Positions 1 to 64,000 of a stretch of DNA of 64,000 nucleotides are shown piece by piece. Source of the stretch: Bartonella sp. AU18XJBT (GTDB lineage: Bacteria > Pseudomonadota > Alphaproteobacteria > Rhizobiales > Rhizobiaceae); the NCBI RefSeq assembly GCF_028618595.1, contig NZ_JAQITE010000008.1:1-64000 (forward strand), given 5' to 3'. Every line of letters starts with the position of its first letter. The first letter of the stretch is position 1. Below the pieces are notes generated by a model. The model was not told the origin of the DNA. It was given only the letters and a program-made list of their open reading frames with translations, and made no database searches. A program made the translations under genes and the position numbers.

Positions 1-2
1 CG

Positions 3-158
3 TTGCTGCTTCAAGGGTTCCGTGGACAAATCAATGGACCATGGAAAGCTTCTACCGTCACCCACTGCTATGAAAAGCAAAGCGGATATACCACAGAAAT
101 TACACTTGAAGCACCAGACAAGGGAAACAAAACAGGAGAAAAGGAAACCTCTGAGTGA
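3..158 (+). CDS. Phage late control gene D-type tail protein, C-terminal end only
   Basis: An open frame enters from the left edge and stops at TGA 156-158, giving 51 residues. The stretch GPWKASTVTHCYEKQSGYTT followed by EITLEAP resembles the C-terminus of the P2 gpD / late control D family, a VgrG/Pvc8-like hub protein of contractile phage tails, where a W-x-a-x-x-V-x-H...GYTT-x-i-x-LE pattern closes the protein. This frame fits better than the overlapping frame from 22 to 414, whose product is low complexity and is produced by the palindromes downstream. Most of the gene lies outside the window, so I cannot say whether it is intact. It implies a prophage or prophage remnant ending just before tRNA-Gly. 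The family call rests on remembered motif shape. Confidence 0.6.
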   Translation: MLLQGFRGQINGPWKASTVTHCYEKQSGYTTEITLEAPDKGNKTGEKETSE

Positions 159-164
159 CAGAAA

Positions 165-547
165 ATCAAAGGGTCAACTTGATCCTTTGATCGGTGTTGA
201 TGAATATTTAGAGCAATTGGTGCAAGTTGATCCAATTGCTAAAAGGAGCAATGGTGCAAACATTGCACAATTGCAGACTGAAGAAAAAATGGGTCAAGTT
301 GATCCTATTTTTGAAACAAGCAGAGCAACTTCAGATCACAATGAAATTTTATGTGAAGGAAATGGAAGATCAAAAGTGCAACCTGTTCCTTTGATCGGTT
401 GTAATGCTTTCTGAGATCGACGTGCAGTGTTTGCACTTTGGGTGGGAGAGAGCAATGGGGACAACTTGTCCCTATTCCTTAAAGGTGCAATAGGATCAAG
501 TTGATCCAATTGCATGAGTTCAGCAATAGGGTAATGTTTACCCAATT
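165..547. repeat. Degenerate tandem array of about nine palindromes, about 36-bp period
   Basis: A row of short imperfect palindromes sits immediately after the phage gene. Stems: 165-191 (13 pairs, one G-T), 212-240 (9-bp outer stem), 248-274, 285-312, 368-396, 422-436, 454-476, 486-514 (13 pairs, one mismatch) and 525-547. Centres lie near 178, 226, 261, 298, 382, 429, 465, 500 and 536, so neighbours are mostly 35-37 bp apart, with one gap (298 to 382) that could hide a lost unit. Several units share an outer GCAAT/ATTGC stem, while the inner arm differs (GGATCAA, GGGACAA, GGGTAA, GGTGCAA) and its partner arm changes to match. The array is translated partly on both strands as a recurring QxDPI peptide, a consequence of the symmetry. 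No CRISPR-like constant repeat is present. Confidence 0.75.
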
Positions 548-878
548 CCTCAAAGCTTCTTTTGTTTTAATAATGCCTCAGAAAACTGAAAAGCTATCAC
601 TCACTTTATGTTAAAAGAGAAGAGATACCTTTTTATGCATGCTGCTTCTCAAATAATGCGATTGTAATACGATTCTGGCAAAAGAACTGATCATTAAAAA
701 TCATAATTTTTAGGAGAAAAAAAAGAAATTCATTAAAGAGGTTTTAAATGATCTTTGAAAGACCTTTGAAGCCCCTTTGAGAACACCTTAAAATCATGTA
801 AAAAAAATAAACTGCTACAAAACCTAGTGGCAAAATATACAAAACCCACTGGCAAGCTACAATAAATACAAAACTCAA
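548..878. other. AT-rich spacer between palindrome array and tRNA-Gly
   Basis: No open frame, RNA or clear repeat is visible. It separates the phage remnant from the tRNA gene and could contain the tRNA terminator or a worn-out attachment site, but I see no direct repeat of the tRNA 3' end here. Confidence 0.5.
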
Positions 879-953
879 TGGAGCGGGCGATGGGATTCGA
901 ACCCACGACCCCAACCTTGGCAAGGTTGTGCTCTACCCCTGAGCTACACCCGC
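879..953 (-). tRNA. tRNA-Gly (anticodon GCC)
   Basis: On the minus strand a 75-nt tRNA folds normally: acceptor GCGGGTG pairs with CGCCCGC, the D arm is GCTCAGGGGTAGAGC, the anticodon stem-loop CAACCTTGCCAAGGTTG carries GCC, and the T arm is GTGGGTTCGAATCCCAT. The terminal CCA is encoded (TGG at 879-881 on the plus strand). It reads GGC/GGU glycine codons. Its neighbour on the 3' side is phage-derived DNA, which fits the common use of tRNA genes as integration targets. Confidence 0.95.
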
Positions 954-1138
954 TGACCGATTCGATATATATCTTGCTTGTATGGCGTAGGCTGCTACGA
1001 ATTGCAACAAAAAAATATCACTTTAGTTTGATTTATTCTGTCCATGTTTTAATAAAATGAAATAAAGATTGATTTTATAAGATTCTTCAGTAATAGATTA
1101 TTCCTTTTTTAATTTTGCATAGAGAGGGGTGGAGTATA

Positions 1139-2116
1139 ATGTTGAAGAGAATAAATATATTAGGGATTATCATTGCAGCTGTTTTTATGATGAATAGTGT
1201 TGCAAAAGCGGATGACCAAGTTAAACACATTAAAGTTGCACTCACACAAATAATGATTCATCCTGCTGCGGATGCTGTTCGTAAAGGTGTGGAAGATGTT
1301 CTTGCAGAAAATGGTTATAAGCAAGGTGAAAATTTTCAACTTACTTTTTTATCAGCACAGGGCAATATTTCAACAGCAACGCAAATTGCACGTAAATTTG
1401 TTGGTGATAAACCTGATGTTATTGTAGCGATTACCACGCCTTCAGCACAAACAATGCTTGCGGCAACAAAAACAATACCTATCGTCTTTGCGGCGATTTC
1501 TGATCCTATCGGAGCTAAAATCGTTTCTTCGCTTACCAAACCTGGCGGTAATATGACGGGGAGTTCTGATCGTATAGATGTTGCAGAAAGTATTAAGCTT
1601 TTACAAGAAGTAAAACCAGATTTGAAAAAAATTGGTTATCTCTATAATGCTTCTGAAGCAAATTCTGTTTCAACACTTAAGGTGTTAAAAGATGCGGCAA
1701 AAAAAGTTGGAATTGAAATCATTCCTTCTTCAGCACCAAAACCTTCAGATGTTCAGGCAGCAACACGGGCTTTAATCGGTAAAGTAGATATCATTTTTAT
1801 TCCCGCTGATAATACGGTTCTTTCTGTTTTAGAGGGTGCAGTAAAGGTCTCACAGGAAGCAAATGTTCCTGTATTTACTGTTGATGCTAATTCTATTGGG
1901 CGCGGTCCCTTTATGACGCAAGGTGTGAATTTCTATGATGTAGGGGCTGATGCTGGGAAGTTGGTTGTGCGTATTCTAAAGGGTGAAAAGCCTGGTGATA
2001 TTGATGTTGTGCAGGCGGCTAATAATGACATTCGAATTGATATGAAAGCAGCAGAAAAAGCGGGGATTGTTATTCCGCAGGCAGTTATTGATCGTGCGAC
2101 AAAAGTGATACGATAA
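1139..2116 (+). CDS. ABC transporter substrate-binding protein (TrpX-like, ABC_sub_bind family)
   Basis: A 325-residue periplasmic binding protein. The N-terminus MLKRINILGIIIAAVFMM followed by SVAKADD is a typical signal peptide with cleavage after AKA. The body has the two-lobe pattern of the PF04392 family: HIKVALTQIMIHPAADAVRKG near the start, a QGNISTATQIARKF segment, and a PIVFAAISDPIGA segment. ATG 1139 is chosen over the earlier TTG at 1115 because it gives a clean signal peptide and has GAGAGGGGTGGAG just upstream. It is followed by a permease and an ATPase on the same strand, forming an import operon. Related systems carry aromatic amino acids or other small molecules; the ligand cannot be read from the sequence. 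Confidence 0.88.
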   Translation: MLKRINILGIIIAAVFMMNSVAKADDQVKHIKVALTQIMIHPAADAVRKGVEDVLAENGYKQGENFQLTFLSAQGNISTATQIARKFVGDKPDVIVAITTPSAQTMLAATKTIPIVFAAISDPIGAKIVSSLTKPGGNMTGSSDRIDVAESIKLLQEVKPDLKKIGYLYNASEANSVSTLKVLKDAAKKVGIEIIPSSAPKPSDVQAATRALIGKVDIIFIPADNTVLSVLEGAVKVSQEANVPVFTVDANSIGRGPFMTQGVNFYDVGADAGKLVVRILKGEKPGDIDVVQAANNDIRIDMKAAEKAGIVIPQAVIDRATKVIR

Positions 2117-2178
2117 CTTTCATTGATAGGATATTGATACAATAAAATACGTTAAGTTTTCATGGGGATTGTCGTTAC

Positions 2179-3075
2179 ATGAATATATTTGCGTTTTCTG
2201 GCGCTGTGGAATTAGGTCTTATTTATGCGTTTGTGGCTATAGGGGTTTATCTCTCTTTTCGTGTTTTGGACTTTCCTGATTTAACAGTTGATGGCTCATT
2301 TCTTCTTGGGTCTTGTGTCTGTGGTGTCTTGATTCTTTTAGGTTTTAATGCATGGGCAGCTATGGCATGTGCTTTTTGTGCAGGCATGGTAGCTGGTTTA
2401 TTAACAGCTATGTTGAATTTGCGTTTTGGTATTTTGAATCTTTTGGCTTCCATTTTAACAATGTCAGCACTCTATACGGTTAATCTTCGTATTATGGGAA
2501 TTATGGGAGGATCTAATGTTAATTTAGCGCTTGCTGATACGGCGTTAACGCCCTTTTATAATCTGTTTGGTTTGTCTGATATTTTTGTGCGTCCTCTTTT
2601 CATTGGTACTGTATTGCTGGTTATGGTGTTTTTGATTTGGCGCTTTTTGGAAAGTGAAATTGGTCTTGCTATGCGTGCAATGGGAGCTAATCCACGCATG
2701 GCGACGGCGCAAGGGGTCCATACGTCGGCGTTAATTTATTTTGGTATGGGGCTTTCAAATGCCTGTGTTGCACTTGGTGGTTCTCTTTATATTCAAACTG
2801 CGATCGCAACGGATATTACCGGTGGAATTGGAACAATTGTTTTTGGGTTAGCAGCTGTGATTATCGGTGAAACTCTCTTTCGTACGCGCAATATTTTTTG
2901 GATTATAATCAGCTGTATTGTGGGATCTGTACTTTATCGTGTGGCGGTACAATCTGCATTTGAAGCAAATGGAATTGGTATTGATACGTCGACAGATCTT
3001 CAGTTGATTACTTCACTGTTGGTTATTTTAACCCTTATTGTGCCACGCTATTGGAGGAGGCGTAAACGTGATTGA
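2179..3075 (+). CDS. ABC transporter permease (TrpY-like, BPD_transp_2 family)
   Basis: A 298-residue very hydrophobic protein with about eight membrane segments. The motif VLDFPDLTVDGSFLLGS near residue 30 is characteristic of the permeases that pair with PF04392 binding proteins, and the cytoplasmic AMRAMGANPRMATAQGVHTS loop is the EAA-like contact with the ATPase. The ATG start at 2179 lies 62 bp after the binding-protein gene. Its last 8 bases overlap the start of the ATPase gene, so the two are probably translationally coupled. Length is normal for the family. The protein acts in the inner membrane as the transport channel. Confidence 0.88.
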   Translation: MNIFAFSGAVELGLIYAFVAIGVYLSFRVLDFPDLTVDGSFLLGSCVCGVLILLGFNAWAAMACAFCAGMVAGLLTAMLNLRFGILNLLASILTMSALYTVNLRIMGIMGGSNVNLALADTALTPFYNLFGLSDIFVRPLFIGTVLLVMVFLIWRFLESEIGLAMRAMGANPRMATAQGVHTSALIYFGMGLSNACVALGGSLYIQTAIATDITGGIGTIVFGLAAVIIGETLFRTRNIFWIIISCIVGSVLYRVAVQSAFEANGIGIDTSTDLQLITSLLVILTLIVPRYWRRRKRD

Positions 3076-3862
3076 GTTTTCTCATGTTGGGGTTACATTT
3101 AAACCGCAAACACCTTTGGAAAAACAGGCTTTGATTGATATTAACCTTAAAATTGATCAGGGTAGTTTTGTTACGGTTATCGGTTCAAATGGCGCTGGTA
3201 AATCAACCTTGCTCAGTGTTTTAGCGGGTGCAACGCTTCCCTCAACAGGGAAAGTGGTTATCAATGGGCAAAATGTTTCTAGGCAATTAGTTAGTGAACG
3301 CGCTGGAAAGGTTGCTTGTGTTTTTCAAGATTCTTTAGAGGGAAGTTGTGGCTCTTTAACAATTGAAGAAAATTTGGCTCTTGCTGCTCTTCGAGGAAGT
3401 CGTCGTGGTTTGCGTTCGGCTTTAAACCATGAGAAACGGCAATTTTTTCGAGAGAAAATTGCTCAATTAGGCATTGGTCTTGAAGCATATATTCATAATC
3501 CTATGGACAGTTTATCAGGTGGGCAACGCCAAGCTGTTTGCCTTGTGATGGCAACATTAGCTCATGCGGATGTTTTATTGCTTGATGAACATACCTCAGC
3601 GCTTGATCCTGGAATGGCTGATTTTGTGATGCGGTTGACTGAAAAAATCGTTGAAGAGAAAAAATTAACGACTATCATGGTGACTCATTCTATGCGTCAG
3701 GCTCTTGATTATGGCGATCGCACCTTGATGTTGCATGGTGGAAAAGTGATTTTGGATGTCTGTCATGAAGAGCGTAAGGGTTTGGATGTCAATGATTTAA
3801 TTGGTATGTTTCAGAAAGTTCGCGGGGAAGTTCTTGATGATGATGAACTGTTAATGGATTAA
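3068..3862 (+). CDS. ABC transporter ATP-binding protein
   Basis: A 264-residue nucleotide-binding subunit. It contains Walker A GSNGAGKSTL, Q-loop VFQDS, signature LSGGQRQAV, Walker B VLLLDEHTSALDP and switch His in VTHSM. GTG 3068 is chosen as start because GGAGGAGG lies 10 bases upstream and because IEFSHVGVTF is the usual family beginning; a longer frame from 3038 would only add residues encoded inside the permease gene. It energises the importer formed with the two preceding genes. The operon probably ends here or runs into holA, which starts 4 bases after the stop codon. Confidence 0.9.
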   Translation: MIEFSHVGVTFKPQTPLEKQALIDINLKIDQGSFVTVIGSNGAGKSTLLSVLAGATLPSTGKVVINGQNVSRQLVSERAGKVACVFQDSLEGSCGSLTIEENLALAALRGSRRGLRSALNHEKRQFFREKIAQLGIGLEAYIHNPMDSLSGGQRQAVCLVMATLAHADVLLLDEHTSALDPGMADFVMRLTEKIVEEKKLTTIMVTHSMRQALDYGDRTLMLHGGKVILDVCHEERKGLDVNDLIGMFQKVRGEVLDDDELLMD

Positions 3863-3866
3863 TAGT

Positions 3867-4907
3867 GTGGTTCAGAAAAAAGCACATGAAGTTGATCAGT
3901 TTTTAATGGGTTTTTCACGTGCTTTTCCTATTGTTCTCATTTATGGGACAGATCGTGGTCTTATTTGTGAGCGTGCGCAATGTTTTGCAAAACTTACACA
4001 GGTAGCAATAGAAGATCCATTTTCGACAATTCGTTTGGATGCTGCTGAAATTGATAAAGATCCCGCACGTTTGGAAAATGAAGCGCGTACGTTATCGCTT
4101 TTTGGGGGAGATCGTTTGATATGGATCTCTAATGCTGCTAACCAAAAAGGTTTTCTTTCTGCCTTGAAACTTTTAATTGAGAAGCCACCAGAGGCTTGTT
4201 TTATTCTCATTGAGGCTGGGGATTTAAAAAAAGGAACAGGGTTGCGCAATGCTGTTGAAACGGCATCAAAAGCAATGGCTTTGCCCTGTTTTGCAGATGA
4301 CATGCGTTCTCTTGACGGTTTGATTGATGAGGTTTTAGGGCAGTTTAAGAAGACTCTTTCTTTGGATGCACGTAGATGGTTGCATGAAAGTTTAGGGGCG
4401 GATCGCCTTGTATCACGAGGTGAATTAGAAAAGCTTTGTCTTTACGCTGCAAATGTTCATATTACTCTTGAAGATGTAAAAGCTGTTGTAAGCGATGTCA
4501 GTGCTCTTTCTCAAGATGAAGTCATTGATGCTCTTTTATTGGGTGATATATCAGGCTTTGAAGCGCATTTTAACCGACATGCAGCAGTGCATGGGGCGCT
4601 TTTTTTTATTTTGAATACAGCTCAAAGGCATTTTCAGCAATTACAGCTATTGCGTTATCAGGTAGAGGTTGAAGGAAAATCGCTTTTTACGGTGGTTTCT
4701 CAAGCGCGGCCTCCCATTTTTTTTCAACGGAAAAAGATCGTTGAACAAGCTTTAAAATATTGGAAGTTAGAACAAATTTCTTATGCAATGGAAAGAATTC
4801 AGGGTGCTGTTTTAGACAGTCGTAAAAATCCACTTTTGGGTGAAGCTATCATTCGTCAAGTTTTGTTAGGGCTTACAATTATTGCACGACGCCAGATGGC
4901 AGCTTAA
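3867..4907 (+). CDS. holA: DNA polymerase III subunit delta
   Basis: A 346-residue clamp-loader delta subunit, which opens the beta sliding clamp during replication. The N-terminal AAA-like region includes FPIVLIYGTDRGLICERA and the FGGDRLIWISNA strand-loop, and the C-terminal helical collar contains SALSQDEVIDALLLGD and LNTAQRHFQQLQLLR. Length matches the family. The start is GTG 3867, 4 bases after the ABC ATPase stop; a GTG two bases earlier is out of frame. In many relatives holA follows leuS and lptE, so its position behind an ABC operon is a different arrangement. Confidence 0.85.
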   Translation: MVQKKAHEVDQFLMGFSRAFPIVLIYGTDRGLICERAQCFAKLTQVAIEDPFSTIRLDAAEIDKDPARLENEARTLSLFGGDRLIWISNAANQKGFLSALKLLIEKPPEACFILIEAGDLKKGTGLRNAVETASKAMALPCFADDMRSLDGLIDEVLGQFKKTLSLDARRWLHESLGADRLVSRGELEKLCLYAANVHITLEDVKAVVSDVSALSQDEVIDALLLGDISGFEAHFNRHAAVHGALFFILNTAQRHFQQLQLLRYQVEVEGKSLFTVVSQARPPIFFQRKKIVEQALKYWKLEQISYAMERIQGAVLDSRKNPLLGEAIIRQVLLGLTIIARRQMAA

Positions 4908-5293
4908 CAGTTTAAAAATATGATGATTTTTTATTTTTAGTACGCCACAGAGGTATTTTCAGCAATTAAAACTTTTGTGTTAACAAGTAGGGTTAGTTGT
5001 AGTTTTGAGGGTGTGTTTGAAGAGCTTGAAAGTTTTATAGAAACTTTTCTTTAGAAAAATTATTTTTCTTCGAAAGGCAGTTTTTACAGGGTTTTATTAT
5101 TTTGTTGTGTCGAAAAACACTGTTGGTTCGTGATATAGAGCTCAGGTAAAATTTTACGCATTCGGTGTTTTTGTGTGAGTATGTGGTGAATATTAGGCTA
5201 GTTCATAGCGCCTTAATAGGGGTAACACCCCTCATACAAAATAGAGCATCTCAAACAACAGAAGACACTTGTATGGTAAATTCATACGCTTTC
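4908..5293. other. Silent AT-rich spacer after holA
   Basis: No credible coding frame or RNA. A short stretch near 4945-4970 resembles part of the 3' end of holA (shared ATTTTCAGCAATTA), too short to call a duplication. Confidence 0.4.
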
Positions 5294-5645
5294 TTAGAAA
5301 TATTTTTCAATGTGAGTCATATCTATATGACGGCGTTTGCGAATGGTGTAGAAGTAAAGTTCCTTGTGAAGAATATAAAATCCATAGAGCAACTCTATCT
5401 TTACGCTTAATAAAAGTGCAAGTCGACACTCATTATATACTTTGCTAGCTTCTAATGTTGCTACAGTTTTTAGCATTAGAGAGCATTTTTCATCATTTTT
5501 TTCTTACATGTCTTCTTGTGACGTACAGATAAGGGATTTTAATTGATAAGAGGGGTTGTGATGGAAGAATTTTACAGTATTCGAAGTTATGATTCAAATT
5601 GAAAAACAATAATTATTTTTATAAATCAATATATTATAGATTAAT
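5294..5645 (-). pseudogene. Decayed integrase N-terminus with its upstream region (minus strand)
   Basis: Reading the minus strand, an interrupted sequence with frame changes keeps FIKRKDRVALWILY, matching the LHKRKDGGAQWLYRYT segment reconstructed from other copies in this window. That segment resembles the DUF4102-like N-terminal domain of P4-type integrases (…DGAGLFLHKRKDGGAQWLYRY). The higher-coordinate end holds the shared upstream segment, including TAAATCAATATATTATA at 5622-5638, found again at 27865-27881. No long open frame survives. Confidence 0.55.
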
Positions 5646-5659
5646 TGAATCGTTTAAAA

Positions 5660-5745
5660 TAGTGAGCCAGCGGAATCTTTTAGACAAGAAAATGAATTGT
5701 TTGTAGATTGGTACGAATTAAGAATCTTCGTGAGATGAGGAGAAA
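5660..5745 (-). repeat. Copy of the integrase C-terminal-region repeat segment
   Basis: The plus-strand sequence ends in TACGAATTAAGAATCTTCG and matches in order with segments at 19985-20070, 25650-25735, 41350-41450 and 62970-63050. In the longest relic (62965-64000) this segment lies at the C-terminal end of the integrase reading frame, so I treat it as a fragment of the same gene family, in minus orientation. Confidence 0.4.
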
Positions 5746-5884
5746 ATCAAAATAGATTATGATGAAAACGACAGTACCTGTGGGGAGACTTTTATGTTTG
5801 ATACAGAGATGATTATCTTAGCAATGAATGTGTCTCATAAATAGAGCAAGCCATTGTTTATTATTAATAACTCATTATTTTTCA

Positions 5885-6215
5885 TATTGAATCAATCAAA
5901 ACAGTGTCTTTTGCACGTCATACGTGGGGGCGTGTGGATAAAAACTGTACAAGAAAGCGCTAAAAATGCCTTTGATGAATGCTCTAAAATTCCAAGGTTT
6001 TTTGCAACATTGGGGGTAGGAAAATATTAAGTGTAAAGAGGGTCGTGCTTAATAGATTTATAGTTATAACATTTAAGAACACTGTCGTGAGATAGGCTGG
6101 GGAGCGAGATGTCTTTTTAAAACAAACACATGAATTTGTAATTCAAATCTATTCTGTTTAGGGCATTCTATTTTACGTGAGGATTGTGACTCCATTGAAA
6201 GGATGTTCAGTGTTT
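5885..6215 (+). pseudogene. Decayed integrase N-terminal half (plus strand)
   Basis: A start-like segment gives MPLMNALKFQGFFATLG, matching the consensus opening MPLMNRLKCQGLSQ of the other relics. Further on, at about 6085-6210, broken frames give REIGWGARCLFKT and ILREDCDSIERM, matching the REMGLGALRDVSLKQARE and VLREGKDPIKERE portions of P4-type integrases. The middle KRKDGG segment is missing. Stops and frame changes rule out a functional protein. The remaining spacer up to 6792 shows nothing further that I can identify. Confidence 0.6.
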
Positions 6216-6792
6216 TTCTCATATTTGTTTGATTTATGGTATCAGAAATCGGGAGGGGAAAATGTTTTTAATGGTATTTTTTTGTATGCGTTGTTTTACG
6301 GTGTTTTCCATATTCGCAAAACTTGTGTTGATGTTGTAGGTGGAGGCGTAATACATTCTTATATAGGTCTAATGTACAAATTAATGAACGTATCGGGATA
6401 ATAGGGAAAGAGTTGGTGTCTGCTTACGCTTTTGATGTGTTTTTTGTGAGTAAATTAGTAAGATAAAGTAAACTGATGAGATTTTATGTAGAGTCGTTGT
6501 TATCTTAGTTGAAGTGAATTTAATTTTGTTTCAGTGATGCGCTTTGATCAGTAATTAAGTGGGAGTTTTAGAGCGTGATGTTAGATTTCTCGTCATTTAT
6601 TTTTTATGTATTTTCTAGGTAAAATGATCTGTTGTCAGCTTGTACAGGTGATGATTGGTAAACTGCGTTATTTTCTATTCCTCGTTGTCGTTTTTTAATG
6701 TTTTACGCATAACTCTTGAACAAATAGACAGGAAAATTATGATTTTACAATTGTCTTTATTGCCATTTGCAAAGAATCTTTGAAGGTGAAAG

Positions 6793-7722
6793 ATGCCCCA
6801 TATTCAGTTTGAAAAAATAGCACTCATTGGAATCGGTCTGATTGGGTCTTCTTTAGCAAGAGTTATTAAAAAGAAAAATCTTGCGGCTCAGATTTCTATT
6901 GCAACGCGTCGTCAAGAAACATTGGAAAGAGCGCGTGAATTGGAGCTTGGGGATTTTTATACGACAGATAATGCAAAAGCTGTTGAAGGAGCAGATTTAG
7001 TTATTCTTTCTGTTCCTGTTGGCGCTAGTGCAGAAGTAGCAAAAACCATTCGTGATCATTTAAAACCTGGGGCGATTTTGAGTGATGTTGGTTCTACGAA
7101 ATCGTTGGTTATTGCGGAAATGGCACCTTTATTACCAAAAACGGTTCATTTTATTCCAGGGCATCCAATTGCTGGAACGGAATATTCAGGACCGGATGCT
7201 GGTTTTGCTGATTTGTTTATGAATCGTTGGTGTATTTTAACGCCTTTTGCTGAGAGTGATGCTGCTGCTGTCGCACAATTAACAGCGTTTTGGGAAGCTT
7301 GTGGTGCGCGTGTCGAAAAGATGGATCCTAAACATCATGATCTTATTTTGGCTATTGTTTCGCATTTGCCGCATTTAATTGCTTATAATACTGTTGGGAC
7401 AGCGAGTGATTTAGAAAAGGTGACAAATTCAGAAGTCATTGCTTATTCCGCTTCAGGTTTTCGTGATTTTACCCGTTTGGCATCTTCTGATCCTGTTATG
7501 TGGCGTGATATTTGTTTGCATAATAAGGATGCTATTTTAGAAATGTTGAGTCGTTTTAGTGAGGGACTTTCTTCTTTAGAGCAGGCAATTCGTTTAGGAG
7601 ATGGTGAGACATTGTTTAATTTTTTTACACGTACGCGTGCTGTACGCCGCAATATTATTGATGCTGGACAGGAAATTGATGCTCCTGATTTTGGACGTCA
7701 GAGTGTTTCTAAAAAAGGGTGA
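6793..7722 (+). CDS. tyrC: Prephenate/arogenate dehydrogenase
   Basis: A 309-residue NAD(P)-dependent dehydrogenase of tyrosine synthesis that oxidatively decarboxylates prephenate or arogenate. The Rossmann motif IALIGIGLIGSSLARV is at residues 9-24, followed by LSDVGSTKS and the substrate-site signature GHPIAGTEYSGP, with the helical dimerisation domain (AIVSHLPHLIAYN) after residue 190. ATG 6793 has GAAGGTGAAAG directly upstream. In relatives it follows hisC; here it is alone, preceded by nearly 1.9 kb of silent DNA. Substrate preference cannot be told from sequence, so the symbol follows common alphaproteobacterial usage. Confidence 0.85.
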   Translation: MPHIQFEKIALIGIGLIGSSLARVIKKKNLAAQISIATRRQETLERARELELGDFYTTDNAKAVEGADLVILSVPVGASAEVAKTIRDHLKPGAILSDVGSTKSLVIAEMAPLLPKTVHFIPGHPIAGTEYSGPDAGFADLFMNRWCILTPFAESDAAAVAQLTAFWEACGARVEKMDPKHHDLILAIVSHLPHLIAYNTVGTASDLEKVTNSEVIAYSASGFRDFTRLASSDPVMWRDICLHNKDAILEMLSRFSEGLSSLEQAIRLGDGETLFNFFTRTRAVRRNIIDAGQEIDAPDFGRQSVSKKG

Positions 7723-8132
7723 GTAAAAGCAAGGGGTGTGTGTTGAATTTCATTGGTTTTTTCTAGAAATCGATAAGAAGTTTTTTCTCTATTCAGTCAT
7801 AGATTGCAATAAAAAAGAGTGGCGATTGCTTCGATACAAATAACCATGACTTCAAAAGGTTTTATGTGTGCAAGATTATCGTGCTTAGATCTCTATAGGG
7901 TATATGATGTACAGAAGAGGTTACTGATCTGTAGAAGAGACAAAAAAATGAAGTCGTTCTAGAACTTCATAGAGTGGATTATTATTTTGGTTTTGGTATA
8001 AAGTCAGGCTTGACCGTATTGATTATTGCCCTTTATACTACAACATTAGAAAATGTTTGTTTGAAGAGTTTTGATGATTTTTATAAGGCTTGAAATAGAT
8101 TGAGGAAGAGATTTACCAGAAAGTATTGAGAT
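7723..8132. other. Silent spacer between tyrC and the YihY gene
   Basis: About 410 bp of AT-rich sequence without a credible gene, RNA or clear integrase fragment. Confidence 0.4.
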
Positions 8133-8987
8133 TTGTTAAGAAATATCTTTTGGTACAGCTATCGTATCCTTGTTGATGCAGTAAGCCATTATTGGCGTGA
8201 TAATGGGAGTGCTTTTGCGAGCCATGTCGCGCTATCTGGGCTTTTAGCGTTTTTCCCTTTTTTTATTTTTGGAACTTCTCTTGCCAGTTTTCTTGGTGCT
8301 TTTACATATACACCGCAAAAAATCAAAGCACTTGTGCAGTTATTACCAGATGTCATCGCAGAACCTTTATCTCAGGAAATTATCAATGTTTTAACCATAC
8401 AGCGGGGAGGAGTGTTGACAGTTTCTGTCATTGGAGCAGCTTATTTTGCCTCTAATGGCATAGAGGCGTTACGTACAGCTTTAAATAGAGCTTATCGTGT
8501 TGTTGATCGGCGTAGCTTGTTGTTTTGTCGTTTTCAAAGTTTGTTTTTTGTGATTCTTGGAGCTGTTGGTCTTATTGTGATCAGCGTTTTGTTGATTTTA
8601 ACACCTCTGCTGATCAAGATTATGCAAAATCATTCTTTTTTCATTACAGAATATATCGGTGTCATTCGTCTATGGCGTTACATAATCGCAGCGGTTGTTC
8701 TCTTTGTAAGTCTTTTAATTGTTCATAAATGGCTACCAGCAGAGCGGCGGAAATTTATAGATATTTTACCAGGAATTATACTGACAATGTTCGTATGGTT
8801 TATGGCTTCAATTGCTTTTGCTCAATATTTAACAATGTTTGATTATATTTCTACCTATGCAGGGTTAGCATCTATTATGGTTGCTATTATTTTTCTTTAT
8901 ATATTGAGTGCAATTTTTATTTTGGGAGGAGAAGTAAACGCGGCGATAATGTTTTATCGCAAGCATTTACGACATTCAGATGAATGA
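8133..8987 (+). CDS. YihY/BrkB family inner-membrane protein
   Basis: A 284-residue integral membrane protein with about six membrane helices and the family signatures GSAFASHVALSGLLAFFPFF near the N-terminus, ASNGIEALRTALNRAY in the first third, and FVWFMASIAFAQYLTMFDYI with YAGLASIMVAIIFLY near the C-terminus. The family (PF03631) includes proteins once thought to be RNase BN; its real role is unknown. The only start giving full length is TTG 8133. YaiI follows 31 bp later on the same strand. Confidence 0.85.
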   Translation: MLRNIFWYSYRILVDAVSHYWRDNGSAFASHVALSGLLAFFPFFIFGTSLASFLGAFTYTPQKIKALVQLLPDVIAEPLSQEIINVLTIQRGGVLTVSVIGAAYFASNGIEALRTALNRAYRVVDRRSLLFCRFQSLFFVILGAVGLIVISVLLILTPLLIKIMQNHSFFITEYIGVIRLWRYIIAAVVLFVSLLIVHKWLPAERRKFIDILPGIILTMFVWFMASIAFAQYLTMFDYISTYAGLASIMVAIIFLYILSAIFILGGEVNAAIMFYRKHLRHSDE

Positions 8988-9018
8988 AAGAACTTAACTA
9001 TTGCGTGAAAGCCAAGGT

Positions 9019-9495
9019 ATGAATATCCCAATAAAGCCTGCTATCACTTTGTTGATTGATGCGGATGCTTGTCCTGTAAAAGATGAAGTTTATCGTGTGA
9101 TGAATCGTTATCAGCTTAAGACATTTGTTGTAGCAAATCGTTTTTTGTCTATTCCAGATGAAGCACTCATTGAAAGAGTGGTCGTTTCGGATGAATTCAA
9201 TGGTGCTGATGATTGGATCGTAGAACATGTGCATGAGGCAAGTATCGTTATTACCAGCGATATTCCTTTAGCAGCACGGGTTGTGCAAGCTGGGGCGTTT
9301 TGTCTTTCGCCAACGGGGCGTATTTTTGATGTAAATTCAATGGGTCAGGCTTTGGCGATGCGTAATTTGATGGAAGATTTGCGTGGACAGGGCAGTATAA
9401 CAGGTGGTCCCCGTCCTTTTTGCCGTAAAGACCGTTCTGCTTTTTTGTCAGCACTGGATCTCGTTATACAACGTTTAAAAAGACGCGGCTATTAA
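9019..9495 (+). CDS. YaiI/YqxD family protein (DUF188, PIN-like)
   Basis: A 158-residue protein matching the UPF0178 family: LLIDADACPVKDEVYRV at the N-terminus, VVSDEFNGADDWIVEH in the middle, VITSDIPLAARVV, and the C-terminal TGGPRPFCRKDRSAFLSALD. The acidic residues resemble a PIN-like nuclease site, but no activity is established. ATG 9019 is preferred over TTG 9001 because AAAGCCAAGG sits just before it. The gene converges on the thioredoxin gene, with only 2 bases between the two coding ends. Confidence 0.87.
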   Translation: MNIPIKPAITLLIDADACPVKDEVYRVMNRYQLKTFVVANRFLSIPDEALIERVVVSDEFNGADDWIVEHVHEASIVITSDIPLAARVVQAGAFCLSPTGRIFDVNSMGQALAMRNLMEDLRGQGSITGGPRPFCRKDRSAFLSALDLVIQRLKRRGY

Positions 9496-9497
9496 AG

Positions 9498-10193
9498 TTA
9501 TAGGGCTTCTTTAATGACTGCTTTCATAAGTGCTTTGGCATCGTCATTGGCCCATGGAGCAGCACCATTGAAGGAAGCAATGAGATATCCCTCTTTATCG
9601 ATGAGCAATGTAACGGGGAGTCCTAAAGCGAGCCCTTGTTTTCTAACATTGTTGAAAATATCCATTGTTTCATCGCGATAGTAAAGCAAATTATCTGAAT
9701 GAATATTCTGTAAAAATTGTTGAATTTTTTCAGGAGAAGCAGTTTTATCAATATTAATAGCTATGACATCAAAGTTTTCTCCACTTAATTCACGTTTTAA
9801 TTGCGCAAGTTCGTGCATTTCTGTGCGGCAAGGTGCACACCAAATAGCCCATAGATTGACCAGCATTGGTTTTCCAGTAAATTCGCTGAGAGTGTGCTCT
9901 TTTCCTTGAATATCCTTGAAAGAGAGTTTATTCATATCTGAGGGCGTATCAGCAAATCGTATGTGGCTAAAAAAGCCTTTTGCTGCTTTTCGTATCGCCA
10001 TCATTTTTTCTGCTCGTGTTTTATCAGTGTTTATTTTTTGTGCTTTTGCTGCTGAAATGAAATTGAAAAGAAAAGACTCTCTTTTGGTATCGTAGTTTAT
10101 GGTTGCGTATAAACTCAATGCAATGATAAAGAATGCAAGAGAGAATTGCCTTTTTTTATTGTTTTTTTTGCTGATGAAAATTTGAAAAATCAT
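9498..10193 (-). CDS. TlpA/ResA-type thiol-disulfide oxidoreductase
   Basis: A 231-residue periplasmic thioredoxin-fold protein. An N-terminal membrane anchor (FSLAFFIIALSLYATINY) is followed by a spacer, then the thioredoxin domain with MLVNLWAIWCAPCRTEM carrying the CxxC pair WCAPC, and the cis-Pro region GLPVTLLID. TlpA-like proteins keep cysteines reduced, for example during cytochrome c or cytochrome oxidase assembly. ATG 10193 is chosen because AAAGGA lies upstream; a longer frame would run across the start of divergent argH. The divergent coding starts are only 32 bp apart. Confidence 0.85.
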   Translation of the reverse strand: MIFQIFISKKNNKKRQFSLAFFIIALSLYATINYDTKRESFLFNFISAAKAQKINTDKTRAEKMMAIRKAAKGFFSHIRFADTPSDMNKLSFKDIQGKEHTLSEFTGKPMLVNLWAIWCAPCRTEMHELAQLKRELSGENFDVIAINIDKTASPEKIQQFLQNIHSDNLLYYRDETMDIFNNVRKQGLALGLPVTLLIDKEGYLIASFNGAAPWANDDAKALMKAVIKEAL

Positions 10194-10225
10194 AATTTTA
10201 TCCTTTGGATGGGTGTTTTCAGAAT

Positions 10226-11626
10226 ATGACAGATGAGAAGTTAAAGAACCAAATGTGGGGTGGTCGGTTTGCGGCAGGTCCTTCTGCAATTATGGAAGAA
10301 ATTAATGCCTCAATTGATTTTGATCAAAAACTTTATCGACAAGATATTGAAGGTTCCCTTTCTCATGCGGCTATGTTAGCGCAAACGAAAATCATTTCAC
10401 AATCAGATTATGAAAAAATTGCTCATGGTTTGAAACTTATTCGCCAAGAAATTGAAGACGGTAAATTTGTTTTTTCACGAAAGCTTGAAGATATTCATAT
10501 GAATATTGAAGCGCGGTTGAGTGAATTGATTGGTCCTGTCGCAGGACGTTTGCATACGGCGCGTTCACGCAATGATCAAGTTGCTGTTGATTTCCGCTTG
10601 TGGGTACGTGAAGCAACGCAAAAGATAGAACAAGCTCTAAAAGGATTAATAGAGCAATTGCTTATGCGCGCAGAACAACATGTTGATACCTTTATGCCAG
10701 GCTTTACGCATTTACAATTGGCTCAACCCGTAACATTTGGTCATTATATGATGGCTTATGTTGAAATGTTTGGTCGCGATTTATCGCGGATGCGCGATGC
10801 GGTTGAGCGAATGAATGAATCGCCTTTAGGGGCAGCTGCTTTAGCGGGGACAGGCTTTCCGATTGATCGTTTTATGACAGCAAAAGCGCTAGGCTTTCGA
10901 GAACCTACACGCAATTCAATTGATAGTGTTTCGGATCGTGATTTTGCATTGGAATTTTTAAGCGCTGGTGCTCTTTGTGCAACGCATCTTTCGCGATTGG
11001 CAGAAGAAATAATTCTTTGGTCAAGTGAACAATTTTGTTTTATTCATTTATCAGATGCCTTTTCAACGGGTTCGTCTATTATGCCACAAAAGAGAAATCC
11101 TGATGCGGCCGAACTTGTTCGGGCTAAAGTAGGCCGGTTGAATGGTGCATTAATGGGGCTGTTAACGGTGATGAAAGGATTACCGCTTGCTTATTCAAAG
11201 GATATGCAAGAAGATAAAGAATATGTGTTTGATGGGGCTTTGAGTTTGGAATTATCACTAGCAGCAATGACAGGGATGATTGCTGATTTGAAAGTGAATA
11301 AAAAAGCCATGAAACAAGCAGCGGATTTAGGGTATGCAACAGCTACAGATTTTGCTGATTGGCTTGTACGCGAATCAGCGATTCCTTTCCGCGAAGCACA
11401 CCATATCACGGGGTGTGCTGTGGCATTGGCAGAAAAAAAACAGTGTCGCCTTCAGGATTTATCATTAGATGAACTTCAAGCAATTTGTCCTGATATCAAT
11501 GCGACACTTTTTAATGTTTTGACCGTTGAAAAATCTGTTGAAAGTCGTAAAAGCTTTGGGGGAACAGCGCCTTCAGAGGTTCTTCGGCAAATTGCGTATT
11601 GGAAAAAGCGTCTCGTGAGCGTTTGA
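10226..11626 (+). CDS. argH: Argininosuccinate lyase
   Basis: A 466-residue fumarase/aspartase-superfamily enzyme that splits argininosuccinate into arginine and fumarate, the last step of arginine synthesis. It opens with [18 protein letters not shown], continues with [17 protein letters not shown], and has the superfamily signature [15 protein letters not shown] near residue 280. ATG 10226 gives the usual N-terminus; the TTG at 10205 would add residues not seen in the family. Followed by an LptM-like lipoprotein gene and lysA, a conserved order in relatives, so argH-lptM-lysA probably form one operon. Confidence 0.95.
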
Positions 11627-11677
11627 GTGATTGTATTTTAAAGGTAAAAAAGAGATCGAGATGAGGAAAGAGGACAG

Positions 11678-11857
11678 ATGAAAATTATATTAAAGGGGTT
11701 GATGATTGTCCTTTTGGCGGGCTTGGGTATCGTTGGGTGTGGGCGTAAAGGGTCATTAGAGTTACCTCCTTCACCAGGAGTGAATTCTTCACAAGGAACT
11801 TTTGTTCCTCAAGGCAAAACAGATAAACCTTTTATTCTTGATAGGTTGATACAATAG
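11678..11857 (+). CDS. LptM/YifL-like small lipoprotein
   Basis: A 59-residue lipoprotein. The frame starts at ATG 11678 after GAGGAAAGAGGA and ends TAG 11855-11857, 8 bases before lysA. A hydrophobic leader with lipobox LGIVGC is followed by GRKGSLELPPSP, close to the GCGRKGPLYLP pattern of LptM (YifL). In E. coli LptM helps oxidative maturation of the LptD outer-membrane translocon. The position between argH and lysA is the usual place for this gene in Rhizobiales, where annotators often miss it. Length and motif agree with the family. Confidence 0.85.
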   Translation: MKIILKGLMIVLLAGLGIVGCGRKGSLELPPSPGVNSSQGTFVPQGKTDKPFILDRLIQ

Positions 11858-11865
11858 GGATTTTT

Positions 11866-13146
11866 ATGCGTTTTTTTTCTTATCATCAGGGGGTGCTCCA
11901 CGCTGAAGGTCTTTCGCTTTTGGAACTTGCGCGGAAAGTTGGAACACCTTTTTATTGTTATTCAGCTAGCTCAATCGTTGCACATTTTAAAGATTATCAG
12001 AATGCATTTCATGATATGCCGAGTTTAATTGCTTATGCGGTTAAAGCGAATTCCAATCAAGCGGTTTTACAACTTTTAGCTAACAATGGAGCGGGAGCTG
12101 ATGTGGTCTCAGAAGGGGAATTACGGCGTGCACTTGCTGTTGGTATTCCTGCGCAGAATATTGTTTATTCTGGTGTTGGTAAAACAGTGAAAGAAATAGA
12201 TTTTGCTCTTGCACAAGATATTTATTGTTTTAACGTTGAATCAGAGCAAGAACTTGAACAATTATCGGCGCGAGCTGATGCGCTTTCAAAAACAGCTCGG
12301 ATTTCTTTACGCATTAATCCTGATGTGGATGCTAAGACTCATAAGAAAATTACAACAGGCAAGTCTGAGAATAAATTTGGTATTCCTTTGTCTTTGGCGG
12401 GTGATGCATATAAAAAAGCAGCCCAATTGCCCGGTCTTCATGTGTGTGGTGTTGATCTCCATATTGGTAGTCAAATTTGTGATTTAAAACCGTTTGAAGA
12501 TGCATTTGTTATTGTTGCAGATTTTGTGCGTCAATTATGGAATAATGGTTATGCGATAACCCATATCGATATTGGGGGCGGGCTTGGTATCCCTTATGGT
12601 TATGAGCAGCATCCAGTACCTTCTCCTTTTGAGTATGCAGAACTGGTAAAGAAATATATTGCTCCTTTAGGGATTAATATTATCTTAGAACCTGGGCGTA
12701 GTATTGTTGGTGAAGCCGGTGTGTTGGTGACATCGGTTGTGTATTTAAAAAAGGGGCAAGGACGAAATTTTGTTATTGTTGATGCGGCGATGAATGATTT
12801 CATGCGTCCAACGCTTTATGATGCGTGGCAAAATATAATGCCAGTGAAAAAAACACCAGTAGATGCCCCTCTGATTAATGCTGATATTGTTGGTCCTATT
12901 TGTGAAACTGGTGATTATTTAGGCTTGGAACGTTCTTTACCAGTGTTGAAAGCGGGTGATGTTTTGATGTTAACAGGAGCGGGGGCTTATGGCGCAGTGA
13001 TGGCAAGCACTTATAATAGTCGACTTTTGGTGCCGGAGGTTCTGGTTCAGGATACACGTTATGCAGTCATTCGTCCACGCCTTGATTATGCACAATTGAT
13101 AGGCTGTGATCATGTTCCAGATTGGATTGAACCCAAATTAGATTGA
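11866..13146 (+). CDS. lysA: Diaminopimelate decarboxylase
   Basis: A 426-residue PLP enzyme making lysine from meso-diaminopimelate. The PLP lysine is in LIAYAVKANSN near residue 58, the phosphate-binding glycine loop is IDIGGGLGIPY, EPGRSIVGEAG follows, and the C-terminal active-site motif GPICETGDYLG supplies the catalytic Cys. ATG 11866 lies 8 bases after the lipoprotein gene. Full family length with no visible damage. Confidence 0.95.
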   Translation: MRFFSYHQGVLHAEGLSLLELARKVGTPFYCYSASSIVAHFKDYQNAFHDMPSLIAYAVKANSNQAVLQLLANNGAGADVVSEGELRRALAVGIPAQNIVYSGVGKTVKEIDFALAQDIYCFNVESEQELEQLSARADALSKTARISLRINPDVDAKTHKKITTGKSENKFGIPLSLAGDAYKKAAQLPGLHVCGVDLHIGSQICDLKPFEDAFVIVADFVRQLWNNGYAITHIDIGGGLGIPYGYEQHPVPSPFEYAELVKKYIAPLGINIILEPGRSIVGEAGVLVTSVVYLKKGQGRNFVIVDAAMNDFMRPTLYDAWQNIMPVKKTPVDAPLINADIVGPICETGDYLGLERSLPVLKAGDVLMLTGAGAYGAVMASTYNSRLLVPEVLVQDTRYAVIRPRLDYAQLIGCDHVPDWIEPKLD

Positions 13147-13266
13147 GCATTATTAAATATTTTTGGTCTTACTTTTACTAAACTTTGATGAAACAATTTA
13201 TTTTCTAGAAATTGTTTTGTATGGGGTTTATGATCTTAATGCACCACGATAAAAGGGGATAAATGC

Positions 13267-15702
13267 TTGTTTATGAAAAATAAAAACATTAAAGGCTTTG
13301 CAATGAAGCTTTTGTGTGTGCGCATTTTGATGTGGGGGATCCTTTCATTTGAACGGATGTGGGTGCGGTTGTTGCCATTTTTCCTCGTTCTTAGTCTCTT
13401 TTGTTCGTTTAGCTGGTTGGGACTTTTTGGCATTTTGGGCTATTGGTCACATTTGCTCTTACTTGGGATTATACTTGTTTGTGCTGGGGCGAGTTTATTT
13501 TTTCTTATTCGTTTTCGGTTTCCCACAATGCGGGAAGTAAATTGCCGTCTTGAACGCGTCAATGATCTTAGACACCAGCCTTTGAATATTCAAACAGATC
13601 GTTTATGTTCTGAAAATGATGAAGATTTTAGTGCTGTTATTTGGCGTGAACATCAACGCCGAATGGCAAAGCAATTATACCATTTAAAAACTGGATTTAT
13701 CTCTCTTAATAGTGCGGATTACGATCCTTTTGCTTTGAGGGCTTTGTGTGCTCTTCTTTTTGTGTGCTCTTTTAGTTTTTCTTTTGGTTCACAAGGGGGG
13801 CGTTTGGCTGATGCCTTTGATTTTCGTCCTGTCGTTGATGAAAAACTCATGCGGATTGATGCTTGGGTAACACCACCTGCTTATACCGGTGTGGCACCGA
13901 TTTATTTGACAAAAGATGAGAAAACACAACTAGAAATTCCTGAAGGGAGTAATGTTGTTGTGCGTGTTGTCAATGGAGCTGGCATTACAGTCAAAGCAAA
14001 AACTGTAGAAGATGGGCAGAAAGTTTCGTTTTCAGAGAAAACGGAACAAACAGCTTTGAATGATCCAATTGTTCATTTTGAAACACATTTGAAGCATTCA
14101 ATGAATTTATTTGTATCATCACGTCGTAAAAAACAGCAGTGGCATTTGCAGATGGTTAAGGACACGCTTCCGACAATTCATTGGCTGGAAAAACCAGGGA
14201 GGATTTTAACGGGGTCGTTAGAATTACGATATGTGGTGGATGATGATTATGGTGTGACAAAGGCTTTTGTTGAAATAGAGCCTTTTCTTCCTCAGAATAA
14301 AAGTGCTTCTTCTCTTTATAATGCTCCGGAAATAGAGCTTCTTCTTCCGCGTGGTGGAAAGGGGAAAATGCGGATGGTGCAAGATATATCAGCGCATCCG
14401 TGGGAGGGTTCGCAAGTCAAAATTACTTTGGTGGCAGAAGATGGTGCGGGGCAGAAAGGACGTAGCAAAACTTTTGTCATGACATTACCGCAACACGTTT
14501 TTTCAAATCCTGTTGCGCGTGCGGTGAGTGAATTGCGTCGTTTATTAGCGCTTGATGCTTCTGCGAGAGAGCGTGTATTGGATATGCTTTCTGCTTTGCT
14601 TGTACGTCCAGAAAAGGGGTTACAAAATGCAATGCATTTTCTTGTTCTACAAAGTGCGTGGACAAGACTTTCTTTAGCACAAACAGAAGAGGATTTGCGT
14701 GGTGTGGTGGATTATCTATGGCAAATTGCTTTGGGTATTGAAGATAATCAGCTTGAATCCGTGCAAAAAAATTTAAAACAAGCACAAGCTGCTTTACGTG
14801 ATGCACTGCGTTACGGTGCTTCAGCGGCAGAAATTGAACGGCTTATGGCAGATTTACGTCAAGCTATGGATGAGTATATTCGTGCTTTGGCTGAAAAAAC
14901 ACCAGATAGTCAAGTTTCTAAAAATTCTAAAAGCTCAAAAAGTCCTAATCTTTCTGAATCTACATTACAAGAAAAGCTAAATTTAATTGAGGAAATGGCT
15001 AAAACGGGCTCTTCTTTAGCAGCTGAACAACTCTTGGCGGAAGTTGAACAGACGCTTGATCATTTGCATGTACGAAAAGGCAATCAAAATGAGAGAGAAA
15101 AAAGCCAATCTGCACAAATGAAAGAAAAGATGGACCAGCTTGGAGATTTAATGCGTCGTCAGCAAGAAATTCTCAATGAAACACATCAGTTAGAGATGGA
15201 ACAAAAACGCGGAGAAAATGTGCCGGAAACGCAAAGCAGATCTTTAAAAAAACGTCAAGCTGAACTGCAGTCTGAATTATCAACATTGGAAAAAGAATTA
15301 TCAGAACATGGATTTGAAACAGGGGGCGCATTGAAAAGGGCAGAAGAAAAAATGAATTCTGCGGAAAATGCTCTTGATAATGGAAATCATCAGGTATCTA
15401 TACAAAATCAGTCTGATGCTTTGGAATCTTTGAGGCAAGGTGCACAAAATGTTTTGAAAAAAATGCGCGAAGCACTCAAAGAAACGGGAGATGATCAAAA
15501 TGCTGGTTTTGGTCCTAAAGATCCATTAGGACGTCCAGTTTCTTCAAAAAAAGATGAAGAACAAGAAGGTGAGGCTCTACCAAAAGAAAGTGATCAAATG
15601 CGTACGCGGCAGATTTTGGATGAAATTCGCAAACGTCTTGGTAAAGAGCATCTTCCAGAAGAAGAAAAAAACTATCTTGAAAGATTGCTTCATTTTAATT
15701 AA
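13267..15702 (+). CDS. TIGR02302 family (DUF4175) membrane protein
   Basis: An 811-residue protein of unknown function conserved in alphaproteobacteria. Two membrane helices lie in the first 85 residues and a third near residue 160 (ALCALLFVCSFSFSF). Then comes a periplasmic region with the family motif DAWVTPPAYTGVAPIYLT, and a long coiled-coil C-terminal half rich in Glu, Lys and Gln (from about residue 480 to the end). Its usual neighbour is lysA, as here. Start is uncertain: TTG 13267 is 7 bases from AGGGG, while ATG 13273 is 13 bases away and would drop two residues. Confidence 0.82.
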   Translation: MFMKNKNIKGFAMKLLCVRILMWGILSFERMWVRLLPFFLVLSLFCSFSWLGLFGILGYWSHLLLLGIILVCAGASLFFLIRFRFPTMREVNCRLERVNDLRHQPLNIQTDRLCSENDEDFSAVIWREHQRRMAKQLYHLKTGFISLNSADYDPFALRALCALLFVCSFSFSFGSQGGRLADAFDFRPVVDEKLMRIDAWVTPPAYTGVAPIYLTKDEKTQLEIPEGSNVVVRVVNGAGITVKAKTVEDGQKVSFSEKTEQTALNDPIVHFETHLKHSMNLFVSSRRKKQQWHLQMVKDTLPTIHWLEKPGRILTGSLELRYVVDDDYGVTKAFVEIEPFLPQNKSASSLYNAPEIELLLPRGGKGKMRMVQDISAHPWEGSQVKITLVAEDGAGQKGRSKTFVMTLPQHVFSNPVARAVSELRRLLALDASARERVLDMLSALLVRPEKGLQNAMHFLVLQSAWTRLSLAQTEEDLRGVVDYLWQIALGIEDNQLESVQKNLKQAQAALRDALRYGASAAEIERLMADLRQAMDEYIRALAEKTPDSQVSKNSKSSKSPNLSESTLQEKLNLIEEMAKTGSSLAAEQLLAEVEQTLDHLHVRKGNQNEREKSQSAQMKEKMDQLGDLMRRQQEILNETHQLEMEQKRGENVPETQSRSLKKRQAELQSELSTLEKELSEHGFETGGALKRAEEKMNSAENALDNGNHQVSIQNQSDALESLRQGAQNVLKKMREALKETGDDQNAGFGPKDPLGRPVSSKKDEEQEGEALPKESDQMRTRQILDEIRKRLGKEHLPEEEKNYLERLLHFN

Positions 15703-15954
15703 CCAATGTTGGCTTTTTTCTTAATTGATGTCAGAAACAGTGTATGAAGAACTTCTATGGGGTTCATCTCCAAGAAAATGATTAAAGCGCTTGTACCGCA
15801 ATAATCATCCTTCTGTACTGATTTTTTGATCATTTAAGTTTAAAATATGAAATATTGAAATGTTCGCTATTGCGGAAAAAGAGCAGAAATCCATATAATT
15901 TGGGTATATGAAAATCTGTAATGTTTAAAATTTGTTTCTACATGGTATGTTGAG
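15703..15954. other. Spacer before the methyltransferase gene
   Basis: About 250 bp without a recognisable gene. No obvious terminator for the TIGR02302 gene. Confidence 0.35.
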
Positions 15955-16695
15955 TTGGATATCGTTACGCTGAAAGATTTTTATGCTTCTGCACTTGGGT
16001 TGCGTGTGCAAAAGACGTTGTGTGAGCAATTGAATTTATGGTGGCCTGATCTTACGGATAAACGGATTATGGGGTTGGGTTATGCGCTTCCTTATCTTTC
16101 TACATTGCGTGAACGTGCCCAACAATGTTTTGCTTTTATGCCAGCTTCTCAGGGTGCTTCGTCTTGGCCTTGTGCGGAGCAAGTTGCTGCAGCGCTTGTT
16201 TTTGAAGAAGATTTGCCGCTTCCGGATGCGTCAGTTGACTGTATTTTATTGGTACATGCATTAGAATATACAGAAAATTCATTTGAAACGTTGAATGAAA
16301 TATGGCGTGTTTTAGCACCCAATGGCCGCTTAATCGTTATTGTACCTAATCGCTCTGGCTTTTGGGCGCGAAATATTACTACGCCCTTTGGTTATGGCGA
16401 ACCCTATAGTCGGCAACAAATTACTCGTTTGTTCGAGAAAACGAATTTTGTTTCTGGGCCAATACAAGAAATTGTACATTATATGCCTTCTACAGGTTAT
16501 GTTTCGCGGTTGTTTTCATTTTTTTATGAGCCATTTGCACGCTATCTTTTGCCTTATTTTGGTGGACTCTTAATGTGTCAGGCACAAAAACGTGTTTATC
16601 AAGGTTTGCTCGTACAGCGTCGTCAGTCGCGACGTATTTTTATTCCGGCTTTATCACCACAAGTGCGGAATATTTTAATTTATAAAGATAATTAA
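15955..16695 (+). CDS. Class I SAM-dependent methyltransferase, unknown substrate
   Basis: A 246-residue protein resembling the small methyltransferase often found beside gloB in Rhizobiales. The SAM-binding loop is degenerate (RIMGLGYALPYL), but the later part of the fold is clear: LPLPDASVDCILLVHALEYT, then LNEIWRVLAPNGRLIVIVPN and a C-terminal basic tail. The only plausible start is TTG 15955; no ATG or GTG lies in frame just upstream. The target is unknown. gloB is not seen next to it here; silent DNA follows instead. Confidence 0.7.
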   Translation: MDIVTLKDFYASALGLRVQKTLCEQLNLWWPDLTDKRIMGLGYALPYLSTLRERAQQCFAFMPASQGASSWPCAEQVAAALVFEEDLPLPDASVDCILLVHALEYTENSFETLNEIWRVLAPNGRLIVIVPNRSGFWARNITTPFGYGEPYSRQQITRLFEKTNFVSGPIQEIVHYMPSTGYVSRLFSFFYEPFARYLLPYFGGLLMCQAQKRVYQGLLVQRRQSRRIFIPALSPQVRNILIYKDN

Positions 16696-17595
16696 TCATT
16701 TTGCCATTGGCATAAGAACCGCAAATATAGAAGGATTTTCTTATTTCAATTTTTTGTATTTACAATCAAAAAATATTCTTTTGTACATTATATGTGAAAT
16801 TGGCATGTGAATAAAAAATCTCAAATATCTATATACCGAACCATATTTCATGAATAGTGGAAACATTTTAAGAGAAAAAAATGCTGGTGTCTTCGTAAGC
16901 ATAAAATAGCAGAGTCCAAGGGATCTTGCATAATATGGTTCATGGTGGTTAAAAACTGTACAAAGAAGGATCAAAATGCTTCTTATGAACCATCTCAAGT
17001 GTCAAGGGCTCTCTCAGCAACATCGAGATCTAACAGAAGTGTGTGATAGTGCCAGCTTGTTCTTTTATAAGCGTAAAGACGGTGGTGCTCAGTGGCTTTA
17101 TCGTTAGGATAAACATTTAGTGTTATATCATTAATTATACAACCTCTTAAGAGGAGATAAAATCATAAAGGATGGAGAAAAACTATAAAGATAAAAAACA
17201 TCTCTCAATTTAGGTTCGTGAATGTGAGATAAAGTAGTGCGTGGAGCGGTATTTCTGAAAAAAATAATCATAAATATCACGCATCTAAAGATGATAGTTA
17301 TGATCAAGAATGTCGCTAAAAGATATCACAGTTATTTATATGCGGAACATATTAAAAATTTTAGAGAGAACAAAAGCATGTGAAGCAGAAGTTACAAAAT
17401 ATATCGTGAGGTTTGAAAGCATTTTTGTTTCTGGTTCTCATGTTGGGATGTATCGTTTTTTATTCATAATGTTATATATTTTGTCACAAGAGTAAGTTCT
17501 ATGTAATAGCATTCGAATTATATGTGAAGTTTTTTCATCTCGTTTTTGTTTTCATTTAGGATATTAAAATTGTTTTTTAAACAGTAAATCTCGAA
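16696..17595. other. 900-bp silent spacer containing an integrase fragment
   Basis: Apart from the integrase N-terminal fragment at 16925-17107, the sequence is AT-rich and shows no credible gene. The frames at 17310-17495 (plus) and 16741-16998 (minus) have no recognisable motifs and no good ribosome binding site. Confidence 0.5.
16925..17107 (+). pseudogene. Integrase N-terminal fragment, 43 codons still open
   Basis: An ATG at 16976 opens a 43-residue frame ending in TAG 17105-17107. It begins MLLMNHLKCQGLSQ and ends KRKDGGAQWLYR, the DUF4102-like N-terminal domain of a P4-type integrase, cut off by a stop where other copies continue with YTIHGRRREMGLG. This is the cleanest copy of this segment in the window. 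The sequence before the ATG (near 16940, GTGGTTAAAAACTGTACAAAG) matches the segment upstream of the other copies, so promoter-side DNA was duplicated too. Confidence 0.65.
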
Positions 17596-18276
17596 TTAAA
17601 GATTTAAACGATAACCACTTTGATCTGTCATGAGAATTTGTGCATTGGAAGGATCTTTTTCGATTTTTTGTCGCAAACGATAGATGTGGGTTTCTAAAGT
17701 ATGGGTGACAATATTTTCATTATAACCCCAAACTTGTTCTAACAATGTTTCACGGCTAACAATTTTATCATTGGCATAATAGAGACATTTAAGAATCGCT
17801 GCTTCTTTTTCTGTGAGACAGATTTTATTGTTGCATTGGTCAAGAAGAAGTTTTTGTCTTAGTTTAAAAGTATAGGGGCCAATATGAAAGGTTGCATCTT
17901 CATTTTGTTCATATTGGCGCAACTGTGCTCGAATTCTCGCTAATAACACCGCAAAGCGAAAGGGTTTTGTCACATAATCATTGGCGCCTGTTTCAAGATC
18001 TAAAATATTATCGCAGTCTGTATCATGATTTGTTATCATGATAATGGGGGCACGAAATCCTTGGGTGCGTAATTGTTTCACGGCTTCGCAACCATCAAGA
18101 TCAGGAAGTTTAAGTCCCAAAATAGCGAGATCAATATTTTCTTCTTGGATTATTTTCATTCCTGCTTTTGCTGTTTTGGCTTGGAGAATTTCAAACTCTT
18201 GATGCATTTGCAATTGTTCTACTAAAATGGGGCGTAGATCATCGTCTTCAACAATTAAAAGAGTATAGTGGTTCAT
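17596..18276 (-). CDS. CenR-like OmpR-family response regulator with Asp-to-Gly at the phosphoacceptor
   Basis: A 226-residue protein with a receiver domain and a C-terminal winged helix. [34 protein letters not shown] and [14 protein letters not shown] match the CenR regulators of Rhizobiales, which pair with CenK and control envelope functions. The acidic pocket (VEDDD), the Thr in MITNHD and the Lys in YVTKPF are kept, but the usual Asp in LAILDL is Gly (GGA codon, near 18115): the protein reads [15 protein letters not shown]. One residue also seems missing after VEDD. ATG 18276 is chosen because AAGGAAAAAC sits directly upstream. No histidine kinase lies nearby. Confidence 0.85.
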
Positions 18277-18497
18277 GTTTTTCCTTATAGGCATGTTGAT
18301 GCACTGATTGGTAAAGAGTAGTTTCGTGAAAAATGAGATTTCATGCAAGAAAAATCAAAAGAGGAAAATTAAAAAAGAGGGTCTCTAAAAAATAAACTTT
18401 TGTCATTTCTATGGTTGCTTGCCGAAAAGAAGGTATTTCCGTCTGCAGAGTATTTTACGTATTGGTTGGAAGTGTTTTTTATGCTTTAGAACGTGTT

Positions 18498-18790
18498 TTA
18501 GCCATTAGGTGTCATCATCTTTACGCTTATGGAGAAACAAGCCGACACTATCATATACTTTGCCAGCTCGTGGGTATTGCGGACAGTCCTTGGCACTTGA
18601 GACGATTCATAAAAGGAATGTTTAGTCCTTTCTTTCACGTTTTTATCTATACGGAACCTTCTCCGCTTGTAATGTGCAAGCAAATAGCTTGTGATTAATT
18701 CAATATAAACAAGTTGGGAATGAGAGAAGCCTGCGGTATAAGAGACTTTCATCCAATATGCAAAACGGTGAATGCTCAATATGATGCGTT
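18498..18790 (-). pseudogene. Decayed integrase N-terminus and upstream segment (minus strand)
   Basis: On the minus strand, broken frames give MNRLKCQGLSA and then YDSVGLFLHKRKDDDT, matching the integrase N-terminal consensus of the other relics. Upstream of it (higher coordinates) is the shared segment with GCACATTACAAGCGGAGAAG. It lies just upstream of the CenR-like gene, within about 220 bp of its start, so it may have displaced or supplied promoter sequence. Confidence 0.6.
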
Positions 18791-19067
18791 TTTTAAGCCC
18801 GAAGAAAACTGTGCAACACCTAACACATATGCACTGTTTCGGAGAATTTCACGGTCATTTTATTGTTTTTTTATCCACGTTCAGTTTTGTTTTTTCGTTG
18901 CATTTGTGTGCGAGGGGGGTCTATGTGTGATGTTTGTGGTGTTGCTTATTATAATCGTTGAGTAAGCTTTGCCTTTAGCAATGCCGAAAAGATGCATCAT
19001 AAAGAGATTTTTTGTGCAATGCTATGGAGCATCTTTTTATATGAATTAATGAATAAAAATTATTGTT
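18791..19067. other. Silent spacer
   Basis: AT-rich sequence with no credible gene; a plus-strand frame over it lacks motifs. Confidence 0.35.
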
Positions 19068-19502
19068 TTAAGATAAAAGCATTTCACTTTTAAGGTTGCC
19101 CATCAAACAGACTTCTTTCCATTCATCTTCTGTCACGGGTTGTACTGATAAGCGGCTGGCTTTAACTAGCACCATGTTTGCTAGTTTGGGATTGGCTTTA
19201 ATTTGTTTTAATGAAACAGGTGTTGGCATGTCACAAAGTGCACGGATATCCACACATTCCCAGCGTGGATCAGAGCTTGTAGAATCAGGGTGTGCTTCAG
19301 CACATATTTCTACAATGCCTACAATTTCTAAACCTTTATTTGAGTGATAAAAAAAACCTTTATCGCCATATTTCATGGCGCGCATATTATTACGGGCTTG
19401 ATAATTGCGTACACCATCCCATTTTTCGCCATTAACTCCTTTTTTCTTTTGCATCTCCCATGACCATTTGTGGGGTTCAGATTTAAAAAGCCAATAAGCC
19501 AT
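19068..19502 (-). CDS. EVE domain-containing protein
   Basis: A 144-residue single-domain protein. MAYWLFKSEPHKWSWEM, WDGVRNYQARNNMRAM and GDKGFFYHSN are hallmark segments of the EVE/THYN1 family, a PUA-like fold thought to bind modified bases in nucleic acids. ATG 19502 has GAAAAAGGAGAAC directly upstream. Length and motifs are complete. Flanked by decayed DNA, with no operon partner. Confidence 0.9.
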   Translation of the reverse strand: MAYWLFKSEPHKWSWEMQKKKGVNGEKWDGVRNYQARNNMRAMKYGDKGFFYHSNKGLEIVGIVEICAEAHPDSTSSDPRWECVDIRALCDMPTPVSLKQIKANPKLANMVLVKASRLSVQPVTEDEWKEVCLMGNLKSEMLLS

Positions 19503-20094
19503 GAGTTCTCCTTTTTCATAGACTGTTATACATTATGCATTTTATAAGCATCTTTGTAACACCATCAACGTTGATTTTTAAAATGGAGTAAAGAACGGGC
19601 ATTATCTGTTTTTTCTTGTTTCAAAATTAACGTGTAGCAGAGAAACGCGATTCATTGATATTTCATGTTGTATAAAGGTATTTTGCTCTTTGCTTATCTT
19701 TGCAGCTATGGTTTGAAATGCGGTCACTATAAGAGTTTGTTGGAGAAAATTAAGAAAATTGGTTCTAAAAAGCTTTAAGATTACAATGACAATGAAACGA
19801 ATAGATAATCAAAGAATGACATTCATATCTATGCTTTGTGGGAGAGAGTAGATCTTATTAAGCTGTAAAATATCGTCGTTTAAAGTGTAATGATATAAGA
19901 CAGTTTTTTGAAACATAAAGTTTTTTAGAATGTGTGGTGAATATTTAGGTTTGCGTGTCGAGCTTTGGGTTAAGTGAATTGTGTGAGTGGGAAGCAGCTG
20001 GAATCCGCTCGATAGAGAGTTCGGACTATCTGTAGACCGGATTGAGTAAAAATCTTTGTTTTTTAAGATGTGTGTGTGGGGGGCGTCAATTTTA
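19503..20094. other. Silent spacer with an integrase C-terminal repeat segment
   Basis: No credible gene. The sequence at about 19985-20070 (including AATCCGCTCGATAGAGAG and AAAAATCTTTGTTTTTTAAG) matches the repeat segments at 25650-25735 and 62970-63050, interpreted as the C-terminal part of decayed integrases. The rest shows nothing I recognise. Confidence 0.4.
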
Positions 20095-21189
20095 TTATGC
20101 TTTTGTTCCACGGCGTCCCATTCCGATCAAGGGCGTGGCTTTTTCATCTAATGGCCAGCGTGAGCGGGGTGCAATGTCGAGAGAGCTTGTTTCTCCTCGT
20201 ACGAGTTTTTGTGCACCGGCAAAAGCAATCATTGCAGCATTATCGGTACACAAGGAAAGAGGAGGGGCTATAAATTCAAAACCATGTTGATGGGCAAGTT
20301 CTTGCAATGTAGAGCGAATGGCTTGGTTTGCTGCAACACCGCCCGCGACAACCAAAGCAGGAGAACGCTTTCCTTGATCATGAGAGAGAGGATATTGGTG
20401 GGTAAAGTGTTGTAGGGCTAGGTAAATACGATCATGTATCGTATCGGTCACGGCTGCTTGAAAACTTGCGGCAATGTCAGCAATATCATTTTCTGTAAGA
20501 GGAGCTATGGCTGTTGCGGCTTGTCGGACAGCAGTTTTGAGTCCGGAAAAAGAAAAATCTAACCGTTTTTCACCCTTTAAAGGGCGTGGAAGGGGGATGC
20601 GATTTTTATCACCAAATAAAGCTGCTTTTTCAAGTGCTGGTCCACCAGGATAAGGAAGACCTAAAAGTTTTGCAGTTTTATCAAAGGCTTCTCCTAATGC
20701 ATCATCAATAGTGGTTCCTAAACGTTGGTAGTTGCCTACTCCATGAACAATGATTGTTTGTGTATGCCCCCCTGAAACCAAAAGTAATAAATAAGGAAAG
20801 CTGACGTTGTGCGTTAATACAGCTGTTAAAGCATGTCCCTCTAAGTGATTTACCGCAATAAATGGTTTGCCAGTGGCAAGAGAGAGTGCTTTTGCGCTCA
20901 TAACGCCTACCAACAATCCTCCTATCAAACCAGGTCCACTGGTGGCTGCAATGCCATCAATATCTTTTAATTTTGTGTTTGCTTCTGTTAGTGCTTGCAG
21001 AATTAAATGATCAAGAACTTCAACATGGGCACGAGCAGCAATTTCAGGAACAACACCGCCGTAAGGTGCATGGTGATCAATTTGGCTCCAAACAACATTG
21101 GAAAGAATTCGGCTGTTTGATTCATTGTTATATTCAATGACAGCCGCTGCCGTTTCATCACAACTTGTTTCTATTCCCAGCAGACGCAT
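20095..21189 (-). CDS. tsaD: tRNA N6-threonylcarbamoyladenosine synthase subunit TsaD
   Basis: A 364-residue ASKHA-fold protein that, with TsaB and TsaE, installs t6A37 on ANN-decoding tRNAs. It opens [17 protein letters not shown], has the metal-binding motif NHLEGHALT, the glycine loop [11 protein letters not shown], and [13 protein letters not shown] near the C-terminus. ATG 21189 is preferred to the TTG three codons earlier because MRLLGIETS is the normal start. In Rhizobiales tsaD is divergent from hemC-hemD; here the divergent side leads directly to the mitofilin-like gene. Confidence 0.95.
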
Positions 21190-21573
21190 TTTAAACAAAA
21201 CCTTATATTGAAGCTTCTTTCCTGCGTGCGTACCATGAACAGAAAAAGATGCAAAGTATTTCTCTTAGAATTGATTTTTCTATGAAAAATATGTGTTTTG
21301 GCATTTTCTTTGAATTTCATGATATTGTTGATTAAAAAATAAAGCTGTATTTTTGAGTATAAAATGCAAATGTGTTTTTTAAAACTTGTCTATTAAAGTC
21401 TATAATTATAAATATTATTGAGAAAAATGAGATTTGGAAAATTTTTATAAAGTTATACTCTTTATAAAAAGAATGTAAAGTAAACGAAGATATTTGAGAA
21501 AAGCTGCATTTTTAAAACTTTCTTCATTTTATTATTTTATCATTAAAAAAAGTGTGCACGAAAAGTGACAGAG
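21190..21573. other. Divergent spacer where hemC-hemD usually lie
   Basis: About 380 bp of very AT-rich DNA between tsaD and the mitofilin-like gene. No fragment of hemC or hemD is recognisable by eye. It must contain promoters for both directions. Confidence 0.45.
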
Positions 21574-22758
21574 ATGGTCGATTCTTCAAAACCAAAAATT
21601 AAACCACATTATGCTGGTACGCGCCGTAAGAAACCAGTTATTGAGCATGAAGCTGTTCCCCATGATTCAGAGGAAAAAGTCCACAATTCTGTAGAATCTC
21701 ATGCGCGAGAAAAACAGAATATGCAAGGTCAGGATAAAAGTACCTCTAGTGCAACTTGGCTTTTCTTGTCCCTTTCTGGAATTTTGGGGGGATTCATTGC
21801 TTTGGGAATTTTTATGGGGCTTCAATGGGCTGGTCTTTTTCCTTCTCCTTTTGTGGAAAATTCTGCTGGAGGGGAAAAAGCTTTGCAGATTGCTGAAGCC
21901 GCAAAAAGTCAAGGTGAAGACACAAAGGAACAATTGAGGCGGCTCCTTCAAGAAATCGATGGATTAAAAACAGAGTTTTCTTCTTTTTCATCACAACAGT
22001 TTAAAACAACGAACAACGATGAACTATCGAAAGAAGAAAGCAAAAAAGCTTTTGCGATTTTAGAGGAAAAAGTAAAAGCTCTTGAAGAAACTGTACAAAC
22101 TTTTGTTAGAAAATCGAAAGAGATAGAGACGGCTTTGTCTGTTGGGCAGAGCAATGCAAATGATCTTGCTGCGTTAAAACAACAGTTAGAAGTACTACAG
22201 GAAGAAACTGCTGTTAAAAATAGTGAGAAAAGAGAAATAGATACCGCGCTCTTTACAGCAATTAGTTCATTAAAAAATGCTGTAGAGCGTGGTGGGTCTT
22301 ATAATAATGAATTAAAGCTGTTACAGCAATTATCGCCTTCGATTGATGGACTTGATGTGTTGCAAAAAACAGCTACTGTAGGTCTTCCAAGTTCAGCACA
22401 ACTTTCAGTTGATTTTGCTCATGTTGCCGATGCAATTGTTGGTACGCAAAATATTGTTGCGTCAGATGCTGGTTTTTTTGACCGAATTTTAGCGTGGATA
22501 AAAGGGCTCATTGTTTCGCGACCGATTGGAAATGTTGAAGGGATGACGCTTAGGGCTATTGCGGCACGCATGGAAGTTGCTATTCAAGCTGGTGATTACG
22601 AAAAGGCTTTGAGCGAATGGCAATCATTGCCACAAAGTGCAAAAGATATTTCAATGGATTTTGTTAAGCAGCTTGAAAGACATATTGCTATTCAACAGTT
22701 GTTGCAGCAATTGTTATTGTCTGTGCAACAAGGATCTTTTAAAGCAACAAAGATGTAA
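21574..22758 (+). CDS. Mitofilin-like membrane protein (COG4223 family)
   Basis: A 394-residue inner-membrane protein. A polar N-terminal tail of about 60 residues (KIKPHYAGTRRKKPVIEHEA) precedes one membrane helix (WLFLSLSGILGGFIALGIFM), then a coiled coil of about 160 residues, and a C-terminal mitofilin-like helical domain with GDYEKALSEWQSLP. Alphaproteobacterial Mic60/mitofilin homologues sit beside hemY and are linked to membrane shaping. Either ATG 21574 or GTG 21565 could be the start; no ribosome binding site decides. It is followed 11 bases later by hemY. Confidence 0.75.
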   Translation: MVDSSKPKIKPHYAGTRRKKPVIEHEAVPHDSEEKVHNSVESHAREKQNMQGQDKSTSSATWLFLSLSGILGGFIALGIFMGLQWAGLFPSPFVENSAGGEKALQIAEAAKSQGEDTKEQLRRLLQEIDGLKTEFSSFSSQQFKTTNNDELSKEESKKAFAILEEKVKALEETVQTFVRKSKEIETALSVGQSNANDLAALKQQLEVLQEETAVKNSEKREIDTALFTAISSLKNAVERGGSYNNELKLLQQLSPSIDGLDVLQKTATVGLPSSAQLSVDFAHVADAIVGTQNIVASDAGFFDRILAWIKGLIVSRPIGNVEGMTLRAIAARMEVAIQAGDYEKALSEWQSLPQSAKDISMDFVKQLERHIAIQQLLQQLLLSVQQGSFKATKM

Positions 22759-22769
22759 ATAGGCCCAAG

Positions 22770-24323
22770 ATGATACGTGTTTTTATTTATACTTTTGTTG
22801 TTTGTATCCTCGGTTTAGCTTTCGCGTGGGTTGCTAATCACAATGGTATTTTTGTTCTCACATTTTTGCATTTCAGATTTTCTGCTTCATTGCTTACAGT
22901 GTTAAGTGTGCTTATTTTGTTTTTTGTAACACTAATGCTTTTATGGTGGTTATTGTCTTTCTTTTTTTCCATACCGAGTGCTATTTCCAATTATTTTTAT
23001 AAACGCCATCAAAAGCGTGGTTATGAAGCTCTTTCAAAGGGGATTCTTGCAACTTTTGCTGGTGATAGTATGGTTGCGCAAAAAATGGAAGCACGGGTTG
23101 CTAAATATCTTGCAGAAAAACAAGAGCCATTGGTAAAATTCTTACAAGCACAAACCTTGTCTTTACAAAACAACTCTGTTCGCGCCATTGGTCTTTATGA
23201 GGAGATGAGAAAGGAAGATCCAACAAAACTGGTTGGACTTTATGGTTTGTTTCGTGAAGCGATGAAGAGTAAAGCTTATGAGGCGGCGCAACAATATGCC
23301 GAAGAGGCGCTGACTTTATCGCCAGCACTTTTATGGGCGCATCAAGCGGTGCTTGATCGGTTAAGTACTGAGGGTAAATGGGATAAGGCACTTACTATTT
23401 TTGAAAGAGCGCAGAAAGCTCTCCCGCGTTCTGTTCGCGCGACTCCAGAGCGGCAGCATATACAGGTTTTACTATTAAGTGGGCAGGCACTTTCTTTGTT
23501 TGATACACATCTTGTACAAGCACGTGAAGCCATTTTGAAAGCCCATAAATTGGCGCCTGATTTTGTTCCAATAATAGTTATTGCTGCTGATATTCTTTAT
23601 AAGTTAAATGAAACGCGTAAAGCGGATAAAATGATTATAGCGGCTTGGCAAAAGGATCCTCATCCTGATTTGGCGACGCTTTATCTTGAAAGAGAAGAAG
23701 GAGCCATTGGGCGATTGAAAAGGGCTAAGACACTTGCTTCTTATAATCAAGATGCATTTGAATCGGCTTTCCTTATTGCTAAAGCAGCTTTAGATGCTGG
23801 TGAAACAGCATTAGCGAGAGAGCAGGCAAAAAAAGCATTAGAATATCATCCACGGGAAAGTGTTTATTTATTGTTGGCAGATATTGAAGAGGCACAGGGA
23901 AACAATCAAGGTGCTGTGCGTCAATGGCTTTCTTTAGCACTTCGTGCTGAACGTGATCCAGTATGGATGTGTGATGGGACCATTTTTTCTTCTTGGTCAG
24001 CGGTTTCTCCAATCAGTGGACGTTTGGGTGGTTTTGAATGGAAGGCGCCTCCCTGTATGCCTTCTCTCACATTAGAGGTGGACAATATTTTGCCGAAAAA
24101 GCAAGACAAAGAGTATGTTATGGAAAAAAGTGATGGTGTTGAAGATAAGAAGCTTGAAAAATTAACACCTATAGACGATTCTCTTTTGCATAATGCGCAG
24201 CTGGAGAAACAAGATATAAAAGAACAAGATGTAAAAATGTTCAGTCAAACTCACTTAAATGTTGATGATCCAGGGGTTAAAACAGAAGAAGAAACATCTT
24301 CATCGAGGAAAAAATATCGTTAG
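22770..24323 (+). CDS. hemY: HemY-type TPR membrane protein
   Basis: A 517-residue protein: two N-terminal membrane helices with the HemY_N pattern (RVFIYTFVVCILGLAFAW, SIPSAISNYFYKRHQKRGYEALSKG), then TPR repeats to about residue 400 (YEAAQQYAEEALTLSPALLW, AREQAKKALEYHPRESVYLL), and a charged tail. WMCDGTIFSSWSAVSPISGRL is typical of the alphaproteobacterial form. Despite the name it is not protoporphyrinogen oxidase; it is associated with heme-gene clusters. The heme genes normally preceding it are absent here. Probably cotranscribed with the mitofilin-like gene. Confidence 0.85.
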   Translation: MIRVFIYTFVVCILGLAFAWVANHNGIFVLTFLHFRFSASLLTVLSVLILFFVTLMLLWWLLSFFFSIPSAISNYFYKRHQKRGYEALSKGILATFAGDSMVAQKMEARVAKYLAEKQEPLVKFLQAQTLSLQNNSVRAIGLYEEMRKEDPTKLVGLYGLFREAMKSKAYEAAQQYAEEALTLSPALLWAHQAVLDRLSTEGKWDKALTIFERAQKALPRSVRATPERQHIQVLLLSGQALSLFDTHLVQAREAILKAHKLAPDFVPIIVIAADILYKLNETRKADKMIIAAWQKDPHPDLATLYLEREEGAIGRLKRAKTLASYNQDAFESAFLIAKAALDAGETALAREQAKKALEYHPRESVYLLLADIEEAQGNNQGAVRQWLSLALRAERDPVWMCDGTIFSSWSAVSPISGRLGGFEWKAPPCMPSLTLEVDNILPKKQDKEYVMEKSDGVEDKKLEKLTPIDDSLLHNAQLEKQDIKEQDVKMFSQTHLNVDDPGVKTEEETSSSRKKYR

Positions 24324-24398
24324 TCTTGTCCAATAAAATTATTCTCTTATGCTTTAAAAATAAAGTTTTGCTTGGTTGCAAAGGTGATTGGTTGAAAA

Positions 24399-25145
24399 AT
24401 GTTTTTAAATCAGAGGTGTCTTGATAAAAAACAAAAAAATAACAAACCAAGGATTGCTGTCGTTATTCATCGGCGGTCTACCTATACTGGTCGTTTGGGA
24501 AAATTTTTACAACAAAATGGTTTTGTTCTTGATATTTATCGTCCTATTTTTGGACAAAAACTCCCTGATACATTAGAGCATTATGCCGGTGTTGTTATTT
24601 TAGGGGGACCGATGAGTGTGAATGACAGCGAAACCTATATTGGTGAGGAAATTGATTGGATTTCGTTATCACTAAAGGAAAATAAGCCTTTTTTGGGTAT
24701 TTGTCTTGGAGCACAAATGTTAGCGCGAAATCTAGGGGGACGCGTTGGTACAAGAAGTGATGGGACTGTTGAAGTCGGCTGGTATCCACTAGAAGCAACC
24801 CCTCAAGGGAAGGAATTGATGAGTTGGCCAGAAATGGTTTATCATTTCCATGATGAAGGTATTTATGATTTACCGAAAGAGGCAATGCTTTTGGCAACAG
24901 GGAATACATATCCTACACAAGCTTTTCGTTATGGAAACAATGCATGGGGCTTGCAGTTTCATGCTGAATTTACACGCGCTATGATGCGGCGTTTGGTCAT
25001 GCGTTCGGCACATAAATTGACTGAAAAAGGTGCTCAACCTGCTTGTGCACATTTGAAAGGACGTTTAATCTATGATCGAGCTTTGAGCCAATGGTTTGAA
25101 AGCGCATTATACCAGATTTTTTGTACACCGACCGTACTTGTGTGA
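24399..25145 (+). CDS. Class I glutamine amidotransferase (GMP synthase-like domain)
   Basis: A 248-residue stand-alone amidotransferase. The nucleophile Cys is in KPFLGICLGAQMLA, the catalytic His and Glu in WGLQFHAEF, and the oxyanion region in VVILGGPMSVND. Similar proteins are annotated as GMP synthase-like, but there is no synthetase domain, so the acceptor is unknown; some relatives hydrolyse gamma-glutamyl compounds. ATG 24399 is the only early start. No partner gene is adjacent. Confidence 0.8.
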   Translation: MFLNQRCLDKKQKNNKPRIAVVIHRRSTYTGRLGKFLQQNGFVLDIYRPIFGQKLPDTLEHYAGVVILGGPMSVNDSETYIGEEIDWISLSLKENKPFLGICLGAQMLARNLGGRVGTRSDGTVEVGWYPLEATPQGKELMSWPEMVYHFHDEGIYDLPKEAMLLATGNTYPTQAFRYGNNAWGLQFHAEFTRAMMRRLVMRSAHKLTEKGAQPACAHLKGRLIYDRALSQWFESALYQIFCTPTVLV

Positions 25146-25763
25146 TTTTTTTGATAACACATTGATTAATATAAGTAATTTACTGTTTTGCATATTAAAT
25201 GAGGATCCAGAATATAGTAAGTTTTTCTCATTCCAAACCTGTGTATGTTGAATCAATAAAAACCTCTTGCTTGTATGTCACAAGTAGGGCTGGCGTGTGG
25301 GCAAAAACTGTATAAGAAAAGACTAAAAATGCCTCTTATGAGCTGTCTTAAGTGCCAAGGGCTGTCGCAACATAGGGGGGCTAGCCAAATATAATGATGG
25401 TGCTGGCTTGTGCTCTCCCATAAGCGTAATGATGGGGGTGCTCAATGGCTTTATCGTTAAGAAACATTATTCATTATCATTTTTGTTATGCTGTGAAACA
25501 GTGTGGTTTAAGGCAGAAAATCTATATAAAACTTTACACATGAGGTGTTTTTTGTTAAAGGATGTAATGGGTTTTCTTAAAAAGATCTTGCTGAGTGGGC
25601 GTATGAGATGCTGTACTTTAGAATGATGTATAGGGACTCCTTGAAGTGGTTAGCAGATAAAATCCGATCGATTAAGAAGTTGGATTGTTTATCAACTGAC
25701 CGTGGTTAAGAATCTTTGTCCTTTTTAGGGTGGGGAGGAAGTTAAGAGATAAAGAAAGTTTCG
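25146..25763. other. Silent spacer with two integrase-derived segments
   Basis: The stretch holds an integrase N-terminal relic (25245-25460, plus) and the integrase C-terminal repeat segment at about 25650-25735 (minus orientation, with AAGAATCTTTGTCCTTTTTA). The two opposite orientations show rearrangement after decay began. Confidence 0.45.
25245..25460 (+). pseudogene. Decayed integrase N-terminus (plus strand)
   Basis: ATG 25329 starts MPLMSCLKCQGLSQH; after a frame change the segment continues with YNDGAGL and then HKRNDGGAQWLYR. This closely matches the fragment at 16976-17107 and the integrase DUF4102-like domain. The preceding sequence (GGCGTGTGGGCAAAAACTGT) also matches the other copies. 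Stops follow, and no catalytic domain is recognisable on this strand. Confidence 0.6.
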
Positions 25764-26926
25764 ATGTTGTCTAAATTCTTTCAAATACCGTCATCACAAA
25801 AAAGTTTTTCTTTGAGCTATTTAATTTGTGGGCTCTTTTGTCTTGCTCTGATATTTATTTATAGCACACTCTGGTTTTTTTTTCACGTAAAATAGAAAAC
25901 TATGTTTCTGATATATTCACAAAAGTATCTTCCCATAATATAACGGCGGTATGTGAGAATGTGCACAAGAATGGTTATCCTTTACGTGTCGGTGTTGTTT
26001 GTGACAAGTTTCAATTTTCTTGGCCTTTACATGGGATTTCTTTATCGACAGGGCGTTTGACAGCTGGTGCACCAATTTATGCACCTCATTTGATAGAGTT
26101 TAATGTTCATTCTCCTGCATTAATTGTTTTTTCTGGAAAAACTCCCATAGTATCGCGTTGGCGCAATTTGGTGATTGAAACGGAACCTTATTGGAAAACA
26201 GGTAAAACATTGAAGTTTATAGCTGAGGGGCTTGAAATTTCACCTCTTTCCTCTTCCCTTGAAGATCAAAAGCCTCAAGAAGCATTAGGAGCGCAAACAA
26301 CAGATAAAAAAACGACACAAGAAAATATAGAAGATCAGGCATCTTTGCAAAATACGCATAACGTGACTATTCAGCCATTAGAGCCAAAAGAAGCTACCCA
26401 AAAAATAACGGCAGAATTTTTTCGACTTGATCTTAAACATGAAAAGAATGATTTATCGGGAAATATAACTTTTGACGGTTTTGATGTTTCTCGAATTTTT
26501 ATATCTTCTTTTGTTGATGTCCCAAAAATTGATGGCAATTTGAAAGTGATTTTAAATGACATCTCTTTTCTGTCTGAAGATGAAGGAAAAAATTGGCAAC
26601 AGCGACTGCATGGAAAAAGTGGACTTTTAAAGCAAAGTGAATTGACTTTTCATACAGGTGGTGGGTTACGTATGAATGGGCCTTTTTCTTTTGATGAAGA
26701 AGGATATTTGACAGCAAAATTTGAACTTGTTCTTATTCAGCCTATGAAGCTTCTTGACACTCTGCAGCGCTTATTTCCCGAGCAGGCCAATAATCTTCAA
26801 GCATTATTTTTTATTTTGGGTACACTGCCTAAAAATGCCGATGGCGCTCCTGTTCTTCCCTTGCTCATTAACAATGGGTGGGTAAAATTAGGTTTTTTAA
26901 AACTTGGTCGTCTTTCTCCGCTTTAG
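25764..26926 (+). pseudogene. DUF2125 family protein, frameshifted in a T9 run
   Basis: ATG 25764, after a purine-rich AAAGAAAG stretch, encodes an anchor-like N-terminus with a membrane helix (SLSYLICGLFCLALIFIY) that stops at TAG 25893-25895. The continuation lies in another frame: FSRKIENYVSDIFTKVSSHN, then CENVHKNGYPLRVGVVCDKF, typical of DUF2125 proteins, to TAG 26924-26926. The switch point is a run of nine Ts at 25875-25883; ten or seven Ts would restore one frame of about 388 codons. A GTG at 25961 could still start a 321-residue piece without the anchor. The cause may be a mutation, a sequencing error or slippage. Function of the family is unknown. Confidence 0.75.
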
Positions 26927-27149
26927 GTGTTGTACCAAAGCCTTTTTTCATTTTTACTACCAAATTTCGATTTTTTCTGATTTTTACACTTTTTTGCAAT
27001 TTTAAAGTGTCAAAATCTATTTTAACAAAGCACGTATTTAATGGTAAAAAAATAGCTATAAAAATAAAAAATTACTACCTATTCCTAACTAGTCTAACCT
27101 CTTTTCACTTAACTATAAAGTCTTATGTCAAACTACATATAGAAACAAT

Positions 27150-28120
27150 GTTTGTGTGCAAAAAGTGGCATTGTAAAGCATGCTGAATTGCCTTTTTATA
27201 CAGGTGGTGTGGTGCTGTGTTAGGAGCCTTTTTTCTTTATGTATGGAATGAGCATCTTGCATATATCTTTTTAGGGTAATTTTTAAAATAGGTAAACAGC
27301 CTAGTTGGATGAGAATATGGAGTTGTAAAGGGAGAAAATAAACGCCCATCTTTACTGTCATTTTTTATTTGATTTTACGCATTTCAAAAGCAGTTACAGT
27401 CATATCTTTTAAATAATGGATTAAGCATATCCTTTTGTTTCTGATGTTTTTTAATGAAGCCAGATATCTTTCATGTAAAACAGAATATATGTGTATTGCA
27501 TATTTACACATTTATTAAAAAAATATTTCTCAGTACTTTCTATTTCACGATGTTGCCTATGAATGGTATAATGATAAAACCATTAAGCACTACCCTCTTT
27601 TCGCTTATGGAGTAAGAAGCTTAAGGGGAGACACGTCATATTTATATTTTCCTACCTCCAGTGTTTCTACGGCTTTTGGCATTTGAGGTGGTTTATGAGG
27701 GGCATTTTTAGTTCTTTATTTAATGTTTTTTATTTATACAGCTTTCCCATTTGCAACATGCAAGGGGTAATGCGTTTAATTGATTGAATATAAACGGATT
27801 GGAAATGAGGCAAACTTAGAATATCGGCTTCTCCTTCAACATAAAAATGATAAAATTATGATTGTAAATCAATATATTATATTTTTGTATTAAAGAATAT
27901 TTGACAGCAAAATTTGAACTTTTCCATATTCAGCCTATGAAGCTTCTTAACACTTTTCAGCGTTTATTTCCTACGCAGGCCAATAATCTTCAAGCGTTAT
28001 TTTTTATTTTAAGTACTCTGTCTAAAAATGCGGGATAGCGCTTCCGTTCTTCTCTTACTGATTAGTCATGGATGGATAGAACAGGGAAAAAGCTTAGCTA
28101 TTTTATACTGCTTTTAAGTC
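27150..28120 (+). pseudogene. Duplicated DUF2125 fragments, interrupted by an integrase relic
   Basis: Two blocks repeat the 3' half of the DUF2125 gene. Block 1, 27150-27236, matches 26605-26690 (both contain ACAGGTGGTG and a following CCTTTTTTCTTT-like stretch). Block 2, from about 27895 to 28120, matches 26703-26926 (shared TATTTGACAGCAAAATTTGA, CAGCCTATGAAGCTTCTT and CAGGCCAATAATCTTCAAGC). In the source gene the two blocks are contiguous; here about 660 bp of decayed integrase DNA lies between them. Stops prevent translation. Confidence 0.75.
27230..27890 (-). pseudogene. Decayed integrase (N-terminal and core-binding domains, minus strand)
   Basis: On the minus strand the N-terminal part gives HKRKEGSA, WFYHYTIHRQHREI, followed after decay by a core-binding segment MTVTAFEMRKIK and FLPLQLHILIQLGCLPILK. 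The latter matches the FESHKAELKN...FSPLQLHILPKLGR...PI pattern of P4-type integrases. The upstream end carries TAAATCAATATATTATA at 27865-27881, shared with 5622-5638. The relic sits exactly between two halves of the duplicated DUF2125 fragment. Confidence 0.65.
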
Positions 28121-28370
28121 TGAAAGTTTATGTTTTTAAGGTAAGAAATCAATCCTGTTGTCGTTTTGAAATTGTTGCAAACAATTCTATAGCTATAAAT
28201 AGCAAGTCTCTTATTTTGGGTGCTATGTCTAAAATGCAAACTTCCGCTCCATCTTGGCTTGTTTACTGTGGTGGGATAGAACGGGAGATTGAGTGGGTCC
28301 TTTTGTATTTGCTTTAGGTTTAAAATCCAGTATTTTGAAGTTGAGAAATCAATCCTGCTGCAAAAGTAAA
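28000..28370. repeat. 200-bp tandem duplication at the convergent DUF2125 / glutamate dehydrogenase junction
   Basis: Two units are offset by exactly 200 bp: GGATAGAAC at 28074 and 28274, and AGAAATCAATCCTG at 28144 and 28344. Each unit holds a degraded end of the DUF2125 gene followed by the complement of the end of the glutamate dehydrogenase gene. The second unit includes the true dehydrogenase stop codon, so only the first is dispensable. Confidence 0.75.
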
Positions 28371-31300
28371 ACGAGAAATATTGAGATCATTTTCAATAAG
28401 GGCACTAATGCGGTTTGTAATGTTGTGAATATGATCTTCTTCTGTTTTTTTCCAAGTGTCAAAAGGATCTTTTTTCTTTCCATAATTTTTGAGGATTTTC
28501 ATAACGATTTGCCGTAAGCTTTCAGCAACATTTTCTTTGGCTTGGCTTAAAGCCATACTATCATAATAATCTACTACAGGAATTATACGACTTGCTTCGT
28601 TAATGCGGTTTATACGAATGATTTGCGCAAGTGAAAAATAGATCTCTGCGGTTTTAATAAGATCACTGTTGCTTTTTTTTGCAATTAAAGAAATATCACA
28701 GATTGTTGAAGCGGCTTCCAAGAGAGCTAATTGTTTCGCTAATGCTTTTGGTGCTCCCTCTTCGCTGTAGTGTAATGCTTTTTCTTCAATTTTTTGCTTA
28801 ATGTCGTTGTCGTGAGAATGCATAAGCTCTTTTTCAATAACGCTACGGGCTTGCTTTATTGTTTTTACAATTTCTTCTAATGGACGTGAGAGATCTATGT
28901 TGTGTAATCCCCAATTGGTTGTTTCAAAGAGCATTGGGGTTATTGCTGCGTAGAATTTGTTTTGGACAAGACCGGGTATTTTATTATCAAGCTTATCAAT
29001 TTGCTCAGACAATTGAGGAATTTCAAAACCATCGCGAATGGCAATGAAAACGCGAATAATATTTTCAGCTTTTTGTTCTGTTGCATCGCGTAGTCTATTA
29101 ACAAAAGTGGGGCCTCCACGATTTACAATATCGTTGGCAATTAGTGTTGCGATAATATTACGACGCAATTGATGGTTAATGACTTCCTTCTTAAAACTTT
29201 CTTGAATTTGAGTTGGAAAATAGTTCAGCAAGGTTGTATTGAAATAGTGATCATCAACAATGGGGCTATTAGCAATTTCTTCTTTTAAGGTTAATTTAGC
29301 ATATGCAAAAATAACGGCGAGTTCTGGACGGAGAAGACCTTTGCCTTGGGTTGCTCTTTGTCGTAAAATTTGCTCATCAGGGAGTATTTCAACTCTACGA
29401 TCTAGAAGCTTTTTTTGTTCCAAATCGTGCATAAAGCGTATTTGATAGGGCAAATCAGTAGTGCTTTGGTTTTCCGCCAAAGAAAGAGCAAGGGGTTGTA
29501 GATAATTGTTGCGCAAGACGAGTTGCTCGACTTGAGGTGTCATTTTTTTCAAGAGCTTATTGCGTTCTTCGCGGGTGAGTGTTTTAGCCCGAAGGGCTGA
29601 TGCAAGAACAATTTTGAGATTGACCTCAATATCAGAACAATTCACACCAGCAGAATTGTCAATGGCATCCGTATTGCATCGACCACCATTTAAGACATAT
29701 TCAATCCGTCCACGTTGTGTAGCACCAAGATTAGCTCCTTCGCCAATAATTTTTGCACGCACTTGCTCTCCGGTAATGCGTATTGTATCATTTGCACGAT
29801 CACCTACTTGGGTATCATTTTCTGTTGCAGCGCGGATATAAGTACCAATGCCGCCGAACCATAAAAGATCAACAGGGGCTTTGAGAAGAGCAGAGATAAT
29901 TTCAAAGGGTGTTCCTGTTTGTTTTTCAAAACCAATGGCTTGTGCTGCTTCAAGTGAGAGAGTAATGGTTTTTTCTTTTCGTGAGAAGATACCACCGCCC
30001 TTTGATAATTTGCTTTGATCGTAATCTTGCCAGCTGGAGCGAGGAAGTTTAAAAAGGCGCATACGCTCTGCATAGCTTTCGTCTATGCTTGGATCTGGAT
30101 CAATAAAGATATCGCGGTGATCAAAAGCGGCAATCAATTTTGTTTGTTTGGAAAGCAGCATCCCATTACCAAAGACATCGCCAGACATGTCTCCAACACC
30201 GACACAGGTGAAGGGCGTTGTTTGAATATCCTGATCAAATGTTTCTCTAAAATGTCTTTTGACAGCTTCCCACGCACCTTTAGCTGTAATACCAATGTCT
30301 TTGTGGTCGTAACCTGCTGAGCCTCCAGAAGCAAAAGCATCATCGAGCCAAAAGTGATTTGCTTGGCTGATGGCGTTGGCGGTATCAGAAAAAGTTGCTG
30401 TTCCTTTGTCTGCTGCGACAACAAAATAGGGGTCAGGGTCATCATGACAGATGACATTGTGGGGAGAACTTATTTTGCCGTTAATTAGATTGTCTGTGAT
30501 GGAGAGCAAAGCTGTGATAAAGTCTGTATAAGCTTGTCGTGCTGCTTCTACGATGAGAGCACGGTCGTTTGTTTGGGGAAGCCGATGGGGATAGAAACCA
30601 CCTTTTGCACCTGCAGGAACGATAACTGCATTTTTAACTTGTTGGGCTTTGACTAAGCTGAGGACTTCGGTGCGATAATCTAATGCACGGTCAGACCAAC
30701 GGATTCCGCCACGAGCGATAGGTCCAAAACGCAAATGCACCCCTTCAACTTCCGGTCCATAAACAAAAATTTCTCGGTAAGGGCGTGGTTCAGGCAAACC
30801 TTCAATTTGGCGCGGATTTAATTTGGTGGCTAAAATACGCCGTGGACTTCCATCGTCAAGAGGCGTAAAGGCATTCGTTCGTAAACTCGCGTCGATAAGG
30901 TTGCAATAACGGCGTAAGATGAGATCATCATCTAAACCAGATACTTTCCGTAATTTTTCTCCAATACGCTTTTGAATGACCTGTTGGCTTTTTTCCCGTT
31001 CTTTTTCTGTATGGCTTTGGTGAAATTTTAAATGAAATAAAGCATAAAGATCTTGGGTAATGTCAGGATAAGCATTTAAAGTTTGGGCAACGCGATCTTG
31101 CGAATAAGGAATACCAGCTTGCTGGAGATAGCGCCCATAATGGCGCAAAATAACAATTTCATACCAATCAAGTTCAGCTGTTTGGGTGAGCGCATTAAAA
31201 GCGTCATTATCAGCATTTTGTGCCCAAATAGCCTCAAAGGTTTCGGCGTGTTTTTGCCCGTTTTTTTCAAAATCGATACAGAGCTGGAAAGTGCTTTCCA

Positions 31301-33029
31301 GTTGCATATCATGAAGATACACAGAGTGCCCATAGCCATCTGGTAGTTCAAGGGTTTGTTCAGCAATAACGCGAAACCCCATATTTTCAAGGAGTGGTAC
31401 ACGTTTGGAAAGAGCAAGGGCTTCATGGCGGTGAAAAAGCCGAAGAGAAATGGTACGTTTTTCTTTGTTTTGTGTGTGATAAAAGTTTACGAAAAGGGGC
31501 TTCTCATCATGAAGATTTAAAATATGTCCGGCATCGTTAATAGCGTCTTCAGCTGAAAATAAATCACGATAGCTGTTGGGAAATTCGCTGGCTAGACGTG
31601 TTTGTTGCTCTGTTGTTTTCTGGGCAAGAGCGATAGCTTGAACGCTGTCTTCCCAACTTCGTGCAATCGAACGTACATGTTGTTCAAGTGTGGAGCGTTC
31701 GTGAAGGGGAACAGTTTCGTTTCCTTTGCGATGGATGATATAGTAGACACGTATAAGGGTGCTTTCCAAAAATAGCGGATAAGATTCAAAAAAGTCGCCT
31801 TTATAAAGCTCAACAAAATGTTCGCCAACTTTTTCACGCAGGTTGCTGCTATATTGGTCACGCGGTACGTAGACAAGGATAGAAACAAAGCGCCCAAAAG
31901 AATCAGTGTGGGCAAGAACCCGTAAACGTGGGCGCTCATCTAATTGTAGAATAAGTCTAGTGTTTTCTGTTAATGTATCAACATCAGAGCGAAACATTTC
32001 ATCTCTTGGATAGGTTTCTAAAGCACTGATGAGTGCTTTTCCTGAATAATCGGCATGATTGTGTCCAAGACGTTGAATAATAGTTCGGGCTTTTTCTTTT
32101 AAGAAAGGAATTTGCAAAATAGAACGTGTATAAGCTGAGGAGGTAAAAAGCCCTACAATGCGTAATTCTCCACAGAGTTGTTTTTCTTTATCAAAGATTT
32201 TAAGACCAATATAATCGAGCCAAACAAAACGGTGAATTTTGGAGCGGCTGTTAGCTTTTGTCACGATAAACAGATTATCGCTTTCCATGAAGGATAAAAC
32301 TTCTTGAGGAGGTTCTTTCATACTTTCATCGTCAACAATATGAATAGAAGCATCCGTGAGTATACCAAGTTCAATATTACTCGCTGTAAAGGATTTTAGG
32401 GGTTTTTGGTCTTTGATGAAGTTGTAAGTGCGCATACCAAGGAAAATAAAATTATCGTCCATTAGCCAGTGAAGAAATTCAATAGCTTTTTCGCCTTCTT
32501 GTTTGTAGTGTGGGGGAAGACTTATTTGGTAGGCATGAATCTGCTTTTCAACTTCTTCAAGCATAGGTTTCCAGTCTTGTACAGCAGCATTAACTTGTTC
32601 AAGAACTAAGGTGAGTTCATTTTCAAGTTTTTGTATTTGCTGTTTGTTTAATGACTCGATGTGAATTTGCATCAGACTGATGCGTTTTCCGGAAGTACAA
32701 TCAAGAATAGGGTGAGCAATCAAATAGATATGGTTTTTGTGTTGATTGAAGACATTTAAAATAGAATCGAGAAGGAAGGGTTTGTTATCATTGACAAGCG
32801 TAATAGCGGTTATAGACTTGTTATTACGGGTCAGATTTTGTTCAAAGTGGATAGTATTTTTTCCCGTCTGATGGAGATTAAAAGCTTTTACTGCGACGGC
32901 TGCGGCTTTTTGAAGTTCTTCACTTTCGTAATAAACAATATCTTCTTCATCGGTTTGAGCAAAAAGGATTTGTTCTATTTTATCTTGGGTGTTTTTTGTT
33001 TCTGTTTTTTTTTGTTGCAACACATTCAC
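28320..33029 (-). CDS. gdhB: NAD-specific glutamate dehydrogenase, large (about 180 kDa) class
   Basis: A 1569-residue enzyme converting glutamate to 2-oxoglutarate and ammonia with NAD. The first roughly 700 residues hold the ACT-like N-terminal domains typical of the large bacterial class; the catalytic domain follows with FGPIARGGIRWSDRALDYRT, VIVPAGAKGGFYP and the NAD region KIIGEGANLGATQ. Length is as expected for the 180-kDa type. ATG 33029 is preceded by AGGGAGAGTG. Glutamate is a common carbon source for intracellular or blood-borne alphaproteobacteria, feeding the TCA cycle. The 3' end lies within a 200-bp tandem duplication. Confidence 0.93.
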   Translation of the reverse strand: MNVLQQKKTETKNTQDKIEQILFAQTDEEDIVYYESEELQKAAAVAVKAFNLHQTGKNTIHFEQNLTRNNKSITAITLVNDNKPFLLDSILNVFNQHKNHIYLIAHPILDCTSGKRISLMQIHIESLNKQQIQKLENELTLVLEQVNAAVQDWKPMLEEVEKQIHAYQISLPPHYKQEGEKAIEFLHWLMDDNFIFLGMRTYNFIKDQKPLKSFTASNIELGILTDASIHIVDDESMKEPPQEVLSFMESDNLFIVTKANSRSKIHRFVWLDYIGLKIFDKEKQLCGELRIVGLFTSSAYTRSILQIPFLKEKARTIIQRLGHNHADYSGKALISALETYPRDEMFRSDVDTLTENTRLILQLDERPRLRVLAHTDSFGRFVSILVYVPRDQYSSNLREKVGEHFVELYKGDFFESYPLFLESTLIRVYYIIHRKGNETVPLHERSTLEQHVRSIARSWEDSVQAIALAQKTTEQQTRLASEFPNSYRDLFSAEDAINDAGHILNLHDEKPLFVNFYHTQNKEKRTISLRLFHRHEALALSKRVPLLENMGFRVIAEQTLELPDGYGHSVYLHDMQLESTFQLCIDFEKNGQKHAETFEAIWAQNADNDAFNALTQTAELDWYEIVILRHYGRYLQQAGIPYSQDRVAQTLNAYPDITQDLYALFHLKFHQSHTEKEREKSQQVIQKRIGEKLRKVSGLDDDLILRRYCNLIDASLRTNAFTPLDDGSPRRILATKLNPRQIEGLPEPRPYREIFVYGPEVEGVHLRFGPIARGGIRWSDRALDYRTEVLSLVKAQQVKNAVIVPAGAKGGFYPHRLPQTNDRALIVEAARQAYTDFITALLSITDNLINGKISSPHNVICHDDPDPYFVVAADKGTATFSDTANAISQANHFWLDDAFASGGSAGYDHKDIGITAKGAWEAVKRHFRETFDQDIQTTPFTCVGVGDMSGDVFGNGMLLSKQTKLIAAFDHRDIFIDPDPSIDESYAERMRLFKLPRSSWQDYDQSKLSKGGGIFSRKEKTITLSLEAAQAIGFEKQTGTPFEIISALLKAPVDLLWFGGIGTYIRAATENDTQVGDRANDTIRITGEQVRAKIIGEGANLGATQRGRIEYVLNGGRCNTDAIDNSAGVNCSDIEVNLKIVLASALRAKTLTREERNKLLKKMTPQVEQLVLRNNYLQPLALSLAENQSTTDLPYQIRFMHDLEQKKLLDRRVEILPDEQILRQRATQGKGLLRPELAVIFAYAKLTLKEEIANSPIVDDHYFNTTLLNYFPTQIQESFKKEVINHQLRRNIIATLIANDIVNRGGPTFVNRLRDATEQKAENIIRVFIAIRDGFEIPQLSEQIDKLDNKIPGLVQNKFYAAITPMLFETTNWGLHNIDLSRPLEEIVKTIKQARSVIEKELMHSHDNDIKQKIEEKALHYSEEGAPKALAKQLALLEAASTICDISLIAKKSNSDLIKTAEIYFSLAQIIRINRINEASRIIPVVDYYDSMALSQAKENVAESLRQIVMKILKNYGKKKDPFDTWKKTEEDHIHNITNRISALIENDLNISRFTFAAGLISQLQNTGF

Positions 33030-33296
33030 TCTCCCTTTTTTGCTCTTAGGGGCCTTTTCTTCTGTTTTTAAAAGCAGACCATTATATCTTCGTGCACTGT
33101 AACACTTTCTTTTTGAAGAAAATAGCTCTTTATTTGGAAAGAATGAGTTTGTTTTTGCTATTTTTTAGTAATAGTTTGTACTTTAAAGAAATATTTTGCG
33201 TCAAGGAAAGGGCATTTTTAGTATTTTTGTATATTAATAGTTCGTTTTTTTAAATATACAAAATGAAAGTAAAAAAGAAGCAGAAGTAAAGAGAGA

Positions 33297-33953
33297 ATGG
33301 CGCGTTTACCAGAAAGACTTTTAAGTGGTTACCAAAACTTTATAAACAATCATTTTTCATATAAAATAGCACATTATCAGCAATTAGCGATTGAAGGGCA
33401 GAAACCCGAAGTTTTGGTTATTGCTTGTTGTGATTCGCGTGCAATACCAGAAATGATTTTTGATGCTAAGCCAGGGGAAATTTTTACCCTGCGCAACGTG
33501 GCAAATGTGGTTCCTCCTTTTTCTCCTGATGACCAATATCATGCAACATCAGCAGCTCTTGAATATGCTGTGCAATTGCTTGAGGTGAAACATATTGTCG
33601 TTTTTGGTCATGCCCATTGTGGAGGCGTTCATACTGCTCTTAAGGAGACATGTAAATCTTTATCATCAAATGATTTTATTGGTCAATGGATAAGTCTCTT
33701 AGCACCAGCAGCAGAAATCGTTTTGAACAATAAGTCGCTGTCTTGGCCAGAAAAACAGACGGCATTAGAGCAGCTTTCTATTCGCCATTCGTTGAAAAAT
33801 TTAGAGACGTTTCCGTGGATAAAGCTTCGCAAAGATCAAGGTTTTTTGACATTGCATGGCGTTTGGTTTGATATCTCTAGCGGAAAATTATGGAGTATGG
33901 AACAGGAAACAGGTTGTTTTATGCGTGTTGAAGTTGAAAGTTTTAAAGTATAG
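33297..33953 (+). CDS. Beta-class carbonic anhydrase
   Basis: A 218-residue zinc enzyme interconverting CO2 and bicarbonate. The zinc ligands are in VIACCDSRAIPEM (Cys and Asp-Arg pair) and VFGHAHCGGV (His and Cys). RNVANVVPP is also diagnostic. ATG 33297 has AAAGAGAGA just upstream. Length is complete. It stands alone between the divergent glutamate dehydrogenase gene and the ffh leader. Confidence 0.93.
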   Translation: MARLPERLLSGYQNFINNHFSYKIAHYQQLAIEGQKPEVLVIACCDSRAIPEMIFDAKPGEIFTLRNVANVVPPFSPDDQYHATSAALEYAVQLLEVKHIVVFGHAHCGGVHTALKETCKSLSSNDFIGQWISLLAPAAEIVLNNKSLSWPEKQTALEQLSIRHSLKNLETFPWIKLRKDQGFLTLHGVWFDISSGKLWSMEQETGCFMRVEVESFKV

Positions 33954-34059
33954 TATTTGTTGTTTTTATTTCTTCGTATAAAAAGACATTTTATGATAAA
34001 ACTTGACAAAGCTAGGGTTTTATTGTTTGAAGGAGCAAGCTTTCAGTGACAAAATTAAC

Positions 34060-34150
34060 TTGGAGCCACCGACTGAGACCCCAGTTTAAGGGTATAAAGA
34101 GATCTCAGAGGTCAACATCCGACGGCGCGATGCGTTCTCGGATGCTATTT
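34060..34150 (+). ncRNA. Candidate structured leader upstream of ffh
   Basis: Between the carbonic anhydrase gene and ffh the sequence is much more G+C-rich than its surroundings and folds into two stem-loops. Stem 1 pairs CTGAGA (34073-34078) with TCTCAG (34103-34108), with a possible inner ACCC/GGGT pair. Stem 2 pairs CATCCGA (34116-34122) with TCGGATG (34138-34144) and contains CGC-GAT-GCG inside. The ffh ribosome binding site GAGGTAA follows at 34174. Structured leaders upstream of certain alphaproteobacterial genes are known, and I have a faint memory of one at ffh that I cannot confirm. It could be a regulatory leader or a separate small RNA. Confidence 0.5.
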
Positions 34151-34183
34151 TGGTTTGTTTGTTATGCAACAATGAGGTAAATG

Positions 34184-35752
34184 ATGTTTGAATCCTTGCA
34201 AGAGCGACTTGGTTCTATTCTGTCTCATTTGACGGGACGTGGCGCTTTATCGGATCAGGATGTTACAGAGGCGCTGCGTGAAATTCGTCGCGCTTTATTG
34301 GAAGCTGACGTTGCTCTTGATGTTGTACGCTCTTTTACCGATAGGGTTCGGGAAAAAGCTGTTGGGGCCGAAATCGTTAAATCAATTAAACCAGGCCAGA
34401 TGGTGGTTAAAATTGTTCATGATGAATTGGTTCGTATTCTTGGAAATGAAAGCGTTCTGAGTGATTTAAATGCGCCAGCTCCAGTTGTTATCATGATGAT
34501 TGGTTTGCAAGGTTCCGGAAAAACAACTACAACAGCAAAGCTTGCGAAACGTTTCACTGATAAGCATAATAAAAAAGTTCTCATGGCGTCTTTAGATACA
34601 CGCCGTCCCGCTGCACAGGAGCAATTGCGCCAATTGGGAGAACAGGCGAAACTTGCAAGCTTGCCTATTATTGCGGGACAGCTGCCTGTTGATATTGCAT
34701 CGCGTGCCGTGCAGGCTGCTAAATTGGGTGGTTATGACGTGCTTCTTCTTGATACAGCAGGACGTAATCATATTGATGAAGCTTTGATGCTTGAATTGGC
34801 TGAAATTAAAGCATGTTCTCTTCCTCATGAGATTATGTTGGTAGCTGATAGTTTGACGGGGCAAGATGCCGTTCATCTTGCTCGTTCTTTTGATGAGCGT
34901 GTAGGGATTACAGGGATTATTTTAACACGGATGGATAGTGATGGGCGTGGTGGTGCTGCTCTTTCTATGCGTGCGGTTACAGGTAAACCAATTAAAGCAA
35001 TTGGAACTGGTGAAAAAATAGATGCCTTAGAAGAATTTCATCCCAGCCGTATTGCTGATCGTATTCTCGGAATGGGGGATATTGTTTCTTTAGTTGAAAA
35101 AGCTGCTGAAACAATGGATCATGAGAAAGCTGCGGCTTTTGCAAAAAAAATGCAAGCCGGAAAATTTGATCTGAATGATCTTGCAGAACAGTTGCAGAAA
35201 ATGAAAAAATTGGGTGGAATGGGCGGTATTATGGGCATGTTGCCAGGAATGGGGAAGGTCAAAGAGCAGATTGCAGCTGCGGGGTTTGATGATCGTTTGT
35301 TTGATCGTCAATTGGCCATTATTTCATCTATGACATCACAAGAGCGAGCGAATCCAGAGCTTTTAAAACATAGCCGCAAACAACGAATTGCTAAGGGATC
35401 TGGTACAACGGCAGCTGATATTAATAAACTTTTAAAGATGTATCGCCAAATGGCCGATATGATGAAAGCCATGGGTGGTAAAGGAAAAAGTGGTTTGATG
35501 GGCAAAATGTTAGGAGGCCTTGGTTCCAAAATGGGTTTTGGTGGTATGGGAAACTTGGGGGGCGATTCTCCAGCTATGCCTGATTTGTCGGGATTGGATC
35601 CAAAGCAATTCTCAACGCTTCAAAAGCAAATTGAAAATGGTAATGGAGGGAACCTCTTGCCCGGTCTTCCCAAGCGTGGACCTACGTTTCCTGGTCTTTC
35701 CAATGGCATTGCCGATGGGGGAAAATTTCCTCAGCATCCTAAGAAAAGATAA
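34184..35752 (+). CDS. ffh: Signal recognition particle protein Ffh
   Basis: A 522-residue SRP GTPase that targets nascent membrane proteins to FtsY and SecYEG. The N domain opens MFESLQERLGSIL; the G domain has GLQGSGKTTTTAKLA, LLDTAGR and LTRMDSDGRGG; the methionine-rich M domain includes KKLGGMGGIMGMLPGM and a glycine/methionine-rich tail. ATG 34184 is preferred to 34181 because GAGGTAA sits at better spacing and MFESL is the normal start. Followed by chorismate mutase and rpsP on the same strand. Confidence 0.96.
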   Translation: MFESLQERLGSILSHLTGRGALSDQDVTEALREIRRALLEADVALDVVRSFTDRVREKAVGAEIVKSIKPGQMVVKIVHDELVRILGNESVLSDLNAPAPVVIMMIGLQGSGKTTTTAKLAKRFTDKHNKKVLMASLDTRRPAAQEQLRQLGEQAKLASLPIIAGQLPVDIASRAVQAAKLGGYDVLLLDTAGRNHIDEALMLELAEIKACSLPHEIMLVADSLTGQDAVHLARSFDERVGITGIILTRMDSDGRGGAALSMRAVTGKPIKAIGTGEKIDALEEFHPSRIADRILGMGDIVSLVEKAAETMDHEKAAAFAKKMQAGKFDLNDLAEQLQKMKKLGGMGGIMGMLPGMGKVKEQIAAAGFDDRLFDRQLAIISSMTSQERANPELLKHSRKQRIAKGSGTTAADINKLLKMYRQMADMMKAMGGKGKSGLMGKMLGGLGSKMGFGGMGNLGGDSPAMPDLSGLDPKQFSTLQKQIENGNGGNLLPGLPKRGPTFPGLSNGIADGGKFPQHPKKR

Positions 35753-35776
35753 GATGTAAAGAGGGAAAGGAATATA

Positions 35777-36088
35777 ATGCAGGAAACAGTGTTAAACGAA
35801 TTGGCACATTTACGAGCATCTATTGATAATTTTGATGCAACTTTGATTCATATCTTAGCAGAGCGTTTTCGTTGTACGAAAGCTGTTGGGCGTTTAAAAG
35901 CGCGTTATGATTTGCCTAAAGTAGATCCTCTGCGTGAGCAATATCAGGTAGCGCGTTTGCGGCAATTGGCTATAGATAGTGATCTTGATCCTGATTTTGC
36001 TGAAAGATTTTTAAAATTTATTATTAAAGAAGTTGTGCATCATCATGAAGTTATTGCTGAAGAGCAAAAAACAAAAAAGTCAATTTAA
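35777..36088 (+). CDS. Chorismate mutase (AroQ type)
   Basis: A 103-residue all-helical enzyme rearranging chorismate to prephenate for tyrosine and phenylalanine. LAHLRASIDNFDATLIHIL resembles the first helix with its catalytic Arg, and RFRCTKAVGRLKARYDLP holds the other basic residues; the third helix is FLKFIIKEVVHHHEVI. ATG 35777 follows GAGGGAAAGG. The gene sits between ffh and rpsP, a conserved position in Rhizobiales. It supplies prephenate to the dehydrogenase at 6793-7722. Confidence 0.88.
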   Translation: MQETVLNELAHLRASIDNFDATLIHILAERFRCTKAVGRLKARYDLPKVDPLREQYQVARLRQLAIDSDLDPDFAERFLKFIIKEVVHHHEVIAEEQKTKKSI

Positions 36089-36121
36089 ACGAAAGCCAGA
36101 GCTGACAATAGGAGATAAAAT

Positions 36122-36493
36122 ATGGCATTGAAAATTCGTTTGTCCCGTGGAGGTTCAAAAAAACGTCCTTACTATCATATCGTCGTTGCAGATGTTCGTA
36201 GTCCGCGCGATGGGCGGTTTCTTGAACGTGTTGGTGCGTGGGATCCAATGTTGCCTAAAGATGGACCGAGGGTGAAACTTAATGAAGAACGTATCCAATA
36301 TTGGCTTGGGCAAGGGGCTCAACCAACAGATCGCGTTTTACGGTTTTTAGATGCAGCTGGCTTGAAAAAGCGTCCAACCCGTAATAATCCACATAAAGGT
36401 GAACCGGGTAAAAAAGCACAAGAACGTATAGCAGCAGCAAAGCAAGCGGCAGAAGAAGCAGCGGCGGTTGAAGCAGATTCTGCTTCAGCATAA
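36122..36493 (+). CDS. rpsP: 30S ribosomal protein S16
   Basis: A 123-residue ribosomal protein. [20 protein letters not shown] followed by [18 protein letters not shown] and an alanine-rich C-terminal extension is typical of alphaproteobacterial S16. ATG 36122 follows AGGAGATAAAAT. In most relatives rimM, trmD and rplS come next; here a terminator and an unrelated gene follow instead. Confidence 0.96.
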
Positions 36494-36547
36494 GAAGTAT
36501 GATTGTTGAATCAACGTGTTTTTAAAAGCTTTAGAAAAATAAATATT

Positions 36548-36580
36548 ATCCGTTTTTGTCTATCAAAAACGGATTTTCTT
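36548..36580 (+). terminator. Intrinsic terminator after rpsP
   Basis: A perfect 11-bp inverted repeat, ATCCGTTTTTG (36548-36558) and CAAAAACGGAT (36564-36574) around a 5-base loop, runs into TTTCTTT. It should end the ffh-rpsP transcript. Being symmetric and A-flanked, it may also serve the SDHAF4-like gene converging from the minus strand. Confidence 0.85.
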
Positions 36581-36629
36581 TAAAAAGCTTTTTGTTTAAA
36601 CAGCGTTGGTTTTTTAAAAATCAATGGTT

Positions 36630-36845
36630 TTAAAAGTCAATAGCGCGGCCTTTAATTTCCCAGTCTCCATAGCGGGAAGGGTCTTTGCCGCCGCGTCCGC
36701 CGTTTTCTAAAGGTTGTTCTTTTTTTGCTGTGCTTTTTCGCCTTTCTTCAGCTTCTTTAAGGGCGCGTTGTGCTGCGGGAGAAAGAGATTGCTGTTTAAC
36801 GACAGTTGCATTTTTTTTGCTTGTTTTTTCATCTTTTTTATTCAT
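36630..36845 (-). CDS. DUF1674 / SDHAF4-like succinate dehydrogenase assembly factor
   Basis: A 71-residue protein ending ENGGRGGKDPSRYGDWEIKG and RAIDF, the hallmark of the DUF1674 family. Eukaryotic SDHAF4 and bacterial homologues bind the flavoprotein SdhA during FAD attachment. The first half is lysine-rich and poorly ordered. ATG 36845 gives the usual length. The sdhCDAB operon lies at 58.2-61.7 kb in the same window. It is divergent from htpX, as in many Rhizobiales. Confidence 0.88.
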   Translation of the reverse strand: MNKKDEKTSKKNATVVKQQSLSPAAQRALKEAEERRKSTAKKEQPLENGGRGGKDPSRYGDWEIKGRAIDF

Positions 36846-36928
36846 TTTACACCTATTCCATTGAAGAAGCAGAAAGAAAACACCATCATATAATATTGAT
36901 TGACTTTTATCATGGAGTTTTTTGAGTA

Positions 36929-37975
36929 ATGAATATAATGCGTACAGCCATGCTTTTGGCTTTTTTAACTGCTCTCTTTATGGGAGTTGGTTATCTTGTT
37001 GGAGGGGGCGGTGGCATGGTCATTGCTTTTTTGATGGCAAGTGGTTTAAACTTTTTTTCTTATTGGAATTCGGATAAAATTGTTTTACGCATGTATGGGG
37101 CGCGTGAAGTTGATCAGCATTCAGCACCAGTTTATTATAAGATTGTAAGCGATTTAGCACAAAGGGCTTCTCTTCCTCAACCAAAGGTTTATGTTATTGA
37201 TAATGCGCAGCCAAATGCTTTTGCGACGGGACGTAATCCGCAAAATGCTGCTGTTGCCGCAAGTACTGGGTTGTTAGAGCGGTTAAGTTCAGAGGAAATT
37301 GCCGGCGTTATGGCACATGAGCTCGCACATATTGAGCATCGTGATACGTTAACAATGACTCTAACAGCAACGATTGCAGGGGCAATTTCAATGCTTGGTA
37401 ATTTTGCTTTCTTTATGGGAGGACAGCGTAACTCTTCAGAAGATTCTCATGGCGCTGGGGCAATTGGAGGATTTATTGCATTGCTCGTGGCACCTTTTGC
37501 AGCGATGTTGGTGCAAATGGCGATTAGTCGTACGCGTGAATATGCTGCGGATCGGAGAGGGGCTGAAATATGTGGTAATCCTTTATGGTTGGCTTCGGCA
37601 TTGCGTAAGATTGCTGATGGGGGACGTGGAGTATATAATGAAGAAGCAGAGCATAATCCAGCAACTGCGCATCTGTTTATTATTAATCCTTTGAGCGGTG
37701 AGGGGGCGGATAGTCTTTTTTCTACACATCCAGCAACTGCAAATCGTATTGCTGCTCTTTATCAGCAAGCAGAAGAGATGAAAGGGGCTCTTACCAAAAG
37801 TGTGGGATGGAATAAAGAAGATACTATGCATGAAAAAAGCAGCGGGATGAACTATGGAGATTTTCATAGTGGTCAGGCTCATGCATTAGGTGAGCAAGAA
37901 AACAATTCTTTTCAGCGTGTTACAAAACGTCCTTCTTGGCTTCGTTATGAAAATTCAAAAAAATCTCGTTCATAG
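36929..37975 (+). CDS. htpX: Zinc metalloprotease HtpX
   Basis: A 348-residue inner-membrane M48 protease of membrane-protein quality control. The zinc site HELAHIEH is near residue 130, the third ligand region [15 protein letters not shown] near 200, and four hydrophobic segments flank the catalytic part. [15 protein letters not shown] marks the end of the peptidase domain, followed by a variable 70-residue tail. ATG 36929 is a good start. Confidence 0.94.
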
Positions 37976-38022
37976 AGTTATTGAGGGAGTTTTAAAGGAA
38001 ACAGTGATATAAAGGTGGTGTT

Positions 38023-39387
38023 TTGAAACACAAAAAAGCGGGGCATGTGTCTGAAAAAAATGTTCCAGGATTAGCTGTTCGACAGGTGTGCGTGCGTCTT
38101 TTGGGGGCGGTAGTTGATAAGCGCACGCCTCTGTCTGGTTTGACGGATAATGAACACGGACAGCCACAATATTTAAGGCTTTCACAACGAGATCGTTTGT
38201 TATGTCGGGCTATTTTAACAGCTTCATTGCGTCATCGAGGGCAGATTACGGTAGCTCTCTCACGCTTTTTGGCGCGTCCTTTGCCTTCACAAGCACTTTC
38301 ACTCCAACATCTTTTGCATATCAGTGTTGCACAAATTCTTTATCTTGATATTCCTGATCATGCGGCCATTGATTTAGCTGTGCGTGTGGCAAAACTTGAC
38401 CCTCGAATGCGTCGTTTTTCAGGGGTGGTGAATGCTCTTTTGCGCAATATTGCACGTGAGGCGATGCCCTTACGCCAACAAGTTCCTACCATTGAAGGTG
38501 TGCCAGCGTGGTTTGGACAGCTTTTAATGTCAGCTTATGGAACAGAAAAGGCGCATCAGATTATAGCAATTCAAAGTGTGGAACCCCCTTTCGATTTGAC
38601 AGTGAAATCTGACAGTGTTGGATGGGCTAAAAGGCTTGGCGGTGTGGTGTTGCCCAATGGTTCTGTTCGATTGAATCGTCTAGAGTGTTCTGTTTCTGAT
38701 TTGCCAGGCTATAGTGAAGGAACTTGGTGGGTTCAAGATTTTGCTGCAGCGTTGCCTGCTTGTTTACTAGGAGAACTTCGGGGTAAACGAGTTGCTGACC
38801 TTTGTGCGAGCCCTGGGGGGAAAACAGCACAATTGGCTTTGCAAGGGGCAGAGGTAACAGCAATTGAGCTTTCTGCTAATCGCGTAAAGCGTTTAAAAGA
38901 AAATATGGAACGGCTTCATTTTTCAGTTAACATTTGGCAGGGCGATGTGAGAAATTTCCATTCCACACAGCTTTTTGATGCGGTTCTTCTTGACGCTCCT
39001 TGTTCTTCTACTGGAACGATCCGTCGTCATCCAGATATTTTATGGACGAAATCGAGGGATGATATCGTCAAGTTAGCGGCGTTACAACATGATTTGCTTG
39101 GCGGGGCAATTTCTTTGGTGAAGGTGGGGGGACGGATTGTTTTTTCCAATTGTTCATTGGCAAGAGAAGAAGGTGAAGATCTGATTGAGAAAATTTTATC
39201 GACACGCAATGACATCGTTTTAGAACCTATTTATCCAGAGGAAATAGGAGCGCTGGCACATTTGCTTTGTGGGGGGATGTTACGTACAACGCCTGCGGAT
39301 TTTTGTCATAAAAATTTTGATGCTGAGAACACCGCATTTTTAGGAATGGATGGTTTTTTTGCTGCGCGCTTACGAAAAATTGCTTAA
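38023..39387 (+). CDS. rsmB: 16S rRNA (cytosine-C5) methyltransferase, RsmB family
   Basis: A 454-residue protein with an N-terminal NusB-like RNA-binding domain (to about residue 150) and a C-terminal SAM methyltransferase. The SAM loop is DLCASPGGKTAQLALQGAEV, the first active-site Cys is in LLDAPCSSTGTIRRHP, and the nucleophile Cys in VFSNCSLAREEGE. In E. coli RsmB methylates C967. The start is TTG 38023 after AAAGGTGGTG. The order htpX-rsmB-heparinase gene is usual for Rhizobiales. Confidence 0.9.
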   Translation: MKHKKAGHVSEKNVPGLAVRQVCVRLLGAVVDKRTPLSGLTDNEHGQPQYLRLSQRDRLLCRAILTASLRHRGQITVALSRFLARPLPSQALSLQHLLHISVAQILYLDIPDHAAIDLAVRVAKLDPRMRRFSGVVNALLRNIAREAMPLRQQVPTIEGVPAWFGQLLMSAYGTEKAHQIIAIQSVEPPFDLTVKSDSVGWAKRLGGVVLPNGSVRLNRLECSVSDLPGYSEGTWWVQDFAAALPACLLGELRGKRVADLCASPGGKTAQLALQGAEVTAIELSANRVKRLKENMERLHFSVNIWQGDVRNFHSTQLFDAVLLDAPCSSTGTIRRHPDILWTKSRDDIVKLAALQHDLLGGAISLVKVGGRIVFSNCSLAREEGEDLIEKILSTRNDIVLEPIYPEEIGALAHLLCGGMLRTTPADFCHKNFDAENTAFLGMDGFFAARLRKIA

Positions 39388-39451
39388 TTAACGCTTCATT
39401 TACGAAAATGGTCGAAATTGTATTTGATTCAGCATAAATGGAGATGAAATT

Positions 39452-41179
39452 TTGGCGGTTGCGGTAAAAGCTCCTCAGGTAAAAGTGGCGGCCTGTATCG
39501 ATACGATACAGAATGTTATGCGGCGTTTATGGGTTGGACCATTGTTTCGTTGGCGGTTTTCAGGGTTTCGTCCTCATAAAATTTTAGCGCATCCCATGGA
39601 TTTGCATGTAGCAGATCCTATGATGGCGCATGAATTTTATCATGGTCGTTTTGCTTTTGCTGGTCACATTGTTCATTCTGGTGCTGTTTCGCCGTTTTCA
39701 TTGGTTCCACCAACGCTAGAATGGGAAGCAGCTCTACATGATTTTCATTGGTTGCGCCATATGGAGGCAGCAGGAAGTGATTTAGCTTCTGCGCACGCAC
39801 GCTCTCTTTTAGAAGATTGGTTTGACCATGCTGGCAAGAAGGTAAAAGGGCTTGCTTGGAGTGGTCCTGTTGTGGCGCGGCGCTTGATTTCATGGATTTG
39901 TCATTCGAAAATGTTGTTAGAAGGGGCAAGTGAGCGGTTTGAAAAACGCTTTTTACGTGCACTTGGTTTGCAATTTCGTTATTTGCGCGTAACAATTTGC
40001 AGTATGGAGCACAATGATCAACGTTTACAAGCAGCAGCAGCTTTAACGTTCGCATCTCTTGCTTTGCCTGTTTCTGAGGCAGTGAAAAAAAAGACACAAA
40101 CCACACTTATAGAGGAGCTTTCACGTCAAATTCTAGTTGATGGTGGGCATATTTCCCGTAGTCCTGTTATTTTGCTGAATTTGTTATCAGATTTATTGTC
40201 GTTACGGCATCTTTTTATGCGTAGCAATGAAACAGCACCCCGTATTTTGATTGATTCTGTTGAGCGTATGTTGCCAGCTTTACGATTCTTTATCCATGAG
40301 GATCAAACGTTGGCCCATTTTAATGGGGTTGGTCCTCTTGTGTCGGAACGGTTATCATCACTTTTGGAGCTTGATGAAACAGGAGGGCATCCTTTTAGTT
40401 ATGCTCGTTATTCAGGATTTCAGCGCTTAAAAGCCAATCAAACAACAGTGCTTGCAGATACAGGAAAGTTTCCACCCCGCTTTGTAGCACAGCAGGCTTG
40501 TTCAGGGTGTTTGTCTTTTGAAATGTCTTCACAAGGGCACCGTTTTATTATCAATACCGGTGTTAATCCGGATGGGCGGGAAGATTATCGACATTTAGGA
40601 CGTGTTACTGCAGCGCATTCAACAGCTACGCTTAATGATTGTTCAGTAGGTGCTTTTTATCAGAAAAGGAAAAATGGCGCGCCATTTTTGTTTGATGGAC
40701 CCAGGGAAGTTCAAGTGCGCCGTATAGAGGATTCAGAGAAGACGGGTTTTATTGCGAGTCATAATGGTTATGTGCGACCCTTTAATCTTATTCATGAGCG
40801 TGGTCTTATTTTGGCGACAAATGGAGATATGATCGAGGGTTTTGATCGCTTTTTTATGCCAAATAAAGGGGGAAAGAGACACAAGAGTGTGCAAAATGAA
40901 CAGAATAATGTTGCTGTTCGGTTTCATCTTCATCCACAAGTTGAAGTTAATTATGATGGCGAACGTGTGTGTTTAGCCGTAAAAAACGAGAACGCGAAGA
41001 GCGAACAAGTATGGTATTTTATATCGCCTGACGCAGATATTTGTCTTGAAGATTCTATTGATTTTGCAGAATCAACAGGTCCACAACGGACACAACAGAT
41101 TGTTTTATATTTTCGCCCTGCATTTCAGGAAAAAGTTCGTTGGCGTTTTATCCGTGAAGCGTTTGATAAAAAATCATAA
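39452..41179 (+). CDS. Heparinase II/III-family protein
   Basis: A 575-residue protein with an N-terminal alpha-toroid (HFHWLRHMEAAGSDLASAHA, then YLRVTICSMEHNDQRLQAAA) and a C-terminal beta-rich lyase-like domain (RFIINTGVNPDGREDYRHLG, then RVTAAHSTATLNDCSVGAF). Family members in Rhizobiales next to rsmB and purH are of unknown substrate; a periplasmic or cell-wall polysaccharide is possible. No signal peptide is seen with the TTG 39452 start, and no in-frame ATG extends it. Confidence 0.85.
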   Translation: MAVAVKAPQVKVAACIDTIQNVMRRLWVGPLFRWRFSGFRPHKILAHPMDLHVADPMMAHEFYHGRFAFAGHIVHSGAVSPFSLVPPTLEWEAALHDFHWLRHMEAAGSDLASAHARSLLEDWFDHAGKKVKGLAWSGPVVARRLISWICHSKMLLEGASERFEKRFLRALGLQFRYLRVTICSMEHNDQRLQAAAALTFASLALPVSEAVKKKTQTTLIEELSRQILVDGGHISRSPVILLNLLSDLLSLRHLFMRSNETAPRILIDSVERMLPALRFFIHEDQTLAHFNGVGPLVSERLSSLLELDETGGHPFSYARYSGFQRLKANQTTVLADTGKFPPRFVAQQACSGCLSFEMSSQGHRFIINTGVNPDGREDYRHLGRVTAAHSTATLNDCSVGAFYQKRKNGAPFLFDGPREVQVRRIEDSEKTGFIASHNGYVRPFNLIHERGLILATNGDMIEGFDRFFMPNKGGKRHKSVQNEQNNVAVRFHLHPQVEVNYDGERVCLAVKNENAKSEQVWYFISPDADICLEDSIDFAESTGPQRTQQIVLYFRPAFQEKVRWRFIREAFDKKS

Positions 41180-41349
41180 CATTGTTCTAACCCATAGTAT
41201 ATTGCGTTTTATCTTGCGTGTCGCAAAGCATCATCGTTTATTGTGGCAATATTCTCAAAATTTGAAGATCATATAAATTTTATACATGAAGCATTGTGTT
41301 AGAGTATAGGTTGGATGTTTTTAGGCAAGTTTTTCTCATAGAATCTCAT

Positions 41350-41960
41350 GAGGTGATGCTAAGAGGGATTGGCTCCAGAAAAAAGGTTTTTTGACAAACC
41401 ATTGTTGACAGATGCGTACTAGTTAAAGATCTTCATCCTTTAAAGATATGGAGAGAAAATTAAGCTGTTGCTTATCTTCGATAAGTTCTTAAGAGTGCTG
41501 TTGGGATCAATATTTATCTCTGAGAGAGTTGTATTAATAGGGGCACGCTTCTCACGAAAAAAAGAGCGCTGTTGTATTGCATATTCATAAACTTATTTTA
41601 AAGAAAAATCCCTTAACGCTTCCAAGCCTATTTCGCGGCGATGCCTGTGATGGGTATAAAGGTAAATCCACGAGGCACTCCTATTTTTACGCTTATGGAG
41701 GAGCAGTTGGGCATCATCGCACTATTTATCAGTGTCCAATGTTTGTAACAGCTTTTAGCGCTAGAGATGGTTCATAAGAAGCATTTTTAGCCTTTTCTTA
41801 ATAGTTTTTATCCACACAAGATTCCCCGCTTGTAACGTGCAAGCGAATGTTTTGGTTGATACAACATACATAAATTTTAAGTGAGAGAGTTCTACGGTAT
41901 TCGGGATTCTAATTCAATATGAATAACACCAAATTGTTATTATAAATCAAACGTTTTACA
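41350..41960 (-). pseudogene. Decayed integrase (minus strand) after the heparinase gene
   Basis: The minus strand reads, in pieces, KRKNRSASWIYLYTHHRHRR and then REIGLEALRDFSLK before a stop, matching KRKDGGAQWLYRYTIHGRRREMGLGALRDVSLK-type integrase N-termini. The region near 41480-41560 keeps REKRAPI (for REGxDPI). The C-terminal repeat segment lies at 41350-41450. Upstream DNA shared with the other relics extends to about 41960. The order of segments on the strand is as in a gene, with the catalytic core deleted. Nothing else is recognisable between 41180 and 42121. Confidence 0.65.
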
Positions 41961-42121
41961 TCATAGAAACACTGAGAATTCGAGAAGCAATACACAACAA
42001 TGGCTGAGAAAAACAACACTTCTGCTCTTCGTTATTATACTAAAAATGAAGGCGTAATAACAAACCACAAAATACACGTTTTCTCATAGCAAAGCATTCT
42101 CTCAAATATCTCAAAAAATTT

Positions 42122-42274
42122 TCATACAGATTTACGCGAATAACGTCGTGCAATCGAATCAATATCACCTCGACAAATTCCAAGATCGCTGAGTTCATAT
42201 GCTGAAAGACGACTTAATGCATTAACGGTCCGACGATAACGGCGCCAATTACTATAAAAACGTAGAATATTCAT
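42122..42274 (-). CDS. DUF1127 small basic protein
   Basis: A 50-residue protein on the minus strand, ATG 42272-42274 to TGA 42122-42124, preceded by AGAGGAT. The sequence MNILRFYSNWRRYRRTVNAL continues with SRLSAYELSDLGICRGDID, the exact DUF1127 pattern (WRRYRRTVNELSRLSDRELADIGI-RSDI). Small DUF1127 proteins in alphaproteobacteria influence phosphate, carbon and RNA-level regulation. It is intact although surrounded by decayed DNA. Confidence 0.88.
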   Translation of the reverse strand: MNILRFYSNWRRYRRTVNALSRLSAYELSDLGICRGDIDSIARRYSRKSV

Positions 42275-42623
42275 ATCCTCTACTCAAACTTTTCATTACA
42301 CTCTTTAGTTTAAGAATAGAGCATATTACTAAAAAGAGTTGTGTTATAATATCATAACAGGTATGCATTTACATGCAAGATAGCATCCCTTTAACATTTT
42401 CCTCATGTGGAAGGGTAACCATTAAAAATATCAACAAAAACAATATTCTTTCCCTAAACGATGGCTAAATTATGTGCATTTTCTTCGGTGATAAATTTCT
42501 TCACGTGTAGATTCTTTGGATTGAATAACTGCTTCCATTTCAACAGTTATCAATAGTCATACGATGATTATGAAAAATTCCTTGAAACATGTGTTTCATA
42601 TGAAGAGGGAAACAGAAAAATTA
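42275..42623. other. Spacer between DUF1127 gene and purH end
   Basis: About 350 bp with no credible gene. On the minus strand after purH an inverted repeat TGAAAC/GTTTCA at about 42583-42598 precedes a short T-rich stretch and might be a weak terminator. A 22-codon minus-strand frame near 42475-42545 has no support. Confidence 0.35.
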
Positions 42624-44243
42624 TTAATGTCGGAAGTGTCGTGTTCCTGTGAAAACCATCGCTAAACCCTGCGCATCAGCAGCCGTGATAACTTCTTCAT
42701 CACGCATGGAGCCTCCTGGTTGAATAACTGCTGTTGCTCCTGCTTCAGCTACTGCTAATAAACCATCTGCAAAAGGAAAAAATGCATCTGATGCAACAAC
42801 CGATCCTTTTGTGAGAGTTTCTGTTAAGCCTGCTCTTTGCGCACTTTCTGCTGCTTTACTTGCAGCAATTTTTGCTGAATCGATGCGGCTCATTTGTCCG
42901 GCTCCAATTCCAACTGTTGCGCTATTTTTCGCGTACACAATAGCATTTGATTTAACGTGTTTTGCTACACGAAAAGCAAACTGAAGATCACGCATTTCAT
43001 CTTGAGTTGGTGCCCGCTTTGTCACTACTTGCAATTTAAGATCATCAACCACCACGTTATCACGCGATTGCACTAAAATGCCTCCTGCAAGTGTTTTCGC
43101 AAGAAGTCCTCCACAGCGTGGATCAGGAACTCCACCTGTAATGAGCAAACGAAGATTTTTTTTCTTGGCAATAATTTCACGTGCCGCCATTGTGGCATCA
43201 GGAGCAATAATCACTTCTGTGAAAATTTTAACAATCTCTTCAGCACATTCCTCATCAAGGGTTTGATTTAAAGCAACAATTCCACCAAATGCCGATACAT
43301 TATCACACATAAGAGCTTTCAAATAAGCTTCTTTCAAATTTTCTCCTTCCGCAACACCACAAGGATTGGCATGTTTAATAAGAGCGACAGCAGCGGTTTT
43401 TTGCGGATCAAATTCTGCCACAAGCTCAAAGGCTGCATCTGTATCATTCAGATTGTTATAAGAAAGCGCTTTGCCTTGTAAAAGTTTTGCTGTTGCAATA
43501 CCAAAACGTTTTTCATTATTGCGATAAAATGCTGCCTGTTGATGTGGATTTTCCCCATAGCGCATAACACTTTCAAGATGACCAGAAAAACTCTGCCACG
43601 ATGGAATTTCAATTTTTAAATCCCGTGCAAACCACGATGCTATTGCCGTATCATAAGCAGCGGTGTGTGCATAAGCGCGCATTGCTAGCTGATGACGCAT
43701 AGATAAGCTTAAACATCCATTATGCTGTTTTAATTCAGCTAGAATCGAATCATAATCTTTTATCGCTGTTACAACACCAGTATAAGCATAATTTTTTGCC
43801 GCGGCGCGAATCATCGCCGGTCCACCGATATCAATATTTTCAAGAATTGTTTGCCCATCGGCTCCTGATAGGATCGTCTCTTCAAACGGATAAAGATTCA
43901 CCACCAAAAGATCAATTCCATGAATGCTGTTCTTTTCCATAGCTTCTCTATGGCTAGGATCTTCTCTTACCCCTAATAAAGCACCATGAATCAAAGGATG
44001 GAGTGTTTTCACACGCCCATCCATTATTTCAGGAAATCCGGTAACTTCAGCAACATCTTTTACGGGTAAACCAGCTGCTATGAGGGTTTTGGCTGTTCCT
44101 CCTGTTGAGATCAATTCAACATTGTAAGTAGTGTGAAGGGCTTGTGCAAAAGCAACCACACCCGTTTTATCAGACACAGAAAAGAGAACACGACGAACCC
44201 GATGAAGATCAGGTATGGGAAAATTTTTGGCAACAACACCCAT
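42624..44243 (-). CDS. purH: Bifunctional AICAR formyltransferase / IMP cyclohydrolase
   Basis: A 539-residue enzyme for the last two steps of IMP synthesis. The N-terminal MGS-like cyclohydrolase contains [38 protein letters not shown] and [14 protein letters not shown]; the C-terminal transformylase has [12 protein letters not shown] and [12 protein letters not shown]-like [14 protein letters not shown], ending [14 protein letters not shown] 44243 is near the conserved start. In relatives purH usually follows the heparinase gene on the same strand; here it is inverted relative to it. Confidence 0.96.
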
Positions 44244-44943
44244 AACAGAAGCCTTAAAAATGAAAGAGTTAAAATTCTAGCAAAAGAAGCTTATATATTT
44301 ATAGCATAAGCCTTTAGCAAAATACACTGAAAGGATAAACTGTCTTTTTAGAATATGGGATGCCTCACCTTTTTCTATTATCCTGTAAAAACCTCTTATT
44401 TAAGGTGTGGTGATAGGTATAAAAGTCTCATCGAGACATTAAATGTTTTTTGTTGCTTATAACTCAACATCTTATCTTCATAGCAGTTTTGAAACAAAAA
44501 ACGCCTCCGTATGTTCTCTGCTACATTAGCTTTTATACTAGATGAAGACGAAAGTATTGCGTATATCAATTGGAGTAATCTCTGAAGTGGGAAACAATCT
44601 AATGAGGCAAGAATATCAAATTATAAAGGCAAAAATGAGTGCTTATCCTTTCTATCATTTTTAAATTTGGCTTTATGTTTTTCAAAAGCGTTTATGACAA
44701 TTTTTTTAAGAGTGAAGATAATGCATTGCTTCACATTTTTGGGCATTACATTTTTAATGAATTAACCCTCGTTTTATGATGGTTTTTTAAAGAGTATCTC
44801 GTAAATCTTTTGTGGATGGTATAAAGATCTATTGTATGCTTATGATCTTTGCTTAACAAAGGCGCAGGTTAGTAGCGTTTATTTTCTTTATCAGTTTTCA
44901 AGATTCTAAAAATTTTTGTTACTTGAGATGGAAGAGGTCTTTT
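44244..44943. other. 700-bp silent spacer containing an integrase relic
   Basis: No intact gene. The integrase core-binding relic at 44560-44865 occupies the middle; the rest is featureless AT-rich sequence that must contain the purH promoter. Confidence 0.45.
44560..44865 (-). pseudogene. Decayed integrase core-binding domain (minus strand)
   Basis: Minus-strand frames give FEKHKAKFKNDRKDKHSFLP and then LASLDCFPLQ, matching the FESHKAELKN-GKDG-FSPLQLHILPKLG-PI pattern in the relics at 27230-27890 and 62965-64000. TIHKRFTRYS upstream is the worn end of the N-terminal domain. Several stops are present. Confidence 0.55.
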
Positions 44944-45726
44944 TTAATTTTTTTGCCGTAGCAGAAAAAGAAAAGCTCCTAACACACCAGCCGCTAAAAT
45001 AAACCACGTGATTGCATAAACGAGATGATTATTTCGAAAATGGATAATCGTAAGACCAGTGACGGGAAGGTTTGTTTGTGGAGATGTTTTTCTGGCATCA
45101 ATGAAATAAGGGGCAACAGTGGACAAATCAAGTTTTTGTGCCATAGCGGGGAGATCGCGCGTATACCACAAATTTTTGTCAGGATTATTTTTACGCGGGA
45201 AAAATCCATTTTTTTCACTCATGCGCAATAAACCTATAATCGTTGTTTGTTCTGTGTCCGTGGTCGAATTTCGCTGAGATGAGGCATTTGTATACGATTG
45301 CTCTGAGTTTTGAAAATTGTTACGTTCATCCATGGGGATAAAGCCACGGTTGATAAAAATCAGTGTATTATCAGCAGTCTGTAAAGGAGTCAAAACCCAA
45401 TAGCCTGTAGTATTTTGAGCGGCAGCAGTGACTAAAATATTTTTATCTGTTAAAAATTTTCCTGTGATAACAACAGGTTGATATTCATATTTTTCAAAAG
45501 TAACATCTGACCATTGATTTTTTTGGGGGGCTTTTATGGGGGGCAAATGAATGCGCTGATTGGCACTGGTGATAAGATTTGTTTTCCAGCTTAACCGTTG
45601 TACTTGCCATATACCTAATGCGCTGAAGAGAAGAAAAAAACAAATACATAAAGTTCCAAACAAAAAAGAAGAAAAACAGCAAGAATTTCCCTGAAGCTTT
45701 GTCATGGGGGGCTCTTTTTTGCTCAT
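44944..45726 (-). CDS. SURF1 family cytochrome oxidase assembly protein
   Basis: A 260-residue inner-membrane protein with two membrane helices, one at the N-terminus (FLFGTLCICFFLLFSALGIW) and one at the C-terminus (YAITWFILAAGVLGAFLFLL), enclosing a periplasmic domain. GIWQVQRLSWKTNLI, GYWVLTPLQTAD, FINRGFIP and HLVYAITWF are SURF1 signatures. SURF1 helps insert heme a into cytochrome c oxidase. The start may be 45726 or the internal ATG at 45705. No other cytochrome oxidase gene is adjacent. Confidence 0.88.
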   Translation of the reverse strand: MSKKEPPMTKLQGNSCCFSSFLFGTLCICFFLLFSALGIWQVQRLSWKTNLITSANQRIHLPPIKAPQKNQWSDVTFEKYEYQPVVITGKFLTDKNILVTAAAQNTTGYWVLTPLQTADNTLIFINRGFIPMDERNNFQNSEQSYTNASSQRNSTTDTEQTTIIGLLRMSEKNGFFPRKNNPDKNLWYTRDLPAMAQKLDLSTVAPYFIDARKTSPQTNLPVTGLTIIHFRNNHLVYAITWFILAAGVLGAFLFLLRQKN

Positions 45727-46023
45727 GATTTATGCTTCCTTTCGGGACAATAGGCTTTTATTCTAACATAGTATGTATTTAAAAAAAACGTTTTGTACGC
45801 TTTTTGGCAGAATTTGCACGCCTTAATTGAGAAAAAGATGAAGAATAAGCCCGTAAGAGATGAAAAAGGTTTTATAAAAGACTTGACCTTTTGTTGTCGA
45901 CCCCCTATTAGAAAGAAACTTCCCAATGATGCCCGTTCAAGGTTGCATTGTGCGTGTTTTGCGTTCATTGTGTCTTTTGGGTATGGGAATTTGAAAGTTT
46001 CTTAGAGTTTAAGGGTGAAGTTT
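45727..46023. other. Spacer between SURF1 gene and rpmB
   Basis: About 300 bp holding the divergent promoters of the SURF1 gene and rpmB. Frames on both strands exist here but neither product has recognisable motifs, and they overlap each other. Confidence 0.4.
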
Positions 46024-46341
46024 ATGTCTCGTGCATGTGAATTGACAGGGAAGACGGTTCTGTATGGTAATAATGTTAGCCATGCAAATAATAAGACTCG
46101 GCGTCGTTTTTTACCAAATCTTTGCAATGTGACATTGATTTCAGAAGTGTTACAGCAAAGTTACCGCTTGCGCATTTCAGCAAGTGCGTTGCGTTCTGTT
46201 GAGCATCGTGGTGGTCTTGATGCTTTTTTGGTCAAAGCAGACGATAAAGAGTTGTCGCAACGTGCGCGTTTGCTAAAACGACAAATCATTAAGAAAAAAG
46301 CTGAGCAAGGAGATGGGCAAAAGGCTGAACAAGCAGCGTAA
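46024..46341 (+). CDS. rpmB: 50S ribosomal protein L28
   Basis: A 105-residue ribosomal protein: [20 protein letters not shown], then [19 protein letters not shown] and a lysine-rich end. ATG 46024 is chosen over GTG 46015 because [10 protein letters not shown] is the conserved start and AAGGGTGAAG lies upstream. The long form with a C-terminal extension is usual in alphaproteobacteria. Confidence 0.95.
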
Positions 46342-46459
46342 TTGTTAGCGCCATTCTTTTTGGTTTATTGACGCTTTCATTCCGGTTTTCTGTTCTGAAA
46401 GTTAAGTTTTTTCAGGTTGATCGTTTTATTTTATTGGTTCCGTATTCTAGGTTGAAAAA

Positions 46460-47143
46460 ATGCCCCCAAGCAGTCCTTTACGAGAACAGCAAAAGAAGAG
46501 GTATATTGTTTTTTCTATTTTAGCAATGTGCCTTGCTGTCACTGCTTCTAATATTTTTGTTCAATATCCTGTCTATTGGTTTGATTTAAATGAGCTGTTG
46601 ACTTATGGGGCTTTTACCTATCCATTTGCTTTTCTGATCAATGATTTGACCAATCGTTTTTATGGTCCATCTGCTGCGCGGCGTGTGGTTTATGCTGGTT
46701 TTTTTGCAGGGGTCTTTGTTTCTTGGATATTGGCAACACCACGGCTTGCACTTGCTTCTAGTTTTGCATTTTTATTTGGGCAACTCCTTGATATTGTTGT
46801 TTTTACTCCTTTACGACGTAAAACATGGTGGAAAGCACCTTTAGCAGCAGCGTTGGTTGGTTCGGCTTTGGATACAGTGCTGTTTTTTGCTCTTGCTTTT
46901 TCTAGCTCTTTTGCTTTTCTTGATAAGATAACAGGCTATGCTGATAGTTCACTGGTGGAGAGTACTGTTTTGGGAGGGGTAGGCATGCCAGTTTGGCTCT
47001 CGCTTGCTTTTGGTGATTTTTCGGTAAAAATTATTATGAGCCTGTTTATGTTGATTCCTTATGGAACAATTCTTAATATTGTAAAACTTCCTCTTTATCA
47101 AAGTCATTCAAAGGATGATTCTTCTTTTGTTTGTAACAAATAA
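46460..47143 (+). CDS. YhhQ/VUT family queuosine precursor transporter
   Basis: A 227-residue membrane protein with about six helices. NIFVQYPVYWFDLNELLTYG, AFTYPFAFLINDLTNRFYG and AARRVVYAGFFAG are characteristic of the family, which imports preQ0/preQ1 or queuine-type precursors for tRNA modification. ATG 46460 is a plausible start. No other queuosine genes lie in the window. Confidence 0.85.
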   Translation: MPPSSPLREQQKKRYIVFSILAMCLAVTASNIFVQYPVYWFDLNELLTYGAFTYPFAFLINDLTNRFYGPSAARRVVYAGFFAGVFVSWILATPRLALASSFAFLFGQLLDIVVFTPLRRKTWWKAPLAAALVGSALDTVLFFALAFSSSFAFLDKITGYADSSLVESTVLGGVGMPVWLSLAFGDFSVKIIMSLFMLIPYGTILNIVKLPLYQSHSKDDSSFVCNK

Positions 47144-47691
47144 TGATCTTTGTTCTTTTGTTTTGCTAAAGAAAAGAAGGTTGTGTGTTATGTCTTCTAA
47201 GGGCAGAATTTGAGCGGATTTATAAGAAGTATTTTGATTCTTTTCTCAAGTGGTGTTTATCCATACATCATCTATACTTATAATGTGTAGGGAAGCGGTT
47301 TTGACTGATTCAGTATGAGATAAAGGCATCTTATCAGTATTAAAAACAGATAATAAAGCTCTTATAAAGGACCCAAAATGTCTTGTTAAGAATTGTGATT
47401 TCTTCCTTAGGATTATTGGAGCTATAAGAAACTTGGTTCTTATAAAGTAAAAAACATTTCGATATACATTTGGGTAGTATATAAATAGAAAAATAAATAC
47501 CAATGGTATCAAGTCCTTTTTGACGGTTTTAATACTGGTATTTATAATTATTTTAGGAACAAATGTTTGTGCAGATATGTTAATGAATTTATCATTTGTT
47601 ATAATGCGATCTCTGTAGAATTTGGCAAACGCTTCGAGTATTTATTTTAGATAATTGTAGGTTAGAAAATGCGATACTTGGAGCTGACAAT
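47144..47691. other. Spacer upstream of the restriction-modification cassette
   Basis: About 550 bp of AT-rich DNA with no credible gene. TTGTTATAATGC at 47597-47608 contains a TATAAT box that could serve the methylase gene, but no good -35 box is at standard spacing. Confidence 0.4.
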
Positions 47692-48543
47692 ATGAACAAA
47701 ATGATAAATAAAAGAGATCATACAAAGGCTTTATTTGATAATTTGGTCTTAACTTCCTTGAAAAAACAGAGAGAGACTAGGGAGTTACCCATTGTCAAAT
47801 CACCTCTTCGTTATCCGGGAGGGAAAAGTCGCGCTGTTCCTATGATTATTAATAACTATATAAGGAAACAGAAAACTTTATGTTCTCCTTTTGTAGGAGG
47901 TGGTTCAATTGAATTAACCTTAGCAAAAAGAGGAACAAGGGTTTATGCTTATGATGCTTTTAAGCCGCTTGTTATTTTTTGGCAGATGCTTTTGAAAGAT
48001 GCTTCAGCTCTTGCAGAAAAAGTGAGAGAATATGAAGATATGACTCCCGTAATGTTTTATAATCTCCAAAAAACTTTTGGGAATATTAAAAATCAATTAG
48101 AGATTGCTGCCGTTTTTTTTGTTCTTAATCGCTCTTCTTTTTCCGGAACAACACTTTCTGGCGGTATGTCTCCAGGACACCCCCGATTCAATTATCGTTC
48201 TATTGAACGGCTTAAAGATTTTAAGATTGAAAATTTTACAGTGGAACACAGAGATTTTACAGAAAGTATTCCTAAACACTTTAACGATTTTCTTTATTGT
48301 GATCCTCCATATCTTATTAATCAAAAACTTTACGGTCAAAAAGGCGATAAACATAATTCCTTTGATCATCAAGCTCTTGCTGAACTTTTGAGAAAGCATC
48401 ACAGATGGGTTTTATCTTATAATGATTGTGTGGAGGTTAGAGAACTTTATAAAGGACATACAATACTTAATCCTGAATGGACTTACGGTATGGGAAACAA
48501 TAAAAAATCAAATGAACTCGTAATTTTGAGTAAGGATCTTTAG
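47692..48543 (+). CDS. D12-class DNA adenine N6-methyltransferase
   Basis: A 283-residue methyltransferase of the Dam/D12 class. The SAM motifs are LRYPGGKSRAVPMI (motif X) and CSPFVGGGSIELTLA (motif I); the catalytic motif IV is LYCDPPYLIN, which specifies amino-methylation of adenine. The specificity region lies between. ATG 47692 follows GGAGCTGACAAT. The nuclease gene starts 8 bases after its stop, so the two form a restriction-modification pair and the methylase probably protects host DNA from it. Sequence looks more AT-rich than adjacent housekeeping genes, consistent with transfer. Confidence 0.88.
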   Translation: MNKMINKRDHTKALFDNLVLTSLKKQRETRELPIVKSPLRYPGGKSRAVPMIINNYIRKQKTLCSPFVGGGSIELTLAKRGTRVYAYDAFKPLVIFWQMLLKDASALAEKVREYEDMTPVMFYNLQKTFGNIKNQLEIAAVFFVLNRSSFSGTTLSGGMSPGHPRFNYRSIERLKDFKIENFTVEHRDFTESIPKHFNDFLYCDPPYLINQKLYGQKGDKHNSFDHQALAELLRKHHRWVLSYNDCVEVRELYKGHTILNPEWTYGMGNNKKSNELVILSKDL

Positions 48544-48551
48544 GAAATTGC

Positions 48552-49418
48552 ATGAATCAGGTAGAAAATGGAAAAGCCTTTGAATATGCTTTGGCTATGG
48601 GGTTTAAAAAAGCAACAAAGGCTTCTATAGAGTTTAATTCGTCCTTTCAAATAGCGGAGTCTTTTTATAATTTATTTAATGATACTGAAAAAAGGCTTTT
48701 AAATCTTGCTTCTATTGAAGCAGCTGTTTTCTTACAGTTACATGATAAAAATATTAGAAACACGAAAACTATTGTTCTTCAGGAAGATTCTGTTGGGATC
48801 AAAGGAGATGTCCGTGATATTATTTTAAAAGTTCCTGAAAATCCTATTGGTATTTCTGCAAAACATAATCATAGCGCTATCAAACATCCTCGCCTTTCCA
48901 GTAAAATAGATTTTGGTAAAGAATGGACAGGCTATCCGTGTAGCAGCGTTTATTTTAATGAAGTTAGACCTATTTTTGATTATTTAGCAGAGCTTAGAGA
49001 TAAGAAGATGTTTTTTAGAGATATAGAGGATAAAGACAGCAGAGTTTATCTTCCAATACTAGAAGCTTTTTCTAAAGAACTTCAAAGGCTTTGTTTAGAT
49101 TATCAAGATAAATTTGTGAAGCTATTGTTTCAGTATGTTATAGGTTCTTATGATTTTTATAAAATTATGATAGATACAAGATCTAAACAAAAACGGGTAA
49201 TTATTCAGTCTTTTAATTTGAATGGCACTCTGGGATATGGTCGTAAATGGAAAATTCCAAGCAAAATTTTATCAGTTGCACTAAAACCAGAAAGTAAAAA
49301 CAAACTCGTTATAATTTTTGAAGATGGTTGGAGCATTTCTTTTAGAATTCATAATGCATCCAGTAAAGTAGAATCTTCTTTAAAGTTCGATATTCAATTT
49401 GTGGGATTATCTTCTTAG
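48552..49418 (+). CDS. HaeIII-family type II restriction endonuclease
   Basis: A 288-residue protein. NGKAFEYALAMGF at the N-terminus, GIKGDVRDIILKV near residue 95 and IGISAKHNHSAIKHPRLSSK near 110 match the PF09556 (HaeIII) family; the Asp of GDVRDI and the Lys-His of SAKHNH are likely active-site residues. ATG 48552 lies 8 bases downstream of the methylase gene. HaeIII itself cuts GGCC and is protected by a cytosine methylase, so pairing with an adenine methylase suggests a different target. The site cannot be read from sequence. The protein appears full length. Confidence 0.78.
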   Translation: MNQVENGKAFEYALAMGFKKATKASIEFNSSFQIAESFYNLFNDTEKRLLNLASIEAAVFLQLHDKNIRNTKTIVLQEDSVGIKGDVRDIILKVPENPIGISAKHNHSAIKHPRLSSKIDFGKEWTGYPCSSVYFNEVRPIFDYLAELRDKKMFFRDIEDKDSRVYLPILEAFSKELQRLCLDYQDKFVKLLFQYVIGSYDFYKIMIDTRSKQKRVIIQSFNLNGTLGYGRKWKIPSKILSVALKPESKNKLVIIFEDGWSISFRIHNASSKVESSLKFDIQFVGLSS

Positions 49419-49498
49419 GTTGTTAGTCATCAAATTCCGATGGTTTAATGATAGAGATAATTTTTTAAAATGGAGCTGTTGGCTGTTTCAAGGCAGAT

Positions 49499-51394
49499 TT
49501 ATTTCTTATGAATATGAGGCTTTTTATCACTAAAAAGTATTTCTAATTGTTTTGTTATGGCGTTGGCGAGTTCTTCAGCATTCATAATTGTTACAGCACG
49601 TTGATAATAACGTGTGACGTCATGACCAATTCCAATGGCAATGAGTTCGATGGGGGAGTGTGTTTGGATTTTTTGAATCACTGCGCGTAAGTGTTTTTCT
49701 AGATAATTGCTGGAGTTGACCGATAGTGTCGAATCATCAACAGGAGCACCATCAGAAATGACCATGAGGATGCGACGTTGTTCACGCCGCGATAAAAGAC
49801 GTTGATGAGCCCAAATTAAAGCTTCTCCGTCGATATTTTCTTTTAATAATCCTTCTTGCATCATCAAGCCTAAATTGCGTCGTGCACGACGCCATGGGGT
49901 ATCAGCACTTTTATAGATGATATGGCATAAATCATTGAGGCGTCCAGGATTATGGAGTTTGTTTTGGGTAAGCCATTGTTCGCGCGATTTTCCTCCTTTC
50001 CAAGTTTTAGTGGTAAAACCTAAAATTTCAACTTTGACACCACAACGTTCAAGAGTTTGTGCCAAAATATCAGCACAACTTGCGGCAACGCTAATGGGGC
50101 GTCCGCGCATTGAGCCAGAATTATCAATGAGAAGTGAAACAACCGTGTCTCGAAATTGGGTGTTGCTTTCCATTTTAAAAGAAAGGGGTTGCATGGGGTC
50201 AATAATTAGACGTGGAAGCCGTGCTGTATCAAGATATCCTTCTTCAAGGTCAAAGTTCCAGTTGCGATTTTGTTGCGCCATCAAGCGGCGCTGGAGACGG
50301 TTTGCTAAACGGCCAACGATGTTTTGAAGATGATTGATTTGCTTATCAAGATAACGGCGTAAGTGATCTAACTCGTTTTCAGAACAAAAATCTGTTGCTT
50401 CCAAAATTTCATCAAATTGACGGGTGAAGATTTTATAATTACCAAGTCTTTCCATTTGTTCCGAATCGGAAAAAAGGCGTTTGGCTCTGCTCGGCTTTTC
50501 TTGCCAAGGTTCATTTTTTTGTTCGCCGTCAGCTTGATCATTGTTGTTTGATTGTGTCGCTTGTGTTTTGCCGTCGTCTTGCACATCACTTTCTTGTTCA
50601 GTGCTGGTTTGTTCTTCACTTTGAGCGTATTTTTTATTTTTACCCTCTTCTTTTGCTTGGTCTTGAGGTTCACATTCGTTTTTTAATTTTTTATTGTTTT
50701 CACTGTTAGAAGCTTTAGCTTGTTGCACTGTCATTTTGAGTGTAGCAAGCATTTGGCGAACAATCTGTGCAAAAGCTTGTTGGTTGTAAATATGATGTGA
50801 GAGTTCATTGAGTTCTGCTGCTGCTTTTTGTTCGAGTTCTTGACGCCACAATTCTAAGACAGGACCTACTTCTTTTGGAGCTGTGCGCTTTGTTATTTTT
50901 TCACGCAATAAAAGTGCAATCGCTTCTTGGATGGGGGCTTCACTTTGGTTGCTAATTTTATGATAATGGGCTCTTTTATATTTATCGGCGAGCATGATAT
51001 CAAGATTTTTTGCAAGCCCCTCCATGGCTAAAGTGCCAATTGCTTCAACACGTGTTTGTTCGAGGGCATCAAAGACAGCACGTGCTTCTGATTCTAGTGG
51101 AGCAAATTGCATGTGAATACGGTTATCATGCCATGCTTTGCGTAGAGCCATGGAATCACCTAATCCGCGGGTAATGGTGATGTCTTTATTCGTTGCGTAT
51201 TGAGGTAAGTCTGGTAAACGCGCACAACTTTCGCTTAAAGATGGTCGATTATGACTAAAGGAAACTTCAAGGTTGTTTGTGCCTGCAATTGCACGCATAC
51301 AGATGGAAAGTGCTTTTTTAAAAGCTTCAGCATTAAGAGTGTTGTTGGAAGAGTCCTTTGCCAGATTTTTGTTGTCGCCAATGTTGGTAGCCAT
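49499..51394 (-). CDS. cobT: CobT-like cobaltochelatase subunit (VWA domain)
   Basis: A 631-residue protein. An N-terminal helical domain is followed by a long acidic and glutamine-rich linker (about residues 215-300) and a C-terminal von Willebrand A domain with MIDAS motif [16 protein letters not shown] and [15 protein letters not shown]. With CobS it forms the AAA+-type activator of aerobic cobaltochelatase CobN in cobalamin synthesis. ATG 51394 lies 14 bases after cobS, so the two are cotranscribed. No other cobalamin gene is in this window; a cobST pair without cobN would have another job. Confidence 0.92.
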
Positions 51395-51408
51395 GAGTGA
51401 CAGATTCC

Positions 51409-52389
51409 TTAAGGCGAAACACCATGAACGAGTGATTCGGGAAGTTCTTGTCCAAAGGCGCGTTGATAAAATTCTGCAACAGTGGCACGTTCGAGTTCAT
51501 CACATTTATTGAGAAAGGTTAATCGGAAGGCAAAGCCGACATCTTGAAAAATTGTTGTATTTTCTGCCCAAGTAATGACGGTACGTGGACTCATGACAGT
51601 TGAAAGATCTCCATTGATAAAAGATTGTCGTACCATATCAGCAACATGAACCATTTGTGAAATTGTCTTTTTTCCCTCAGCTGTTTGAAAAGATTTGACC
51701 TTTGAACAAATGATATTAACCTCTTTATCATGGGGCAAATAATTGAGTATCGCAACAATAGACCAGCGGTCCATTTGAGCTTGATTGATCTGTTGGGTAC
51801 CATGATAGAGACCGGTTGTATCACCAAGACCAATGGTGTTTGCTGTTGCAAAAAGACGAAAGGCTGGATGTGGAGAGATGACACGGCTTTGATCAAGTAA
51901 GCTTAGTTTTCCAGAGGTTTCAAGAACGCGTTGGATGACAAACATAACATCGGGACGCCCAGCGTCATATTCGTCGAAAACAAGAGCAATATTATTTTGA
52001 TAAGCCCATGGCAAAATGCCTTCTTTAAATTCAGTGATTTGTAAGCCATCTTTTAAAACGATAGCGTCTTTTCCTACAAGATCGATACGACTTACATGAC
52101 TATCGAGATTAATGCGGACACAAGGCCAGTTGAGGCGTGCAGCAACTTGTTCAATATGCGTTGATTTTCCTGTACCGTGATAGCCAGAAATCATTACACG
52201 ACGGTTAAAGGTAAAACCTGCGAGAATCGCTAAAGTTGTTTGCTGATCAAAAAGATAATTGGGATCAATATCAGGCACATGGGAACTTTTTTTGCTAAAA
52301 GCAGGGACTTTCAGATCTGTTTCAATATGAAATAGATTGCGAGCAGAAAGTGTAATATCGGGCAAATTTTCAACGGTAAGATTTGTCAT
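51409..52389 (-). CDS. cobS: CobS-like cobaltochelatase AAA+ ATPase
   Basis: A 326-residue MoxR-like AAA+ protein. Walker A is [17 protein letters not shown], Walker [18 protein letters not shown], and the sensor region [20 protein letters not shown]. It opens with an N-terminal [17 protein letters not shown] segment typical of CobS. ATG 52389 gives family length. Gene order DnaJ-like, cobS, cobT is conserved in Rhizobiales. Confidence 0.93.
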
Positions 52390-52589
52390 TGTGTTTCTGG
52401 AAGGGAGAGGACGCTATTTATTCATTAGAAACGATACAAGAGTTAGAGCATTTATGCAATGCTCTATAATGAGAGCCTTAGATATTGAAGGAAGATTTTT
52501 ACGTATTCTATAATGTTTTGCAAAAAAAATAGTATCTTGCGCAAATAATGATGGTCTAAATGAAAATAGGCTCATACAAGCGCGCATTT

Positions 52590-53210
52590 TTAGCACAAAC
52601 CAGACTTTTTTAGCAAATTATAAGCATGTAAAACATCACGAAAGCGCTCTTCTGAAGCACGATTACCACCATTGGAATCAGGATGGTGCTTTTTTACCAA
52701 CTCTTTATATTTCATTTTGATGTCTTCTGCTGAAGCGTTTGCCTGTAGTCCCAGTGTATCAAAAGCTTTTGCTTCTAAGGGCTTTAATTTTCGTGAGAAA
52801 TTATTGCTTGAATGCCGCTCAGTGAAAAGCGTGAAGGGATCGCGCATGCGATTTTGATAGGCAGCTGTTCCAGAGCGAATCTTTGCATAATTAGCGGCTG
52901 TTTTTCTCGATGTACCATTGCTCAGATCTGTAGGCCATGTCGGACGATGTCCTGTGAGAGCATCCTTTTGAAATTTTGCAATATCTTTATTGCTAAGACC
53001 AGAGAAGTAATTAAAATTTTTATTATAGGCGCGTACGTGTTCAATACAAAAATATAAATACTGTCCTTCGTGATTTCGACCTGCGGGTGCTTTATGGGAT
53101 CCAGTTTTTTCACAACCTTCCCACTGGCACTGTTGCGCTTCTGGCTCAGCTTTTTGTTTTTTATTTGAGCTTATGCGAATTGAATCGAATAATTTAGATG
53201 TTATTGTCAT
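52590..53210 (-). CDS. J-domain protein
   Basis: A 206-residue protein with a C-terminal J domain (AFDTLGLQANASAEDIKMKY, then LVKKHHPDSNGG with the HPD motif). The N-terminal half carries a cysteine/histidine cluster (CQWEGCEKTGSHKAP and YFCIEHVRAYN) that may bind a metal. Such proteins sit beside cobS and bolA in Rhizobiales and probably recruit DnaK to specific clients. ATG 53210 is a good start. It is divergent from bolA. Confidence 0.87.
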   Translation of the reverse strand: MTITSKLFDSIRISSNKKQKAEPEAQQCQWEGCEKTGSHKAPAGRNHEGQYLYFCIEHVRAYNKNFNYFSGLSNKDIAKFQKDALTGHRPTWPTDLSNGTSRKTAANYAKIRSGTAAYQNRMRDPFTLFTERHSSNNFSRKLKPLEAKAFDTLGLQANASAEDIKMKYKELVKKHHPDSNGGNRASEERFRDVLHAYNLLKKSGLC

Positions 53211-53335
53211 ATCCTTGGTTTATGCAAAATTGATTAATTTTACAAGAATTGACTTTTAAAAAATTTATTTTCACACTTAATTTTATTATGAAAAAGGGGT
53301 ACTTTTGCACGTTCATTTTGTTTGAGGAATGAAAA

Positions 53336-53608
53336 ATGTTTATAGAAACAATAATAAAGAGAAAGCTTCAGGATGCTTTTCATCCGCAAAAGCTTGAAGT
53401 GATTAACGAAAGTCATCTTCATGAGGGGCATCGTCATAATGAACATGCTTTTGATGGTAAAGGAGAAACACATTTTCGAGTGAAAATTTTATCTTCTTCT
53501 TTTTCCAATATGACACGCGTAGAAATACATCGAGCGATTTATAAAGTTTTGCAAGAAGAGTTAGCTACTTGTGTCCATGCTTTGGCACTTGAGGTTGAAA
53601 CACTCTGA
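53336..53608 (+). CDS. BolA family protein
   Basis: A 90-residue BolA-fold protein with FHPQKLEVINESHLHEGH, THFRVKILSSSF and RVEIHRAIYKVLQEEL. BolA proteins partner with monothiol glutaredoxins in iron-sulfur trafficking and regulation. ATG 53336 has GAGGAATG upstream. The invariant His in VHALAL near the C-terminus is present. Confidence 0.92.
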   Translation: MFIETIIKRKLQDAFHPQKLEVINESHLHEGHRHNEHAFDGKGETHFRVKILSSSFSNMTRVEIHRAIYKVLQEELATCVHALALEVETL

Positions 53609-53626
53609 TTTTTTGATGAGACGTTT

Positions 53627-54595
53627 TTAGGAACGGGGATGGGACTTTTGATAAATTTTTAACAAATGGTCTGTATCGACATGGGTATAGATTTGTGTGG
53701 TGGAAAGACTAGCGTGCCCAAGAAGTTCTTGAATCGTGCGCAAATCTCCCCCCCGTGATAAAAGATGGGTGGCAAAAGAATGGCGCAGTGTGTGAGGCGT
53801 TGCAGTTTCTGGTAAACCAAGGCTTGCTCGTAAGTTGCGTACAGTTTTCTGAATAATGGCGGGTTGTAGAGGACCGCCTCGCGCTCCGCGAAACATGGGT
53901 TGGTTATCTCTTAAAGGATATGGGCAACATTTGAGATAATTTTGTACAGCTTCGTAAACAATTTTGATGAGAGGAACAAGGCGTGTTTTGCCACCTTTTC
54001 CTGTGATAAATAAACTTGTTTTTTCAGGATCAGAAAATTGTTCTGGTGTGAGGCTTAAGGCTTCTGATATTCGCATTCCACAGCCATAGAGAAGCATGAG
54101 GACAGCCGCATTACGAGCGCTAATCCAAGGTTCATTTTCTAGCTGGTTTTCTTGTTTGACTATGTGAAGTGCTGATTTGATCGCTAAAGGTTTTGGGAGC
54201 GATTTTGAGTGTTTGGGGCTTCGGATAAGTTGAGCCGCGGGAACATTGACGATACCTTCGCGTGATAGGTACTTGAAAAAAGAACGTATGCCTGCCACTC
54301 CGCGGCTTAAAGAGCGAGCACTTACATTGTTTGTACGCCGATAAGCAAGATAAGCACGCAAGTCACTGATGCGTAAATGAGCAAGATCTGTAAAGGTTGG
54401 TATATGGCTTAAGTGTTGACAGAGAAAAGACAAAAATTGCCGTGTATCACGTTCATAGGCTTGCACTGTTTGTGCCGACATACGACGTGTTTGAATGAGA
54501 CACTCTAACCAACTTTTCCTTGCGTTTAAAATTGCATGGTCTGCTGGAATGAGAGGAATATTTTTATCTTTTCTCTTGTCGTTTTTGATAGGCAT
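53627..54595 (-). CDS. xerC: Tyrosine recombinase XerC
   Basis: A 322-residue site-specific recombinase resolving chromosome dimers at dif with XerD. The core-binding domain has RRMSAQTVQAYERDTRQFL and SRGVAGIRSFFKYLSREG; the catalytic residues are Arg in GCGMRISEAL, Lys in GKGGKTRLVPL, His-x-x-Arg in HTLRHSFATHLL, and His and Tyr in LLGHASLSTTQIYTHV. It is the only intact tyrosine recombinase in the window; all phage-type ones are relics. It begins 3 bases after the SapC-like gene, so the two are probably cotranscribed. Confidence 0.9.
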   Translation of the reverse strand: MPIKNDKRKDKNIPLIPADHAILNARKSWLECLIQTRRMSAQTVQAYERDTRQFLSFLCQHLSHIPTFTDLAHLRISDLRAYLAYRRTNNVSARSLSRGVAGIRSFFKYLSREGIVNVPAAQLIRSPKHSKSLPKPLAIKSALHIVKQENQLENEPWISARNAAVLMLLYGCGMRISEALSLTPEQFSDPEKTSLFITGKGGKTRLVPLIKIVYEAVQNYLKCCPYPLRDNQPMFRGARGGPLQPAIIQKTVRNLRASLGLPETATPHTLRHSFATHLLSRGGDLRTIQELLGHASLSTTQIYTHVDTDHLLKIYQKSHPRS

Positions 54596-54598
54596 TAT

Positions 54599-55420
54599 CT
54601 AGTTGAGGGTTTCTTTCTTTTTAGATTTTTCATCGTTAGAATGACCATTCTTGTTTTGGGGTTCCTCTTCACGATTGATAATCTGCTTTTCACCTTTGAG
54701 AGAGAGTATTTTTAAAAGATTGTGCGTTGACATCAAATGCGCAAAAATTAATCCTAAAAAGCCATTTTTATGAAGTTTAGCAAGTTGGCTTGCTGATAAT
54801 TTATTCAATTTTTCTTCATCAACAACCCAAAAATGTTCCAACTGCGCTGAGAGACCTTTATCGTTTTTCACATTGATGGATTTTTGACTTAGAAGATCCA
54901 TTTCCACAAGAGCATCAATAAACTCAGAGGTTTTCTCCATAGCGATTTTAAAACTTTCAAGAAAACGAATACGTTCTTCCATAAAAGGAGAAATAGAGCC
55001 GTCGGAATTAAAAAGTTCTGTTCCTGCAACTTCATTAAACATACCTGACTGTTGATCAAAGCAAACAGAAAGTTCTTTTTCATTACTAATTTGTGCTAGA
55101 ACAAAAGGATAGCGACGGACAAAAGCAGGGACATAAGTATTGGTTTTCCAACTTTTATCAGAAGCGATATAGTCATTTTCGTCATTAGAAAGACCGACAA
55201 GAGCCGCGGATGTGTAGTGCCGTTTTTTTTGTTCATCTTCGGCGCACATAAATAAAATAGGATAGTCTAGTGCTGCTTGAAAATATTCAGTACTTGCTAA
55301 AGGAACCCAGTGAGTATCTTTGGCAAAAGACATATCACTCGGAGGAGCAAATTTTAGATTTTTATGGGAAACTTTGTTGATTGGCGTGATATCTTTGTAA
55401 AATAGCATAATATTTGCCAT
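54599..55420 (-). CDS. SapC family protein
   Basis: A 273-residue protein with HWVPLASTEYFQAALDYPIL, TYVPAFVRRYPFVLA and FNSDGSISPFMEERIRFLES, the hallmark segments of PF07277 (SapC), and a C-terminal HFWVVDEEKLNKLSASQLAK block followed by a polar tail. The family was named from an S-layer-linked gene in Campylobacter, but its biochemical role is unknown. ATG 55420 or the ATG four codons later could be used. It is divergent from rimM. Confidence 0.83.
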   Translation of the reverse strand: MANIMLFYKDITPINKVSHKNLKFAPPSDMSFAKDTHWVPLASTEYFQAALDYPILFMCAEDEQKKRHYTSAALVGLSNDENDYIASDKSWKTNTYVPAFVRRYPFVLAQISNEKELSVCFDQQSGMFNEVAGTELFNSDGSISPFMEERIRFLESFKIAMEKTSEFIDALVEMDLLSQKSINVKNDKGLSAQLEHFWVVDEEKLNKLSASQLAKLHKNGFLGLIFAHLMSTHNLLKILSLKGEKQIINREEEPQNKNGHSNDEKSKKKETLN

Positions 55421-55552
55421 AAGACTTTCTCCTTTATTAATTTGTTTTTGTTACCAAGAAAGGTCTTTTAGAAGATTGTCTCATATGGCAACAAGATTGA
55501 ATAGAAAACTATAAGATTGAAGGGTTCATTTTTGAGAGATAATATCTTTTTC

Positions 55553-56116
55553 ATGAAGTATAATAAAGAAAAGCTTAAAAATAAAGTCTATCTTGCCATT
55601 ATTGGTATGCCTCATGGTATAAAAGGAGATGTTTTTGTTAAAATTCTAAGTGCTGAGCCACAGCGTTTCAAGTCTTACAGCACTCTTTATGATGATATGG
55701 GGCGTTCTTATGAAATTGTAACTCTTCGCATACAAAAAAATAAGGCGATTGTACATTTTAAAGGGGTAGAAAATCGTAATGCGGCTGAGTCTTTAAAAGG
55801 TATTCGCCTTTATGTGACGCGTGATCAATTAATTGATGATTTGATGGAGGATGAGTTTTATCAAGTTGATTTAATAGGCTTGAGTGTTCAAGATTGTGGG
55901 GAAAAAATCTTAGGTGAAGTGTGTGGTTTCTTTAATTTCGGGGCTGGTGATTTGCTTGAAATACGTTTGAATACGGGTAAAAAAGTTCTTATTCCCTTTA
56001 GTAAAGCGGCGGTACCAGAAATTTGTATGGATTCTGGTTTTCTTGTTGTTGATCCCATGGCAGCTGGTTTAAGTGATGGGGGAGACAATGATAAAAAGGA
56101 AATAGCTGGAATCTAA
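55553..56116 (+). CDS. rimM: Ribosome maturation factor RimM
   Basis: A 187-residue 30S assembly factor. YLAIIGMPHGIKGDVFVKIL marks the N-terminal RimM domain, and FYQVDLIGLSVQDC with GEVCGFFNFGAGDLLEIRL the PRC-barrel domain. ATG 55553 gives the expected N-terminus after a short basic stretch; upstream TTG codons at 55517 and 55532 would extend it without family support. Its usual upstream partner rpsP is about 19 kb away here. Confidence 0.88.
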   Translation: MKYNKEKLKNKVYLAIIGMPHGIKGDVFVKILSAEPQRFKSYSTLYDDMGRSYEIVTLRIQKNKAIVHFKGVENRNAAESLKGIRLYVTRDQLIDDLMEDEFYQVDLIGLSVQDCGEKILGEVCGFFNFGAGDLLEIRLNTGKKVLIPFSKAAVPEICMDSGFLVVDPMAAGLSDGGDNDKKEIAGI

Positions 56117-56398
56117 AAATAAAGATGAAAAATAACAGACGAATTTCGTCAATAAAAAGTGGAAAAAGTGGAAAGTGTGGAAATATTAAAAATGCACTTT
56201 TGAGCAGATATTTTAAGCACTTTATCTCGAGACAGTCCTGAATTTTTAGAGTCTTTTTTAGTGCAAGTATTTAGAAGGATTATATTGAATATGGCGCATA
56301 TCAAGGAGATTTAATTTAACGCTATAGCGTTAAATATTTTGTTTGTGCTCTTTTTACTATTAAGAGTCTGTTTAAGAAAATTAAGGATGAGAAATAAA
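56117..56398. other. Spacer between rimM and trmD
   Basis: About 280 bp, unusually long for genes often packed together. A perfect inverted repeat TTTAACGCTATAGCGTTAAA at about 56314-56333 sits before trmD and could be an operator or a weak hairpin. Confidence 0.45.
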
Positions 56399-57097
56399 AT
56401 GAAGTTTCAGGCGCGCGTTTTAACCCTTTATCCTGAAATGTTTCCTGGTCTTTTAGGGTATTCTTTAGCAGGGCAAGCTTTAGAGCGCGGAATTTGGTCA
56501 CTGGAGACGGTACAAATTAGGGATTTTGCTTTGGATAAACATCATAGCGTTGATGATACACCTGCTGGTGGGGGGGCTGGTATGGTGATGCGGGCGGATG
56601 TATTGGCGGCTGCTCTTGATTGTTGTCCACAGGATTCGCCAAGATTGTTGATGAGTCCACGTGGGCGCCCTTTTGACCAAGCTTATGCGCATAGCTTGGC
56701 GCGTGATACGGGTGTAACGTTAGTTTGTGGACGTTTTGAAGGGGTTGATGAGCGAGTCATAGAAGCACGAGAATTAGAAGAAGTCTCTATTGGTGATTAT
56801 ATTCTTTCAGGGGGTGAAACAGCCGCATTGGTTATCTTGGATGCTGTTATACGTCTTCTGCCTGGAGTGATGGGAAATGCAGCTTCTGCGAAGAGTGAAA
56901 GTTTTGAAAATGGCTTGCTGGAACATCCGCAATATACACGTCCTTCTCTTTTCGAAGGGCGGGGTATTCCGCCTGTGTTGCTCTCAGGTCATCACAAAGC
57001 GATCGCAGATTGGCGTCAAAGTCAAGCCGAATTGTTAACACGTCAACGTCGCCCTGATCTTTATGCGCGTTATGATAAAAATCATCAGAAAACTTGA
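56399..57097 (+). CDS. trmD: tRNA (guanine-N1-)-methyltransferase
   Basis: A 232-residue SPOUT methyltransferase that makes m1G37 in tRNAs. [20 protein letters not shown] at the start, [35 protein letters not shown] and [15 protein letters not shown] (knot and SAM site) are all present. ATG 56399 is chosen over upstream ATGs because it starts the conserved region and AAGGA lies 12 bases before it. A strong terminator follows the gene. Confidence 0.95.
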
Positions 57098-57126
57098 TTC
57101 ATATGATAAGGTGGTGTATTGCATGG

Positions 57127-57148
57127 CTCTCTTTTTAGAGAGTTTTTT
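57127..57148 (+). terminator. Intrinsic terminator after trmD
   Basis: CTCTCT (57127-57132), a TTTT loop and AGAGAG (57137-57142) are followed by six Ts. This should separate trmD transcription from rplS, which then needs its own promoter in the following 160 bp. Confidence 0.8.
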
Positions 57149-57306
57149 ATAAAAGGTTTTCTGTAGTTCCAGAATTAAAATGAAGGAATGGTGTATTCGC
57201 TCCTGTGTAAGGCATAGCCTAAAGAGCTCCTTATTCTTAATAAAGGCTTTTTTGGTAAGAGTTGAGCGCTCTGACTGTTCGATAAAGAACATGAAGGATA
57301 AAAGAA

Positions 57307-57747
57307 ATGAATATTATCGCACAACTTGAAGCTGAACAATGTGCAAAAATTGAAGAAAAGCGCCAATTTCCAGCCTTTCAGCCAGGAGATACAGTCCGTG
57401 TCATGGTGCGTGTGACGGAAGGTACGCGGACGCGTGTTCAGGCTTATGAAGGTGTTTGTATTGCGCGTTCAGGCGGTGGGTTGAATGAGACCTTTACAGT
57501 ACGCAAGATTTCTTATGGTGAAGGGGTGGAACGGGTATTTCCTGTTTATTCTCCGTTAATTGAAGGTGTTGAGCTGGTGCGCCGTGGTAAAGTGCGTCGT
57601 GCAAAACTCTATTATCTTCGTGGTTTGAGAGGTAAAGCTGCGCGTATCGCTGAAAAGAGAGATTATCGGAAAAAAGCTGAAAAGGTTGTTGAGAAAGTAG
57701 AAGTGGCAGCTGTAAGCACAGATGTTGAAAAGCAAGTTGCTGAGTAG
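57307..57747 (+). CDS. rplS: 50S ribosomal protein L19
   Basis: A 146-residue ribosomal protein. [40 protein letters not shown] and [20 protein letters not shown] are diagnostic, with a basic, alanine-rich tail. ATG 57307 follows AAGGATAAAAGAA. Confidence 0.96.
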
Positions 57748-57774
57748 AGATTATATCGGCTAAACTTTATGCAA

Positions 57775-57794
57775 AAGCGGCTTTTATGCCGCTT
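57775..57794 (+). terminator. Hairpin terminator after rplS
   Basis: AAGCGGC (57775-57781) and GCCGCTT (57788-57794) form a perfect 7-bp stem around TTTTAT. The T-run after it is weak (ATTTGTGTC), so termination may be partial. Confidence 0.65.
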
Positions 57795-58222
57795 ATTTGT
57801 GTCTTTCGTGATTCGTTTTTCCTTTTAAAAGGCTTAGAGGGGACATAAAAATGTTTAATCTATCAATTTTTGCCTCATTTTATTCTTAATAATGGGTGAA
57901 TTTAAATATCATTGCATATATCGAGGATACTCAAAAGGATAGGTTTAATCTGAAAAAATTCCTATTTATAATTTGAGAAAAGATGTTAGGCCTTTGACGT
58001 GAAGATAAAATTGTATTAGATTAAAGCAAGTTTTGCGGATTATATCCGTGGAGCAATCGGTTTTTTTTATGCGTGACCTTTAATCCGTTATTTGAGACAA
58101 CCGACCTGTAATATTGGTATCTTAAGATGCTAAATAAGTAAAAACGAGATAATATATTTAGTCGTTTTATGCGAACTTTCTCGTTCATTGCGGTTGCAGT
58201 AAAAACCAGGTCAGGATATTTT
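57795..58222. other. Spacer upstream of the sdh operon
   Basis: About 430 bp holding the sdh promoter region. No gene or relic is recognisable. Confidence 0.4.
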
Positions 58223-58624
58223 ATGACAGAGACAACTAGGATAAAAGAGCGCCCTCGTTCCCCTCATATAAGTATTTATCGTTGGACAATTACTATGGCT
58301 ATGTCCATTGCGCATCGCATTACAGGTATAGCACTTTATGTTGGAATGGTCTTTCTTGCTGTTTGGTTAATTGCTATTGCGTGTGGGGAGGAGACATTCA
58401 GAACGGTTCACGAGATTTATAGTTCTTGGTTTGGATTGTGTATCTTGTTTCTTTATACTTTGGCAGGGGTTCATCACATGGTTGGTGGTATTCGCCACAT
58501 TGTTTGGGATATGATGCCTTGCCTTTTGGCAAAAGAAAAGGCAACAGTCACTGCTTGGGCGACAGTGTTTATTTCTTTTATTGTTACTTTTGTAATTTGG
58601 ATTATTGGATATAGCGTTGTTTAG
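58223..58624 (+). CDS. sdhC: Succinate dehydrogenase cytochrome b556 subunit
   Basis: A 133-residue membrane anchor with three helices. RPRSPHISIYRWTITMAMSI and AHRITGIALYVG form the quinone-site region, and GVHHMVGGIRHIVWD holds the probable heme His. ATG 58223 is preferred to 58169 because the longer form adds an unsupported leader, and RPRSPH is normally near the start. First gene of sdhCDAB. Confidence 0.92.
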   Translation: MTETTRIKERPRSPHISIYRWTITMAMSIAHRITGIALYVGMVFLAVWLIAIACGEETFRTVHEIYSSWFGLCILFLYTLAGVHHMVGGIRHIVWDMMPCLLAKEKATVTAWATVFISFIVTFVIWIIGYSVV

Positions 58625-58642
58625 CTGGGGGTGAAAAGAGAT

Positions 58643-59029
58643 ATGAAAAAAGACTTTCGAACGGAACTTGGAAAAGTACGGGGGCGTGGGAGTGCTCATG
58701 AAGGAACAGAGCATTTTTGGCTACAGCGTTTGACTGGGCTTGTTAATCTGCCGCTTTTGATATTTTTTATTGTTCTTATTCTTTCGCTTGTAGGCAAGGA
58801 TTATAGCATTGTGCGTGCACGGCTTGCACATCCTGTTGTGGCTATTTTGATGGGATTAATGACTTTTTCAGTCCTTTATCATATGAAGCTTGGTATGCAA
58901 GTGGTAATCGAAGATTATATTCCACGTGAAGGTTTCCGGATATTCTTTTTGACGTTAAATATTTCATTTTGTTTTCTCATAGGTGGTATCATTATTTTTT
59001 CTCTTTTGAAAATTGCATTAGGGGGTTAA
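58643..59029 (+). CDS. sdhD: Succinate dehydrogenase hydrophobic membrane anchor subunit
   Basis: A 128-residue three-helix anchor. GSAHEGTEHFWLQRLTGLVN and LYHMKLGMQVVIEDYI are the family hallmarks; the His in LYHMKLG is the likely heme b ligand. ATG 58643 follows GTGAAAAGAGAT; GTG 58631 is an alternative. With SdhC it holds the complex in the inner membrane and binds ubiquinone. Confidence 0.9.
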   Translation: MKKDFRTELGKVRGRGSAHEGTEHFWLQRLTGLVNLPLLIFFIVLILSLVGKDYSIVRARLAHPVVAILMGLMTFSVLYHMKLGMQVVIEDYIPREGFRIFFLTLNISFCFLIGGIIIFSLLKIALGG

Positions 59030-59035
59030 ACAAGT

Positions 59036-60880
59036 ATGGCGGGTACAGGATCATCTCTGGGCGCTAAAGCAGGTAACGCCCCTTATCGCACTGTAGATCA
59101 TAAATTTGATGTTGTTGTTGTTGGGGCAGGTGGTGCAGGATTACGTGCAACGCTTGGTATGGCGGAACAAGGATTAAAGACAGCTTGTATCACGAAGGTT
59201 TTTCCAACTCGCTCGCACACGGTTGCAGCACAAGGGGGGATTGCTGCATCGCTTTCAAATATGGGACCTGATAATTGGCAGTGGCATTTATATGATACCG
59301 TGAAAGGTTCTGATTGGTTGGGTGATACCGATGCAATGGAGTATTTGGTGCGTAATGCACCTGCTGCTGTTTACGAATTAGAACATTATGGCGTTCCTTT
59401 TTCGCGGACGCAAGAAGGCAAAATTTATCAACGTCCTTTTGGTGGACATACGACACAATTTGGTGAAGGTCCACCTGTTCAACGTACTTGTGCAGCAGCT
59501 GATCGTACAGGTCATGCCATTTTGCATACGCTTTATGGACAAAGCTTAAAGCATAATGCGCAATTTTTTATTGAATATTTTGCACTCGATCTCATCATGA
59601 CGGATGGGGTTTGTACGGGGGTTGTGGCATGGAACCTCGATGATGGTACAATACATCGTTTTTCTGCCAAAATGGTTGTTCTTGCAACCGGTGGTTATGG
59701 ACGAGCTTATTTTTCCGCGACATCGGCGCATACCTGTACAGGTGATGGTGGTGGAATGATCGCACGTGCTGGATTGCCACTTCAAGATATGGAGTTTGTG
59801 CAATTTCACCCTACAGGGATTTACGGTTCTGGCTGCTTAATTACAGAAGGAGCTCGTGGTGAAGGAGGCTATTTAATCAATTCTGAAGGTGAACGCTTTA
59901 TGGAGCGTTATGCACCCTCCTTTAAGGATTTGGCTTCACGTGACTTGGTTTCGCGTTGTATCACACTTGAAATTCGTGAAGGACGTGGTGTTGGACCTAA
60001 GAAGGACCATATTCATTTGGTTCTCAACCATATTGATCCTGCAATCTTGCACGAGCGTTTACCGGGAATTTCGGAATCAGCACGGATTTTTGCGGGTGTG
60101 GATGTAACAAAAGAGCCTATCCCCATCTTGCCAACGGTTCATTATAATATGGGTGGGATTCCTACTAATTACTACGGGGAAGTTCTCAACCCAACGGCTG
60201 ATTCGCCTGATTGTATTCAACCAGGGCTGATGGCGGTAGGAGAAGCAGGATGTGCTTCTGTTCATGGAGCAAATCGCTTGGGGTCAAATTCATTAATTGA
60301 TCTTGTGGTGTTTGGTCGTGCTGCTGCCATTCGCGCGGGTGAAGTTATTGATCGGAATGCAGAAATTCCACCCATCAATGAAGAAGCTGTTGACGAAATT
60401 ATAGCGCGTTTTGATCGTTTACGTTTTGCACAAGGGACGATACCGACAGCTCTATTGCGTGAAAAAATGCAACGCACGATGCAAGAAGATGCGGCAGTAT
60501 TCCGTACAGAAGATTCTTTGCAACAAGGATGTCAACGGATGAATAAAATCTGGGGGGAATTGTCTGACCTCAAAGTTACAGATCGCTCGCTGATATGGAA
60601 TTCTGATTTGGTTGAAACGTTAGAGCTTGAAAATCTCATGGCGAATGCAATCACGACTGTTCATTCTGCAAAAGCCCGTTTAGAAAGCCGTGGGGCTCAT
60701 GCTCGTGAAGATTATCCAGAGCGTGATGATAAAAATTGGCGTAAACATACGCTTTCACATTTGTCAAAAGAGGGTAAGGTGACGTTATCATATCGACCTG
60801 TCCATGTGGACCCGTTAACATCTGAAGCTGATGGTGGGATCGATTTAAAGCGCATTGCACCTAAAAAACGGGTTTATTAA
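59036..60880 (+). CDS. sdhA: Succinate dehydrogenase flavoprotein subunit
   Basis: A 614-residue FAD enzyme oxidising succinate to fumarate in the TCA cycle and respiratory complex II. The dinucleotide loop is [16 protein letters not shown], the FAD-linked His is in [13 protein letters not shown], and the substrate site includes [11 protein letters not shown] and [10 protein letters not shown]. It ends with the typical [18 protein letters not shown] segment. ATG 59036 lies 6 bases after sdhD. Its FAD attachment may need the SDHAF4-like protein at 36630-36845. Confidence 0.97.
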
Positions 60881-60895
60881 GGGGAGACACGAATT

Positions 60896-61675
60896 ATGGT
60901 ACAAATTAAGCTTCCCAAAAACTCTCAAGTAAAACCGGGGAAGGTTTGGCCTAAACCTGAAGGTGCGACAAAACTGACAGAATTTCATGTTTACCGTTGG
61001 TCGCCTGATGATGAGAATAATCCTCGTCTGGATACTTATTATGTAGATCGTTCTGCTTGTGGTCCAATGATTCTTGATGGGCTTTTGTTTATTAAAAACC
61101 ATATTGATCCAACTTTGACACTTCGTCGATCTTGCCGTGAGGGCATCTGTGGTTCATGTGCGATGAATATTGATGGAACCAATACATTGGCTTGTACCAA
61201 AGGTATGGATGATGTAAAACACCCCATTAAAGTCTATCCTTTGCCTTCCATGCCGGTTGTTAAAGATTTGGTTCCTGACTTGAAGCGCTTTTATGCGCAA
61301 CACCGAGTCATTGAGCCTTGGTTGCAAACAGTTTCTCCTGAACCTGCAAAAGAATGGTTACAAAGTCACTCTGATCGCCAAAAAATCGATGGCCTTTATG
61401 AGTGTATTTTGTGTGCGTGTTGTCAGACTTCATGTCCAAGTTATTGGTGGAACGGTGATCGTTATTTGGGCCCTGCTGTTTTGCTTCAAGCTTATCGCTG
61501 GATTGCGGATTCACGTGATGAGATGTGTGGTGAACGTCTTGATAATTTAGAAGATCCTTTCCGCCTTTATCGTTGCCATACGATTATGAATTGTGCGCAA
61601 ACTTGTCCAAAGGGATTAAATCCAGCGAAAGCGATTGCTGAAATTAAAAAACTTATGGTTGAACGCCGCCTTTGA
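60896..61675 (+). CDS. sdhB: Succinate dehydrogenase iron-sulfur subunit
   Basis: A 259-residue protein carrying three iron-sulfur clusters. The [2Fe-2S] cysteines are in [13 protein letters not shown], the [4Fe-4S] cysteines in [16 protein letters not shown], and the [3Fe-4S] cysteine region in [20 protein letters not shown] 60896 follows AAGGGGAGAC. Complete length; last gene of the operon. Confidence 0.97.
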
Positions 61676-62964
61676 AAATTTACTGATTGATGAAAATAAA
61701 GCGTAAGGTAGAAAGTTGGATCTCCTTTTAGCAATTAAATCTCTAAAGAAGATTGGCTGTTTATAAGGGCGCAGTAGCTATAATTATTCTAAAAGCGAAG
61801 TAATCCCTAAAAATTAAGCAATCCTTGCAATGGCTGAGCAGAAAACTCATAGTTGAATATTATCTTTGAAAATTGGCCGATTAACGAACAGTAAAAAGAA
61901 AAATAGAAAATTGTGCGTGTTTTTTGCGCTTCTTGAGGTTTAGTCTCTAAAATTTATTGGCTCCTATGAAGCAGTTAGTATAGTTATTATTGCATTTAAA
62001 AAGGCATTAGTTGTTCGGATAAATTATACTTTAAATAGCGTTCTATGTAAAAATAATAAAATTAATATGCCATGTGTTTTTATTTTTATTAAATTCGCAT
62101 CAGAATTTTTATTTTAATGCAGATTCAATTAATCATTTTTTATAAAAAGATAACTCTGTATAAATAGAGCACAAAAAATAAATGCTGATACGAATATTAT
62201 AACGCATGTAAATTATTCAAATGAAATACAAAGGAGTGGTCATTATGATAGTTCGTCATTTTACGACACATTTATTATAATATCGAAAACATTGCTAATA
62301 TTCAGAGATTAGAAATTTTTGGTAACATCATTTATATATTTAAAGAGTATATTTTTTATTTTAAAGATTGGATTGTTAATAGCATTAAAAAAACAAAATT
62401 TATAGTTCTCAAAATGGAGAACGTAAAATTCCTATCTATTGTAGAGATAGACCATACAGTTAAGGGGGCAGTAATTTAAAATTATTGCAACGTCATAGAT
62501 TTAAATTCATTAAAGAGCAGATAAGACGTTTGAAAAAATATCAAATTTATAGGTTTTTCTAAAAATTTAGAAAACGGTAGTGAGAATTCTCAGAACACCT
62601 GTTGCGAATGTAAAATAAGGGATGTTTATAGGTTTGTTTGAGTTGAAAGAATTCAATCATCAAAGAAAATATGTTGTATTTTGATGAGTTTCGTAGGCTT
62701 TGATTTTATATGTTTTTATCTATAAAAAATAGAGATTTCTAGGTTTAGATCGTATTTATAATGTTAGGGGATTTCATTTTTCCTTGTATATATGCTTAAG
62801 AAAGTTGTTTAAGCAGTAAAAGTGTTTTTTATTTTATTTTTCGGCATAAAAGATATTTCTTAACATGAAAGAGAGGTATCCAAGTATTAACGGTATAATC
62901 GGTCATTGTTTTGGTATTTATTCTGTTGTGCCGTAAAACATTATCGTATTTAGGATGTGGTAAT
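61676..62964. other. 1.3-kb silent spacer after sdhB
   Basis: No credible gene. An AAGGAGTGGT followed by ATG at about 62240 opens only an 11-codon frame. Several near-repeated phrases around TCTAAAAATTTA occur, but no clear repeat unit. The stretch is very AT-rich and may be an old, fully decayed gene. Confidence 0.45.
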
Positions 62965-64000
62965 TAAAGTGGTTAGAAGGTGAAATCTGCTAGGCGAGGA
63001 GGCGAATAATTTGCAGATCAGTGCGTACTAAGAAGCTTCGTCCTTTGAGGTGCGATAGGTGGAGTCTGTTAGCCAATTACGTAAACTAGAGCGAAATCTA
63101 CATGGACAGGTTTTTAGTCTAATCTCTCTTATATATTGTGATAGGAAATTCATGTTAATAAGGACCACGACTGGTTGCAGAAAAAAGAAATCATTGCGAA
63201 AAAACAAGCGTGCTTGTTTTAAAATTTTTAATGCTTCTGATCATAAGGGTACGTGAAAATTCTTATAGTATCATGCAGATCTTTCATATTCTCGAGTCAA
63301 GAATTGTTCATATATCCCCTTCAATTTAATTTTCACGAATTGATGCAAGAGATGGGTACGAAACCTGTAAGAATAAGCAAACGCAAAGCCAGTTGTATCA
63401 TTATTGTTGCTTTGCAGAGTGTTTGATAAAATCTGGAACATTTCTCCAATTTATTGCCAGTTTATTAATGATTTTATGGCGTTTTTTTCTAAAAGAGTTT
63501 TTGCTGTTGCAGCTTTTATCTACCAGATGGGAGTTAAGAATATTAGGTATCTTTCTGTTGGTGTAATCTCTGAAACTGGTATACAGTCTCCTAATTTAGG
63601 GAGAATATGAAGCTGTAAAGATGTAAATCAGTTTCCGTTTTTGCCTTTATTTTTTAGTTCAGTTTTATGACTTTCAAAGAGCCTAGAGTAATTTCTTTTA
63701 AGTAATAGAGATTAGGCATTGTTTCACGCTTTTGTTTCTCTCGTTAATAAGATCACAACCCTTATCAAAACAGAACGCCCCAAACAAAATACACTTGGCT
63801 GGTCAGTTTGCGCGCTTGTTTTAAAGAAACCTTTCTTTCAGGTGCCCAAGCTCATTTTACGATAGAGCTCGTGGATGGTATAATGGTAAAGCCCCGATGA
63901 ACAATATAAAATTTATAGAGCATCTCCATTTTACACTTCATAAAAGCGCAAGCTGGGCGCCATTAGACACTTTTCAAACTCCCAATGTTACGAACATTTT
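62965..64000 (-). pseudogene. Near-complete decayed P4-type integrase (minus strand, runs off the window)
   Basis: Reading right to left on the minus strand, broken frames follow a P4-type integrase in order: VSLKQARKLTSQV and FDKGCDLINERNK (N-terminal region), ALFESHKTELKNKGKNGN and FTSLQLHILPKLG (core-binding), FLTPIW and IKAATAKTLLEKN, then in the catalytic domain SEALKILKQARLFFRN and FSATSRGP, and CRFRSSLRNWLTDSTY, which corresponds to the active-site H-GFRSSFRDW block with the His lost. Many stops and frame changes show it is dead. Its 5' end lies beyond the right edge. It serves as the reference for identifying the shorter relics. Confidence 0.75.

Follow-up and report, generated by a model that had tools for sequence, protein, structure and literature searches.

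The stretch of DNA analysed here, which we call the window, comprises 64,000 nucleotides of Bartonella sp. AU18XJBT. Its first kilobase contains the 3' end of a gene D-like phage tail gene, an array of about nine 27-nt palindromes (165-549), a pair of 22-bp repeats and a tRNA gene (Table 1). About 270 bases between the array and the repeats hold no convincing gene. The tail gene frame, ending at about position 158, agrees with the phage setting that an earlier note on this DNA had recorded.

Table 1. Features at the left edge of the window (helix classes as in Table 2)
Feature	Coordinates	Strand	Remarks
Gene D-like phage tail protein, 3' end	1..158	+	frame 3 ORF cut by contig start; phrog_52 tail protein, E 1.8e-9
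Palindrome 1	165..191	.	centre 178; GGGTCAA|C|TTGATCC; outer stem ATCAAA/TTTGAT; 12/13 pairs
Palindrome 2	213..239	.	centre 226; hybrid core GGTGCAA|G|TTGATCC; 11/13 pairs
Palindrome 3	248..274	.	centre 261; GTGCAAA|C|ATTGCAC; class of helix KRAVHYL; 11/13 pairs
Palindrome 4	285..311	.	centre 298; GGGTCAA|G|TTGATCC; 10/13 pairs
Palindrome 5	368..396	.	centre 382; core worn, outer stem GATCAAA/TTTGATC intact; found by eye; within a 79% copy of the unit-1 stretch
Palindrome 6	416..442	.	centre 429; worn; GTGCAGT|G|TTTGCAC
Palindrome 7	452..478	.	centre 465; GGGACAA|C|TTGTCCC; class of helix KSVRRL; 11/13 pairs
Palindrome 8	487..513	.	centre 500; GGATCAA|G|TTGATCC; class of helix VSVKRL; 12/13 pairs
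Palindrome 9	523..549	.	centre 536; GGGTAAT|G|TTTACCC; class of helix KESVKLL; 10/13 pairs
First 22-bp repeat of Mu-like right end	816..837	+	repeat search and end comparison
Second repeat and outer prophage right end	838..861	+	ends ...AAGCTACA (...CTACA at 861); inverted likeness to the L245 left end and to the ends of G035:C1:1294281-1331636
tRNA-Gly (GCC)	879..953	-	3' end faces the prophage end, 17 nt away

The palindromes, with arms and spacing as the earlier note described them, were recovered: centre-to-centre distances are 48, 35, 37, 84, 47, 36, 35 and 36, and positions 1-600 contain seven that reach 10 or more of 13 pairs, against 42 in the other 63.4 kb, the comparison being with the unshuffled rest of the window. 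The unit at 382 was seen by eye only and missed by palindrome scans. The arm pairs quoted in that note are present, but three inner cores are imperfectly matched, namely those at 178 and 298 (GGGTCAA versus GGATCAA) and at 226 (GGTGCAA versus GGATCAA). In addition to these three, two of the nine units (382 and 429) are worn. Four helix classes (see below) are represented with perfect arms. Frame 1 of the array translates as a ParB linker peptide (DRKSKGQLDPLIG..EQLVQVDPIAKR..); Pfam gave no match to the window frames and PHROGs nothing convincing for frame 1 (frame 3 being the tail protein). In the Rfam search of the window, the tRNA alone exceeded the threshold; a sub-threshold match to HPnc0260 at 732-917 (40 bits, cut-off 59) is probably due to chance.

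Mu-like prophage setting

The ends of the element, together with the genes of loci L245 and L033, place the window array near the right end of a Mu-like prophage, the remainder of which lies off this contig. As for the ends, an intact 37,356-bp prophage (G035:C1:1294281-1331636) begins with TGTAGTTTGACA.. and finishes with ..TGGCAAGCTACA, thus having TG...CA termini, and the right end in the window carries the 22-bp repeats, which are of the transposase-site type. As for the genes, L245 possesses transcriptional regulators, transposase A (phrog_310, E 4.6e-165), transposition protein B (phrog_296, E 7.5e-95) and, farther along, a late activator (phrog_836, E 9.2e-29). Its early region is ordered as repressor-like regulator, small regulator phrog_769 (Ner-like by its place), a 134-aa protein, the ParB-like protein, a 152-aa regulator (phrog_2345), transposase and transposition protein, and the annotated gene order of phages StopSmel and RcapMu is similar. 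In the remnant L033, the array is preceded by tape measure, tail protein and gene D genes (phrog_28, 76 and 52). Genome G035 contains two ParB-like genes and two arrays, paired 32.8 kb apart, as expected of one prophage each. A P2-like phage integrated at the tRNA with the array at its end was dropped as a candidate once the Mu-type ends and early genes were found.

When 24 array loci were scanned, 23 had a tRNA gene (Gly, Asn, Ser, Met, Gln, Lys or Thr) with its 3' end facing the array, and one (L141) had none. The phage end lies 7-44 nt from the tRNA in the ten loci compared, the window copy included. Right ends near the 3' ends of varied tRNA genes are seen in the window (816-953) and at L032-L039, L042, L046, L047, L135-L140, L142-L145, L150 and L154. 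These Mu-like phages are placed as though they preferred tRNA 3' ends; there is no tRNA gene near the intact copy in G035. The genome of the window contains at least three pieces of the same type of right end, on contigs C84, C107 and C140, which start or stop there. Farther into the window, at 1115-3862, three adjacent frames resemble an ABC transporter (binding protein, permease and ATPase), judging from their translations.

Palindromes inside ParB-like genes

A DNA search with the window array, as the earlier note had proposed for other Bartonella genomes, matched 17 of 61 genomes, all Bartonella. The units occur in two contexts: in arrays between gene D and a tRNA gene, and inside a gene for a ParB-like protein. 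A pattern with three inner pairs left free found 74 places in 29 of 71 genomes, prophage copies within one genome being counted apart, while the control read backwards found none. Full complementarity at the free pairs was kept in 67 of these 74 places (counted from the listing), so the joint change of the arms noticed in the window extends across the genus.

The ParB-like gene was detected at E 1e-20 in 30 of 71 genomes (PF02195, phrog_3264). Two of the proteins score 49.2 and 46.3 bits against the PF02195 ParB_N domain (cut-off 26.3). A structure model of L155 (mean pLDDT 77.6, pTM 0.53) shows a central helix-turn-helix, and in the PDB it is matched foremost by Noc, ParB and KorB (the last as 8qa8 and 8qa9), with a best E of 1.2e-8; similarly, a profile of the protein matches Noc and ParB chains (best E 9.1e-15). 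The linker peptide, starting near residue 131, falls in a low-confidence part of the model (residues 127-147, pLDDT below 50). No product annotated as ParA was found in two whole phage records. ParB, KorB and Noc bind palindromes by means of a helix-turn-helix, and ParB and KorB also load as CTP-controlled clamps. PMC8429893 describes the same clamp loading for Noc.

The linkers of the Bartonella genes comprise 35 distinct sequences of 123-312 nt. One is frameshifted; the other 34 continue in frame into the downstream domain, although one of them has an internal stop. Among 36 distinct linker-helix combinations, zero to five sites were counted per linker, one combination having none (L081, which has no core). 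Both filled and empty states occur in frame (GGD-RKSKGKVYPLIG-GNQYTKDK versus GGD-H-GNQYTKDK). This might be expected if the palindrome were a mobile element that disperses and inserts in frame, like REP sequences or Rickettsia palindromic elements. However, those pattern hits that were looked into, genus-wide, were either ParB-like linkers or phage right ends, and 42 of 71 genomes had no match to the first pattern. We consider such an element a very improbable source.

In the linker motif [GDV][QK][VLHI][DYAV]P, the codon pairs were GGA-GTC (21 times), GGT/GGC-GAC (10) and GAT-GAT (5), and GGT-TAC (22), GGT-TAT (2), GTG-GCA (23), GTG-GCG (1) and GGT-GCA (1). Symmetry is therefore kept by the choice among synonymous codons: Gly GGA is accompanied by Val GTC in 21 of 21 cases, while Asp is GAT after GAT (5 of 5) and GAC after GGT or GGC (10 of 10). 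This suggests that in the linker DNA rather than protein is conserved. For the earlier note, a conserved protein-coding repeat would have spoken against its reading. Such a repeat does exist in other genomes, yet the symmetry persists at synonymous positions. Of the roles that the note listed, both the protein-binding array and the worn coding repeat hold in part.

Relatives of the ParB-like protein were taken as the best 80 of 114 loci from viral contigs and the best 80 of 88 from named genomes (34 of the latter 80 being Bartonella). In Mu-like phages outside Bartonella, the ParB-like gene has a single palindrome, located at the corresponding position. Its letters differ widely while the symmetry is kept: counted outwards, pairs 2, 3, 6 and 11 are Watson-Crick in all 78 non-redundant cases, with two or three pair types each. 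The encoded peptide varies among these phages. In a first pass with 47 non-Bartonella genes, the anchors of which missed 80 loci, the best palindrome of an 810-base stretch was in the linker in 39 of 47, and palindromes with at least 11 of 13 pairs were in the linker in 29 of 29 cases, near-duplicates included. In a set of 72 genes (49 loci missed by the anchors), at least 10 pairs were present in the linker of 66 and at least 11 in that of 48, compared with 25 and 4, respectively, in the rest of the gene. Of 4320 draws under a null of random synonymous codons, 479 contained at least 10 pairs and 104 at least 11; gene by gene, a weaker test, 33 of 72 surpassed every one of the 60 null draws made for them. 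Phages POA1180 and StopSmel each have a sole strong copy, located inside parB, and POA1180 has two-mismatch matches at 20520 and 35623.

A recognition-helix code

We compared the letters of the palindromes with the recognition helix of the protein encoded by the same gene. Helix residues x2, X1 and X2 were defined by [LFIVMW][SGA]-x1-x2-x3-[VIYATSK]-X1-X2, by which 100 of 106 helices could be parsed, and 78 non-redundant gene-site pairs were retained. The base at -3 follows X2: arginine occurs with C in 50 of 50 pairs and any other residue with A in 28 of 28 (n=78). The base at -6 follows X1, i.e. K with G (36/36), E with C (15/15), Q with C (7/7), F with T (6/6), N with G (2/2) and R with G (8/9), besides the singletons V-C, Y-T and A-T. 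The base at -4 is related to x2, namely D with G (4/4), A, E, N, P or Q with T (21/21), R with C or A (38/38) and T with C (6/6), serine being mixed in nine. Mutual information amounted to 1.27 for X1/-6 (shuffle maximum 0.43) and 0.94 for X2/-3 (shuffle maximum 0.22). Further information is shared between X1 and -7 (0.92), X1 and -8 (0.68), and the S/G position and -1; part of this surplus may reflect relatedness.

The influence of descent was addressed with two quickly built trees, both made without linker and helix, of which the N-domain tree carries a warning of few columns. On the N-domain tree, X2 and -3 agreed in 10 of 10 independent pairs on supported branches (p 0.002), and E/Q at X1 agreed with C in seven of eight, the eighth being without difference; pairs for K or E alone were too few. 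On the C-terminal tree, X2 and -3 agreed in 11 of 11 independent pairs (p 0.001), K/R/N at X1 with G in 9.9 of 10, E/Q with C in 7 of 8 and R at x2 with C/A in 7.8 of 10, and none was opposite. The mismatched controls were not significant, neither on the N-domain tree (X2 versus -4, -5 and -7) nor on the C-terminal tree (X2 versus -4, X2 versus -6 and X1 versus -3). Seven outer-stem families contained both states of X2, all in agreement with the code.

Eleven distinct genes outside the 78 served as held-out cases, and the code was correct for all 11 at -3 and for 10 of 10 at -6; four of them (RcapMu, RcWaterboi, RR1-B and vB_ThpS-P1) were wholly fresh, and the other seven had been partly viewed earlier. 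They came from a pool of 18, made up of 12 loci that failed the anchors and six unparsed helices. L308, the frame of which ends after 112 aa, was dropped, and L266, L272, L274, L300, L301 and L303 were left out of the count as repeats of training genes, with which they agree by eye. The held-out letters were transcribed by hand, and the helices of L316-L318, missed by the pattern, were read by eye.

Table 2. Helix classes of Bartonella ParB-like proteins. The six classes were named post hoc, after viewing the table, and 2 of 36 helices belong to none. Array counts include L061, a parB linker cut by the phage end, which adds one each to QDVVKRL, KSVRRL and EESVRRL
Helix	Core	Core in own linker	Core with other helices	Perfect-arm class among 21 distinct arrays
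KESVKLL	GGGTAAA	8/8	11/28	16
QDVVKRL	GGTGCAA	10/11 (L053 without core)	11/25	10
KSVRRL	GGACAA	8/8	7/28	12
EESVRRL	CGGTCAA	3/3	4/33	8
VSVKRL	GGATCAA	2/2	3/34	11
KRAVHYL	GTGCAAA	2/2	4/34	14

In Bartonella, cores matching the helix of the same gene were found in nearly every linker (Table 2). If classes were formed by X1 and X2 alone, only KL was significant (GGGTAAA, p 0.0025; ATGCAAA, p 0.005, unexplained), and KR and RR were not. In a check with less bias, the code trained on non-Bartonella genes gave a mean best score of 3.37 on Bartonella cores (35 genes) versus 2.05 with shuffled helices, and none of 5000 shuffles reached the former. The core GGGTCAA has no fitting helix class among 36 Bartonella genes.

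From these comparisons, two patterns emerge. Outside Bartonella, the comparison shows a single putative site per gene, located in the linker codons before the helix-turn-helix, with a half-site that tracks three residues of the recognition helix. The Bartonella linkers are shown to carry up to five such putative sites, nearly always including one that fits the helix of their own protein, and many copies of the phage have a second, non-coding cluster at the right end. Based on the helix code, the tree controls and the held-out genes, it is very probable that the palindromes serve the ParB-like protein of Mu-like phages as parS-like sites, the window array being one right-end cluster of them; we assign this reading a probability of roughly 0.8, judging from sequence comparison.

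In the earlier note, the joint change of the arms was ascribed to selection or gene conversion that acts on the hairpin as a form and not on its sequence. Indeed, the stems are long, their complementarity is strict and the arms change together, all of which would suit a hairpin in RNA or single-stranded DNA in which the letters themselves are irrelevant. RNA stems, however, tolerate G-U pairs, whereas G-T accounts for only 6 of 81 non-Watson-Crick cells here. As the inner letters moreover follow the recognition helix, selection on form is very improbable. Since the letters follow the helix and G-T cells are few, the symmetry resembles that of a double-stranded DNA site read by a symmetric dimer, and the arms would change in step, as each half-site would contact an identical helix. 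The helix code led us to drop both the hairpin and the mobile-element readings. Perfect arms and the few core types in Bartonella could also be thought to arise from a mutational process, such as template switching or conversion between arms, that creates or repairs palindromes without selection. This would leave unexplained the fixed position in the gene, the match to the helix on two trees and the single strong copy in two phages, and we regard it as most unlikely.

Candidate function and right-end arrays

According to the parS-like reading, a dimer of the ParB-like protein would bind the palindrome, perhaps load as a CTP clamp in the manner of ParB and Noc, and organise or mark phage DNA. 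Once bound, the protein might regulate its own gene, load as a clamp by which phage DNA is marked or organised, or join the ends. Helices might be exchanged between related phages, and a site adjoining the helix codons would travel with them as a unit when phages recombine. Bartonella has accumulated several such units, within the gene as well as at the right end. By offering several specificities, such a panel could keep the element readable by any ParB-like variant present.

Several known systems are related to this arrangement. According to PMC4442127, parS-359 of Bacillus subtilis sits within the parB gene, likewise a ParB family site inside its own coding sequence. Compared with parS-359 as presented there, the phage site occupies fixed linker codons, its letters have switched with the helix many times and it is borne by transposable phages. 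PMC7383237 reports that the site bound by ParB and Noc, of two types (parS and NBS), is determined by a small number of residues contacting the DNA; the phages are alike in that few such residues set the site, and differ from the switch described there in offering dozens of natural half-sites linked to the gene itself. Unlike chromosomal ParB-parS systems, Bartonella builds tandem arrays of several specificities. KorB of plasmid RK2 is alike in the fold match. Its operators lie mostly at promoters, whereas the sole strong site of POA1180 and StopSmel is inside the gene. Rickettsia palindromic elements can occupy coding frames; these and REP are alike in being palindromic and differ in that no dispersal was seen among the hits looked into here.

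In the part of PMC5488378 available to us, vB_ThpS-P1 and vB_PeaS-P1 have a ParB homologue upstream of transposase A, Mu is without such a protein, and no DNA site for the homologues of Mu-like phages is reported. RcapMu is alike, by annotation, in having the homologue upstream of transposase A, and we found the palindrome in the ParB-like genes of both RcapMu and vB_ThpS-P1. Searches of open-licence PMC papers brought up none that we recognised as reporting a palindrome inside phage parB-like genes, a joint change of site and helix, or arrays like those of Bartonella. For alphaproteobacterial Mu-like phages, the ParB-like gene gains a candidate cis site and hence a testable role. Dozens of natural protein-site pairs of one fold, each linked in one gene, likewise yield a testable three-residue recognition code, and a binding site appears to be maintained within coding DNA through the codons of a disordered linker.

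With such tandem panels in Bartonella, one may ask whether a phage maintains docking sites for the proteins of other phages. The right-end arrays might be working panels for the ParB-like proteins of relatives, of six classes, serving to borrow or titrate them or allowing recognition as 'self' by the clamp of a co-resident phage; if so, marking could steer transposition or superinfection among competing phages. We consider such panels rather unlikely. A somewhat better case, still short of an even chance, can be made for the array being a relic, in which linker DNA of the parB-like gene recombined to the phage end and is now functionless while the sites within genes are real. Frame 1 of the window array reads as the linker peptide, some of its units are worn, the intact prophage in G035 has no right-end array, and on contig C107 of the window's genome the array has collapsed to about one fused unit (by eye). 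Phages POA1180 and StopSmel, with their sole strong copy in parB, likewise speak against a need for such arrays. On the other hand, at least one helix class with perfect arms was present in 19 of 21 right-end arrays, with a class order alike across species (by eye), and arrays are also present in five genomes (G028, G034, G063, G068 and G080) that yielded no ParB-like gene at E 1e-20. A linker contains at most four of the six classes, while the array L250 contains all six with perfect arms; L091 and L144 contain none. The last of these is presumed to belong to a prophage of helix KRAVHYL, and its site of that class is worn. In the window's own genome, the ParB-like piece (L079 and L106, on contig C96) is rearranged, one linker unit and the helix-turn-helix following foreign frames with stops.
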